From assembly GCF_041146795.1 (NCBI RefSeq), contig NC_135170.1, positions 19,834,033 through 19,898,032 on the forward strand: a stretch of 64,000 nucleotides of DNA, given 5' to 3'. Of the stretch, positions 1 through 64,000 are shown piece by piece. The notes under the pieces are model-generated. The model saw only the letters and a list, made by a program, of their open reading frames with translations. It was not told where the DNA came from and ran no database searches. Numbering within the stretch: position 1 is the first letter of the stretch; each line of letters begins with the position of its first letter. Source of the stretch: Maylandia zebra. Taxonomy: Eukaryota > Chordata > Actinopteri > Cichliformes > Cichlidae. The position numbers and the translations under genes are program-made.

Positions 1-4855
<4,855 letters not shown>

Positions 4856-4877
4856 CTGAGAATTTGTCCCCCTCCAT
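4856..4877 (-). CDS. septin9: Septin 9, alternative first coding exon (short isoform)
   Basis: The minus strand reads ATG followed by codons for MEGDKFS plus one G, then a consensus donor (gtaagc). The coding part is 22 nt and ends in phase 1. Human septin 9 has a short isoform starting MERDRIS, also ending in phase 1 before the shared exon that begins LKRSF. The fish exon matches it in length, phase and residue pattern (M-E-x-D-[RK]-[IF]-S). The ATG context is good, with G at +4. A CT-rich tract lies just upstream in gene orientation. Septin 9 is a GTP-binding cytoskeletal protein that assembles into hetero-oligomeric filaments and binds microtubules through its variable N-terminus. The GTPase exons are outside the window. 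The assignment rests on exon structure plus the matching long-isoform exons at 9452 and 20638. Confidence 0.68.
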
Positions 4878-4919
4878 AACCGGATCACTCCCTCCACAGC
4901 CACATGTAGTGTCTGCTCT

Positions 4920-5100
4920 TTGACTCCACTCTCCCTCTCTCACCCTCTCCCTCTCTCTCTGCCTTTTTTTAGCCTTCCCTTCCCCCCCCCCCCCCCCCCT
5001 CTTGCTCCCTCACTCCTTCCCTTTCTCCCTCTGTTCCTCTTCCTCCTCTTCTTACTCTCTCTTTCCTTTCGGGCTCTCTCTCCCTTTCCCCTCCTCCCTC
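4920..5100. repeat. CT-rich low-complexity tract with poly-C run
   Basis: The plus strand is almost pure C/T, including about 18 consecutive C at 4982-4999. It sits immediately upstream, in gene orientation, of the septin 9 short-isoform ATG, so it falls in the likely promoter or 5' UTR area. The minus strand is correspondingly purine-rich. Whether it acts in regulation cannot be told from sequence alone. Confidence 0.85.
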
Positions 5101-6303
5101 AACACTGATTCCTTCAGTGTGTCTTGCTAATGAATTCAGAATTACGACATCCCCATGTGCTGATCATATGTTGCTCCCTCTCTCTCTCCCTCTCCTTCTT
5201 CAGAGCAGACCAAGAGACTGAAGCAGCATTGTGTCTTGAAAATAGAAACCATTAGCTCCACCATGTGACACGGACAAGCTCCTTACAGACAAAAATAAAC
5301 CGCTGGACTTGAAAACTCCTCTGTCAGCCTGCTTATAATGCTCTCCTCGCGTGTGCGTGCGTGCGCTCCGGCCCTGATTCATTTGATACCAACTGCGATC
5401 TCGTCGAGCTGGTAGGACTGTCCTGCCTCAGCCACGTCTGGACTTCCCCACGATGAAACAGTTCTGCCGTTGCGTACGATGTGAAAGGCTGATAGAAATA
5501 ACACTGAAGCGCGAAAACAATAAGAGCTGGAAGCAAGAAGGGGGAACTTAATTAAAACTTCCCAATTAAAGCTTCCCAGTAACGAGCCTATATAGGTAAC
5601 GCAGAAGAAGCGCTTGTGCTTTGCTGGTGTAGTGGAACAGCAGCCGTCGTGCTGAAATGTGTGCTCAGGAAACTAAAATGACCTGCGACTGTTGGCATAT
5701 CCCTCACGCTGCGCCGCAGAGGTCAGGGGTCACATGGCAAGCGTCTGAGCTCTGATAGAGAGCTCAAACACACTTAGACATGCCAGTCAGCTGTCTTGTG
5801 CAATACGTAACGTCCCCAGTGACCCAGTATTTGTGCCTTCATAGGAGGCTTCGGAGTGCTTGTGTGTCCTTTGTTTGTCTCAACTCAAATCACTTTTAAT
5901 CCTTCAGTTAAAACCAGCCTCATTAGGCCCCGAATGGATAAAATCTGGAACTCTGATTAGCTGGAAGCCGATGTAAGCAAAGAGGATAGAGTGCACAATT
6001 CTAGCAGGAGGCTCAGACATGATTAGTATTTGTTGCCAAAATAATTAAACGACTAATTAGATGCTGATAGACAATCTAAACAATGGCTGAGCAGATCAAA
6101 ATTCAGGCCTACTTTCAGACACAGATACTATATATTAGAGATTGACGATGTTCACCTACTCCTGCTGTTGCTGGTTTGCCGATGAGAGAATCTATCAAGT
6201 CATTTAAGCGAAATCCGCTCCTTTTGACAGTTCTTGTATATTAATAAGATGATTGTAAGGCTATTTATCCATCCAGACTGATTTTGTACACTTGACTGAG
6301 TAA

Positions 6304-6997
6304 GGTACTGTGCAGCAGTCTTGGCTCACCCTTTATTTCTTTAAACTTTGCTTCTAAGGAGACAGATTTTTTTCAAACCTTTTAAAAGTAGCTTTCTAGA
6401 GATCTTTCAAGCTTTTTATTTAGAACTTGGCTCTGCCTGACTATTTTTAGAGGAATGTTTTTCTTGTTTGTTAGACTACTTAACACTGACATATGAATAA
6501 TTCAAGGATAAAAAAGGCACCTGTTGTCAATACAAAACAGACAATTGGAAACAAACCATCTTAAACAGTATCTTGAGGCACTTAATTTCGTTAGCTGAAT
6601 ATACAAAACTGCCAAAGATAACAGGCTGATAGGCACCGACTGTATTTGTGCAGTCAAAAAGTTGGCATATGTTAGCACGATGTGCAGTGTGTCCTTAAAA
6701 AAAGTGAGGAAACAGGACGAGTGGGGGAACATCTTGACAGAGAACAGAAAGAAAGTGAGCCAACATCCAAGGAAGAACTTCCTTCAGGAAACCTGGAAAA
6801 CTATTCCTGAAGACTGCTTCAAGAAATTAGATGAAAACACTCCTGGAGGGGTTGAGAATAAAGGTTGTCTTTCAAGCTCATTAGAATTTTACAAACTCTG
6901 TTTTGGCCTTATATACTCTATTTACATGTATGTTCGCACATTTCAATAAATCACTGTACATACTTCCCATTTGACAAAACATTTTTGCACAGTACAG
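6304..6997 (+). mobile_element. Non-autonomous or decayed Tc1-like element
   Basis: Both ends carry an inverted copy of a sequence containing TACTGTGCA: the left end near 6305-6320 and the right end near 6980-6997. The interior near 6745-6870 translates on the plus strand to a degraded Tc1-type transposase C-terminus (QHPRKNFLQETWKTIPEDCF and following). No catalytic core remains. At about 0.7 kb it is roughly half the length of a full element. It lies in a septin 9 intron. Confidence 0.65.
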
Positions 6998-7909
6998 TAC
7001 ATCAGGAAACACACATCTAACTGTAGTGAGAGGCTGGTGCTCATAAAAGGCTACAGGATGTAAACATTAGTGGCCCCCTCTAAGCTCAACTGTAAAGTTA
7101 GCTTGCTGCATGCTTCTTTGCAATGTTAATAGATTAGAAAGAAAATAGTTCCTACAACCTGAACCTGCTCACATTACAGTTTGCTTTGGAAATGTATTTT
7201 GTGGCACTTTGAAAAGACAGGAAATGTGCAGATTTGATATTTGGGTGAACTGTCCCATTAAGTTTAAGATGAGAGTAAATGTCACTCAATGTGTTGCTTT
7301 TGCCATAAAAAAATGAAGTGTTAGAATTAAATCCTATCTGGGTTAAGTGCATGTGATTATCCTTCTGGAGGGCTATATCTCTGTAATGTCTCTGTGTGCA
7401 TGTCCAATAAAATAGGATCTGCTGACTAATAGAGGGGAATTAACCACACACAGACAGACAATGGCAACAGTGTTGGGCAGACCTGTGTGTATGTGTGTGT
7501 GTGCTCTAATTGAGTTTACAGTAAAGCATCCTCCCAAACACACGCCTGCTGGCTCGTAAATCTGCTCCGTTGGCAGATGTTTTGTACGGAGCATCTCCCT
7601 GTGAATGCCTACACAAACTCCTGCACGCACACACACACATACCTGCACACACACACCCTGTGGCAGCTGCATCAGCGTTGGGGGGGGTCTGCTGACAAGC
7701 AGGGCCTCTTCTGGAGCCTCAAGCACTGTTTGTAAGTACAGCATGTGGGTATGGAAACATCTAATCAGCCAATCATATGGCATCACGTCACTCTGTGTGG
7801 GCATGGTCAAGATGACGTGCTGATGTTCAAACTGAGCATCAAAATGGGGAAGAAAGATGATGGTCGTTGGTGCTTTTCTTTGTTCCCTCAGTGACGTGCT
7901 TCGCTGTCA

Positions 7910-8220
7910 TGTTAAACGAAACACCGTCCTTTTAAAACTGAGAGTGAACAGCGGAAAAAACAAGTACTACTGCTTAAAAAGAGCGAAGCCTAAAATCATT
8001 GATTACCCTCATGTTGCTGTCCTCACTTGACTCTCTCTGCGCTTCCTTTTTCTCTCTTCTCTTTCTCTATATCTCTTAACCGATTGCATTAGATGGCGGC
8101 CCCTCCCTGAGCCTGGTTTTCCTGGAGGGTTCTTCCTGCTAAAATGGAGTTCTTCCTTCCCACACTCTCCAAGTGCTTGCTCAACGGGGATCGTTTGGAT
8201 TTCTGGTCATTTGGTTTTTC
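7910..8220. repeat. Dispersed fish repeat (partial)
   Basis: The segment around 8085-8215 resembles a very common percomorph interspersed repeat with the features 'ggttcttcctgctaaaa' and 'ccaagtgcttgctca'. The match is from memory of the family and the exact limits are uncertain. There is no coding capacity. It lies in a septin 9 intron. Confidence 0.4.
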
Positions 8221-9451
8221 TTGAATGATGCTCTATAATTCAACAGAACAATTTTTCAGATACTGTCTGAAGAGTCATTATTCCCCTTTTGTTTTATCCC
8301 TTGCTGTCTGTTACACAGAAAAATCCTTTCACAAAAGTGCTGCTGACGCAAAGACTGGTGGGAGAATTCAGTTTGTGCGACTGCAGACTGACGAGTTTCT
8401 TTTGAACAGTTAGAGGTATCAAGATAAACAAGTACCTTATCTCATCTTCTAAGCCACAGTTTGCAGCGTGATGTAATCCCCCCAGTTTGAGATGTGGTGT
8501 TGATCACGTGATTAGTTGATGGTTTCATAAACAGCCGTGAAAGAGACGGTCAGTATGTGTGGATGTGTTTTTTCTTTCTGTGAAATATTACACATTTTAT
8601 TTGTGCAAGATTTTTATTTTAAATCTGAAAACTACCATTTAAACAACACTGCAAAAACACTGCTGGCATTGAAGCAAATAAACTGTTTTTTAGGGCTTAT
8701 TTTTTATAACCTGTATTTTTTAAATAACCTCTAACCTTTAAAATTATGCAGTACAGTGGGAGTGGTCAGAGCCAAGATAACTTATTTTGTTTAAGTATGA
8801 AATAAGATCTAAAATAATAATTAAATGACAATCCTTTAAATGTTTTTTGCTAGAGTTTCTTACCCTTGTATGTGTGATCTGCTATTTACTGACTATTAGC
8901 CGTTAGCTCTGCAGGAAACACGCAGTGTTCGCACCTTCCTCAGCTGATGGTCATTGACGTCGGCTTACATAACACTTCAAAGTAATAGAGAGCAATTTAT
9001 CGAAGTGGGAAAAAAAAACGTTTTTTGCGTCTACCTCCGCCCACAAGAGACAGATTACAATCGATTCTTGGAGATGAATGTACCAAATTATGCAAAACTT
9101 TTTAGGCTCTCAATGTTTGGATTTTGTCTTGTCCCTGACTCATTAGCAGCAGGGAGGGGTGTGATCAGTCCACACAGTCCTTTCACAGCTCTGAACATGC
9201 AGCTAGTCTTTTTATGACTCAGTGATGAGAAGAATAAACGATGTTGCAACAGATGCCACAGAGATCACATCTCTGGGATTACCCGAAGAGAGGCTAAATC
9301 CACAGACCAACAGCAAATTCTGCAAACGCTGTGTGCAAGTATACCTACGAGAAATGCAAGGTACCCTGTGGGAATCTTTACCTTATGTTGTTTAGTTTAG
9401 AAGCTTGGATGTTTTGAATGTGCGGACACTGGAGTGGTGGAGTCTACTTAC

Positions 9452-9514
9452 TGGGGCTGGTGATGCCGGAGGCCTCTCTCTCGGTTCTCCTCGCTCGAGC
9501 GCTGGAGGCTCGTG
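9452..9514 (-). CDS. septin9: Septin 9, second exon of the long isoform
   Basis: This 63-nt minus-strand exon is bounded by a good acceptor (ccacag, at 9515-9520) and a consensus donor (gtaagt). Entered in phase 1 from the 20638 exon, it encodes RASSARARRTEREASGITSP after one split codon. Human septin 9 isoform a has TRTSSGRLRRLGDSSGP at the same place, after a seven-residue first exon and also with phase 1 at both ends. The shared R-x-S-S-x-R-x-R-R core and the identical exon phases are the evidence. This is part of the basic N-terminal extension that binds microtubules in the mammalian long isoform. The next exon in the gene is outside the window to the left. Confidence 0.75.
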
Positions 9515-11049
9515 CTGTGGATTGTGACAAGGAAAGAAGGGAAAATGAGTGAAATCTCCTCATCTGGAATGTAGTCAGCATTAGGAAAGAAATATTGCAT
9601 TACTCACAATTCTCGGCCACAGTTATGGAGTACGAGCAAACATACAATAAAGTCTGCACAAAACCACAGTTTAGGGTTACGCTGTGAAATAATAAGCATT
9701 CTCAGTGGCAGGTCTGGTTATGCAGTTTGCCCCTATTCTTCAAAAACGGCAAATTATCAGGGAAAGTCTGCAGTTTAGCTCGCGTTTGCCAGTGTTTCCT
9801 TTTAATGGCCAAATCCAAAATGACACATTCGAGCGGATTCACTTTTCCCCACGAGGAACACCTGCTGCCAGTGGCGTTTTGAAAAGACGGGCACCAAATG
9901 GAAAAGCATTACTTCACATTCTTCATGAGGCCAAAATAATCTACAGTTGCTATTTGGAAAAACAAAGTAAACCAACAGTTTGAAAGACTGCTATTATTGT
10001 CCGACCACAGAGAGAAAAAGCCAGGCTCTTTTTTTTTTTTGTAAATTAGTTTGTCGTTTGTTTCTGGTTTTATAATTGTGTGGATGAAGTAAACCCAGAA
10101 GACCAAAGCTGCAGTTAGGAGAAAGTGCATGACAGAGAAGAGAGTAACGGCACAGTGTGACAATTCTACTACATGCGGCCTGTTGCATGTTTTGTTTGCG
10201 CATGAATAGACTAAAATTGTGCTGATGGAGTGAATGTATGATGCTTTGGCAGGTGGGTGGAAGCAGTTTGTTTAAATTTAGTAAAGCCAGAGAGGGAGGA
10301 AAGGGCGTAAACAAAGCAAACCTCAGTGGTTAAATTAGAACAGCAGCTGAAAGTATAAATCAGTGCTGATGAAAGTGTGGAAAGATCTGAAAAGTGCAGC
10401 TGAAGTTATGATCTCCTGATCCCGTTAAGTGTTCTCCCCGGGGTCCCGTATGCTTATTTTCTGGAAAATAAAAGGTTATTCATCCACATTCATGTTTATC
10501 TCAGAGAGATCTCAGTGTCAACAGTCTTGTTCTACATGACGGTGGTTGTTTTAAGAATCAGAGGAATGTTGCTTCCTCTTGGCAGACGGTCCGCTGTGTT
10601 ACTCTGGTGGAACGTTGAAGATAATCTCTCATTGATCGACTCCGGTGTGTGTGTTTGCGTGTGTGTGTGTGTGCGCGCGTTCAGTGCTGCTGAATCCCCA
10701 GCAATGGCTGGTGGCGTACTGAGCTAAAAAGCTGTTTTCTGTTCAAACAGGTGATTCAGCTCCACTACAGGAACAGGGGTGAATATTTTCTTTAACGTAC
10801 ATGACTAACACGTGACTTCAGCCAGTCAAAGGAAGAATGATGTAGAGAGTAAATGAATTATATGTGAGATTAATATTTAAAAATAGTTTTATTCATCACT
10901 TAAAATCATGTGTAACATTTTCAGACTGAACGTTTTGGTTAAATAAACGGCAATGGAGTTTTCTAAAAGATCTCATAAGTGAATACAGCAGCCATCTTTG
11001 ACTGCTGTCTACCAAAATGTGTTTGCATTGCAGTAACATCAAATGGACC

Positions 11050-11480
11050 TTATGAGTGAATAACAGATATGCAGACTCTCAGCTTTTATTTAAGGCATTA
11101 AAAACAATTGTTGCATTAATCACAGATGAGTTATGGCCATTTTTATACACAGTCCAAAGCTTTAGGGGCTCAAATGTAAAGCTTTTTGTCCTTTACACAG
11201 TACTAAGGTCCTGATATTCAGGAAGGAAAATAGGAAGTAGGTGCAGGTACTTATTGAAATGTGTGCAACCATGCATGGAAATACAGGAAATGAGTTTTTA
11301 TAGTGAAAGTGTAACTCTAATGTTGAGGTCTGGACCCGTTTATGACTGATAGCGTTCTATTGTGTGTTTGGAGTCATTGTTATGTTTAAAAATGAAGCCG
11401 TACTTTGCAGATGGTGATGCATGCTGGATCAAAATGTCATGGTACTTTTTTGCACTCATAATTCCATCAGTTGTGACCTA
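11050..11480 (-). mobile_element. Possible very old Tc1/mariner remnant
   Basis: Short stretches resemble reverse-strand Tc1-type transposase DNA, for example 'gaggtctgga' followed by 'ggagtcattgttatg' near 11325-11385. No termini or frame are recognisable. This is a weak call. Confidence 0.28.
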
Positions 11481-12814
11481 AATAATGACAGAGCCTCCAC
11501 CTACTTCTTCTTTTGTCCTCCACTCATCCAACTTCCTCAATATTTAATTATTTTAAAGACAAACTACACACCTTTCAGACCCATCCCCAGTTTTCAGCTA
11601 ATAGCTCTTTATGAAAGACATTAACTTGTGCTTCTAAAACTGTATCATCTTTGGCATCTTCAGGTACCTTTTCATGTTGAATGATTCACAGGTCAGAGTT
11701 AGGTGACATAACAAACAAACACAACCAAAAAAAAACCCTTCCTCTGAAACACATTGCTCAAGATTACTTTAGCAATTACAGATAAGCTTAAGAATCCGTT
11801 GCAGGCAATGACTGCCTAAACTAAGATACATAAGAAAACATGCATTTCCTCCACTGTCATGTTTATTGCAGCTATATTCAGCTGCTATTTCTTTGTGGGT
11901 CTTCCTGCCTTCTGTTTTTTTATCTTCAGCATGTCAAACGCACTGAGATCAGGTCACTGAGCGTTTCTTTAATCACGATCATCCACCAGTGTTTGCTTCA
12001 CTCACTAAAACCACATCATCTCTAACTTCATTTCATGTGTAGTCAGATTTAATCTCAGAGCGCTCATAGGTTTAAATAGAGTCCCAGTGACTGCGGACTT
12101 GTGTTAACCATGTTCAAAGCTTTGGTTGTGGCTTCTCATTTGCTTCATGCAAACAATACAGGATTTACTTGACACAAAATAAAGCATAATAAAGAATAGC
12201 TTTGGTTACAGAGAGAATAGCATGATAAAAAAGTGTTGTCCTCCTGGGTCATGCAGTGGCATGGAAACAAGATGCTGCATCTTTGTCTGATCAACCACAC
12301 TCTCGTCTCCACTTCCCTTAAGCTTCTAGACGTCGCCTGCGTCGACTCGCTTAACGCAGATCAGATGAGGTAGTTCATCCGGTGGATGATGATTCAGTCG
12401 TCCCATCCTGTTTTTAATTCTTAGAAGTACTTCCTTCCACAAATTGGTGCACAACATGGGCTTTGTTTTCTTCTAACGCTGCCAGCCAACATAGCGGTTT
12501 TCCCTCCTCTGCTGTCACTGATGAACACAAAGACAGCTGGCCCGAGGGAGAGGTAGTGAGTGTGGCGGGTATATGACTGGAATACATGAGTAAAGCTTTT
12601 GTAATACGCGAGTGTGCACATGTAGCAGAAGGCGAGAAGGTGCGATGGAGCGTTTGAAGTCATTCCTCACAATGAGGAGAGTAAATGCAGGAAGTGATGA
12701 TGCAGCCCAGCATCGTCAGCATAATGAAAACAATATGACTGCTTTGTTGGCAAAAATGTTGCCGTCTGCAGATACATTACAGCAGAATTGTATCATTTAG
12801 AACAAATCATTAGG

Positions 12815-12945
12815 CTACAGACAGCACGCTGGTGCGGTGGGGAGCACTGTTTCCTCATAGCAAGAAGGTCAGGACCTTTCTGTGTGGAATTGCATGTTCT
12901 CCCGGATACTCAGGCTTCCTCCCACAGTCTAAAGACGTGCACCAA
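12815..12945 (+). repeat. SINE-like dispersed repeat fragment
   Basis: It contains the familiar fish repeat sequence of 'ctggtgcggtgggg', 'cctttctgtgtggaattgc', 'atgttctccc' and 'cttcctcccacagtct', in that order. The start resembles an A-box-like tRNA-derived head. The copy is diverged and has no coding capacity. Confidence 0.55.
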
Positions 12946-14731
12946 CAGACTTTTAGTTGTTAGATTGTCTTGTAGTTAAGCAGTTTTCTCATGTTTTTCT
13001 GTGCACACTTGTCCCAGGTCTCAGTAAGTTTTGTTTGTTTGTTTGTTGTTTGTACCTTTGGTTTTCTCATGGTTGGATTCAGCCTCGCCGACTCTCTGCT
13101 CCTTTGCCTTTTATTTAAGAATTCAATTTTGAACTTTTACCTGCTCCCAGTGTCCCAGTTTGATTCCCCGCACCCCCAGTCAGACCAGAAAAAGCCCAGG
13201 TTTAGCATAGATTATTATAAGCATTTCAGAATTGATTTAACCTGTTTTACACTCAATATTGAGCTACGGTCGATGTAAGTAGCACTACTTGCGCATTCAA
13301 TGTTGATTTAGGGAGGAAGTCTTACTCTTTAAATCACCAAACAGGAACTCGGGCTGACCATTTGCTGTGAGTGTGAATCATTAATCAGCAACTTTTCATG
13401 TCATGACCCAATTGGCCTGCTATGCTAGTGTGTGCACAGAGCTTCAGGTTTGTGGAGTCAAGTCTATCAAGCCTCGGAGCTAAAAAACATGTCTGTACTT
13501 ATTTATTCTTGGATGCACATGCACACCCTTGCAACTGAACCTCTCCTTCAAATGGGGCGAGCAATGCATATCATCGCAACAAAGTAAAGCGGCACAGAAG
13601 CCGCAAAAAAAGCAGCACGAAGTCGCTTTGAAACGCTGGCATTTGGCATAAAGGTGATATAATTCAGCGTAGTTTAAAGTGAGGGCAAAGTACTGACAGA
13701 CATACAGCAATACAAAGAAAAAGAGGGACACCTGCCAAGTTTACTTCTACACTAGCACAAAAGTGTCTGTGTGCCGAATCTGTTTGTCCTCCTGCACAGT
13801 CTTGTCTGAGGCAGCAAACAGAAACGTATACATTCACATGCATCTTTTTTCACCTTTGAAGGCGAGTTTTAATCATCTGATGTCATATTTGCAAATGATA
13901 CTGTGCGCAAAGGAGGTCAGCGCACGCACAGCGCATACATATGAATGTTTGCACAATGTTTGCACATTGACAAATCTGTCTGTGCTTGTGAGTTCGCAGT
14001 AAAGTGACTGATGTCAAAACGCAGTGTTTAGCAAAGCCGTGTGTGCGTTCGTGCCAGGTGGCGTTTTTTTAAGCATGACCAATAAAGTGCACGGCTATGC
14101 TTGGACAAATGTTTCAGCTGATTGGTTAATGGTGTCAAATGAGTGGAGAAGAGTAAATAACAGAGGAGAGGGTGCAGCACTTCAACATACTTGAGACACA
14201 AGAGTGATCGCATGCGGTCACACACGAAGGACGGCCTGCACAGAGACCGGGTAGAGGGATTTACTAAACGTAGGCTATAATTAATGCCGGGACCTGAGAT
14301 TTTAGTGTTTGCTTAAGGAGGCTGTGCGGAGGAGGCTGTATTGATATTTGTGCAGGAGGACAGAGGAGGGGACGGATCTCCCCCCCCCCATCCCGTGCTT
14401 CTTTGACTTCACTGTTTCCTTTAGTGGTTTGATTTATCAGCAGTCTGATGCAAGACATGTCTTTAGTCACTTTACTAAAAACAGCTGCAGAGCAGTTCCT
14501 GAACAATTAATTATCACTGTTGCTTGGAACAGGAAATTATAAATTAGTTCTGTGACATGATACCAGATTTTCACCTATTGATATTTGCACTCATATAAAC
14601 CAAACACGGACACTGTCTGATTATGATTTTACAAAATATCAGAGTTCCAAAATAAAAGCACTTATAGAGAAAGTTGAGGCGATTTTGAAATGTGCAACCA
14701 GATTCATGTCTGCTTAATGCTCCCTTATACA

Positions 14732-15690
14732 CTCGCCAGCCACTTTATTAGGTACACCTTGTTAGTACTGGGTTGTACCCTGTTTTACCCTTTTTTACCG
14801 AGCTGCCTTAATCCTTCGTGGCACAGATCCAACTAGGTCCTCCAAACATTCCTCAGATATTTAGTACGGTGAACTCATTGTCGTGTTTAAGAAGGCAGTT
14901 TGAGATGATTAGAGCTTTGTTACATGGTGCGTTATCCTGCTTAAAGTAGATGGAAACACTGTGGTCATAAAGGCATAGGCATAGTGAGCAACAGCAATAC
15001 TCGGGTGGCCTGCGGTGTTTAAACAATGCTCAGATGGTACTATACTAAGGAACCCAAAGTGTGCCAAGCAAATATTCTCCACACAATTACACCACTGGCA
15101 GGCGGAAGCATTGATACAAGGCAGGGTGGATCCGCGCTTTCACGTTGTTTATGCTAAATTCTGAGTCTCCGTTTCTTGTTAGCTGACAGGAGCGGCACTC
15201 GGTGTGGTCTTCCGCTGCTGTATCACATCTGCTTCAAAGTTTTGTTGTGCATTCAGAGATGCTTTTCTGCATACCTCGATTGTAACAAGGATTTATTTGA
15301 GTTACTGTTGTCTTCCTGTCAGCTCGAAGCAGTTTAAGCAGTCTGGCCATTCTCCTGTGACCTCTGACCTCAACAAGTCATTTTTCACCCAGAGAACTGC
15401 TGCTCACTGGATATTTTCTCTTTCTTGGACCAAATCTAAAAAAATGGCAGTGTGGGGAAATCCCAGTAGATCAGCAGTTTCTAAAAGACTCAGACCAGCT
15501 CATCTGACACCAACAACTGTGCCACATTTAGAGTCACTTAAATCACATTTCTTTCCTATTCTGATGCTCAGTTTGAAGTTTGTGTTGCCAAATCCTACAA
15601 GACTAAAAGCATCGAGTTTCTGCCACATGACTCCCTCGTTTGATATGTGCATTAACAATCAGCTGAACCTAATAAAGGATCCAGCGAGTG
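14732..15690 (-). mobile_element. Decayed Tc1-like element (TTAGGTACACC-end family)
   Basis: The left end carries 'gccactttattaggtacacc' and the right end carries the matching inverted 'ctgaacctaataaagg', which together define a transposon of a family common in fish and frog genomes. The transposase strand is minus. The copy is about 0.96 kb, shorter than the usual 1.2-1.3 kb, with internal deletions and many stops. A long plus-strand open frame inside it is the antisense of the transposase and is not a gene. Confidence 0.8.
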
Positions 15691-18039
15691 AATTACGCTG
15701 TATATGCAGGCGTATCATGTTCATTGCTTCATTTACTACCGGTTTATGATTACAATGACTGAGTCTGACAGACACAAGAATACCAGTGTACCTGCACTGC
15801 CCTGAACTGTGTACACAGCAAATAAAGATTTTCACTGTGGTGTGTTTGCAGACCTGCATCCATTACTGGAGGATCCACTGGAGAAGTTGACACTACATGA
15901 ATGAACATCATTTTTTCTTTTTTTAATTTAAATTATGATGTCAAAGAAGGTTAAGCTCACTAAGCCCTCCTTCCTCCCCCTGTGTCTCTCTGCTCAGCCA
16001 TCTGTTCCACTGTGTTTTATGACCCTCATTACGATGCTGCAAACAGTGTTTCACAACTCTGCCTGTGAAAGAGCTGGGAGTGGATGAAAGAGGGCTGAAG
16101 TGAGCGAGCGGAAGAGCTAAAGAAAAGAAAGCAAAGCTGACTGAATGGCTCCACGTCCATTTTTCAAGATTGTTTTTACAGCCCAGGTAAGACCTTTACC
16201 CGGCTGCAGGTCTGCCCACACATCGGCAGACTCAACACGCACGCGCAGACACTTTTATCATTTTGGGGAAAGGATTATCCGTGACCCTAAACTGGAACCC
16301 ATATGAATGGCCGCTGTTCTGATGGCGCCCAAGGCAACACTTTTTCCCAACCTTCTTCTTCACTCACTCCATTCATTGAAAAGCAACACCGTGTTGCCCA
16401 ACACACAAAAGCCTCTCTGTACTCCTCACAATGCCACACACACAAGTCGGCATTAAATCATATCAAAACGTGCTCTAGACAGCAAACTCATGCAGTCCAT
16501 AAAATAATACCAGTGTGGTAGATAAGCATCAGCCTTCCTTTTTCCAAGGCTGTTAAAAGCCACGGAGTTAGTCAAATAGCCTGTAGAGCTTTATGAGCTA
16601 CAGCCTCCCCCAGGAAATACGTGTCACAGGCGAACAGCTCGGCGAGTGACTGGCTGCACAGACGGGATTCTTCAGAAATGTGAGAATGACGGGGAGAAGG
16701 AGGAAAGTTTTAAGGGCCTCAGCGTCCGCATGTTTTCTGGGATTTTCTAATTTGTATGAGGGACTTAAGTTCTTCAGGAACTAAACAAACACAGCCACTC
16801 CACCTTAACGCTGAAGCCTTAAGCATCATGTGGCCAGCGCATGTGCTTGCTCAGGTGTGTGTGCAAGCAACAGGTCACGTTAAAAAAGAAAAGAGCTTCA
16901 TCGACTAAAACAAAGCTGATAAACTGAAATAGAAACTAAAAAGCAGATGAAATCCTCTTGCAGCCATGTTATACAGAGCGGTTGTCCCGGAAACTGATTT
17001 TCAATAAGAGCAAGACTTTGTACCGACAGCAGAGCTCGCATGCATTTAACATGCATTATCTGGCTAATTCACGAGGGCATTGCCACCCTAATAGGCTCTC
17101 CGAACAGATATGAGTCACTAACACTTAAACTGATTGCTACTTGCAATAAAATATTTATTCATGTCACGACAGGACAGGGCTGTTCCTGCCAAGTGGAGGA
17201 GCTGCTATCTGTTGCATGGGCTACTGAACAGCATGCTTTCCCCACTCCCCCTTATGGGTTTTGTTTTTCTTCAGGTCTGCATGTTAGCCAGATAACAGTG
17301 CAGTAAAAATCTGAAATCTAAACAAATGTACGCGAGTGTCTGTACTTTATCACCCTAATACCCGTCTCTAGATGTCGGCGCACATGTTACTCCACGCATC
17401 AAAATGTCTCCGAGCCTGCCATTATCTTTTTACAGGCTCGCTCCTGGCCTCGGGCCTACAGTACAGGCGGTCTGTTGTATCAGTTGACACCCCCAGCAGC
17501 AGCACAGCATCACAGAGCTGCATTCTTGGCTGCAGATGATAAACACAAAGCAGAGTGGACACTTCAGAGCAGGCTCTATGCGCCTGAAAGGGGAGGACCA
17601 TACACAGCGCAGAGACAAGACATAGTAAGTATAGGTCTATGATTTCACACGGAAGTCTTTATTAATAACACAGTGCTGTGGCCTATTTGCCACATACATG
17701 TTTATCAGTCTCAAGGTTGCTAAACCTCCACAGAGTTACACAGGTTAGAGATGCCACAGGTCCGCACCCTTGTTTAATAAGCCTTTATCTATGACAAAGA
17801 TAAAGTGTGTTTCCTGTAGTCACCACCCTTTGTATTTGTGGTTATGGTCAGGTTGTGGTCCAGAGTAGGAGTATTAACTCGTGAGAACCTCCAAGGCCGA
17901 AATATAAAGCCACATGAAGTGCAAAATGTGCAGCAGCTCAAATTCGCATAAAACTAAAGATAAAAAGCTACAAGTCTCTAGCGCTAATGCTTCCACTTTT
18001 GGCTAATTTGCATAACCCACAGTGTTTATGGTGCTGTTG

Positions 18040-18420
18040 CCTTTTGGATCATCCATCCATCGTCTCCTGTTTATTCAATTCGGGGTCACATGGTGGGCTG
18101 GAGGTTATGAGCTGTCATAGGGCGAGACGCACTGCTGGACAGGATGCCAGTCTATCGCAGGGCTAACACACACACACACGCGCACACGCACACAAATATT
18201 CATTCACACTTTGGCACCTATGGTCAATTTAGAACCACCAGCTAAATTAACAACATTTTTAGGCTGTGGGAGGAAACCAAACCACTTAGGGAGAACAACC
18301 ACACAGAAAAGCCCCCAACTAGAGCCAAACCTTTCTACCTGTGAGGGGCTAATGAGTGCTAATCGCCCCTTTCAGAGGATTTTAAATCAAATTTGCTTTT
18401 AATAAGAGGAAGTCTACGCT
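18040..18420. repeat. Dispersed fish repeat with CA tract
   Basis: The segment carries 'atccatccatcgtctcctg', 'ggatgccagtctatcgcagg', 'ttcattcacactttggcacc' and 'gctgtgggaggaaacc'. These form the recognisable order of a very abundant teleost interspersed repeat. A short CA/CG-CA tract lies inside. It is diverged, with no coding capacity. Confidence 0.6.
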
Positions 18421-20637
18421 CTGATTTTGGTGAGAATTTTCACAGCTGACTAATCAGCAAGTCTCAGCAAAGCATAGATATAATCATTTTGTCACTTCTG
18501 CTTCTGGAAAACATGAAGATGGAGGTGGCCATAATGACAGAACTGAGGCTTCAAAGTGAGCCTTCACATTCAACTTTTATATACAGTCCATGGTTGGGGT
18601 TAGTGTAAAACTGGACCCAGGATCAGGCGAGGGAAGGCACATGCTGACACAACGGTGATATATGAAAACTTGATACTACTAGTACATATGCATCAAGTTG
18701 CAAAATCAGTGAACACTGAGTACTTGATGGACCTGCTGTTTCCTACACTGTACCTACAGTACTCAGCGTGGTAAGAGCACTTTACCACTTTATCCCAATA
18801 CCTTATCTCTCCATTATCCACAGGCTTCCAAATTGAGGGTTAGACCATCGGCGGCACGCTCTGCTAGATGACAGGGCGAATATGTCTCAACACAGTTTAT
18901 AGCTCGACTTTCAAGTTGCCATCAAACAATAGCTTTAGGCTCTGAATCAAAGCCCGGCTGACTCTCCAGTGTAAACAGGCTAAAAGCTGTAATGCAGCGG
19001 GGAGTGAGGGCTTTGTCACACAGGTGAGAGGAGTGGAATTTGAAGTGTGTGTGTGTGTGTGTTTGTGTGCTGAAGTGAGCTGTTATTCATGCAGGTTACT
19101 CATTGATCCAGACAAATTGAGGGAGTGGTGTACAAGCCAGGGATTGGCTCCAGGAGCGGGGTTCATCTGTGCGGGGTTACATGACGGAACACATACACAG
19201 AAACACAAACACATTTCTACACTGTTAATGTCAGTCTTCAGATGAGCCAGATACACGTTGTACTTGTTTGTGTGTCTACAAGGGTATTTGTGTGCGAAAT
19301 ACACGCACACATAAGCTGACACACGAGTCCACCTTCCTCTCTCAGTCACCTATCCACATCTCTGGTGCTTGTCTAAACACTGCTGCGCATTTGTAAGGAA
19401 GGCCTTCCACACATGTCAGACTTACAAACACACTTTGTTATTAGACCGCTCTACGAGTGGAAGCTCTGACAAAGAATGTGACAGCTCCGTGCACGTCACA
19501 TGGCAGACAAAGAAAGAGAGACAAGAAGAGAGAGAACACGCACACACACAGAGGAAGAGGAGGAGGAGAGGCGGCATGACCCAACATGTGCTTGGCTCCG
19601 ATGGAAAACCATCGGATGCTCCATCGCACAAAGGCTCGGGGAAGAGGAGCCGGGAAAGCTGGCATTTCGCGGGATAGGGTTGTGTACATTGGACTGAGCC
19701 ACTGCTAAGAGAGACAGGATTCATGTGTGTGTGTGTGTCTTGGTGGAAGGAGGGGGTGAGGGAATGTAGAAGATGTGGGCGATAGTAGGCAGTGCCTTAA
19801 GAAGAAAGAGGGGGGAATTAAGAGGAAAGCTGCAACAAAGGAAGGTAAAAAAGAGAGCATAGAGGAAGGTCACATGCACTTATGGTGTACTTTCCTTGCG
19901 ACAGGGGGCATTGTCCTTTAAAGAAGCATCCTCGCTTCAAGTCTTTGCCTCCACAGTGTCACAACAACCATAATCAGGTCCAGCCAGTCCCAAAGTAAAC
20001 TGAACCACTGAACTTGTCTGATGCACAAATCAGATCACTCTTCAGGCATTAGTTGGGAGGAGTGAAGGAGCTACACTGTAAAACTATCAATCAAGCAGAT
20101 TAACAAGCCAACTGACGTATAATCTGACTGTAGGGTTTTGTAGTATTTCACTGTGAATGAAATATGACCTGCTTTGGTGACACACAGAGCAGCTTTCATC
20201 TTGTTCGTCTAAGCATGAAAGAAACTCACATTTGAAAAAACAAAAAACTGGGCCAGGGTCTGTGCACCACCTTTCTGTCATGACGTCGTAGCCTATTTTT
20301 GAAGGGTAAAGTCTGAGAGCACAAACATGCAAGAAATGCTTTACAGCCACACCCACAGATCCATGTGTGGGCCCCCTTCTTTCTTTCTTCTTGCAAAGGG
20401 GGAATTCAAAAGGAAAACTTTTAGAAAAAAACGTGGGTTATTAATTGTTAGAGCTGTTTAATGTTTACCTTGTCTCCCTCTTTTTTCCCCCCATTCTACA
20501 GTCACACTGGCACCTAAGCATGCACAGTTTATAAGGCACAGCCTCCTCCCTGCAATCAGGCTATAAAAGGATTTGGTGCTATCTCACGAGATAACGAGTT
20601 CCTGAAAGCTGTCACCACATTTAAGAGCTAGACTTAC

Positions 20638-20659
20638 CTGTGAATGAAGATTTCTTCAT
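20638..20659 (-). CDS. septin9: Septin 9, first coding exon of the long isoform
   Basis: The minus strand reads ATG then codons for MKKSSFT plus one G, followed directly by a strong donor (gtaagt). Human septin 9 isoform a begins MKKSYS with the same phase-1 exit. Joining to the exon at 9452-9514 gives MKKSSFT-A-RASSARARR, which keeps the frame and mirrors the human order. The coding part is only 22 nt. The promoter should lie upstream at coordinates above 20660; I did not find a decisive TATA box on the minus strand. Together with the short-isoform exon at 4856, this shows alternative promoter use about 15.8 kb apart. Confidence 0.75.
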
Positions 20660-23600
20660 GATTCTGTGAGATGTTTCCTCTCCTGGTGGTTAAGGGGGTT
20701 CTTCACTTTGACAATCTAAGCTTGATTATCCGCTCTGGTTTCTCAGAATGTGTAAAGTTCACTTTTGCATCCGTAACTTTTGCAGGTTGTTTCTCTTTGT
20801 GCGTCTCTTGTTCGCCACTGATAGACGGTATACTAAACAACTGCAATAGAGCCTTCGTGGTGCAGCTAATACTAAATTTATTCCGCCTTTATGTCTAACT
20901 CTAACTCCTTGGGAAGACACTCTTCTGGAAGTGGATACAATCACACCTGCGCTCCTAACGCACGCCCAATCCATGAGCGGGAGTGGTTTACTGTAACAGT
21001 GAGGGCTTTCACCTATCAAAGCTCAGAGGTGGAATAACTGAGCGCGATATCTGGGGAGGTGTGGAGAAGAATTATTTGAAGCACAGTTAACTGGTGAACT
21101 GGGAAGCTTGGTGATCCGAAAATTCACCAGTGCGCAGGTTTGGACTATTGCGCAATATGGCACGATAATGAAAAATCTTACAATACCCCCTATCTCTCAT
21201 TTTCTCTGTGTGTGATAATTTATCAGTTGCTGGCATCTCTCTCTCACACACACATACAAACACACACACACCACCTCAGGTACTGTGTGGGCAGCTTTGT
21301 GTGTGTGTTTAGTGTAAGGATGTGGCCGGGTGGTGCGTGGAGGTGGAGGCGGAGGGGGGGGGCTTTTGTTTGTAGTATAAATCTTACGGCTGGGTAGAGA
21401 CACGCGAGCAGTGGAGCCCACATCAATTCAAGTACTCAGCTGCGCCCGTGACCTTTAGCCTCTCTAAATTCCAAATGTCAAACTGCAGCAACCTGCTTCG
21501 TGTTCGTGGGGCCTGACTTCACATCCTGCCTCAAAGACCCGCACGTCTGAGCTGCAGAGACCTCTTGTGGCTGCTGCTGGCTCCTCCTCCTCCTTTTCCG
21601 CTCAGGAGTCTGCTCTTATGTACAGCTTAACGTTATTTATTTATTTATTTTAAAGGACGTGGCCTTTCATATCCGGCATGCTAGAGGACACAAAATCTCT
21701 GTCCATCTGTGTGTTTGCTTATTTCTTTGTCTAACCACTGCCTTTACACAATAAAGCGTTAAGCAACCAGACTTGGCACACAGGTACCCAGTTGGCAACT
21801 GAAGGTTTTTATCTAGATCAGATATTATGGCAGCATCATGTTGTGTGGTAACCTCTTGCAATGGGTTGAAATGACCTGTTTTTAGCATTTACGCACATAC
21901 GCATCTTATGAAAGCACCCACTTGTTTGAGTTTCACAACAACATCTCATTATGTTCACAAAAGGTGAACTATGCATTATGCATCATGATGCTATTGTGTT
22001 GCCTAGCAGCCACCTTGCAGCAGACTATAATGACTTAATTTTAATCTGATAGAAAAAGATATTGCACTCATAAGTCTACCGTGATTAGTGTGTAACTTGT
22101 AGTCCAACAAGCTAATACATTCTCATAAACTCAATCCATTAAAAATACACAGAGTTCATGTGTGGAAGCCACTAAGTTTCTCTGCCATCTTGAACACAGC
22201 AGCCGAGATGGACATCACTCATCTGCCTAACGTGCCTGGAGACCGGCCGAGGACACAATTCAGCAAAGGTGGAGGTGAAAAAAAGTTGCAGGCGTTCGTG
22301 TCCTGTGGAGGCAAATTTTAATTCATGCTTCCTTGATCACCAAATAAGTGAAAATGCGAAGGAAGGAGACAACGTGACAGATAAAACAAGAGTAAATAGT
22401 GGCACAGTTACGGAGAGAAGGATTTTAAAAGTGACCTCAAAGTCCCCCGTCTTCTGCTTGACCGCTAATTCAATCCAATGGTCTAAATGTCATGTTTTTG
22501 ATCATTTGAGGGGATTAAAGCACAGTCATAACACTACAGCTACAGCCATTAGAAAGATTTGTTTGTTTGTTTTTTAAGCAAAAAAATGTTTTTAGCTCCT
22601 AAAAATTCTAATTTGCAAATATAATTTCCAAAAATCTAGACAATTAAAGCACGTCTGTCCTACACCAGCCACCACAGCTAGGATTACGCACTTAAATTCG
22701 GGAGAGGTGGAAAAACAGAACTCAGCTGGATCTACTGACCTCTAGTGGTGGGACTTTACACACTGTACCTTATAAAGTAATGATCAAAACGAAAAACGAA
22801 TAAAATAATGTTTGTAAAAGTATGTCTGTTTAGAGGATGTCTAACAGTTGAAATTGTACCTAACAGTATGGATGAATACTATAGTAGCTAAATTGCTAAA
22901 TAAAATTATGAATAAAATAGTAAAAGTGTGGATAAATAAAAAAAAAACTGTTAGCTAACCATGAAGGGTAAGTTAAAGTGGTCACATTGACTTAGTGTTA
23001 AATGTTGTGGTTATTAAAAGTGGACAAATGGTTTAAATAGTAGTTATACACCATGAATTTTTAAGGTACTCCAGATGAAACTAGTTGAAAAAAGTCCGTC
23101 TGTGAGCATAATACCAAAAGTGCTTTAACTGTCAAAACGAGCATGACTTATGTCACATGTTAGCTAATCTTGTACTTCTTGTAACTGACTTGTTGGCTCA
23201 GCAGCTTCCACCTTTACCAAAACTGTCCTTTGATAATATTTTTGTTTTAAAAAAAGAAAAAAACAAGGTGTTTTTCAGTGCCTGTTTAAGAGCACCTTTG
23301 CTCACTGCGGAAACACGCCTTGCTGATGCTTTGCACTGTGCTGACGGTGACAAGTGGGTGAACGTACAAGCTGTGTGACCCAGAAAAAAAATAAGACTGA
23401 ACTAGATATATTATCCATCACAAGAATAAGTGCGTACTCTGAACAGATGGGGCCCTATCCTGCATTTTGAGTTTTACTGTAAATTATAGTGTGGTTACAT
23501 GTTTTTAGCAAGCACCTTTAATAACTACAGCGTTAGAAATGAGGAACTAGAGTGGTGTTATCCTAAAATAAAAAACTGCCAGTCACACTAGACCGAGTAA

Positions 23601-24434
23601 GGCCAAACCAGCAAAACACAGAAATAAATCTAATAAGTTAAACTGCTGTGTTTTTCACCGCTCACAACTATCTTTAAAATGTAGGTTTTCCAGAGAAGTG
23701 GCACAAACAAGTCAAATGAGTCATCTCTGAAACCAAATAAATGTATGGGTGATGCACACTCATGATCAAGTGTTTCTGTTTTTTTCTTCACTTCAAAAGG
23801 TTGATGCAGCTCTGTTATGTCAGGTCTCGGATGCTTTCTTTTTTTCTTTTCTTTTTTTGTCGTCAGTATCTATGCAGATAATAACCTTGGAGAACCCTGA
23901 GCCTCAATCACCTGGGTTTAAGCTGCCACTGAAGGTTTGAATAAGAATAAATCTGCAATGTAGGAAAACATAACAGCTTACAGTAAATAAGAAGATAACC
24001 AGGTCAGTTTTTAAGTGCTTTAATTTAAAGCAGTTCACTCTGTGTGCGCTGATGTCTTGGCTCACATTAGGAGACATGACCCCTTTGTTTGCCTTCAGCG
24101 GCCACAAACCTCATCCGGACTTCGGCAGTTAAGGGATAATGTTCCATAAGTGCTAATTCAGAAGCTCTGTGTACCAGATGGAGCAAACTCGATGGGCCTT
24201 CAGGAAGAAAGTGAACTCCACTGTTCAGTGGGATCTTAGACTCCTGCTTTGGCCTTTAACTTTGCTTTTAGTGCAGGACGTTGTGCTCTTTGAGTCGTGA
24301 GACTGAACATATCAAACCATTGATTAAGCAGCTTCTAAGAATACAGTTTGTAGCTGACTAACCTGTGAAATATTAAACCGAACTGTTTGCCTCGATCTTC
24401 AATCCTTATGCAATATACACATGACATGGTGTGG
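20660..24434. other. Region upstream of septin 9, no gene recognised
   Basis: The first part should contain the septin 9 long-isoform promoter and 5' UTR. I see short CA/TG tracts near 21245-21310 and a G/C-rich patch near 21325-21365. Nothing here translates to a recognisable protein and no convincing exon pair is visible. Confidence 0.5.

Positions 24435-24507
<73 letters not shown>
24435..24507. repeat. (CA)n microsatellite, about 73 bp
   Basis: Pure CA dinucleotide array between the septin 9 upstream region and the CD7-like cluster. It is probably length-polymorphic. Confidence 0.97.
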
Positions 24508-25938
24508 AGTCTACAACACTATGTTTAGACCATTTTTTTTTTGTTTGTCTGTGATCTCAGCCTTGCTCTCTGCTTCTATTTGCCCCACAGCAAGCTTCAG
24601 TTTCACCAATAAATCAGCTTAAAGCTGCTCCAGTCTACCTGCTTTGGCTGCTTTTGGCTGCTTCATCACTGCCAAGTTATCTCAGCAGCACAGCTAGGAT
24701 GCAGCGTAAAACGTAAATAATAACCAAATGTAAGATGTTAATAAAATGACATGAAACTTTGACACAGACATTGTTTTTGAATTCTGGTGTGTTACATCAT
24801 CTCTTCCTTTAACAACACCCTGTAAGCATTTCAGAGCTGAGGAGAACAAATGAGGTAGTTCTTTATAATGCAGTGTTTTCCGTGGCTGACAGGTCCGGAT
24901 GATAACAACACACATAGACTGCTGCTTTTATAACACTTGCAGAATGTGGTTTTGAAACCACAGCATCTTCTTCTTCCTCTTCTATATTTTTTGCTGTCTC
25001 CATCTTAAATTGTTTTCTTTTATTCAAAATTGAAATAAATGTATTACAAAATAATTAATAAACAGTTGTATCACATGTGAATTCAATACAAATTTCAAAT
25101 ATTTTAAAAAAGCATTAAAAATGCATTGTGCTTTATTACTTTCCACCATAATAACCCAAAACGACTGGTAAACACTGATGTGTTACGGTTAAATCACACG
25201 CCTCACATTATATGGCAGCCACTGTGTGCTAATTACTAAGAAAACATCTCCACCACAGTATACACCGACACAAAGAAGAATCAAATGTCACGGTGACAAG
25301 CTTTGCAGCTTTCCTGCCGAGCAGAATCGAGTCGAGCATCTGCAGCAGACACTTTGCCCCAGCTTTCCTGGTTATACGATTGAACACGCACATGCTGCAT
25401 CAGCACAATCAGGATAGTGTAAAACCCACACTGCTGGATGTGTAGCTGCTTAATAATGAGTAAATTGTTTTTCTTATTCAGAATCAGAGGAAAACTAATA
25501 ACAGTGAGTATAAAATTATGATTATACACATTGAATTTTTTTTTAAAAAAAGATCATATTTATGTTGACATTTACAAAACTGGCTGGGCCTCCTCTGGTG
25601 TTAGGCCAAAGCCACATCCTGCTACTGAACTTGAGTTCCAGGTGAGTGTTATCGAGGCTGGATCTGTGGGTTCACAGCTGATGCACAAATGAGAGAGCGT
25701 TAACTTGAAAACATGGAAAACACCGATCCGAGTGCTATTTTCAGCCACACAGTGCAAATCCAAACCATTCACCCTTCAACACCTGCCTACACATCTTAAA
25801 AAAAAACCACCGAGTGAATGTCACCGGTTTCCACTATTACCCTAATTACAGAAAACAGCTTCTGACAAAATGCTGAAGGAAAAAACAAAAAGCACGAGAA
25901 GTGAGTAACGAGTTACGTGTCTACAGTTCTTTTATTCC

Positions 25939-26437
25939 TCAGCGTCTGATCAACAGCTCAGACTCTGAAACCTGAAAGGGAAGTGGGAAGGAGGTTATGT
26001 TAAAGCAGACTGTCTGCAGATGGAGCTTCAAGTCGCATCCGTTTTTGTTTTTTTGTAAACACCCACTGGCAGTGTAACACTGCAGCAGATTATTATCTGT
26101 TACTGATGTTTTCAGTATTTTAGGACTTCAGGTTTAGAACACATGCTGTTTCCTGTTACAGGTTATGACAGGTACAAAAACCGCCGCAGTTGCTCAATAA
26201 CAAATTTTTTGTACTTGTGCAAATCTGCCTGAATTCATCCACACTAGTGAACAAGACGGAAGATTGTATTTTTTATTTTTTATTTTTTTTGTAAAGGCCA
26301 TATGAAACTGTGGTGGAGGGTGCTCTCGGGTTCTTGGCTCTAACTTGTTTTTCTTCGAGCAGTCTCAGTTTCCGTCTCATGCTCACCTCAAAAAGCATGT
26401 TTTCCACACCTCGCTGGACTTCTTGAAAGTGGTCTGC
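25939..26437 (-). CDS. Candidate 3'-terminal exon pair, unidentified
   Basis: Two minus-strand segments look like exons. Segment 26387-26437 (51 nt) follows an acceptor (tttacag) and ends at a strong donor (GAG then gtgagc), encoding ADHFQEVQRGVENMLFE. Segment 25939-25971 (33 nt) follows an acceptor (tttcag) and encodes VSESELLIRR then TGA, with AATAAA two bases after the stop. Both are open in phase 0 when joined. I do not recognise the product and found no upstream exons; the next kilobases are filled by a Tc1 relic. It may be the tail of a small gene, a non-coding transcript or chance. Confidence 0.25.
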
Positions 26438-27257
26438 CTGTAAACACACACACGCACGCATGCACACAACAGCTTCCACGAGCATACATTGACATTTAAC
26501 CCACAATCACTTAAACCCAAATTCACACTTGCAGGCTTCGGTTGCCCTTTCGTGCTTCAGAGGCAGACTCGTTTTGTGACCACAGTCATGCTACACAACT
26601 ACATCCAACTTATAGCGCTTGCACAATAGTGCCAGATGAGATGCTTTCTTTTGTTTTTCTTAGGTTATTGTTGACTCATACGGCACATCTCATCCCTGTG
26701 CTTAAGTAAAACTTGTCTTGACTTATTTTGTTTAAAGTGCCACTTCAGTTACAGTGCTTGAAAATCCACCGCTTGCTTAAGAGAACACATGCACTGGCTT
26801 GACTCAATGCTGGCAATAAATTATCATGCTGAAGTTTACAAATGGCTGTTTTTTCTTTATTTGGTTTGAGGTTAACTTTAATTTTCTAGGATTTAATACT
26901 CTGAATACTGATTTATCCTCGAATAATAAATGAATAGTGGGAGAGGCATTAAAATAAGAAAAAAGTTGAAAAAAAAACACGTTTGATTTGATTTGGGATG
27001 TCAGTGACTGAAGACGGGTTTAAATTCAAGCCATGGGACAGTTGTAAAATAGTTATGAAATTATTCAAACCTGTATGGCAAGTTGAGCGCTGTGAAGGCA
27101 ATTTTAGAGATTTTAAAGATTTACCTAAGGATGGTGTAGTTAACGTCTAGTAATTTCTTCAGGTACCCATGTTATCCTGCATTCTTATACCACTTCATTG
27201 CACACTGCAAGTCTGAGCATAAACTGAGCTCCGTTTTGCATTAGACCGTGATGCCTG

Positions 27258-28718
27258 CAGTGGTGTGAAAAAGTGTTTGCCCACTTCCCGATTTTCTTTT
27301 TTTTTGTATGCTTATCACACTTAAATATTTCAGTTTGTTAACACAAGTAAACACAAAATGCACTTTCTAAAGGAAGGTGTTTATTAGTAAGGGGGGAAAA
27401 AATCCAAACTTACATGGCTTGGAAAGATGAGTTCAATTTCTCTAGCCGAACCCAGGCCTGATTACTGCCACACCTGTTCTCAATCAAGAAATCACTTAAC
27501 TAGGACCTGCCTTACAAAGTAGAGAAGACCAAAAGATCCTCAAAATCCAGACGTCATGCCGCGATCCAAGGAAATTCAGGAACAAATGAGAAACAAAGTA
27601 ACTGAGATCTCTCAGTCTGGAATAGGTTATAAAGCCATTTCTAAAGCTGTGGGACTCCAGTGAACCACAGTGAGAGCCATTATCCACAACTGGCAAAAAC
27701 ATGGACCAGTGAAGAAGCTTCCCCGGCAGACCAAAATGACCCCAAGAGTGCAGCAACGACTCATCCAAGATATCTCAACAGATCCCAAACCAACATTCAA
27801 AGAACTGCAGGCCTCACTTGTCTCAGTTAAGGTCAGTTTTCATGAATCCACAAAAAGAGAGACGCTGGGGAAAAAATGGCCTGCATGACAGATTTCCAAG
27901 ACTAAACCACTGCTGAGCAAAAGGAACATAAAGGCTCATCTCAGTTTTGTCAGAAAACATTTTTATAATTTCCAGAACTTTTTTGGAAAAATACTCTGAC
28001 GACACAAAAGTTTTTGGAAGGTGTGTTTCCCATTACATCTGGCGTAAAACTAAAACAGCATTTTCAAAAAGGAACATCATCAACATCATACTGACGGTAA
28101 AATACGGTGGTGGTAGTGTGATGAGCTGGGGCTGTTTTTCTGCCTCAGGACCTGGAAAACCATGAATTCTGCCGTTTACCAAAACATCCTGGAGGAGAAT
28201 GTCCAGCATCTGTTGATGACCTCGAATTAAAGCGCACTTAGCTTCTGCAGCAGGACAATGATCCAAAACACACGAAAAAGTCCCTGGATGGCTTACAAAA
28301 CTAAATGAAGACTTTGGAGTGGCTTAGTGAAAGTCCTGGCCTGAATCCGACTGAGATGCTGTGGCAACACCACAGCATCTCAAGTGGAAACCCTCCACTG
28401 TGGCTGAGTGGGGCAAAATTCCTCCACAGAGCTGTAAAAGGCTCATTGCCAGTTATCGCAAATGCTTGATTAAAGCTGTTGCTGTTCAGGCTGGAACAAC
28501 CAGTTATCAGGTTAGGAGAGGGCAATGACTTATTCACACTGGGCCATGTAGGTTTGCCCCCCCTTTCATAATAAACACTTTCATTTAGAAACTGCGTTGT
28601 GTTTACTCGCATTATCTTTTTCTAATATGTAAATGTGTTTGATGATCTGAAAAGTATGACAAATACTTCCCCAAAAAAAGTAAATCAAGAAGGGGGCAAA
28701 CACTTCTTCACACCACTG
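27258..28718 (+). mobile_element. Tc1-like element, pseudogenised transposase
   Basis: Inverted ends are visible: 'cagtggtgtgaaaaagtgtt' at the left, and the complementary 'aacacttcttcacaccactg' at the right. Total length is about 1.46 kb. The plus-strand transposase starts near 27556 (MPRSKEIQEQMRNKV and following) and has a helix-turn-helix region. It is broken by a stop after 'KAVGLQ', by frameshifts around the catalytic core ('gtgatgagctggggctg' near 28120) and by further lesions. It is not autonomous. It lies between septin 9 and the CD7-like cluster. Confidence 0.88.
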
Positions 28719-29607
28719 CACAGTAAGATACTGTAATATGTGTAAACAGTAAATTACTGTAAATGCCAAAGGAGTGTGGGAAAGTACCTGCTCACTACTG
28801 TGATTCCATTCACCGTGGTAACCTGGCTGAGAAAAAATGGCCAATGAGAGAGAAGATTTCTTTTAAAATACTAAAAGGTTGGTATAAAGTATTATTGTTA
28901 TTCATTTACATGTATCTGAGACATTTGTAAGTGCCCTGTCCTCTGACTTGTTTTGTTGCCCTCTGCCTTGCAGTCTGTGACTATAAAGGAAGCAGGGAGA
29001 AAAAAAGTTTTCATGTGGTATTTTGATTAGATTTTTTTCCTCTCAGGGTTGTGGTAGAGAGGGTTTCACAACATCTGATTTTTTTTTAATTACTGTAAAT
29101 GAAAAATACAGTATGTTACTGAAAATACTTTTTACAGTAAGTTACTGACATCCAGCTGCCTGTAAGTTAGGAAATTACTTTAACATTTATAGCAACCCTT
29201 GGTAATTTTTTAGTTATTTAATTTTTTTAAATTTTTAAATTAACAACCATTTAGAAAAATGACGTTGGTTGTATTATAAATCTTTTACAGTGGAAATGAA
29301 CACAAGCTTTAAGAGCTAAAGTGTTACTTCTTTGGGATATGATGGAAACATTTTTAAAATTATAACAGTTTTTATCGTCCTAGCATTGCATTAGTTTGAC
29401 TAGTTTTTTGACTAGTCCTGTTGTTAAAATCACGCTAATGTATGAAGACATGTAGACATTGCACACCAACATATCTGGTGCTGTATTAACACGTGGTAAC
29501 ACTGTTGTATTATGCTGTGAGTTTGTACTGCTGTTGTAATCTCAGTGCCACGTCTTACTAAAAATAAATAAATAAAAACTAACTAGATTCATATGGATGG
29601 CAGATAG
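28719..29607. other. AT-rich intergenic DNA
   Basis: No gene seen. It lies between the Tc1-like relic and the presumed 3' end of CD7-like gene 1, with short A/T homopolymers and no open frame of note. Confidence 0.6.
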
Positions 29608-29613
29608 TTTATT
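29608..29613 (-). terminator. Candidate poly(A) signal of CD7-like gene 1
   Basis: AATAAA on the minus strand, about 0.55 kb past the stop codon at 30167. This is a reasonable 3' UTR length. Another use of the motif cannot be excluded. Confidence 0.45.
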
Positions 29614-30166
29614 AAGATGAAAATACACAGTATTTTACAAGACATTCGTGTCTTCATTTACACTAACTGTTTTCTGGCTTATTTCCCTCTTCAGATACTG
29701 GAAAAATCAACACATGTACACAAACACATATAAATTCAATTCATTCAGTCCACCCCACCCCAAGTGAATGTCCCACCCACCCTGCCTCACACTGCAGCGA
29801 CTGTACACCCCAAAGACATCACATATTGCATTAAATTATTATTATTTTTTTTAAAAAAACGTTTAGTAAAAAAAGCAAAGTTTTTGAAAAACTGACAACA
29901 ACGATTAACATATTTACAGTTACAAACAAAAAAAACAACCTCTCCGCCTCCGTCTGGGTACATCCCAAAATACCACTGACAAGCCTCAATGTTGACAATC
30001 CTCTTATAAAGATTACAAATAATCTACAGAGCAAGTGTTTTTGTGTTGCACCATTTTACCTCACTGTTGCTCTTTAACAGACACCCACACAGGGCATGAA
30101 GCGTGAGAACAGACCGAGCTTACACCACAGTGGTGCCGAGAGTTCACGGAGTTTGGCGTCGACTCT

Positions 30167-30253
30167 TCAGCGCCTGATTGTGCCGCGCATATCCTCGTAA
30201 ACATCGTTGACCGGGACTTGTCTTTTTTTCACTGTGCTGCGCAAGGGCTTGGT
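30167..30253 (-). CDS. cd7-like: CD7-like 1, exon 4 (cytoplasmic tail)
   Basis: 87 nt including TGA. It encodes TKPLRSTVKKRQVPVNDVYE then DMRGTIRR. The single tyrosine sits in YEDM (YxxM). The acceptor is ctcccag. Confidence 0.82.
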   Translation of the reverse strand, partial: TKPLRSTVKKRQVPVNDVYEDMRGTIRR

Positions 30254-31526
30254 CTGGGAGGGAAAAGACAATGCCGACTGTTATTTGCAGGTCACGTTAA
30301 GCGATTTGATTATTATTCGCTGAATTTTGTGAAGCTTGTTGTTGCTGAGATTTCAGTCTCTCTTCATCTTTGTAACAATACAATTTCTAAAGAGGAATTG
30401 TATGATTATACGACTAATGATGTTTTAACATTTACACACAAACACAGATGCTGTCACATCAAAGCACATACCTTGATGATGATCCATATGAGGAAGACCG
30501 TGAGGACGACAATGAGCACAGCAGCACAGATGACCACAGAGACCAGGACCAGGTCACCCTGGGACTGCCCAGTGCACACAGGTGCTGGTCCGCTTTCTAG
30601 AAATTATATTCATATGTTATTAAATTGTTTTTAGTGTAAAGTTGTAAATATTTCTGTTTCATTAGGATTTTTCCCTCCATCTGTATTTTTTCATTCTGAC
30701 ATCACAAATTTAAAAAAAAAATAATTCAGAGAAATCAAATTTAGAGCCACACAAAAGCAGAAACGCTCCATTTCTGTAACACCAGTCTGTTTAAAAATGA
30801 AACACTTTCTGCCTCTAATATAAATAACAATAAATATAAACAGTCTGATATTGATTGATCACATGAGTGATTAGTTCTACATTTTCCTCTACAATACTTT
30901 GGTGGATTTTGTTGTAAAGCACATGTTGAACTCTTACATGGTTTTTGTATAACATAAATGTCCAGTGGAAAACTTTCAGCTCTATATAAGCTATATATAA
31001 GCTCTAAATAAATTGTTCAGACTCACCTGTCACCACCAGCAGCACAGACCCATTGCCTCTTGAGGTTTTGAGCTTATAGTTGCTGCTCATTTTGTACACG
31101 CACCAGTACGGTCCTGTATCATCCAGGGTCAAGTTTTTGAGGAGAATATCCACATTGGGGACTTGCCCATGAAACTGAAGTCTGTCAGTAAATTTTTGGT
31201 TAATAGTAGATTTTTTTGAATCTGTCAAATAAAAAATGTCCTCCTCCTCATTGAGGCCTCTCTTCAAATACAGCATCTCCTGATTGGAAGCACTTTTGCA
31301 CTGGATGGTGACTTGCTTTCCAACTTTTATCTGTATCACCTTATAACCATCTGCATAAAAAAAGACAACACTTACAATCATATCTCACAATACAGTTTGG
31401 TCAACATGAATGAACTCTTCCTCCTTACATCATTTACTGTAACACACCTGTCTCAGCCTTACCTGCAGCAGTCCTAGCTGTGCCATAGAAGCAAAGGATG
31501 AGAATGAAGAGGCAGACAGCAGACAT
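30167..31526 (-). CDS. cd7-like: CD7-like receptor 1 (IgV, membrane, YEDM tail)
   Basis: Four coding exons (31463-31526, 31027-31350, 30472-30596, 30167-30253) join in phases 1, 1, 0 to give 199 aa. Residues 1-21 are a signal peptide (MSAVCLFILILCFYG...). One IgV domain follows, with cysteines in VTIQC and YWCVY and the DTGPYWC signature. A short stalk with one cysteine leads to a transmembrane segment (VLVSVVICAAVLIVVLTVFL) and a 28-residue basic tail containing VYEDMR. The spacing of YLKRGL, DIFYL, DRLQF and NLTLDDTG closely follows human CD7, and human CD7 also has YEDM in its tail, a p85/PI3-kinase SH2-binding type of motif. Expected role: surface co-receptor on T/NK-lineage cells; ligand in fish unknown. 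Potential N-glycosylation sites are NLT and NGS. All junctions are GT/AG. Family name is inferred; exon structure is directly visible. Confidence 0.85.
30472..30596 (-). CDS. cd7-like: CD7-like 1, exon 3 (stalk and transmembrane)
   Basis: 125 nt, phase 1 in and phase 0 out. It encodes a short stalk (SGPAPVCTGQSQGD) with one free cysteine that could form a dimer bond, then about 22 hydrophobic residues with no charged residue, ending WIIIK. Confidence 0.82.
31027..31350 (-). CDS. cd7-like: CD7-like 1, exon 2 (Ig V domain)
   Basis: 324 nt, phase 1 at both ends as is usual for Ig-domain exons. It carries the complete V-type domain from DGYKVIQIKVGK to SVLLVVTG, with both disulfide cysteines. 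Confidence 0.88.
31463..31526 (-). CDS. cd7-like: CD7-like 1, exon 1 (signal peptide)
   Basis: 64 nt from ATG, encoding MSAVCLFILILCFYGTARTAA and ending in phase 1 at a gtaagg donor. It differs from the gene 2 leader at one base, which changes F to L. Confidence 0.85.
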
Positions 31527-31595
31527 GCTGACAGTCAGTGTCACTGAAGGCTCAGTCAAAGTCTAACTATTCAACAGGAAATGTGTGCATGTTTT

Positions 31596-32279
31596 TACCA
31601 CAGCGCCTGACACACTTCTTGAAAGCAACACGTGACGTAGTGGTAACAGTGAGTGACAATGAAAATATAAGCACCGTGCATTCATTATCACTGGCAGAGC
31701 ATTAAAGCCACCTTTAATCTGAGGTCAAACCAATTTAGCATTTTAAACTTCTCTGGTTTTCAGGCGGGGTATTGTCACTGCTTCATATGTTTTAGGAGCT
31801 TGCAGTTGCTCAAAGGGGGGAAAGATGCAACAGGACAAAGACACCTGACAAACAAATACATTAATATGCTTTTCTGCAAAAATAAAGAGCTTTTATTTAA
31901 TGATAAAATTCCTCAGCTCCTCGGGTCACTATAAATGTGTGTGATCTGAATGAAAACGAAACTGTTCTACATCAAACATTTCTTAAGTATTGTCTCTGGG
32001 TGATATAGACTATGTATGTTTATGCAGTGTGCACAAATCGTGTCAAAGTAGGCCAGGATATTGTCAACAGAGGCTGGAGGGCCATTTTTAGAACACTTAC
32101 ATCGCCCCCTAGCAGCAGAAAAACAGATATTTGGTGTTAACCACAGACTACTGCAGACTGATGTTTATCTTGCGAAGTTTTCACAGCCCTCTGAGTACTT
32201 AGCAGGAACTAAGCTCACTGCATAATTCAGCAGCTCATCAAGCCACCTTTTAAAACACTAACTTGAATTAATTGTTTCC
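31596..32279. other. Upstream flank of CD7-like gene 1
   Basis: Should contain the promoter of CD7-like gene 1. Sequence similarity to gene 2 stops at about 31595, so the two genes have different distal upstream DNA. No open frame or clear core promoter motif was identified. Confidence 0.5.
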
Positions 32280-33130
32280 TGTATGACTGTATCAGTATTG
32301 CACATTGTTGTGGAGGGATTTTGGCCCACTGTTTTTTGCAGTGTAGCTTCAGTTCACTGAGGTTTGTAGACATTTGTTTATGTACAGCAGTCTGAATTTC
32401 CCACTAAGCATTTTGATAAGCTTGAGGTCTGAACTCTTACTGGCTCATTCCAGTAGCACTGTTTTCTTTTTAAGTCATTCTGCTTTACATTCTTCCTACT
32501 GCATGATATCATTTCAGACGAGCCTTAACAGTCAGACACATGGCCTCACATTTGACTCTAGAATACTTTAGTATACAGAAGAGTTCATGGTTGACTCAGA
32601 ACAACCAAACCCAAGTCATCACCCCTTCAACAACATGCTTTGTTAAAGATGCAACTTTGCAAACCTGAGCCATGCTGTCACGTTCATTTTACATAGAAGA
32701 GACCCTGGCAACCATTTAACACAGGTCATGCTACTGTTAGTGCTTGCTTTCTTTGCAGTTTCTCTGAGCATTGCACAGTCTAACCTTGAGATGAATTCAT
32801 TGGGAAATCCACTCCAGGAAAAACAATTAATGTGTGCTTCAGATTTCACTAGTGCTTGCCTGGTGGAAGCATCCTCTTTCATCAGTCTGTCATAAACTCC
32901 CTGCCTGCTTGCAATCAGCCTTTACTTTACTACCATCTTGTGGCTGCAGTTGCTATAGTCACAGGAAGCAGGCTTGTCTTTGACCCTACTGAGATCCACA
33001 GGACAGGGCGTCCCGTCAACAAAGGCTTAAGCTTTTCAAGCTGAGATGCAAGCAGGTTTTTTTCTGCTTGCTTTGCACGTGCACATTGTGGATCAACCTC
33101 TGGTCCTTGATGGGAGACAAGTAGCTGCTG
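32280..33130. mobile_element. DNA-transposon-derived repeat, family shared with 61.4 kb
   Basis: Shares an ordered series of short matches with 61388-62010. Examples are 'catttgtttat' near 32370, 'gaggtctg' near 32423, 'agtcattctg' near 32473 and 'aagtcatcacccct' near 32614. The pattern resembles antisense Tc1/mariner-type transposase DNA, but no termini or frame remain. It is very old. Confidence 0.4.
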
Positions 33131-34026
33131 GCTCTGGGGAGTGTCACAGTTAGTGCAAAAGACTCAAAAGCTCTACAAGACTTTAATTAAGACTTCTGTA
33201 TTCATAACAAGTAAGAATTTATTGCTAATATTACATAATAATATTATCAAAATATTACCAAAGCTGCTGTCCAAACAGTGGTTTTCAAGTCTTTTTCTTT
33301 TTGTCAGTTTAAGGCCGATTACCACAGGGTGGTATGACAGGTAAGTTTGACTGTTCTCACGGGTTGCTGGCACATGTTCACTGAGGTTACTTTCATGGGT
33401 GTATTCCCAGATGTATTTACTGGGAATGCTTTTCTTCTGCTACTCAGGCTCCAGGTACAGACAAAGTCTCTCCAAATCCACATGTGATTATGTCTTCGTG
33501 AATGCAAAAGCAAGAACAAGTGATTAAAACGAGTCTGAAAGCTGAACTTTTACAAGTCATGGAGACAACCCTGTTAAAACCTCTGCAAAAGCTTCCACCC
33601 AGATAGAAATCCACAAATGTTTCTTTTGTTTAATAAGCAGGGAGATTTAAGAACTGCACACATTCATATCCACGGATGACTTCATGGGTATCATAAAGAA
33701 TGAGTTAATGGTAAAAACGCCACTGCAATTACTTTTGTCCCTCAAGTCTGCTTTGGTCAGGTTTCCCCTGCGTCTTTGTTTGAATTCCTGATAAACGATT
33801 TTAAACAAAAATAACAAGAATTTCATGTTTTATTAGAAAAGCAAGCAACTTTAAAAGACAGGGACTGACTCTAAAAGAAAAAAGAAATACATCTAAACAA
33901 TGAAACAGATTCGTGAACAACACAGGGTCAGATACATAATTAAATCAAATGTCCATCTGAACAGGAACATCTTTGGCTGTTTTGTGTTTTTTAAAGTTAC
34001 CTCTAAATCATAAAAACCAAGCTAAG

Positions 34027-34056
34027 TTTTTCTTTTCTTTTCTTTTCTTTTCTTTT
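34027..34056. repeat. (CTTTT)n short tandem repeat
   Basis: About six tandem copies of a TTTTC-type pentamer between repeats in the CD7-like intergenic space. Confidence 0.85.
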
Positions 34057-34309
34057 TTGAGCCACTACCCCAAAAGGCCCAATCTCGATCTGTCCTAAAA
34101 TGAGTCCTTGTGTTTCCTTACTGAACTTATGCATAAACTTTATGCCTTCAGTATGTATCTACAATGTAGAAAGTAGTAAAATAAAGAAAATACATTGAAT
34201 GAGAAAGTGTATCTAAAGTTGGTTTGGTTTCTGGATTATTTAAGATCTCAGACGTTTTCAGCGCATCATGACACGAGTGGTGCACACGGGGACTGACACA
34301 ACCAAGTGG

Positions 34310-34960
34310 TTTCTTGAGTAATGATTTCAACATGTGGCAAACCCCTGACTTTCTCTGTCTATGTGTGGTTTGGATCACATAATTATTATCACTGGTTTTC
34401 GTTTCTACTAGACATGGACCAGCGAACTTGGCTTGCAAGCTGGATCCTACCATAGATAACAACACCAACACTTTCTCTCCAGGCTGGACACTTCTGTTAC
34501 AGTTGTTTTTGTTTTCATCATAATGAGCCTTTATCTTAGTCTGTGCATGCGTCATATTTTCCTGTGCTAACTGACATGCAAAGTGGAGTCTCTCGCGAAG
34601 ACTGCTAACCTAATCGAGAGGAAGTTAAGGAAAGTTATTCCTTGGTCAGAATTTTGGGAGCCCAAAGGTAGAAAACAACTTAATCAGGTCCTTTATAACA
34701 GTTTTGGCTTGTAGTGTACATAATGGGACAGCTTTTGGGAATCTTTTCACTGAGCACCTAGCCATAAATGTTTGAACAATATCAACAACATCATCAAATT
34801 TACACGATCGCTCAAGAGTAACCACACAAATAGGGAACACACTTGACACAGGGAAAACTCTCCCACCAGCCGAGTCATTTCCCAGAATAAATGAGACTCC
34901 TTTAATCAGTAACTGGTAGGTCACGATGACCTTCACTCTATTGCTATGGGTGAATCTCAT
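34310..34960 (-). mobile_element. Ty3/gypsy-type LTR retrotransposon pol fragment
   Basis: Two minus-strand open segments match the end of a gypsy-class pol polyprotein. Segment 34646-34960 includes 'AKTVIKDLIKLFSTFGLPKF', the integrase core entry. Segment 34310-34555 includes 'KAHYDENK' then 'QPGEKVLVLL' and 'AKFAGPCLVE', the post-integrase C-terminal domain. The stretch between them is broken, no LTRs are seen, and the middle of integrase is missing. It is a dead fragment. Similarity is recognised from family motifs, not from a search. Confidence 0.75.
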
Positions 34961-35029
34961 ACCAATACGTCTGAGTTACAAGCAGTTTTATCCAACAATG
35001 GCAGGACAGTGTGCAACATAAATGACTGA

Positions 35030-35880
35030 TGCACACCTGTCAGACCTGTTGAATAGAGAAATCACCTAAACAAAAGCTGTCTGACAAAGTGAGATAGGCT
35101 CAAAGATTGAAAAAATCAACACATCATGCCACAATCTAAAGAAACAAATGAGACACAAAGAGACTGATGTCTATCAGCCTGGAACGGGTTCCAAAGCCAT
35201 TTCTAAGGTTCTGGACTCCAGAGAACTACGGTGAGAGCCATTATGCACAAATGGGAAAGACCTGGAACAGCAGTGCATCGTCCCAGGAGTGGTCAACCTA
35301 CTAAGATTATTCCTCACTGGGCTCAGTTAGGTCAGAGTTCACAATTCAACAATAAGAAAGAGACTGGGCAAAAATGGCATCTACTGGAGGATTCCAAAGA
35401 GAGAACCACCGCTGAGCAAAAACATCAAAGGTTCGTCTCATATTTGCCAAAAAACCATCTTGTTGATCCCCAAGACTTTTGGATATTCTGTGGACTGACG
35501 CTATTTGAACGTTTTGCATCTTGTTACATCCGGTGTCAAATTAACAGCATTTCATAAAAGGAACATCTTGCCACCAGTCAAACATGGTGGTGGTAGTGTG
35601 ATGGTCTGACGCTGCTTTGCTGCTTCAGGATCTCAGTAAGTTGCTGTAATTGATGAAACCATAAATTCTGCTCTCTGCCTGAAAAGATTATTTCTGGCTA
35701 TCAGTTTTAAAAAGAACAAAACAAAAAGGTTTTGGAATGGCTTAATCAAAATCTGGACTTAAATTAGATTGAGATGTTTTGGCATGATCAGCCAGGACCT
35801 TCATAACCAAAAATCATTTCAACGTGGCTGAATTAAAACAATTCCTGCACAATACGGTTACTGTCACATATTTCAGGTTG
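35030..35880 (+). mobile_element. Heavily decayed Tc1-like copy
   Basis: Same family as the element at 27258. Matching landmarks in the same order are the start near 35125 (catgccacaatctaaag), 'gagagccattatgcac', 'gttcgtctcatatttgcc' and 'ggtggtggtagtgtgatgg'. Many stops and indels are present and the terminal repeats are not recognisable. Confidence 0.75.
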
Positions 35881-36099
35881 GTTTGGATGGATTTTTTCCT
35901 TTAATTAAATAGATCATCATTGAAAAACTGCATTAAGTGTTCGTCTTTGTCTATTACTAAAATTTATTTGAGGATCTTAAATAACATACGTGTGAGAAAT
36001 ATGCATAAACCTAAGAAACCAGGAAGTGGGCATACATTTTCACAGTATTGCAGACCACAAAAAACCAAAAAAAACCCAGAGGTCCTCATTCTTTTTAAC

Positions 36100-36525
36100 G
36101 CTGGTCTGTTTAATGCTTGTAGACTTGCTGAAATGAAACTCATTAGATGAAACACAGTGACATCCTCTACAATACTTATATTTTCTTGTAAGCCCCTGTG
36201 TTGAAATCCTACTTGGTTTTTGGACAAAGAAAAGGTCTGGGGGAATATGTTCAGCTCAAAAGGTCTCTCTAGAAGAATAAATGAACGAATGAGGCTCCCC
36301 TGTCACCACGAGGAGCACAGACCCTTAGCTTCTTGTGGTTTTAACTGCATAGTTACTCTCAGTTATTTTGTACATGCACCTGCACAGTCCTGTATCTTTT
36401 AGGGTCATCTTTTTTTTGATGGGGAATTTCCCATGAAGCTGGAGTCTTTCAGTAAATTTTTGGTTAATTGCAGATTTTTGTGTAAATCAGTGAAAAAATG
36501 TCCTCTTCCTCATTGAAGCCTCTCT
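36100..36525 (-). pseudogene. CD7-like gene 3, truncated Ig-exon relic
   Basis: Positions 36295-36525 align, as minus-strand sequence, to the 3' half of the CD7-like Ig exon. Matches include 'cctgtcaccacgagg', 'agttattttgtacatgcacc' and 'gtaaatttttggttaat', and it carries frameshifts and in-frame stops. The lower-coordinate flank from about 36100 is similar to the intron below the Ig exon of gene 1 (for example 'cctctacaatactt'). Similarity ends abruptly at about 36525, so the 5' half of the domain is gone. No leader, transmembrane or tail exon is attached, so no functional product is expected. Confidence 0.78.
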
Positions 36526-36561
36526 GTGAAGGCTCTGCGCTGGCAGACCTTCACAGAGAGG
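36519..36561. repeat. Perfect 14-bp hairpin at the pseudogene breakpoint
   Basis: CCTCTCTGTGAAGG at 36519-36532 and its exact inverted copy at 36548-36561 flank a 15-bp loop. It starts exactly where homology to the CD7-like Ig exon ends. Confidence 0.8.
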
Positions 36562-36779
36562 AGGAGGGACCAAACGCAGACACTTAGAACAAATTATAAT
36601 TTAACAAGAGGTGAGCCTTTATTTGTGGCTGGGGAAAAGGTACAAAACAAAAGGCAGATGGAAAAATGTGGATTCATTGTAACTTTCTGTCAAGTAGTCA
36701 CACTGTTCTGATGTCAAAGGCAATAATGGAGGAGCTACTCATTACTGAGTTCAGATCTCAGATATGTAAAGTCCACAGA

Positions 36780-37060
36780 AAATCGAATTCCTCAAAGAAA
36801 AACCACTTTTGGTTTCACTGCTTTTTTCACAAAGCACATCACGTTGCAAAACCAGACACTGACTTTAGCTGTAGTCAAAATATACGCAAGTGACAATAAA
36901 TATCTTTAACTCCAACTTCCAGGTCAGACACTTCAAATTACAAATGTATGTGATGCACATGGACACAGATTATGTCTCATTACACCTCTAAAATATTATC
37001 ATTGGGTTATTCAGACCATGTTTAGAAAGTCTACAAATCATGCTGGTAGGATGACAGTAG
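36780..37060. repeat. Duplicated block, paralogous to 39495-39770
   Basis: Matching strings in the same order are 'cttttggtttcactgc' (36805 and 39520 areas), 'gttattcagacc' versus 'gttatttatggg', and 'aaatcatgctgg' (about 37035 and 39742). The copy at 39.5 kb lies just upstream of an orphan leader exon. This copy therefore probably marks the former 5' flank of the CD7-like gene 3 relic. Confidence 0.65.
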
Positions 37061-37145
37061 TTCAGTGTCTGAGTCTCCATTTGGGTCAGATTTGATTTCT
37101 TGGTTTAAAAAAAAGCAACCAGATTACATTTTATTCAATTAAATA

Positions 37146-37151
37146 TTTATT
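37146..37151 (-). terminator. Candidate poly(A) signal of CD7-like gene 2
   Basis: AATAAA on the minus strand about 450 bp past the stop codon. It is one of two nearby candidates (the other is near 37131). Confidence 0.4.
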
Positions 37152-37597
37152 TTCCATAAACCACAATTATTCAACTTACATAGTTTCCCCTCATTATTTC
37201 CCCCCACTCACAGTTGCTCTGAGCCCAACAGAGGGACCCAGGCCACAATCTGAAAACCGCTGATTTACAAAATTAATTATCCACAATCATTTATATGTAA
37301 AAAAAAACATGAAATTCAAACCGTGAAAGTGACATGAATTTAAACATGTTCATGTCAGTTCAATAATTAAAAAAAGAAAACAATATTTGAGCTTAACTGT
37401 GATGGAGTTATATATCATCTATTTTCATACAAAGCATTTCTAAATATTCTGCAGCGTCAGTGCCAGTGGTTCTTTTGTTGTACCTTTACGTTATAATTCA
37501 CTGTTACCCATCTTTCTCTGAGACACATACAAGCACCGAGGAGTGAAAATAGACTGAGTTACCACAAAGCTTGATCTTCAGCACTCTGGTGCAGAGT

Positions 37598-37648
37598 TTA
37601 AATGGTCTCATCTCGTCTTCTTCTTGCTTTGTTGTGCAAGCGGTTGTT
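37598..37648 (-). CDS. cd7-like: CD7-like 2, exon 4 (short tail)
   Basis: 51 nt including TAA. The first 36 nt or so align to gene 1 exon 4. After that the gene 1 YEDM region has no counterpart, although the following 3' UTRs are again loosely similar. Confidence 0.75.
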   Translation of the reverse strand, partial: NNRLHNKARRRRDETI

Positions 37649-38940
37649 CTGGAAGAAAAACAGTGAATTGTGGGGCTGTTGTACATTATTATACTATGAT
37701 TATTAATATAGCCACCAATGGTCTGTGCAAGCTCTGTTTGCTGAGGTTCTCTCTTTTCCTCTTTTTTTGTCATTAGTCTATCTTCCTAAAAGATAATGTC
37801 TGGCCAGCAAATTTTTATACATTTGGTGGTCAGACATGTTGTAAAATTGGGCAATGCAAAAAAAGAAAAGAAAAGAAAGAAAAAAATCAGCTTTAATATG
37901 AAATTTGTTTCTGGCATGTTGCTGGTCCAGCTGTACAGTCATTTATTGTAATACGTTATTATTCTATTACAGTGATGTGTGGTTCTACTTCTGTGGTTTT
38001 AGACATGCTTATACCTTGATGACGATCCAGATGAGAGAGGCGATGAGGATGACAATCAGCACACCAGCACAGATCACCACATAGACCAGGACCATGGGCG
38101 TGTCACCCTGTGATTGGTCACACTTAGGCACTGTAGGTGAAGGTCTGTTTTCTAGAAAATATATTTAGATATTACTTCAGTGTTTTTATTGTGAAGTTGC
38201 AATTAAGTCTGTCTGTAAAATATCTGTCCACTTCTATTTTTATGTTCCTACGAATACAGCAAATACATTTTGACAGCACTGCCGGCCACACAAAAGAAGA
38301 AGTGCTCAGTTTCTGTAAAACAATTTAAGAACATGTGTGAACTTACTGACTCACTCACTTGGTGGATTGTTGCACATATTGTACTCCTGCACAGCTTTTG
38401 AATAAAACAAACAAACAAACAAACAAAAAACACTCAGACTCACCTGTCACCACCAGCAGCACAGACCCATTGCCTCTTGAGGTTTTGAGCTCATAGTTGC
38501 CGCTCACTATGTACACGCACCAGTACGGTCCTGTATCATCCAGGGTCAAGTTTTTGAGGAGAATATCCACATTGGGGACTTGCCCATGAAACTGAAGTCT
38601 GTCAGTAAATTTTTGGTTAATAGTAGATTTTGAATCTGTCAAATAAAAAATGTCCTCCTCCTCATTGAGGCCTCTCTTCAAATACAGCATCTCCTGATTG
38701 GAAGCACTTCTGCACTGGATGGTGACTTGCTTTCCAACTTTTATCCGTATCACCTCATAACCATCTGCATAAAAAAAGACAACACTTACAATCATATCTC
38801 ACAATACAGTTTGGTCAACATGAATGAACTCTTCCTCCTTACATCATTAACTGTAACACACCTGTCTCAGCCTTACCTGCAGCAGTCCTAGCTGTGCCAT
38901 AGAGGCAAAGGATGAGAATGAAGAGGCAGACAGCAGACAT
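37598..38940 (-). CDS. cd7-like: CD7-like receptor 2 (IgV, membrane, short tail)
   Basis: Four coding exons (38877-38940, 38444-38764, 38015-38151, 37598-37648) give 190 aa with the same phases as gene 1. The signal peptide differs from gene 1 by F to L. The IgV domain is nearly identical but one lysine shorter in the DSK-STINQ loop, with four changes between the final cysteine and the J-like strand (CVYIVSGNYELK versus CVYKMSSNYKLK). Stalk and transmembrane residues are clearly diverged (TPMVLVYVVICAGVLIVILI). The tail is only about 16 residues (NNRLHNKARRRRDETI), is rich in arginine, and stops before the point where gene 1 has YEDM, so it carries no tyrosine. Likely roles are a decoy, a co-receptor needing a partner, or adhesion. 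All junctions are GT/AG and every exon is intact. Confidence 0.82.
38015..38151 (-). CDS. cd7-like: CD7-like 2, exon 3 (stalk and transmembrane)
   Basis: 137 nt, phase 1 in and phase 0 out; 12 nt longer than in gene 1. The stalk has one cysteine (PKCDQSQGD). The membrane span is uncharged and ends WIVIK. Confidence 0.8.
38444..38764 (-). CDS. cd7-like: CD7-like 2, exon 2 (Ig V domain)
   Basis: 321 nt, phase 1 at both ends. Relative to gene 1 there are seven substitutions and one 3-bp deletion. All seven substitutions alter the amino acid (K/E, Q/R, K/R, K/I, M/V, S/G, K/E). Confidence 0.88.
38877..38940 (-). CDS. cd7-like: CD7-like 2, exon 1 (signal peptide)
   Basis: 64 nt encoding MSAVCLFILILCLYGTARTAA, phase 1 exit. 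The 5' UTR for about 50 bp upstream is identical to that of gene 1. Confidence 0.85.
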
Positions 38941-39400
38941 GCTGACAGTCAGTGTCACTGAAGGCTCAGTCAAAGTCTAACTATTCAACAGGAAATGTGT
39001 GCATGTTTTACCCACACCACCTGACATCATTTCTAAAAATACTTTTCATACACAATAGTGTTTGTGGGTAGATTTGTTACATATGTTGTCAGTGGCAGGT
39101 CATTAAAATAAGACTGAAGATCCGATTGGTTACACTAGAAGTGAAAGTGGATGTTAGGCTGTCTGTGCTTTTCTTTTGTGCTTTTTACTTGTTAATTTTT
39201 TAGAGATTTGGGACATTTTTTAGAGTTTGGAGTAAAGCAAAAGGCCAAAAAAGGAGAAACAGTGTCATGTAGTGATAGAAGCACAAAACAGGTTTCATGC
39301 CATTCTTTCAGTTTTCACACAAGGAAAGCAGTTCACTGGCTCAACACAGCTCTACCCAAAGAAAGGCATTAGGCAACTCTTGAGTAAAAGTCAGTCTTAC

Positions 39401-39467
39401 CTGCTCTGCTTGGGGCTCCAAAAGAGAGACAGAGGAGGGTTATCAGCTGTAACCAAACGACAGACAT
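39401..39467 (-). pseudogene. Orphan leader exon of a CD7-like relative
   Basis: 67 nt from an ATG encode MSVVWLQLITLLCLSFGAPS then RA, a good signal peptide. It ends in phase 1 at a gtaaga donor, exactly as the CD7-like leaders do. No matching Ig exon follows before the leader of gene 2 at 38940. Its upstream flank (39495-39770) is duplicated at 36780-37060 near the truncated relic. It could be the remaining first exon of a lost gene, or an alternative 5' exon spliced into the Ig exon of gene 2 (the phase is compatible). Confidence 0.5.
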
Positions 39468-39989
39468 GTTGACACTGATAGTTATGTTTCACACAAAATC
39501 TAATTCCTTAAAGAAAAACTGCTTTTGGTTTCACTGCACGTGACATTGTGAATCGGATATTAACTGGTTTCGCAAGTAAGCAAGAAAAAACAGACCAACT
39601 GATGGTTTTTTTCAATGTGTTAAATTGTGTTATACTGAATTGCTCATACCTCATATTTGACATACATGAACACAGACCATGTTTCATTAAAGCTCTGAAA
39701 AATATCATCATTGAGTTATTTATGGGGGTTTTATTTCTATAAATCATGCTGGAAGGAGTTTAGTGCCCACAGAGGAGCTTGTGCATCGCCCTCTAGTGGC
39801 ACAAAAACTAACTTTGTTAACTTTGGCACAAGCAGTAATGCTGAATTAGAAGTCTTGCTTTCAAAATCTGAAAGTATTGTGCTAGCAAAGACCTGTTGAT
39901 TCATCTGCTGTTCACTGAAATGGTCTCAGAGGATGGGTCGTTGTTAAGAAGTCATTTTTAAGAAAGTGAAACAGGGAGAAAAGGGTGAC

Positions 39990-40390
39990 GTATGCCAAAT
40001 TGCACAACAACTGGGCTGAAAATCTGCTTGAACAGGTCTTATGGATTAATGACTCCAAATTTGAGTGTACTGAGGTCAGGAGAGAAGTGCAACAGTGAGT
40101 GTTTTACAGTTATCTGTAAAAAACCGTCGAGGTTCTGTCTGGGCTGCATTTCAGCCAATGATGTTAGGGATTGATTGATCCAATCATGAACACATGAGAT
40201 TTGTTTCATCATGCAGTACCACCTGGAAAGCATCTGATTGGCCTTCATTTTTCAGTATTCAAACTTGTTAGAATTATACAGTCTTGCCTGTTTGCCTTAT
40301 TCATTCTATTTCAGTGTATGTTTGCACAGGTTTCAATGAATCACTGATTTCCCATTGTCCAAGCAAAATATAAAGAAATTAGTTTTCTAT
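39990..40390 (+). mobile_element. Decayed Tc1-like fragment
   Basis: The plus strand retains the order of a Tc1 transposase core: 'gcacaacaactgggctgaaaa', 'aggtcttatggattaatgac', 'gggctgcatttcagcc' and 'tcatcatgcagtacc'. The end near 40310-40350 resembles the tail of the 6304 element. It is broken by stops and frameshifts. Confidence 0.72.
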
Positions 40391-40399
40391 TAGCATTTT

Positions 40400-42096
40400 A
40401 GGTGAAATGTTGATAAGATCCTTTATTCTGGATTTATACGCACCAAATGTATGTTTTACAAATCATTCATTTAAAGAAAAAACAGACAAACATTACTCAG
40501 TCATAATTTGAAGACATGCTTGTAGTAGGTTTAATATTTTTGAAGTTGGTTAAATGTTTATTGTCACACGCAACAACAAAAATGATTTAAAAAGAATGTT
40601 TTGAACATCCTGACTGTCTTTGAAGTAACCGTGTCACGCTCACACTGTCAAACCTTTTTCAAAGGAACAGCAGATTATGTTCACTTTAATTCAGAAAATC
40701 GACAATGGCAAATTAATTATTTAAAAAGTGCTTTAAAGCCGACGTTTTTAACAAGCAACAAACAAGATCCTGCCGTTAAAATCCCCACAGGGGCCTCAGT
40801 GCAAACCACAACCACACTGGGAAAAAAATGGTTGTGCGTATGGGAGCTCGCCCATAGACCGTTAAATCACAGGGACCGGAGTATGAAGCAGCAAAAAGCG
40901 TTAAAAGAAAAAAATCTAACATAGATATTAAAACAGACATATCCAGCCACGTTTTTCAAGGACAGATGGAGAATCATCATTAAGTCCTGCTGCCAAGCCT
41001 GTCAGCCATCCCAGGGAGAGTGTAAGATATAAAAAGATGACCTCAAAAAGCACTGACCTGAGAGAACTGTAGGCTCAACCAGTCAATCAATAACTACAGA
41101 AAACAGTCCCTCCCCTTTTTGCTCTGTCTGTTTCTCCTCAGGGACGGGATAAAAAAAAAGGTCCCTGTCCACCCCATCACTCTTTTCTCCATCAGTTCCC
41201 TTCCTCCAGTCTCATCCAGTTAAGCAGGTTCAATCTGATTGGAAGCAGATGCTGCGAGCAGGGCTTTTATGTGGCCTTTGTGCCTGCGGAAACAGCCCTG
41301 CCCCATTTGCCTACCAGTGCTTCCTGTTTGTGCTCCTGGTGAGTGGGAGGTTTTTTGAATTTGCAAGATAATCAGGATGATTTATTTCTGTTCACAGCGA
41401 CTGCACAAAGGCAGCTCAGCACCTTTAATCGGCTCTTCCATGTATAGTTTTGTGATAATCGCACAATCTTCCTTTAAGCAGCCTAGAAAGGTTGCTGAGT
41501 CAGGCCAGTATGACTGCACGGAGGTATTGATTGCCTGATTGTCACTCAGAGATGACTCACCTCATTTTCCCAATCTGCTTCCGTGCTCACGCAGCCTTTC
41601 GGATCCTCCCGAGACACAGGAAGGCCTCATCTGGACTGCACATGCTTTAATGGTCCTGTCAATACACTTAAGTTGCAAATGAGCAAGGATGCTGAAACAT
41701 TCATCGCAGGCATCAGTTAAATAAGTTGGCATATGGCTGTGGGGGAGGAAAATGTAATCTCCCGTCTTTCTATAAAGATTAGTAGGATGATCGGGGGGGA
41801 TAGAAAGGGGAGTCTGTTTCCAAAGCAGTTTTACTGATTAGCCGCTGACCAGGAGAAAAAAAGGGTGAACCACAACGCTGCAGTTTTTCTTTGCTATGAC
41901 TCAAATAACGCAAACTCCAAATGAGTGTATTTCTAAAGGGTCTATGAAGTATGAGCACCTCTTGTTTGTAGAAGCAGGAATGTACAGGTAAGAAAATGCA
42001 GGAATCCTACATGAGAAAATCTGATAGAAGTATTAGTAAATATTATAATCTCAAAGCACCTGAAGAATTATTATTACATGTGTTGTTTTATCATTA
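40400..42096. other. Intergenic DNA with a weak plus-strand exon candidate
   Basis: No gene that I can name. At 41250-41339 the plus strand has ATG and 30 open codons (MLRAGLLCGLCACG...) leading to a good donor (CTG then gtgagt). A TATA-like 'gatataaaaag' lies about 220 bp upstream, near 41027. There is no second exon or homology to support it, so I treat it as unproven. Confidence 0.3.
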
Positions 42097-42104
42097 GTAT
42101 TTAT
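42097..42104 (+). repeat. 8-bp target-site duplication, left copy
   Basis: GTATTTAT directly before the hAT-type element; the identical copy is at 43473-43480. Confidence 0.9.
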
Positions 42105-43472
42105 TAGAGATGGCACGATACCACTTTTTTATGTCCGATACCGATACCGATATCATAAATTTGGATATCTGCCGATACCGATATGAATCCGATATAGTGT
42201 TTTTTAATCAACAAAACTGTTTTTTAAAATATCTTGCTGCATTTTGCAAGTCTGCAAGTTCATACTCAAGTTTAAAACAACAACTACACTAAAGCTATTC
42301 TGTTATACCTGTATACAAAAAAAATATTTCATAGTTCAGCAATACTGATCAATCTAATAAACTTAGACCTACACCATTCTCCCTATTCTGGTATTTTAAA
42401 GAGTACTTAGCGTAAATATTAAGCAACCTAACTAATAGGGTTCCAACTCCCAGCAACAACAAAAATAAATAAATAAAAAATAGGGAACCACCCCTCACGC
42501 GCCACCTCATGATGCTTAATCGACGTAATCAACCTTAATTTGATGCAGTGTGAAAAAAAATGCACAGAAATATTAAATAGATTCAACATCTTTCTTCAAC
42601 AAAATTGCAGACTGCACAGATGGTACCTTCCCAAAGGAAAAAGTACTATAGCTTACTAGGGTATATATATTAGACTTAATAGTCACTATATACAGTAATT
42701 GACTTCTATTCGTTTTACATCAAATTAAAACTTTGGGTGTCAGATAATTATTTATTAAAAGCTAGACATTTTAAATGAGAATAAGAAAGAAAAGTATGTC
42801 TTTGTGCCCCCTTTTCCCAGTTAATGCCCTATCGGCCCCCCTGGCTAAACTTTGCTAGATCCGCCCCTGCACAGTTACCAGCGTCAGCTACGTAGAAAAC
42901 GATCCTGGTGTAGAAAGTAATATTAAATAAATTCTAACAACAGCTTATCAAGCTTAAACGTGCTGCTGTTGTTCAGCCGCTGGTTTCCTCTTTCTGGTGC
43001 AAAGTGGGCCAAAAACAAACAAGAAAGACGGACTCGCTACAGAAAAGCCGATCAGCTGATCATTTAAGCAGTTTCACGATTGAAGTAGCAGCCGGAGAGC
43101 GAGAGGCAGTCGCTCGTTAAGCTTAACGTGGGAATGCTTTACAAACATTCAGAGATGAACTTACACACTTGCTTTACTTCTCTCGGGGATAACTTTGTCG
43201 GAGATGAAATGCCAGGTTGCTAGCGAAGCTCCAAATGCTATCCAGACCACCGACAGGTCCCGCATGCCACAGCCGCTCTATCACGTGATGCATACTGCTC
43301 CGACGTGCTAACGTTCTGAGGTGAGTTACGACGTGTTGCAAGTTTTGTGAGGTGCTTTCGTGATATTTAATGGATCGGATTACATTTTTTATTTTTCTCC
43401 GATATCCGATCCAGTAATTTAGGTCAGTATCGGACCGATACCGATACGTAATATCGGATCGGTCCATCTCTA
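42105..43472. mobile_element. hAT-type non-autonomous element, complete
   Basis: The element begins TAGAGATGGCACGATACC and ends with the inverted ...GGTCCATCTCTA, flanked by the perfect 8-bp duplication GTATTTAT. An 8-bp duplication with TAGAG-type ends is characteristic of hAT transposons. The 1,368-bp body has subterminal CCGATA repeats at both ends (for example 42136-42195 and 43380-43460), where a transposase would be expected to bind. It has no transposase-length open frame. The 97-codon minus-strand frame covering its right end translates terminal repeat and is not a gene. Confidence 0.85.
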
Positions 43473-43480
43473 GTATTTAT
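43473..43480 (+). repeat. 8-bp target-site duplication, right copy
   Basis: GTATTTAT immediately after the hAT-type element, identical to the left copy. Confidence 0.9.
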
Positions 43481-44353
43481 GCACTAACACACTGCATTGT
43501 CACAATCTAACCCTCTGCAGCATGACTCAGTTTTATAAACTGTTAAACGTCACTGTCTATGCTTCAAAAGTCATTAGAAATATGTGGTGGAAGAAATATC
43601 TAAATGAGTGCACAGCACATTGAAAGACAGTGCTTGAATTGTGTCTTGTTACTTCCCACCGGTGGTCATATGTGCATCAGAAGTAAACTGTGGAAAACAC
43701 CAAGGATCTGGGCTGATTCTGTGTGATAGGCTGTAACAAAAAGCACAGGACTTTCCCTGTGGATGTAGCACTTAGAGAAAACAAGCCTTCATTGAGTGCA
43801 CTCCGGCATCCTGGCATTTCTCCAGGGCAGGAAGTTCTTTTCCTGATCTTGAGTGACCCGTGCATGCCTTTCTTGGCAGATGAGGGCTGAAACATACCTC
43901 TGTGCCACAGAACTCTATGAACAGCTCACGGTTTGGCTCTGAAGGAGCCAGCGTTGTCAGAAATGCTCGAAATAATCTTGATAACTTGTATTCGGGTCGT
44001 AGACCTGCGTAGATACGAGCGATTCACTAAAATGTTGTAGTCTGGTTAATCAGGTGGGCCCAGCAAACACACTAGCCTCAAATACTCTGGTGTGGTCGCC
44101 ATAAACTTTAAAATGACCCATTTTTGTTGTCTGTTATGGCTGAAGCGTGCTCTGAAAGCCAGAAACTTCAAGTCAGTGAGTAAAGATCAGATTAATCATG
44201 TCTGATCTGTACAGAAGGATCTGCCTTCTAGACCCCCACGGATTCATAGTAAGAGGCTTAGAAAGAGTCATCGAGTCCACAACAGACCACCATTCAATCA
44301 AGGCGGGCTGCTGTAATGTATCCTCCCGTATGTTTAGAAGGGATCATTACAGG
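43481..44353. other. Intergenic DNA, nothing recognised
   Basis: Unique-looking sequence between two transposons. No frame with splice-site support. Confidence 0.5.
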
Positions 44354-44355
44354 TA

Positions 44356-45961
44356 CAGTGGGGCAAAAAAGTATTTAGTCAGCCACCGATTGTGCAAGTT
44401 CCCCCACCTAAAATGATGACAGAGGTCAGTAATTTGCACCAGAGGTACACTTCAACTGTGAGAGACAGAATGTGAAAAAAAAAAATCCATGAATCCACAT
44501 GGTAGGATTTGTAAAGAATTTATTCGTAAATCAGGGTGGAAAATAAGTATTTGGTCAATAACAAAAATACAACTCAATACTTTGTAACATAACCTTTGTT
44601 GGCAATAACAGAGGTCAAACGTTTACTATAGGTCTTTACCAGGTTTGCACACACAGTAGCTGGTATTTTGGCCCATTCCTCCATGCAGATCTTCTCGAGA
44701 GCAGTGATGTTTTGGGGCTGTCGCCGAGCAACACGGACTTTCAACTCCCGCCACAGATTTTCTATGGGGTTGAGGTCTGGAGACTGGCTAGGCCACTCCA
44801 GGACTTTCAAATGCTTCTTACGGAGCCACTCCTTTGTTGCCCGGGCGGTGTGTTTTGGATCATTGTCATGTTGGAAGACCCAGCCTCGTTTCATCTTCAC
44901 AGTTCTCACTGATGGAAGGAGGTTTTGGCTCAAAATCTCACGATACATGGCCCCATTCATTCTGTCCTTAACACGGATCAGTCGTCCTGTCCCCTTGGCA
45001 GAAAAACAGCCCCATAGCATGATGTTTCCACCCCCATGCTTCACAGTAGGTATGGTGTTCTTGGGATGCAACTCAGTATTCTTCTTCCTCCAAACACGAC
45101 GAGTTGAGTTTATACCAAAAAGTTCTACTTTGGTTTCATCTGACCACATGACATTCTCCCAATCCTCTGCTGTATCATCCATGTGCTCTCTGGCAAACTT
45201 CAGACGGGCCTGGACATGCACTGGCTTCAGCAGCGGAACACGTCTGGCACTGCGGGATTTGATTCCCTGCCGTTGTAGTGTGTTACTGATGGTGACCTTT
45301 GTTACTTTGGTCCCAGCTCTCTGCAGGTCATTCACCAGGTCCCCCCGTGTGGTTCTGGGATCTTTGCTCACCGTTCTCATGATCATTTTGACCCCACGGG
45401 ATGAGATCTTGCGTGGAGCCCCAGATCGAGGGAGATCATCAGTGGTCTTGTATGTCTTCCATTTTCTGATGATTGCTCCCACAGTTGATTTTTTCACACC
45501 AAGCTGCTTGCCTATTGTAGATTCACTCTTCCCAGTCTGGTGCAGGTCTACAATACTTTTCCTGGTGTCCTTCGAAAGCTCTTTGGTCTTGGCCATGGCG
45601 GAGTTTGGAGTCTGACTGTTTGAGGCTGTGGACAGGTGTCTTTTATACAGATGATGAGTTCAAACAGGTGCCATTCATACAGGTAACGAGTGGGGGACAG
45701 AAAAGCTTCTTACAGGAGACGTTACAGGTCTGTGAGAGCCAGAGATTTTCCTTGTTTGAGGTGACCAAATACTTATTTTCCACCCTGATTTACGAATAAA
45801 TTCTTTACAAATCCTACCATGTGGATTCATGGATTTTTTTTTCACATTCTGTCTCTCACAGTTGAAGTGTACCTCTGGTGCAAATTACTGACCTCTGTCA
45901 TCATTTTAAGTGGGGGAACTTGCACAATCGGTGGCTGACTAAATACTTTTTTGCCCCACTG
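44356..45961 (-). mobile_element. Full-length Tc1-like transposon with long terminal repeats
   Basis: The 1,606-bp element starts CAGTGGGGCAAAAAAGTA and ends with the exact inverted copy, flanked by TA on both sides (44354-44355, 45962-45963). The inverted repeats are about 200 bp long. Inner copies such as 'aatcctaccatgtggattca' at one end and its complement at the other are nearly identical, so the copy is young. It holds one uninterrupted transposase gene on the minus strand. Confidence 0.95.
44574..45596 (-). CDS. Tc1-like transposase, DD34E, intact
   Basis: 340 aa, uninterrupted, the usual length for the family. It catalyses cut-and-paste transposition into TA sites in the nucleus. The N-terminus has paired helix-turn-helix regions ([20 protein letters not shown] around 17-36) and an AT-hook/GRPR-like linker (PRSGAPRK around 55-62). 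The catalytic triad is visible: first D in [12 protein letters not shown], second D in [11 protein letters not shown], and E in [14 protein letters not shown], 34 residues after the second D. The start was chosen as the first ATG ([13 protein letters not shown]), typical of the family. The plus-strand frame of about 315 codons over the same DNA is an antisense shadow. Whether the protein is active cannot be judged by eye, but no lesion is visible. Confidence 0.93.
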
Positions 45962-46021
45962 TAGTGATGTTTCTAGCACCTCATGGCTCAGAATCATGGG
46001 TTCTATGTATGTGTGATTATA

Positions 46022-46800
46022 AATTCCCCTCTTGCACTGAGTGCTCCGATTACCACTGGGCTCACTGTTGCCTTCACCATCCACATCTCCTTGAGCTCTT
46101 CTCTCAGCTCTTGGTACTTTTCGAGCTTCTAATCGTCCTTTTTCTCTGATGTTGCTATCACTTGGTATCACCACATATACCATGACAGCTGTCTTCCTCG
46201 GCTTGTCTTCCACTTCTATGTCCAGGTGGTTAGCCATCACCACTTTGTCCATCTGGCTCTGTCATTCTTAACCACCCTAGGGCGCGTCTCCCATTTTGAC
46301 CTCGGGACTTCCAGGCCATACGCAGTACAGATGTTTCTGTATACTATGCCGGCCTTTGCCTGCTAGCATCTTGCACCCTGCTGTGTTGTGCTGAATTGTC
46401 TCAGGGGCATCTTTACACAGCCTGCACCTGGGGTCTTGCTTGGTGTGATAGACCCCAGCCTCTATGGATCTTGTGCTCAGAGCTTGTTTCTGTGCTGCCG
46501 TGATTATTGCCTCTGTGCTGTCTTTCAGTCCAGCTTTGTCCAGCCATTGGAACGATTTCTGGATCTCAGTCACTGATGTATTTGACAGCACATACCGTGC
46601 ATGGACGTGTCCTTACATGATGGTCCTTCTCCTTGCTCCGCTTCGGTCTCAGGTTTCTGCTGCCTTATCTATTCACTGAAAAAGTGGTCATCTTCCTCAT
46701 GTCCTCATGGATGTTCGTTGTCTCGTCCTGGATGGTAGTTCTGACACTCACCAGTCCTCTGCCTCCTTTCCGCTTATCGTACAGTCACGGGCTGCTAGAC
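46022..46800 (-). mobile_element. Non-LTR retrotransposon (LINE) 3' fragment
   Basis: The minus strand encodes degraded C-terminal reverse-transcriptase polyprotein pieces. These include 'KGGRGLVSVRTTIQDETT' near 46780-46720 and 'QWLDKAGLKDSTEAIITAAQ' near 46545-46485. Further on are 'DPRCRLCKDAPETIQHNTAG' with a C-C-H-C knuckle near 46430-46375, and 'KTAVMVYVVIPSDSN' near 46195. Frameshifts separate them. This is the region after the polymerase domain. The fragment starts about 60 bp past the right end of the intact Tc1-like element. Confidence 0.78.
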
Positions 46801-46814
46801 TTTCATTAGTAGGC

Positions 46815-47120
46815 TGTGGTGTCTACAGCAGCCTGAACCGTTGATCAAAGGCAGGATGTATCCATGCATTCAACCTCTTAATGCCGATTTCTGCCCCTAC
46901 CATTCAAATGCAGCAGACTCATCAGACCAGGCAACATTTTTGTGATCTTGTCCAAATATTATTGATATCATGCGAATTGTATCCTCAGTGGCACATAGAG
47001 TGATCTTCTGCTGCTGTAGCCTGCCTGCTTCAAGGTTGAGCTGCGTACTTTGGTCGTAATGAGTTGGGACCTTTTTTGGAGTTATTTCTTCCTTCTGGTC
47101 ATCCTGAAACAGTCTGACAT
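46815..47120 (-). mobile_element. Tc1-like internal fragment (TTAGGTACACC-end family)
   Basis: The plus strand carries antisense transposase landmarks of the family at 14732: 'cagcctgaaccgttgatcaa', 'ggcaggatgtatccatgc', 'gactcatcagaccaggcaac' and 'tgctgctgtagcctgcctgc'. Neither terminus is present. Confidence 0.75.
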
Positions 47121-47129
47121 CTGGTACAA

Positions 47130-48108
47130 ACAGTATTTTCACCCAGTGAACGGCTTTTAGATATTTGCATTAAAGCGCAGCTAAACAGGTTTTCCTGTAT
47201 TCCAGGAGAGGACTTCTAATCACTGAAAAAGCAACTGTACTTGCATAGTTGCTGTTAATAACACTTTGAAGCCAGTTCTATTACATTGCATGTATATTTT
47301 TACTGTATACCACAAACATCTTCTCAAATACAACAGAACTGTAAATTTCAAACCACTTAATGCGTAAAGCTACCTCTAATTGAGTTGAAGGCAACTTTAT
47401 TTTCCAAAAAAAGCATTCCAGCAAATCTAAATCCCTGTGGGTGCAATTCACCAGAACACAATAGGCGAGGTATTTAATTCAGGAGTAAAAGAGCGGAGCT
47501 GATATTTTACAAGTCTGATGTGTTTAACAAAACCCCCAAGTGCTTTTTAAGAGAATTACTTCTGTGCTTTGTGTATTACTGATGATGCTTAAGTTAAAGT
47601 GCTCAGGTTAAGACCAAATAAAGCCATCTCTGAGCAGTGCTGGTAATGGCCGGGTTCTAAAAGTAACATTACGTCTTGTATGAATCACTTTTCACCTTTC
47701 GGGAAAAAAGACTTTTGCTTTAAAAAGTCGGAGTCAGAGCAAAAACACCTCTCCTAAATCAAGCACACTGTAACCACAGCCAAATATCCAGTGTATGATG
47801 TCATGAAGAGATAGTGCAGTTTCTCTTTTGACATAACTGGCAGCAGCCATAGTCATTTTTTTCCCTTTTTTCGGCTGGGCAGATTTCCAGACCCAGAGCC
47901 TTTCTTTGCTCTCTGTGGCTGCTGCCTTCAGGCTCCATTACAATGAGTATAAATAATACTCAGCGCCTTGCTTTCAGACATCTATGCACTGAAATGGAGA
48001 CTTAGCAGATCCTTTCATGTCTACATTTTCTATATCTTATCCTAGACTACTATTACAAGATAACAATAAAGAAAAAACAAAACAAGCCACAGCAAATTAA
48101 TATGAATC
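47130..48108. other. Intergenic DNA downstream of JPT1
   Basis: No gene seen between the Tc1 fragment and the JPT1 poly(A) signal. Confidence 0.55.
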
Positions 48109-48114
48109 TTTATT
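48109..48114 (-). terminator. Candidate poly(A) signal of JPT1
   Basis: AATAAA on the minus strand, about 410 bp past the JPT1 stop codon (48526-48528). Confidence 0.6.
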
Positions 48115-48525
48115 GTATTTAGAAATCCACGCATCAAATCTTTTTTTTTTTAATCTTTTTTTTACCATTTACACCAGGGGAGAGAATGAGGGACAAGCTA
48201 AACGTCATGCCTTTCCCAGCAGGCGAAATGCGCTACAGGATGGGCTGAAATGGAAAGGGGAGATACATAAAGTGCTTTTGTCAACAGTTTTCTTTTTTAA
48301 TAGAAAAAAGGATCAAAACAAAAGGTTTGCAGGTGGAGGGAGAGGACACGGGGGTCCATGGACGTGACGGCATGAGTGCATGTGAAGGAGGTGGAGAAGG
48401 TGGTGGTGTTGGAGGAGGGGGGGAGAAGCAGAGATGTTGATGAGGAGGAAGAGAATGGTGGTTGGGGGTATTTGTCATCAAAAAAACAAAACAAAAAAAC
48501 CCAAAGAAAAACAAACTGACTGGTC

Positions 48526-48677
48526 TCAACCCAGGATGAGGCTGGACTTGCCACCAGGGGGGTTTCTTCGGCCGCCTGAAGCAGCGCTGGCACCTCCCGA
48601 CGGGTCGGAGGGCTGTGGCACCTCCTTCTGCTGCTGATCTTGCTCCTCTTGCTGATCTTGCACATCTTCAGGATACT
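48526..48677 (-). CDS. jpt1: JPT1 exon 5 (terminal)
   Basis: 152 nt including TGA. It encodes [20 protein letters not shown], a linker, then the diagnostic [14 protein letters not shown] end. Acceptor ctgtag. Confidence 0.92.
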
Positions 48678-51600
48678 CTACAGCAAAAAAAAGAGGGGGG
48701 ATAATGTGTTATTGTGCAGACCACAACAATGGGTGATGTGGCTCTTATTTTGTTCTGCAGTTTTTCCAGATGTTGCAGTTTGGAGTGGACCTCAAGCTCA
48801 CAGCGGCTCTCCAGAGCAAAATATGGACTACTGTCAGCAATCTTAGACAGACTATGGAGCAATAACTGGCTCAAGGTGACCCCACTTTTAATATACGAGT
48901 GAGGGGACTCTCCAGTAGTAAATGATTATTTTGGATGACTGAAAAAAAAAAAACAACAACAACAAACAAACAAACAAAAAAAAAAACAAACCCAACAAAA
49001 GCAAACAAACAAAACCCATCCTTCTATCACTGGAAAAACTGGGCCCTATGACAGGAAATCGACATCTATCAAAATTTGACAAAGCAGGCAAAATGGTAAC
49101 AATAAAAATAATAAGGATAATAATGAATTCATACATCTGTGTTAAATCTACACTGCAGACATGAAATGTGCAAAGAAACATAACTACACACTGGTGATGA
49201 CACAGGCACAGGTATAACTGCTGCCAATGGCTTGAACTAGATTCACTGCAGAAACATAATTCTTCTGTCCTTTTACTTTTAATGTTGGCTAAGATTTCAA
49301 ACTGTGTCGCTTCTTTTAAGTATTGCACTTAAGCAATTATGCAAACACAAATATGATCCTCCTGGTTGGAGCCAGAGCAAACTTATCAGCTAGCTGGATC
49401 TATCAGCACTGAACACTGCTGAGATGGAAAGGGTTAAAGCTGGTTTTATGCAAATTCTGGCTAAAAACAGTCTCCACACTTCAGCTCTGTGGGCTCAGCG
49501 GAGTAGTTGAGGGCAGCCCTCTTTAAATGAGTAAAATCACAGCATTAAAGCATCGCCGTCTTTTTATCCATTACCGCCTGAATTGGTGCAAAAACATTAG
49601 CACATTGCATGGAGACCTTTCATTTAAATCTTAGAAATGAGGGCAACATGTTCCTTTTTGGAACATTTTGAAATCTTTTTTTTTTTTTAGAGGTATAATA
49701 CACACTCAACTGCTGAATGTGCTCTGTTTGAACCCTCAGTGTGGAGGGCCTGTAGCGTTAACTCGGGACAACATCAAAGACATTAGGTGTGCTGAATGTC
49801 GATCCAGAAGCTGATATATTTAATCTCTGTTCGCCCTTGTCTTATCAAAAGTGTGCACTACTGGCTCGTCTGCTGGGAGAAGAAACTAACTTAGAGGGCA
49901 GTAATGAACTGGCTTAAGTGCTTGAAAGGTTTTTGATGGCATGTAATTGCGAATATTTATACACAACAAACTTCAAAGTGCGCACACACAAACGCACGTG
50001 CATTCCAGTCATTCAAAGGCCGTGCAGAAAGTGAGCTTTGATTTAATTTTCATTATGGTATGCGGTCGAACCTTCCCATTAGCTGTGGAGCCAGGAATTC
50101 TGCTGCAAACATGCACCTGGAGGTTAATAAAAAGCTTTTCATACTCAGTGGAGCTTGCTATCAAACAACAGCTGCTCGACTACACACCGACATACCATCA
50201 TGACAAGGAAAAACCACATCAAAGAGCCCACGTTGTGTTGACTCAGAAAGGGAGAACATGTGTACTCCATGCTTAAAAAAAACAAAAGCAAAACAAAACT
50301 GTATGCCAGCAGCAGCATACCAGACCAGATCAGTCGCCATAATCTGATCTTTGCAGAGGGGAGAGTGAAATTAACGGATCTCTTCTAGAGCTATACCGAG
50401 GAGCTTCTCACGACCAAGTCATGCAGTTCTGTTTAGACATAGTCAGACTGTGACAGAAACCTGAAAGCCTTTTTATAAAAACACCCAAGTGCTCAAGACA
50501 CTTACCATCATTTCCTTGTTCTTGGCCGTTCTCAACCTGCAATGAAAACACAAGACAGGAATGTCACATCTCTCCCCGACCTGGCTCCTCTGCTAACGTT
50601 TCTTCGTTTGAGAAGAAGCGTTTTATATACAACCACAAACCCAAAAAAGAAAAGGAATGCTGCCAGGAAAATAATACTGAACATCCACAAGGCAGTTGCA
50701 TATACAGGAACTTTTGTGCAAGCACTTGTAATTGCGAATGATTAATGACAGCACTGCTGTGATTTTTGACCCTAGTGATATGTTTCTAGGTTGGCAGGTG
50801 GAGTCGGCCGTTGTGTTTTCTCTGCCTGTCTTTATTTGGATTCTACCCATGTCGACAAAACGAGGGCCGCCTCATTCACACATTAAAAGGGATTACAAAT
50901 GTCAGTGGAGGATATCTACCCAACAACATATCCTGGGTCTGTTTCAAACAGACGATAAACACCAGGGTTTCCACCAATGTATTAACAGCTCGGCAGCGCG
51001 CTGGGGACAAGCTGGCTCAATGCCAGTCCTAACCACTGGAAACTGGTTTTTTGGACCCAAGTTACACTGATCGAGTTAATGCAATCTTACCATTTCTGTT
51101 AATTACACATAAAAACAGCTTGAAAGAAATAAAGTTACAAAAATGAATAAAGAATGAGAGCAGATCTTGTGACTTTTTAGATAAAGTGAAGCGAATGATT
51201 CGCAGCTCTCATCTCTCGCTCTCTGGGATGCCGTGCTTCGTTGTTCTCTGTCACAGACTTAACAAAACTCTCTTGGCAGCAGTTGTGAACTCATCTTTCC
51301 CCCCAATGACTTTTTCCACTGAACTGTTTAGAATTAAAGTTAATCTATGACAGTGTTTTTTTTCAGCCTGGTACTTGGCTGCGGCTCTGTTTTGGAAACA
51401 AAGTCTTGAAAGGGTGAACGGCTGGTACCTCTCGTCTCTGATTCCAGACCAAGGCGGCCCCAGAGTTGTGGATGGTGGTCAGCTCCGGCTCAGGGTTCTT
51501 GGGGAAGAGGAGAGGCTGCTGTACTCGCCTCAGCGGGGCCGACGGCTCGCCGCACAGGGTTCCTGTAGGCGCCCCGCCTAGGCAGATAAGGGACAGACAA

Positions 51601-54600
51601 GAAAAATATGCTTTCAAACTATTTAGAAAATAAGCTAACACTAACACTCATGGCCCTTTAATTGTTTGGGTTTTTTTCGCTCCTCTTTTTTGGTCAGAAG
51701 ATTACACTGAAGCTTAACAGGAAACCCAAATGGCAAAACATGAGTAAGGCTCCAGAGCAGCACAGTCATACCATATGGACACTAATCCAATTAGTGACAA
51801 AGCCACCCCAGACCCAAATCTCTCTAGCCCCACCAATCTACCATGCTCATCACAATACTCATTTTCTCAGATTTCTCAGATTCACTGATAAAACATCAGC
51901 TTGATTAGAGGCTCAAATAACACAAGACAAGAAAAAAAAAATCATTGGGAACTAAACAGGAAACATCACTAAATCCGTTTGAGCGTCTGCAACAGACCCA
52001 GAAACGAAGTGGAACGCTTCCAGGCAGACAACCTGAATGCCAAAACTCACAAAACCCTGCAGCGCCTGCACTCTCCTTTAGCAGAAAGAGCTTTAAAAAT
52101 CCTGTGTTGGCCCACTGTGGGGAGGCAGGCTGTGCTAGCTCAAGCCACATAAGGTAACAGCTATAAACCCCGAGGGCCAGGGAGGGGACAGACCGTCTTT
52201 GTCATGAGGAGAACAACGGAAAGCAAAGAAGAAGAGGAGTGGCCATTGTTGTTAATAGAGTGAAGTGATTCAGCACTCAACAAGCGCGTCTTCATTACCG
52301 GCTCCACATTAAGGAGTCTGATAAATTCTCTGGACAGTCAAGAAATATGAAACGGAAGAGGATTTAAGTAGATTGATGGACCAGAGAGATGCATTATGTT
52401 GTCATTGCTATAGGCTTCTACTTAACCTTATAGATCTCCTGGGTCTATGGCATAAATATATTATAACGCTGAGCCTACTGAGCTTTGAGACAGCAACAGC
52501 AATCATGCGGCTGATGGTAGTTTCGTTTTCCCCCTCTTATTTCATGTAAGCACTCATGTGGTCAGAAGCTGAGGTTACTTGCACATACCCACAGCTTTGG
52601 TATCTTTAAACCTTAAATTAAATTTTACTTGCCATACATTTTCTTATTTTCTCACATAAACATGACCATAATGAGGTCAGTAGTTTTTTTTTTTTTTTCT
52701 TCAACTCTTGGCTCTTTATGACTTCAAAGAAAGCCAACATACCTAATATGGTCATCTCAGACACATGGCTCTGGCTGTGGGCCAAGAAGCCTCACCTGCC
52801 ATTTGTAAGTTCCAACCAATCAGAACAAAGGCAGCTTAAAGGAAACGAGGAAGGAACTAACAGAACTTTCAGACAGTGGATGACCCCAGAGGCTTCAACG
52901 AACCCCAATACAAGTTAAATAATGATCATTTCTCTTGTATAACCCCAATAATAATAAGAATTAGAATAATGAATATTGCTGAATGTTAGAAAAATAGGTC
53001 CCCTTTAAAATCCTAGGGAACATCCTGGCTGAACAACAACCTGCTTCTATGTCAGTAAAACAGAATACAAGACAAATCTTTAAAAGAAAACCATCAAAGT
53101 ATAGTTAAAACAAAAATAAGTTACATTTTTAAAAAAAAAAAAAAACAAGTTTAATTTTTTTTCTTACATTTGCCACTTAGTAAAAAGACACACCATGAAA
53201 GTGAGGAATCAGATTCAGGCATTAAAGGACTACCTTGGGAAAACCCCCACCGCCCTCCCACCTCCTAGTTTTAGCCATGAGGACAGCGCTCCATTTATTT
53301 TGTTTTCTGAAAACTGTGGCGCCACCATCTCTTGTTTAAAGTAACGCTTATAGCAGCTAATCCATGCTTGTTTTCTGTGCTCTTATTTTGTCAAATGTTT
53401 CTAAGGTCGTTTGAGACTGTGCTATCATAGCTAAACTTATAAATTGCCCAAAGGCAAAAAATACTTTACAAAGTGGCTCTTGATGGTTGAGACATGAAAA
53501 GGTGTATTTGATCTTAACAAAACAAAAAAAACAAAAAAAAATGTACACAGGGCTGCACGCCAAAGCAAACAATGAAACCCGTTCATCTGCAGCATGGGTT
53601 CAAACACAGGCCACATAATAGATCGCACAATGCTTATAAGGCTTTAGATTGTTATTAACCTTGGTCATTCAAGCAGAACTTTATATCCTCCTCATCCAGT
53701 TGCATCCGTTAAAGTGGGACAGCTGTGGTAGGCTCTCCTCAACTTGACCCAGAGTGAAACAATGCAAGCAGGAAAAGGCTTTGCTGTAAGCAGCTGCTGG
53801 CTGCAGAGGTCAGAGGCTGATGTAACGATTTTAGGCCAAATTCTTCATCGTCCACACTCACCCAGAAAATCTGATACGCCATGTAAACAGTTTTCCACAA
53901 AGTGCCCAGTGTGAAAACATGTGATCTCAGGCTTGTGAGGCCCTGAGCTAAAAAGCAAATCTGCAGAAATGCCACAGAGCTCGAATTTTTTCCCCCTTTA
54001 TGCAATGTATTAAATCACTGACCAACTGGACCATCTTTAATTACAATCAGTGAAGCCAATGCATAATAAAAGATCCAAACCTTGCCTGGCACTGTCAGGC
54101 CACATTAATATTTCACCTACTTCCTCTGGCTGTTTGCGGTGACCTTGAAAACTCACAGTGCCACTCACAGGTCTCGTGGCCCCGGCTGCATTTTTCTGCG
54201 TCTTCTTGCACACTCAAAATAAGATGTCCTCTGTGGCTGCAGAGGGCCGCTAATTTCACCCACTGACACATTTTTAACTGACGCATTTCTTTCCATAGAG
54301 GACTGATCCTCAGCCCCATTTAACAAACCCTCACTTTGAATTACCCTTACGTAGTACTCTGGGGATTTTTCTCTTTTTCTGTGCTATTACTCTTGTGGGA
54401 TGCTCTTTCTGACAACCCAAACGGAAAAATTTGGGATCTCTATCTGTTCCTAGCTTAAGTTAGAACAATTACTTCCATGGTGTGTGGGGTTTTTTGGTTT
54501 TTTTTGCTTACTTAAGGCTTCTGGTAGATCTGTCTGCTTTTGCAAGATAGAACTTGCTCTTCGTGTGTGTTTATACAAGCTCCCTGATGTAAAACCACAG

Positions 54601-57361
54601 TTTCGTGTAAATCAAACCTGTAAACCTTGATTTCAGCTCAGATACAGTCACATGGAAATTCCATCAATCAAGAAATAAATGTTAGAGTGAATTACTAGGT
54701 GGATTGTTCCTCCGATGAGCGTGAGGGTCATCAGGTTCTGCAAAGATGCTGGAGGCCATCTTGTTCTTGCGCTGGGGCGTTGTGTTGTCATCTGTGCCAA
54801 AGGAGAAGCTGGAGTCCCCACCCGGCGGTCGTAGTACCCTTAGAAGCAACAAAATGACAATTTTGACGTCAGCTGGAATGACACCCCGTCTACCATGCTC
54901 CTATCTCCCTCCCCCCCCCGCCGCTCCATAACCTCTCGCTTCAAACTGCAACACAAGGCCTTCACGTCACACACCACTGATCAGATGCACAGCGCAAAAA
55001 TAGGAAAAAAAAGAAAAAAGAAGATAAAATCAATAGTGAAATAAAACATGAGGTAGCCCCAAGCTACATGCAACCTTCTCTCTACTCCACCCTAAATCTT
55101 TTATAAACATACCACACAAGAAAGAAAGGAAAAAAAAAAAACAAAAAAAACATGAGATACCAGCAAGGTCCCCCCCACTCTCTAAGCCCCGGCTGTCAGC
55201 CTGTCAGACAGACAGTCCCAATCTCTGCCCTGCAGCTGACTCCAGTCGCATATAATCACAGAGTTAGCTGGCTAGCTGCTGCCTCTCTTCAGCGCAGATT
55301 CCTTTGCAGTGACATATGAGGGCTTGTGTCTGCTTCTAGGGGGAATAATTACACAATTATCGCATTTATTCATCAAATCTGACGTTTATTTTGGTCACAA
55401 TCGCACAATGGAAGTGAAAGGTCTGAGGTTTACGCTAAATATAGGTCATGTAATATTGGGACTGTTCTAGAACAGCACAGAAAGCCAGGATCCAGATACA
55501 CAGATGACAAACAAAGCCTACTTTCCACAGACTTTCTTCCACCATGAACCAAACAAAAGGAATTCAACAGCGAGTAGGGAAACCCTTTTTCTCCTCGCTG
55601 TGCTCAAGGGCAGCTGGGGTGGACGACAGACACCGAGGTGCTTGCAGAGCCACTGCTGGACCCCTCCCTCTTTTTTTTTCTTTTCTTTCCACCATCAAAC
55701 TCTCCTCTCCTGGAGCCCCCTAAAGTCACCAGCTGACACACCGAGCAGCTGTCCGAGGGCCAGGCAGGCAGATGGGAGTAAAAAAAAAAAACAACTCTGC
55801 TCTTGAAGCACAGCTACAAAGAAAGCAACCAAGACGAGGGGGAAAAAAAACCAAACATCTCACACAGCCCAATATACAACAACGTGAATTTGCACATTTA
55901 ATTCTTGGCTGTGACAACATATAATGCCTAAACCAGACTTCACCTCCCGGCCAGAGAGGATGAGCTCATGCTTTCCACATACACACACAGATTGCGACGG
56001 TGGGGGAAAGCTTTGAGCTGGCTGGCAGCAGACCCCACCCTAGAATGAACCTGCAAATAACATGAGTGAAATGGCAGTCATGTTTGGAAGCCTTAGGCCA
56101 CTTTAAGGCAGGTGAAGCTGGGTAGGATACTGCTAAGGTCCAGAGCCAAAGATGGCATGTCTGATAAGGCAGGATAGGAGGCCTTTGATTTTAGCCTAAT
56201 TCAAGCTGCTGCTCTACTGATCTACTTGGTCGTCCAGAAGCAGAAATGACCAGCAGCTCGCTAAAGGGGGCTTTAAGGGGGAAAAGGCAGAAGAGCTAAG
56301 GAAAGATTTACAGGCTTAGCTAGCTCAGAGCCCCCACCCAAGCCCCCTGCATCATCCGAAAGCAGCATGCGGACTGACCGACATTTGACATGCTCACTCA
56401 GACTCAGCAAGGGCTAACAGTGGCAGTATAAAAATCTCTAGCACGCCCTGAAATCATGCCTCGTTATAAAGGCGGCCATAATTTTAAGGTTTGCACTCTT
56501 CCCTGTAAGAAAAAAGGAAAAAAGGGAGGAATGCACGAAGCCGACATATCATCACTTACAGGAAAAGACTCAGCGCATGCTTGGAGGATGACTCTTAAAC
56601 TGAGTGTAAAACCGGGCATCAGGCTCGCGACCCCGCTTAATGAGTTTCCCTAAAACTTCCTTGAACCAAAATTCAAGAGATGATGACATAAGCAGACCGC
56701 GGTCTAGTCTGGGACCTTTCCTGTAATCAATCAAATGGACTCTATCGTTTCTTTTCTTTCTTTCTTTCTTTTTGTTTTGTTAGATAAAATGCAACAAAAA
56801 AAAAAGAACAAGTTAACAAGACGTTAACAACTCCAAGAGCAGCACACTCACAACTCTTTCCTTCCATAGTAGGAAGGAAAGAAAAAAAGTGGTGACTTGA
56901 ACTATTAAAAAAAGTTATTTCGCAGTCTAGAGCAGCCAGCGGGGAGCTGACGTTAGGCTTAGGCAGCTTTGTCCACTTCTCCTTAAACAGAAATGTGGAA
57001 AAGATCCTGTCGAGCAGTTTGTTTCCGAAACCCAGGCATGCTAACCTCACTAACTTCGTGTAGCTAAAGGGTATGGTGCATCAGACACCCAATAAGATTA
57101 TCTTAATTAGCTAGATTATGTGACAGTTTAGCTAAATCCAGAAAAATCCCTCGCCAACCACCACCGGGCTAACACAGCCTGTGATATTCTGTAGCAAGCT
57201 GTCTTTGAGCAAAAACGAATAAAAGAGGCGTTTGCTAGCTGAGAGGCTTTGCCCGCATCCTACTTCTTTTGTTCCTCCGTGAAAAGGCTTTCGGCTCCTT
57301 TTTACCTGGAACTACTTTTAGCACCAGGCTCCACTCCTTGAAAGGTGGTTGTCGTCGTCAT
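48526..57361 (-). CDS. jpt1: JPT1 / HN1 (Jupiter microtubule-associated homolog 1)
   Basis: Five coding exons (57306-57361, 54696-54838, 51429-51577, 50506-50536, 48526-48677) join in frame to 176 aa; the human protein is 154. The start [13 protein letters not shown] matches human MTTTTTFKGVDPN, exon 2 supplies [10 protein letters not shown] and [10 protein letters not shown] (human VLRPPGGGSN, RKNKMASNIF), and the end [14 protein letters not shown] matches human [17 protein letters not shown]1 is a small, largely disordered protein of the Jupiter/HN1 family, linked in mammals to microtubules and to GSK3B/beta-catenin and androgen-receptor control. The middle (exons 3-5) is diverged and holds a Q/E-rich stretch. 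One site to check is the exon 2 donor (CCACCTA then gtaatt), which is weaker than the others but is the only one that keeps frame. SUMO2 lies upstream in the same orientation, as in human 17q25.1. Confidence 0.93.
50506..50536 (-). CDS. jpt1: JPT1 exon 4 (31-nt microexon)
   Basis: 31 nt between a tgcag acceptor and a gtaagt donor, encoding [10 protein letters not shown] plus one base. It keeps frame with exons 3 and 5. Confidence 0.78.
51429..51577 (-). CDS. jpt1: JPT1 exon 3
   Basis: 149 nt, acceptor tgcctag, donor gtacca, phase 0 exit. It encodes [20 protein letters not shown] through LVWNQRRE. It is little conserved with human, and its place rests on frame and splice sites. Confidence 0.78.
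54696..54838 (-). CDS. jpt1: JPT1 exon 2
   Basis: 143 nt. It completes R and continues [18 protein letters not shown], then the conserved [10 protein letters not shown] box and RRNNPP. Acceptor ttctaag, donor gtaatt. Confidence 0.9.
57306..57361 (-). CDS. jpt1: JPT1 exon 1
   Basis: 56 nt from ATG, encoding [18 protein letters not shown] plus two bases of the next codon; donor gtaaaa. The upstream DNA (57362 to about 57700) is the likely promoter. Confidence 0.92.
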
Positions 57362-57789
57362 CTTTTTTGGAGTATTTCGATGTCTGGCAGTAAGAAACAG
57401 TCAATTAAAAAAGTAATGGTGGGGGGGGATAAATCCTCCTCCTTGCCCGCAGGGATGCGACGGGATGTAGACTCCACCCGACACTGAAAAACATAACGAA
57501 GAACAGATCCGCTGGTTCTGCGGTGCCAGCCCACCAGACCCAACCCACCAGTATTAGACACGTTGTGATTGGACAGAACGGTACAGAACTCGCCTCTCAT
57601 TGGACAGAACTTTAGCAGTCGGATATCTTGTTGGTGGCAGGTCTCGGGTTCCTGTGAGGGATCGGACAGAAAAGACCACAACCCCGAGGGCTCTTTCCCC
57701 CCCGTTTTCATTTAATAGCGCTGATTGCGGCAATCTGCAAAATTATTTTAAAGAATAAAGTTAGAAAATTGGTATACTTTAAAACTTCT

Positions 57790-58480
57790 TTCTTAACTTC
57801 CAAGCCACAAAGGCTCCTCTCACATTTGCCAAAAACATCTCAAGATTTGAGAACATATCCTCTGGACTGATGGAGGTTTTTGAAGATAAAACTAACACGT
57901 TTTTGTTTTTTGTTTTTTAAAATAACATCTACCAACAATGGTGGCTGCTTTGCTGCTTTAACCCTTTCACGCATAGTGGTCACCACAGTGAACAGGTATT
58001 CAAAGGCTGTTTTCTTGTATTTTTGTCAGTGTTGATGGTATGTTTGCACATAAACCACCTCATTGCGCACTGATGTGTCACTCCATACCAAACTCATAAG
58101 TCAAAACCTGTTGTCCACCTAAGTGGACGTGTAACAAACTCTTTGAAAAGTACATGTTTAAAAAATGAAGTTCAAAAAACTTTTTTTTTTCATGCCTAAA
58201 GATGAATAAAAATCCTTATGAAAAAAAATCTGCTCTACCAGAAAATCCTGCAAAACCATCAGTTTGTGCCATGAAACTCGTTTTGTTTTGGACAATGTAA
58301 ACGCACCAGCAAGTCCTCCTCTGAATAGCTTAAAAACACAAAATGAAGGTTTTGGTGTGGGCTAGTCAAAGTCGATCGCTACTTTATGCAAATATTTGAT
58401 TGCAGTTCTTGTCGTCACTGGTGGCTCAACCGTTTATTAGGTGTAGGGGTCAATTACTTCTTCACACAGGGCAGTAAAGG
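57790..58480 (+). mobile_element. Decayed Tc1-like copy carrying a nested repeat
   Basis: The plus strand starts with 'aaaggctcctctcacatttg' and ends near 'cttcacacaggg', the core and right end of the family at 27258. A second repeat (57955-58210) interrupts it. The 5' half of the element is missing. Confidence 0.65.
57955..58210. repeat. Nested MITE-like repeat
   Basis: Begins 'taaccctttcacgcatagtgg' and carries 'ccacctaagtggac' near 58116, a pattern I recognise as a common fish short repeat. It sits inside the decayed Tc1 copy, so it inserted later. Limits are approximate. Confidence 0.45.
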
Positions 58481-59268
58481 TTTGGATAACTTTGTTCTCA
58501 TAATGAAAGAAATAATTTTTAAAAAATCTGAATGATTTGAAACATTTAAGTGCAACAAACATGCAGAACACACACACACAATTATATTGTTAAATAATAG
58601 AAAAATATGATGAAAGTTTGGAAAAAGACAATAGCTTTATTTCAACAAGCATCTTAATAGACAATACAGATGTTTATTTTGCTGGAACATCTCTTAGGGC
58701 TTCCCAAAATTTGAAGTGGCCTAGCAAAAACGATTTCTCAGAACATTCCTCTACACATCCAGTACTATTTTTAAAAAATGTAAAAAATCAAATATGTTTT
58801 GTGAATATGACCGAACCCAAATGTCAGCATATCACGTGATCCCCATACTTGGCATATGGTTCACTAAGTGACAGCCAGTTCCAAAAATTGTACACTTTAA
58901 GAACAGATTTGCTGGCCACCGACCAAGATCAGCTGAGCAGATTTTGATCAATAAAGTCAGTTTTACTTAATGCTCACTCTATCACCAGTCCTAACAGTCT
59001 GGAAGGGAAGTCCTTAACACTTATCACAATACAGCATGGAAAAACAAAATCTGAACTCAGGGTGACGTGGATGTGGCTTATGTACAAAGACAGAAAAGTA
59101 AAAGGGGCGCGAATGAAAATATACAGCAGTTATGTGTAGCAGAGAAACGGGAAACTTCTTCTGCGTGGAATTCTGTTGAGACGAGCTGCGAAGAAGCAGG
59201 CGCTGTGTGCCTCAGAGGCCAGGAAAGTTGGTGGTGTCCAGGAAGAAAGTGGTGATGCACGTGGCCGA

Positions 59269-59331
59269 TTAAATCCGTCCGCCCGTCTGTTGTTGAAACA
59301 CATCGATCGTATCTTCATCTTCCATTTCCAA
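59269..59331 (-). CDS. sumo2: SUMO2 terminal coding exon
   Basis: 63 nt including TAA, encoding [20 protein letters not shown]. The di-glycine is the conjugation site after removal of RI. The acceptor on the minus strand is cttaacag. The 3' UTR probably runs to about 58.6 kb, where AATAAA-type signals occur (near 58636). Confidence 0.93.
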   Translation of the reverse strand: MEMEDEDTIDVFQQQTGGRI

Positions 59332-60183
59332 CTGTTAAGGGGGAAAAAAAAAACAAAAACATATAAGCCCATGAATTTCATAACGTTTGAGTAATTTATG
59401 CAAAAAGTGATATGAGGGAAAATATCTGTACTGCAAAGAGGAAAAGGAGGATGCTAATTTGTTGACCTAGAGGGTGACAGTATGCCCTGTACAAATGAAA
59501 AACTTCCCATTTGCATACACAAAATAGCACCACTGTGACAATAAAATGACGCACTGTATTTGGCTTTGAAGGCTGCACTGTGGACAAGGTTGGATGGCAC
59601 TGCAATAACATGCAAGTTGTGGTTACTCCAGCCACAAACTGCAGTGAATACAACTGGCATCTGCACAGCGACATATTCAAAAACAACTTAAAATTAGCTT
59701 GTTGTGACAACCCGAGGCTCCTCATGGCAGCACTGTGACTTTGAACGAACATCTTTCAGCCTGGAGAACCCCTTAATGCCCAGTTATTAAGAAATACTGT
59801 TATCACAAGCACTAATCATTCAAATTTCAAATTCAAATTTTTATTTGTCACGTACACAGTCATACACAGTACGATATGCAGTGAAATGCTTAGACAACTG
59901 CTCGTGACCTAAAGAAAAAAAAAAGGAAAGGGCTATGAATAAGATAGGAAATAAATATGAAAAATTAAAAAGTGTAAATTTAACTAGGAAGGAATAAAAT
60001 ATAAGAATATAAAATATAAAAAATGAAATAACTGTACAACACAAATTAGAATGAAGGGTAAATTTAACTGGGAAAGAATAAGATAAAATATATAAATTAA
60101 AGTTGAAAATAAAATAACTGTACAACAAAATACACAATACACAGTATAGAACTATATAAGAATGTATGAAGAAATATAAATAA

Positions 60184-60214
<31 letters not shown>

Positions 60215-62997
60215 TATATACATATACACACACACACAATATCATCATGGGAAGTGCATGAAGTATGTTTAACTTATTGACACGGCCTCACCTGTGCTGG
60301 TGTGTCTGTCTCGTTTATTGGCTGCCCGTCAAATCTGAACCTGATTTGCCTCATTGACAGTCCCTGAAAAGAGAAACGTGTAAAATCTTGTTGTTAATCT
60401 CATGTGAAGCTCTGTATAGGCTAACGTGTACAAAATAAAAATGCAGACAATAATATACTCATGCTAAAGATAAGGCAGCTGAGGTTTGAGAGACATAGAA
60501 AAAAAACATGTCTTGCTGTGAAGCAGAAATGAAGAAATAATGATAACCATCTGGTTCTGGCTGTACTTTAGAAAAAAAGAGCTGTATGACAAACATCTCT
60601 TTTACCCTGATGGGAGTCCAAGGAACAGATAACACCGTGATTGGGTTTCCATTCTTCCACAGAGTTGAACCCTTATTTGACTTTCAAATAAAAAGGATCT
60701 CAGACCTCGTGTTCTATTACATATTTCTTTTACTTTTGTGCACAGCTCTTTTAGAAAACCTTGGGAATTGCTTTTGTAGCAATGCAAACACAGCTGCAAT
60801 TAATAGAGAACCAGAGTGATGCTCAGTGCAGTGCTAATTCATACAAAAGTCAAAATTCCTGCATTCCATTACAGCAAGTAGCTTGGCAGAGAACAGCTTA
60901 AAATCTGAGCTAATCCATAACAGCAGGAGGAAAAGATTAGATGTCTTCTGCGATTACTGTGAAATCACAGATGACGATAAGGGAGGTTCATTTAAAGGAT
61001 GCAAGAACCACGTAAAATGTTAAAGCTATGCTATCAAGTAGGTATTTGCATTAAAGCTGTAGACCCTAACTGCATTTGAGGAGGAAGAGAAGAACTGCAA
61101 CGGAAACTTTTTCAAGGAAAAGTGAAACAACAGCCGTGATGAGTTACTGTCTGATGGATGGATGGACGGATCGTTTAGCACGTGATGTGTCTGTTAAATG
61201 TGATTAAAGTATTTGAGACTCGAGGACAGCTAAGTATGTTCTCTGTCCAACACACATACATTTGGCCTAACAGTAAATTTCTACAAACAAGTGGAATATT
61301 CGATTTAACTAACAAGAACACCCCATGATTCAAGCTTGTAGAACCAACTAAATCATATTCTGTATAACTTTTATCAGTATTTACCAGGTGACTGAGGCTT
61401 GCAAGCATTTGTTTATCCTGCCACAGCATTTAAACCAGGCTGAGGTCTGGACTTTGAGTGGGTCATTGCAACACCTTGAGTCTTTTCTTTTTCAGTCATT
61501 CTGTTGTACAGTTGCTGACGTGCTTGGGATCACTGTCCTGTTGCGGGATTTAATTTTGGCCAAGCTTTAGCTGTCAGACAAACGGCCTGTGGCTCTGTGG
61601 CTTAAAAACAAACCCAAATCATGACCCCTCCACCTCCGTGCTTAATAGTTGGTATCAGGTGTTTGTACCGATATGCTGTGTTCGGTTCTCACCAAACGTC
61701 TCTGTTCATTACGGCCAAAAACCTCTTCTTTGCTCTCCTCTGTCCAAAGGACATTGTTCTACATGTGTTGTTGTTTGTGCAGAAGCAACTTTGCAAATTG
61801 AAGCTGTGCTGCGTTGTTCTTTTTAGAACCTGGTAACCCTTCCAAACAAGTCACACTTGTTCAGTCTTTTTCTAACATTTAACATCCTAACTGAGGCTCT
61901 TGGGTCATTTTGCTATTTCTCTCAGGACTGCAAGGTTTGACCTTGACCTGAACTTGCCTGTAGATCCACTTCTGGGATTGTGGCATTGTGTTACCACACA
62001 GCTGAATACTCCAGATCTACAACCTACAAATTTCTGCTTGTATAGAGGTGCTCACACGCGCTGATAATCAGTTAATCAAATACAAGTTGATTAGTAACAC
62101 CTGGCTGCTACTTGTCCCCTTGATCCCTATTGAAGTAGTAAAGGTGTACTTAGTTTTCCAGAGGATCGCACAGAGTCCTATGAAAACCTTTTTAAAATGC
62201 CTGCATATATTTTATGGTAAATGGGATTTTTAAGATGCCCTGGCATAACTGCTTGTTTTGGCATCTAGAATACAAACATATAATCTGCAGTCATTACATG
62301 CATGTGTGAAAAGTGTCAAAGAATTGAAAGTAAATGGTTTAATTGTATCCTATTCGGTTGTAAAACACGATTAACTGTGTGCAAACTTCAAAGTCTGGCC
62401 TCTAAAACATTAAGTAACTCCAGTAATGATTTCCTTATGATGTTAAAACAGCATAACCTGTAAGCACTTGCAAGCCTTGCTCCACAGAGGGTAGGCAACT
62501 CTCCCAGTAGATGTAATTTTATACACCCGTCTCTTTTTGTAAATGGTGTGCAGCGATGCAGGGAAAAGGTCAATTAAAAGAAAGCAGGATTATTGTTAAT
62601 AACATCTAAACATGTTATTTAGAATACAATCCAACAGCTAACTATCAATTACATCAAGTGTATATATGATTAGCAGCAGAGGTGTACAGAGGAACACTCG
62701 ACAGATATTTCTGGGGAAATAATACTTCAAGTCGAGTTCCCCTCATGTGGTGAGAACAGAAAATAACAAGAAGTCTATTTAACTGTAGCTACACTCTGCT
62801 TATAAAGATCTATGCCCACTCAGGAAATGATCAGTGTTAGTGTAATGCCTCAGGGCCATAATCACCTGTCTCTCGCAGTAGGCCTTCATGAGTTTGATGA
62901 GCGGTGTGTGTCTTTTGATCTTGAACTGCACTACAGATCCATCCTGACCCGCTACCTTCAGGTTTATGTGTTCATTGTTTTCTGTCTTCACTGATTC
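59269..62997 (-). CDS. sumo2: SUMO2 (small ubiquitin-like modifier), 5' end missing
   Basis: Three coding exons (62866-62997, 60292-60363, 59269-59331) join in phase 0 to 88 aa. With the usual seven-residue first exon, which lies beyond the right edge, the total is about 95 aa, the same as human SUMO2. The ubiquitin-like beta-grasp fold, the SIM-binding strand ([12 protein letters not shown]) and QQTGG are present. The protein is attached to lysines of target proteins through the E1 SAE1/UBA2, UBC9 and E3 ligases, and SENP proteases mature the C-terminus after GG. The acceptor lysine for poly-SUMO chains lies in VKTE near the start. SUMO2 rather than SUMO3 is chosen because JPT1 is the direct neighbour, as in human. 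Two oddities are I for the usual S in HTPLSKL and the tail RI after GG. Confidence 0.93.
59820..60245. repeat. Dispersed repeat with (TA)n/(CA)n tail in a SUMO2 intron
   Basis: Starts with 'aaatttttatttgtcacgta' and 'cagtgaaatgctta', a widespread percomorph repeat head. It continues with degenerate tandem A-rich units ('aaatataaaa' forms) and ends in (TA)n plus (CA)n at about 60183-60238. Confidence 0.6.
60292..60363 (-). CDS. sumo2: SUMO2 coding exon 3
   Basis: 72 nt, 24 codons, [20 protein letters not shown] then TPAQ, identical to the human residues. Acceptor tttcag, donor gtgagg. Confidence 0.94.
61388..62240. mobile_element. DNA-transposon-derived repeat in a SUMO2 intron
   Basis: Same family as 32280-33130 by ordered short matches ('gaggtctgga', 'agtcattctg', 'aaatcatgacccctcc'). 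It resembles antisense Tc1/mariner transposase DNA ('cttgggatcactgtcctgtt' near 61525). No intact ends or frame. Confidence 0.45.
62866..62997 (-). CDS. sumo2: SUMO2 coding exon 2
   Basis: 132 nt, 44 codons, [20 protein letters not shown] to KAYCERQ. Acceptor ccctcag, donor gtgatt. Confidence 0.93.
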
Positions 62998-62999
62998 CT

Positions 63000-63550
63000 G
63001 AGGGATAGAAGCACAGATAGAAACACAGTGAAGGAACAAAAGAAATGACTTTGACTAACCAGAACAACACAGTAGTTACAGGTTTGCAGGGGGAAAGCTC
63101 TGCACGGTATTTTCTGTTATTATTACATGCGTAATTTCAGTCCCTTTAGTGCCTCCGGTGGCCTTTTAATTTTGCAGTAGCGTGATGAAATAATGAATTC
63201 AGACTTAAACAGCTCACCAGGTGGCTAGGGAAGGATATTGGCAAGAGCTTATTAATATCCATGACATTATCAGTTGTGCTAATTCTTTATTGATTCTTGA
63301 TCAATTTTCTTTGGGAGGAAAAAAGCAGGCAAATGTCAGTATCAACCCAGCCGTGTCATTATCGCCAAAACAGAGTAGGAAAAGACTGAGCAGCACAAAA
63401 GCAGCACTGCTATGAGTTTGACTTCACTTTCGCAATGTGTAACTGCCAGAAAGATATGTCAGCATCCATAAAAGGAAGGTTGATGAGCCCAAAGGTGTAA
63501 AATTCCCAGGACTTTTGCGAATTTGCATATTTTGAAATTGTTTAGATATA
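63000..63550. other. SUMO2 intron 1, visible part
   Basis: No coding exon was found. The SUMO2 first exon (about seven codons) was searched for between 63000 and 64000 and is not present, so it must lie further right. Confidence 0.6.
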
Positions 63551-64000
63551 CAGTGCTGTGCAAAAGTGTTGAACCACCACTCATTTCTTAGATTTTGTTA
63601 GGATAATGGCAAATAGTTGCAGCAATTTATTGAAACATGCAAACATACTTGAGAATACAGTATGAGCTTGAAAATTAATGTTTGATATGACCAGACTTTA
63701 TTGTTCCAACACAGCCTGAACTCTCCAAGGAGAGCCTTCTTGTAATTTCTTTAAGTAGTCTGAGCAGTTCTCCAAGGTTCTTGAAGGACATTCAAAGCTC
63801 GTCTTTGGATGTTGACTGCTTTTTGGTCTTATCTCCTTCAACATGATGCAACACTATTTCAATAATGGTGAGGTCCAGGTTCTGGGGAGACCAATCCATC
63901 ACTGACATTGTGTCCCACTGTTTTTTTTTGGTTTTTTTTAATCCAAGGTGTGCTTTTACTGCACTGGCAGTGTAGTAAAAGCACTTACTGTGCTCGAAAA
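63551..64000 (-). mobile_element. Tc1-like element, left part, runs off the window
   Basis: Begins 'cagtgctgtgcaaaagtgtt' directly after a TA (63549-63550), a typical Tc1 terminus. The following plus-strand sequence is antisense transposase-like ('gaggtccaggttctggggag', near 63870). The right end is outside the window. Decay is evident. Confidence 0.75.

Follow-up and report, generated by a model that had tools for sequence, protein, structure and literature searches.

CD7 is a widely used T-cell and NK-cell marker and a target for therapy. Its cytoplasmic tail contains a YEDM motif, which is stated to recruit PI3K (PMC6099181); the reference which that paper itself gives for the point carries a title on type II phosphatidylinositol-4 kinase. 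The CD7 ligand SECTM1 has been reported in placental mammals only (PMC4603632). For the mouse proteins SECTM1A and SECTM1B, functional effects on T cells are reported as CD7-independent (PMC3769348), and even the mammalian ligand–CD7 signal is therefore unsettled. A YEDM cytoplasmic motif is also described for CD28H and CD28X (PMC11599192). In zebrafish, a CD7-related Ig protein (ENSDARG00000098787) appears among T-cell-specific genes (PMC5340972), and cd7al is given as a T-cell gene (PMC11972081).

Paired receptors provide a second point of comparison. Siglec-11 and Siglec-16 have ectodomains homogenised by gene conversion, one receptor being inhibitory and the other activating, and a similar glycan preference has been demonstrated for them (PMC5701461). 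CD300A and CD300C are paired receptors with common ligands and opposite signals (PMC12447643). The top-ranked results of a literature search included no fish CD7 pair and no conversion of a CD7 ectodomain, and a search for 'CD7-like' in fish was empty. In PMC11759298, PMC9365674 and PMC8780861, the matching text concerns CD79 or CD74 only.

A tandem pair of CD7-like genes

The window analysed here is a stretch of 64,000 nucleotides from Maylandia zebra, on the contig that we call C4. It contains two CD7-like genes of four exons each, which together span positions 30167-38940 exactly, on the minus strand:

30167..30253, minus strand: gene 1 tail exon, 28 residues and a stop, tail TKPLRSTVKKRQVPVNDVYEDMRGTIRR
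30188-30199, minus strand: gene 1 YEDM codons (counted by hand)
30472..30596, minus strand: gene 1 stalk and transmembrane (TM) exon, with one stalk Cys and an uncharged helix
31027..31350, minus strand: gene 1 IgV exon (exon model)
31463..31526, minus strand: gene 1 leader exon, coding part, MSAVCLFILILCFYGTARTAA, donor CAG/GTAAGG (11.4 bits)
37598..37648, minus strand: gene 2 tail exon, 16 residues and a stop, tail NNRLHNKARRRRDETI
38015..38151, minus strand: gene 2 stalk and TM exon, helix MVLVYVVICAGVLIVILIASLIWIVI
38444..38764, minus strand: gene 2 IgV exon (exon model; V-set 5.4e-9)
38877..38940, minus strand: gene 2 leader exon, coding part (exon model)

The products are 199 residues (gene 1) and 190 residues (gene 2) long. 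The first-pass annotation described leader, IgV, TM and tail exons as intact in both genes, and this is borne out: all three introns of each gene run from GT to AG, the frames are open, and the intron phases are the same (1, 1, 0). It was also right about the tails, that of gene 1 carrying YEDM and that of gene 2 being Arg-rich (five Arg) with no Tyr. Neither TM helix contains Lys, Arg, Asp or Glu. The whole gene 1 protein matches the Pfam V-set family (4.1e-9), and the AlphaFold prediction for its IgV domain, with a mean pLDDT of 39.9, is too poor to use.

Among PDB sequences, gene 1 matches human CD7 best (PDB 12hp, 4.2e-9). Below that entry come the polymeric Ig receptor and antibody domains, and CD28 or CTLA4 chains are absent among the best 60 of its 261 PDB matches. 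When human CD7 is compared with this genome, gene 1 (4.9e-7) and gene 2 (6.7e-6) rank ahead of the third match (4.5e-5), so that by IgV similarity the ectodomain and human CD7 are reciprocal best matches. An IgV tree was built from 25 of the 38 search loci, the additional locus L047 and human CD7 (79 residues only), with the partial L035 dropped and 12 loci not entered. Its forks are weak, and human CD7 and the rows from C4 and from contig C6 (below) fall into one clade in 0 of 200 bootstrap trees. The CD7-like identity proposed earlier thus stands on the reciprocal best matches and the YEDM tail, the tree being without resolution, and the tandem pair probably holds the fish counterpart of CD7.

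As to gene order, NUP85 matches are found on C4 5.0-8.5 kb past the window end, a SUMO-like exon lies within the window, and a fructosamine kinase is at C4:25.1 Mb. We take the human counterparts of these three to be at 17q25, where UTS2R is among the direct neighbours of CD7; the comparison with that region covers the three above. It is worth adding that L047, at C4:19683145, resembles CD7 in strand C, and that a look downstream of it found no convincing tail motif.

A second CD7-like cluster is present on contig C6, with four genes that have V, TM and tail exons. All four tails contain VYEVM. Since a YxxM motif is found in gene 1 and in all four of these relatives, its loss in gene 2 is probably derived.

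The shared leader and IgV tract

Near-identical ectodomains had been noted for the two genes. At the DNA level the similarity extends over a longer tract, the edges of which were read from the list of differences:

31017..31595, minus strand: homogenised tract, gene 1
38434..39009, minus strand: homogenised tract, gene 2

The tract comprises 69 bases 5' of the ATG, the leader, intron 1, the IgV exon and the start of intron 2. Its edges are sharp, and 567 of the 576 aligned bases are identical (98.4%), which confirms the earlier observation, though the CDR3-like loop differs. A 40-base piece of the tract, with up to 3 mismatches allowed, occurs twice in the window (0/100 shuffles). Over the 129 codons of leader and IgV there are eight residue differences and one codon deletion.

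The remainder of the genes is quite different. The value of dS is 0 for leader and IgV and 0.40 for stalk and TM, the synonymous differences being 0 at 85 sites versus about 10 at 32 sites (Fisher 7e-7). In stalk and TM dN is 0.19, a figure that includes the gene 1 lineage too. Introns 2 and 3 and the tails align poorly, and the 5' flanks cannot be aligned. A recent duplication of the whole gene is rejected, because stalk, TM, tail, introns 2 and 3 and 5' flank have all diverged. Codon constraint as the source of the IgV identity is likewise rejected for the C4 pair, because intron 1 is also identical at 111 of 112 positions.

Changes since the homogenisation number 8 at 299 nonsynonymous sites versus 1 at 276 neutral sites (Fisher 0.039), an excess hinting at selection. 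Seven of the nine base changes in the tract are A-to-G or T-to-C, and biased conversion could be an alternative source of them. Of the seven base differences in the IgV exon, four fall within 18 bases of the CDR3-like loop (31092-31075; simulation p 0.013). The ectodomains are therefore not identical at a possible ligand-binding place.

The origin and possible role of gene 2

The exon-3 donor of gene 2 (AAG/GTATAA) is weak, at 4.2 bits; its counterpart in gene 1 reaches 9.6, and those of the four C6 genes 10.0-12.3 (all bit scores use values of a consensus table). On this scale, 8.9% of the 4080 GT dinucleotides on the minus strand of the window score at least as high. The tail exon of gene 2 is for this reason less certain than that of gene 1. 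Within the TM exon, after base 38065, lies a cryptic donor that at 6.4 bits scores above the exon-3 donor; splicing at the cryptic site would remove half of the TM helix and give the predicted end EQPLAQQSKKKTR. Retention of intron 3 would place a stop one residue past the TM exon (...IVIKV, then stop). Both alternative ends lack a tyrosine motif, and a scan from 38014 to 31600 found no phase-0, acceptor-led frame with YxxM. The tail exon is identical to that of gene 1 at 25 of its first 36 bases, and local alignment of the tail exons with their 3' stretches scores 74, the best of 1000 shuffles reaching 36. The score exceeds all shuffles, which argues that the gene 2 tail is the exon of gene 1 minus the motif. 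BLASTN with E up to 0.01 left these stretches unmatched, and a MAFFT alignment of the two tail exons has 31/87 identical positions.

Three further features lie beside gene 2:

36301..36531, minus strand: IgV pseudogene remnant with 2 stops
39402..39467, minus strand: extra leader-like exon MSVVWLQLITLLCLSFGAPSRA, phase 1, donor CAG/GTAAGA (11.0 bits)
39490..39757, minus strand: 5' flank of gene 2 and of the extra leader, two pieces of which resemble the 5' flank of the pseudogene

The pseudogene has 49% amino acid identity to gene 1, or 55% over a shorter stretch. The two flank pieces match its 5' flank (36774-37051) at 89.6% over 48 bases and 75.3% over 97. The leader-like exon is possibly the original first exon of gene 2, or an alternative one. 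Of the four differing sites in the CDR3-like loop, three have the gene 1 base in the pseudogene and the fourth has the gene 2 base (read by eye). As the pseudogene sides with gene 1 at three of them, gene 2 looks derived there.

Our preferred account, to which we give a probability of about 0.45, is of an old tandem pair with later copying of leader and IgV, in which gene 1 signals and gene 2 is uncoupled. Long divergence of the two genes is shown by the dS in stalk and TM. There is strong support for a later transfer of about 576 bases, leader and IgV included, from one gene to the other, whether through gene conversion or unequal exchange. The recipient was more likely gene 2, given its own extra leader-like exon and its pseudogene-like 5' flank, a direction read from one genome. 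By homology to CD7, phosphorylation of YEDM in gene 1 would recruit PI3K. Gene 2 would bind at the cell surface with no SH2 recruitment through a tail tyrosine and, if expressed, would rival gene 1 for ligand or damp its action; because of the loop changes its binding may differ from that of gene 1. From sequence, gene 1 is most likely a PI3K-coupled CD7-type receptor, and gene 2 either a competitor without PI3K coupling or a copy in decay.

The strongest rival, plausible though on balance not what we expect, is ordinary concerted evolution, whereby nearby IgV exons interconvert and the tail difference is incidental, with no functional pair. The C6 genes argue for it. In all six pairs (from four genes, so not independent) V dS is below TM dS and below tail dS; in the two closest pairs it is 0.08 and 0.06 (Fisher versus TM and tail 6e-7 and 5e-9), although the TM alignment of L050/L051 is saturated and hence unreliable. 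Identity in L048/L049 is about 45-60% beyond the V exon, except for a patch of 82% 200-300 bases upstream, and in L050/L051 it drops immediately upstream and about 200 bases downstream. Both partners of each homogenised pair have kept VYEVM, and so a shared ectodomain alone is no evidence for signalling/decoy pairing; on our preferred account too it is best seen as one case of a family-wide habit of IgV exon homogenisation. Against this reading, the C4 tract takes in the leader but stops short of stalk, TM and tail, a pattern like that of Siglec-11/16, and the nonsynonymous excess hints at selection, though most of the base changes could stem from biased conversion.

It is somewhat less likely that gene 2 is simply decaying, having lost motif and splice strength, and is either unexpressed or yields a tailless, unstable or secreted product. 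The weak donor and the stronger cryptic one would fit, as would a tail exon homologous to that of gene 1 yet without its YEDM part, and a pseudogene adjoins the gene. Nevertheless, its frame is open over four exons with matching phases, its TM helix is free of charge, dN is below dS in stalk and TM (with the gene 1 lineage contributing), and an AATAAA lies about 450 bases beyond the stop.

The first-pass annotation suggested a paired signalling/decoy CD7 system. The tail split on which it relied is real, but the shared ectodomain does not serve as support in view of the C6 pairs, and the weak gene 2 donor and uncharged TM helix also count against it. Such a system at C4 is possible. A true pair, in which conversion from the PI3K-coupled receptor keeps renewing the ectodomain of a motif-less cell-surface decoy as the ligand evolves, we consider rather improbable; CD7 would then be paired, with a PI3K-type motif in one partner and none in the other instead of inhibition against activation.

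A shade less probable again is a receptor with changed binding, as opposed to a decoy for the same ligand. The clustering of differences in the CDR3-like loop and the derived state of gene 2 there point that way, but the clustered differences could survive from an older state as a patch that conversion missed, the pseudogene has the gene 2 base at the fourth site, and only one genome is involved. Many adaptor-coupled receptors have short tails without motifs, as gene 2 does, but an activating partner in a classical inhibitory/activating pair, signalling through a DAP12-type adaptor, is rejected as very improbable because neither TM helix has a charged residue and gene 1 has YxxM and not an ITIM.

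With its repeatedly homogenised ectodomains and a single member that lacks the tail motif, this fish CD7-like family offers a natural experiment, asking what ligand the ectodomain has and whether loss of YxxM turns a costimulator into a competitor. It is also a warning that a near-identical ectodomain alone is no sign of a decoy pair, as the pattern recurs in sister genes whose motifs are intact.

Comparison with described receptors

Gene 1 and human CD7 share a single IgV domain, a TM helix and a short YEDM tail (for the human tail, PMC6099181), and in both a leucine replaces the strand-C tryptophan of other IgV domains (rows read by eye). The fish differs in having two genes and a pseudogene on C4 and a further cluster on C6, and in that gene 2 lacks the YEDM/YxxM of CD7. 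CD28H and CD28X have YEDM in common with gene 1, whose best PDB match is CD7 instead. Zebrafish cd7al and ENSDARG00000098787, possibly two names of one gene, are likened here by their description as fish CD7 relatives; the passages on them in PMC5340972 and PMC11972081 mention neither a pair, nor a split of tails, nor conversion of an ectodomain.

The likeness to paired receptors lies in near-identical ectodomains joined to split tails, subject to the weak gene 2 donor. The difference is that the short-tailed partner has no charged TM residue for an adaptor. Siglec-11/16 and CD300A/C set inhibition against activation, whereas gene 1 and gene 2, by their sequence, would set a PI3K-type motif against none.

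A homogenised ectodomain in two old genes

The genome is 962 Mb in size, and the window (G000:C4:19834033-19898032) contains two CD7-like receptor genes on the minus strand, whose outermost coding ends are exactly 30167 and 38940. Joining the exons gives proteins of 199 (gene 1) and 190 (gene 2) residues, with intron phases 1, 1 and 0 in both and Pfam V-set matches of 4.1e-9 and 5.4e-9 respectively. The tail of gene 1 has 28 residues and contains YEDM, and that of gene 2, at 16 residues, includes five arginines and lacks tyrosine. Gene 2 lacks a charged transmembrane (TM) residue for an adaptor. The first-pass annotation had noted such a pair with differing tails; the pair is real and its description is correct.

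Features of the pair:
Gene 1 31595 to 31017 and gene 2 39009 to 38434, minus strand: homogenised tract, 567 of 576 aligned bases the same
39467-39402, minus strand: second leader-like exon of gene 2, solitary and upstream of the gene, with a strong phase-1 donor

The tract begins 69 bases upstream of the ATG, takes in the leader, intron 1 (111/112 bases the same) and the IgV, and runs ten bases into intron 2. Beyond it, fewer of the aligned bases agree: intron 2 stands at 65%, the TM exon at 78%, intron 3 at 44% and the tail exon at 36%. The leader and IgV differ by eight nonsynonymous and no synonymous changes, against a dS of 0.40 and dN of 0.19 in the stalk and TM (Fisher 7e-7 for synonymous sites). 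The two genes had therefore long been separate when they exchanged the ectodomain segment. The leader-like exon at 39402-39467 could splice into the IgV exon of gene 2 by its strong donor, and two pieces of the gene 2 5' flank match that of the neighbouring pseudogene, an IgV remnant. Because these features have been retained, gene 2 is suggested to be the recipient.

Changes since the exchange fall at 8/299 nonsynonymous and 1/276 neutral sites (Fisher 0.039). However, seven of the nine changes from gene 1 to gene 2 are A-to-G or T-to-C, and biased conversion is therefore an alternative to selection. The CDR3-like loop holds four changes within 18 bases (p 0.013), and at three of these four sites the pseudogene agrees with gene 1.

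The window also holds a Tc1/Sleeping Beauty-type transposase frame at 44574-45659 (361 residues, open stop to stop; HTH_SB, HTH_Tnp_Tc3_2 and DDE_3 domains). Weak retroelement remnants occur at 34148-34609 and 46277-46612, with below-cut-off matches to an integrase p58 C-terminal domain (1.5e-4) and a reverse-transcriptase zinc-binding domain (3e-4).

Kinship with CD7

In a search of PDB sequences, the top match of the gene 1 IgV is human CD7 (4.2e-9; runner-up 1.4e-5). The reverse search, with 79 residues of human CD7 against the whole genome, has gene 1 as its best hit (4.9e-7), followed by gene 2 (6.7e-6) and a V-set exon on contig C21 (4.5e-5). Leucine replaces the strand-C tryptophan in 8 of 27 IgV rows, namely human CD7, both genes, four genes on contig C6 and L047, a V-set locus on C4, and the tryptophan is kept in the other 19; this is a weak test, counted by eye in rows picked by similarity. 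An IgV tree did not resolve the branching. NUP85, a SUMO-like exon and fructosamine kinase are also found on C4, and we take their human counterparts to lie, like CD7, at 17q25. The SUMO-like exon is at 62800-63054 in the window (Rad60-SLD 7e-9), with NUP85 next to it, just beyond the window; the exon is probably SUMO2.

The V-set exon of L047 (G000:C4:19683145-19683381) lies approximately 150 kb before the window and, over 73 residues, is 41% identical to human CD7. It is followed after 0.4 kb by RPCHCSPSYAPLLWTIFTAAGLLLLTLTWLAIQK, which may be a TM exon, and no convincing YxxM tail was found downstream.

The C6 cluster and the gene 2 tail

A whole-genome search with the gene 1 IgV, which scored the best 150 of 182 candidates, found gene 1, gene 2, the pseudogene and then copies on C6 at 31-32% identity.

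G000:C6:29343458-29517192: second CD7-like cluster, L048-L051, at least four genes (V, TM, tail) plus fragments

This family has four stop-free V exons, together with one V containing a stop and one partial V, the last two being excluded from every count. TM and tail exons were found for all four stop-free genes (the models consist of V, TM and tail exons), and all four tails contain VYEVM. YxxM is thus present in five of the six CD7-like genes having V, TM and tail exons, the exception being gene 2; L047, a possible member of the family, is left out of this count.

In all six C6 pairs dS is lower in V than in TM or tail, on few sites and in non-independent pairs. For L048/L049 the values are 0.083 (V), 0.60 (TM) and 1.17 (tail), and for L050/L051 they are 0.061, saturated and 0.40. 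These two pairs have homogenised V exons and unlike introns. Their identity profiles drop steeply beyond the V exon, except for an upstream patch of 82% in L048/L049 and, in L050/L051, a similar stretch of approximately 200 bases downstream. The family thus habitually homogenises its ectodomains, even where both partners carry the signalling motif.

The tail exons of genes 1 and 2 are related, a likeness missed by BLASTN: with the 3' stretch included, the local score is 74 (best of 1000 shuffles, 36). The gene 2 exon matches 25 of the first 36 bases of the gene 1 exon and is thereafter gapped opposite the YEDM region, the alignment within the gaps being uncertain. The exon-3 donor scores 4.2 bits in gene 2, compared with 9.6 in gene 1 and 10.0-12.3 in all four C6 genes. 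No tyrosine motif occurs in the gene 2 product, whether the modelled donor or a cryptic one is used or the intron is retained, nor is there a YxxM in a phase-0, acceptor-led frame downstream of gene 2 as far as gene 1.

Proposed function

The pair had been proposed to be a signalling receptor and a decoy. Its history, in which an ectodomain was transplanted within an old pair and similar events took place on C6, is more interesting than that proposal, and its function is less certain. The decoy role of gene 2 is one that we infer; if made, its product could only compete or adhere. By analogy with CD7, gene 1 would most likely couple to PI3K through YEDM. A passage in a review (PMC6099181) describes this coupling for CD7, and the paper cited there concerns, by title, phosphatidylinositol-4 kinase. 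SECTM1 is reported, in PMC4603632, from placental mammals only, and the fish ligand would therefore be something else or an unrecognised molecule. In zebrafish, a passage of PMC5340972 counts a CD7-related Ig protein as T-cell specific.
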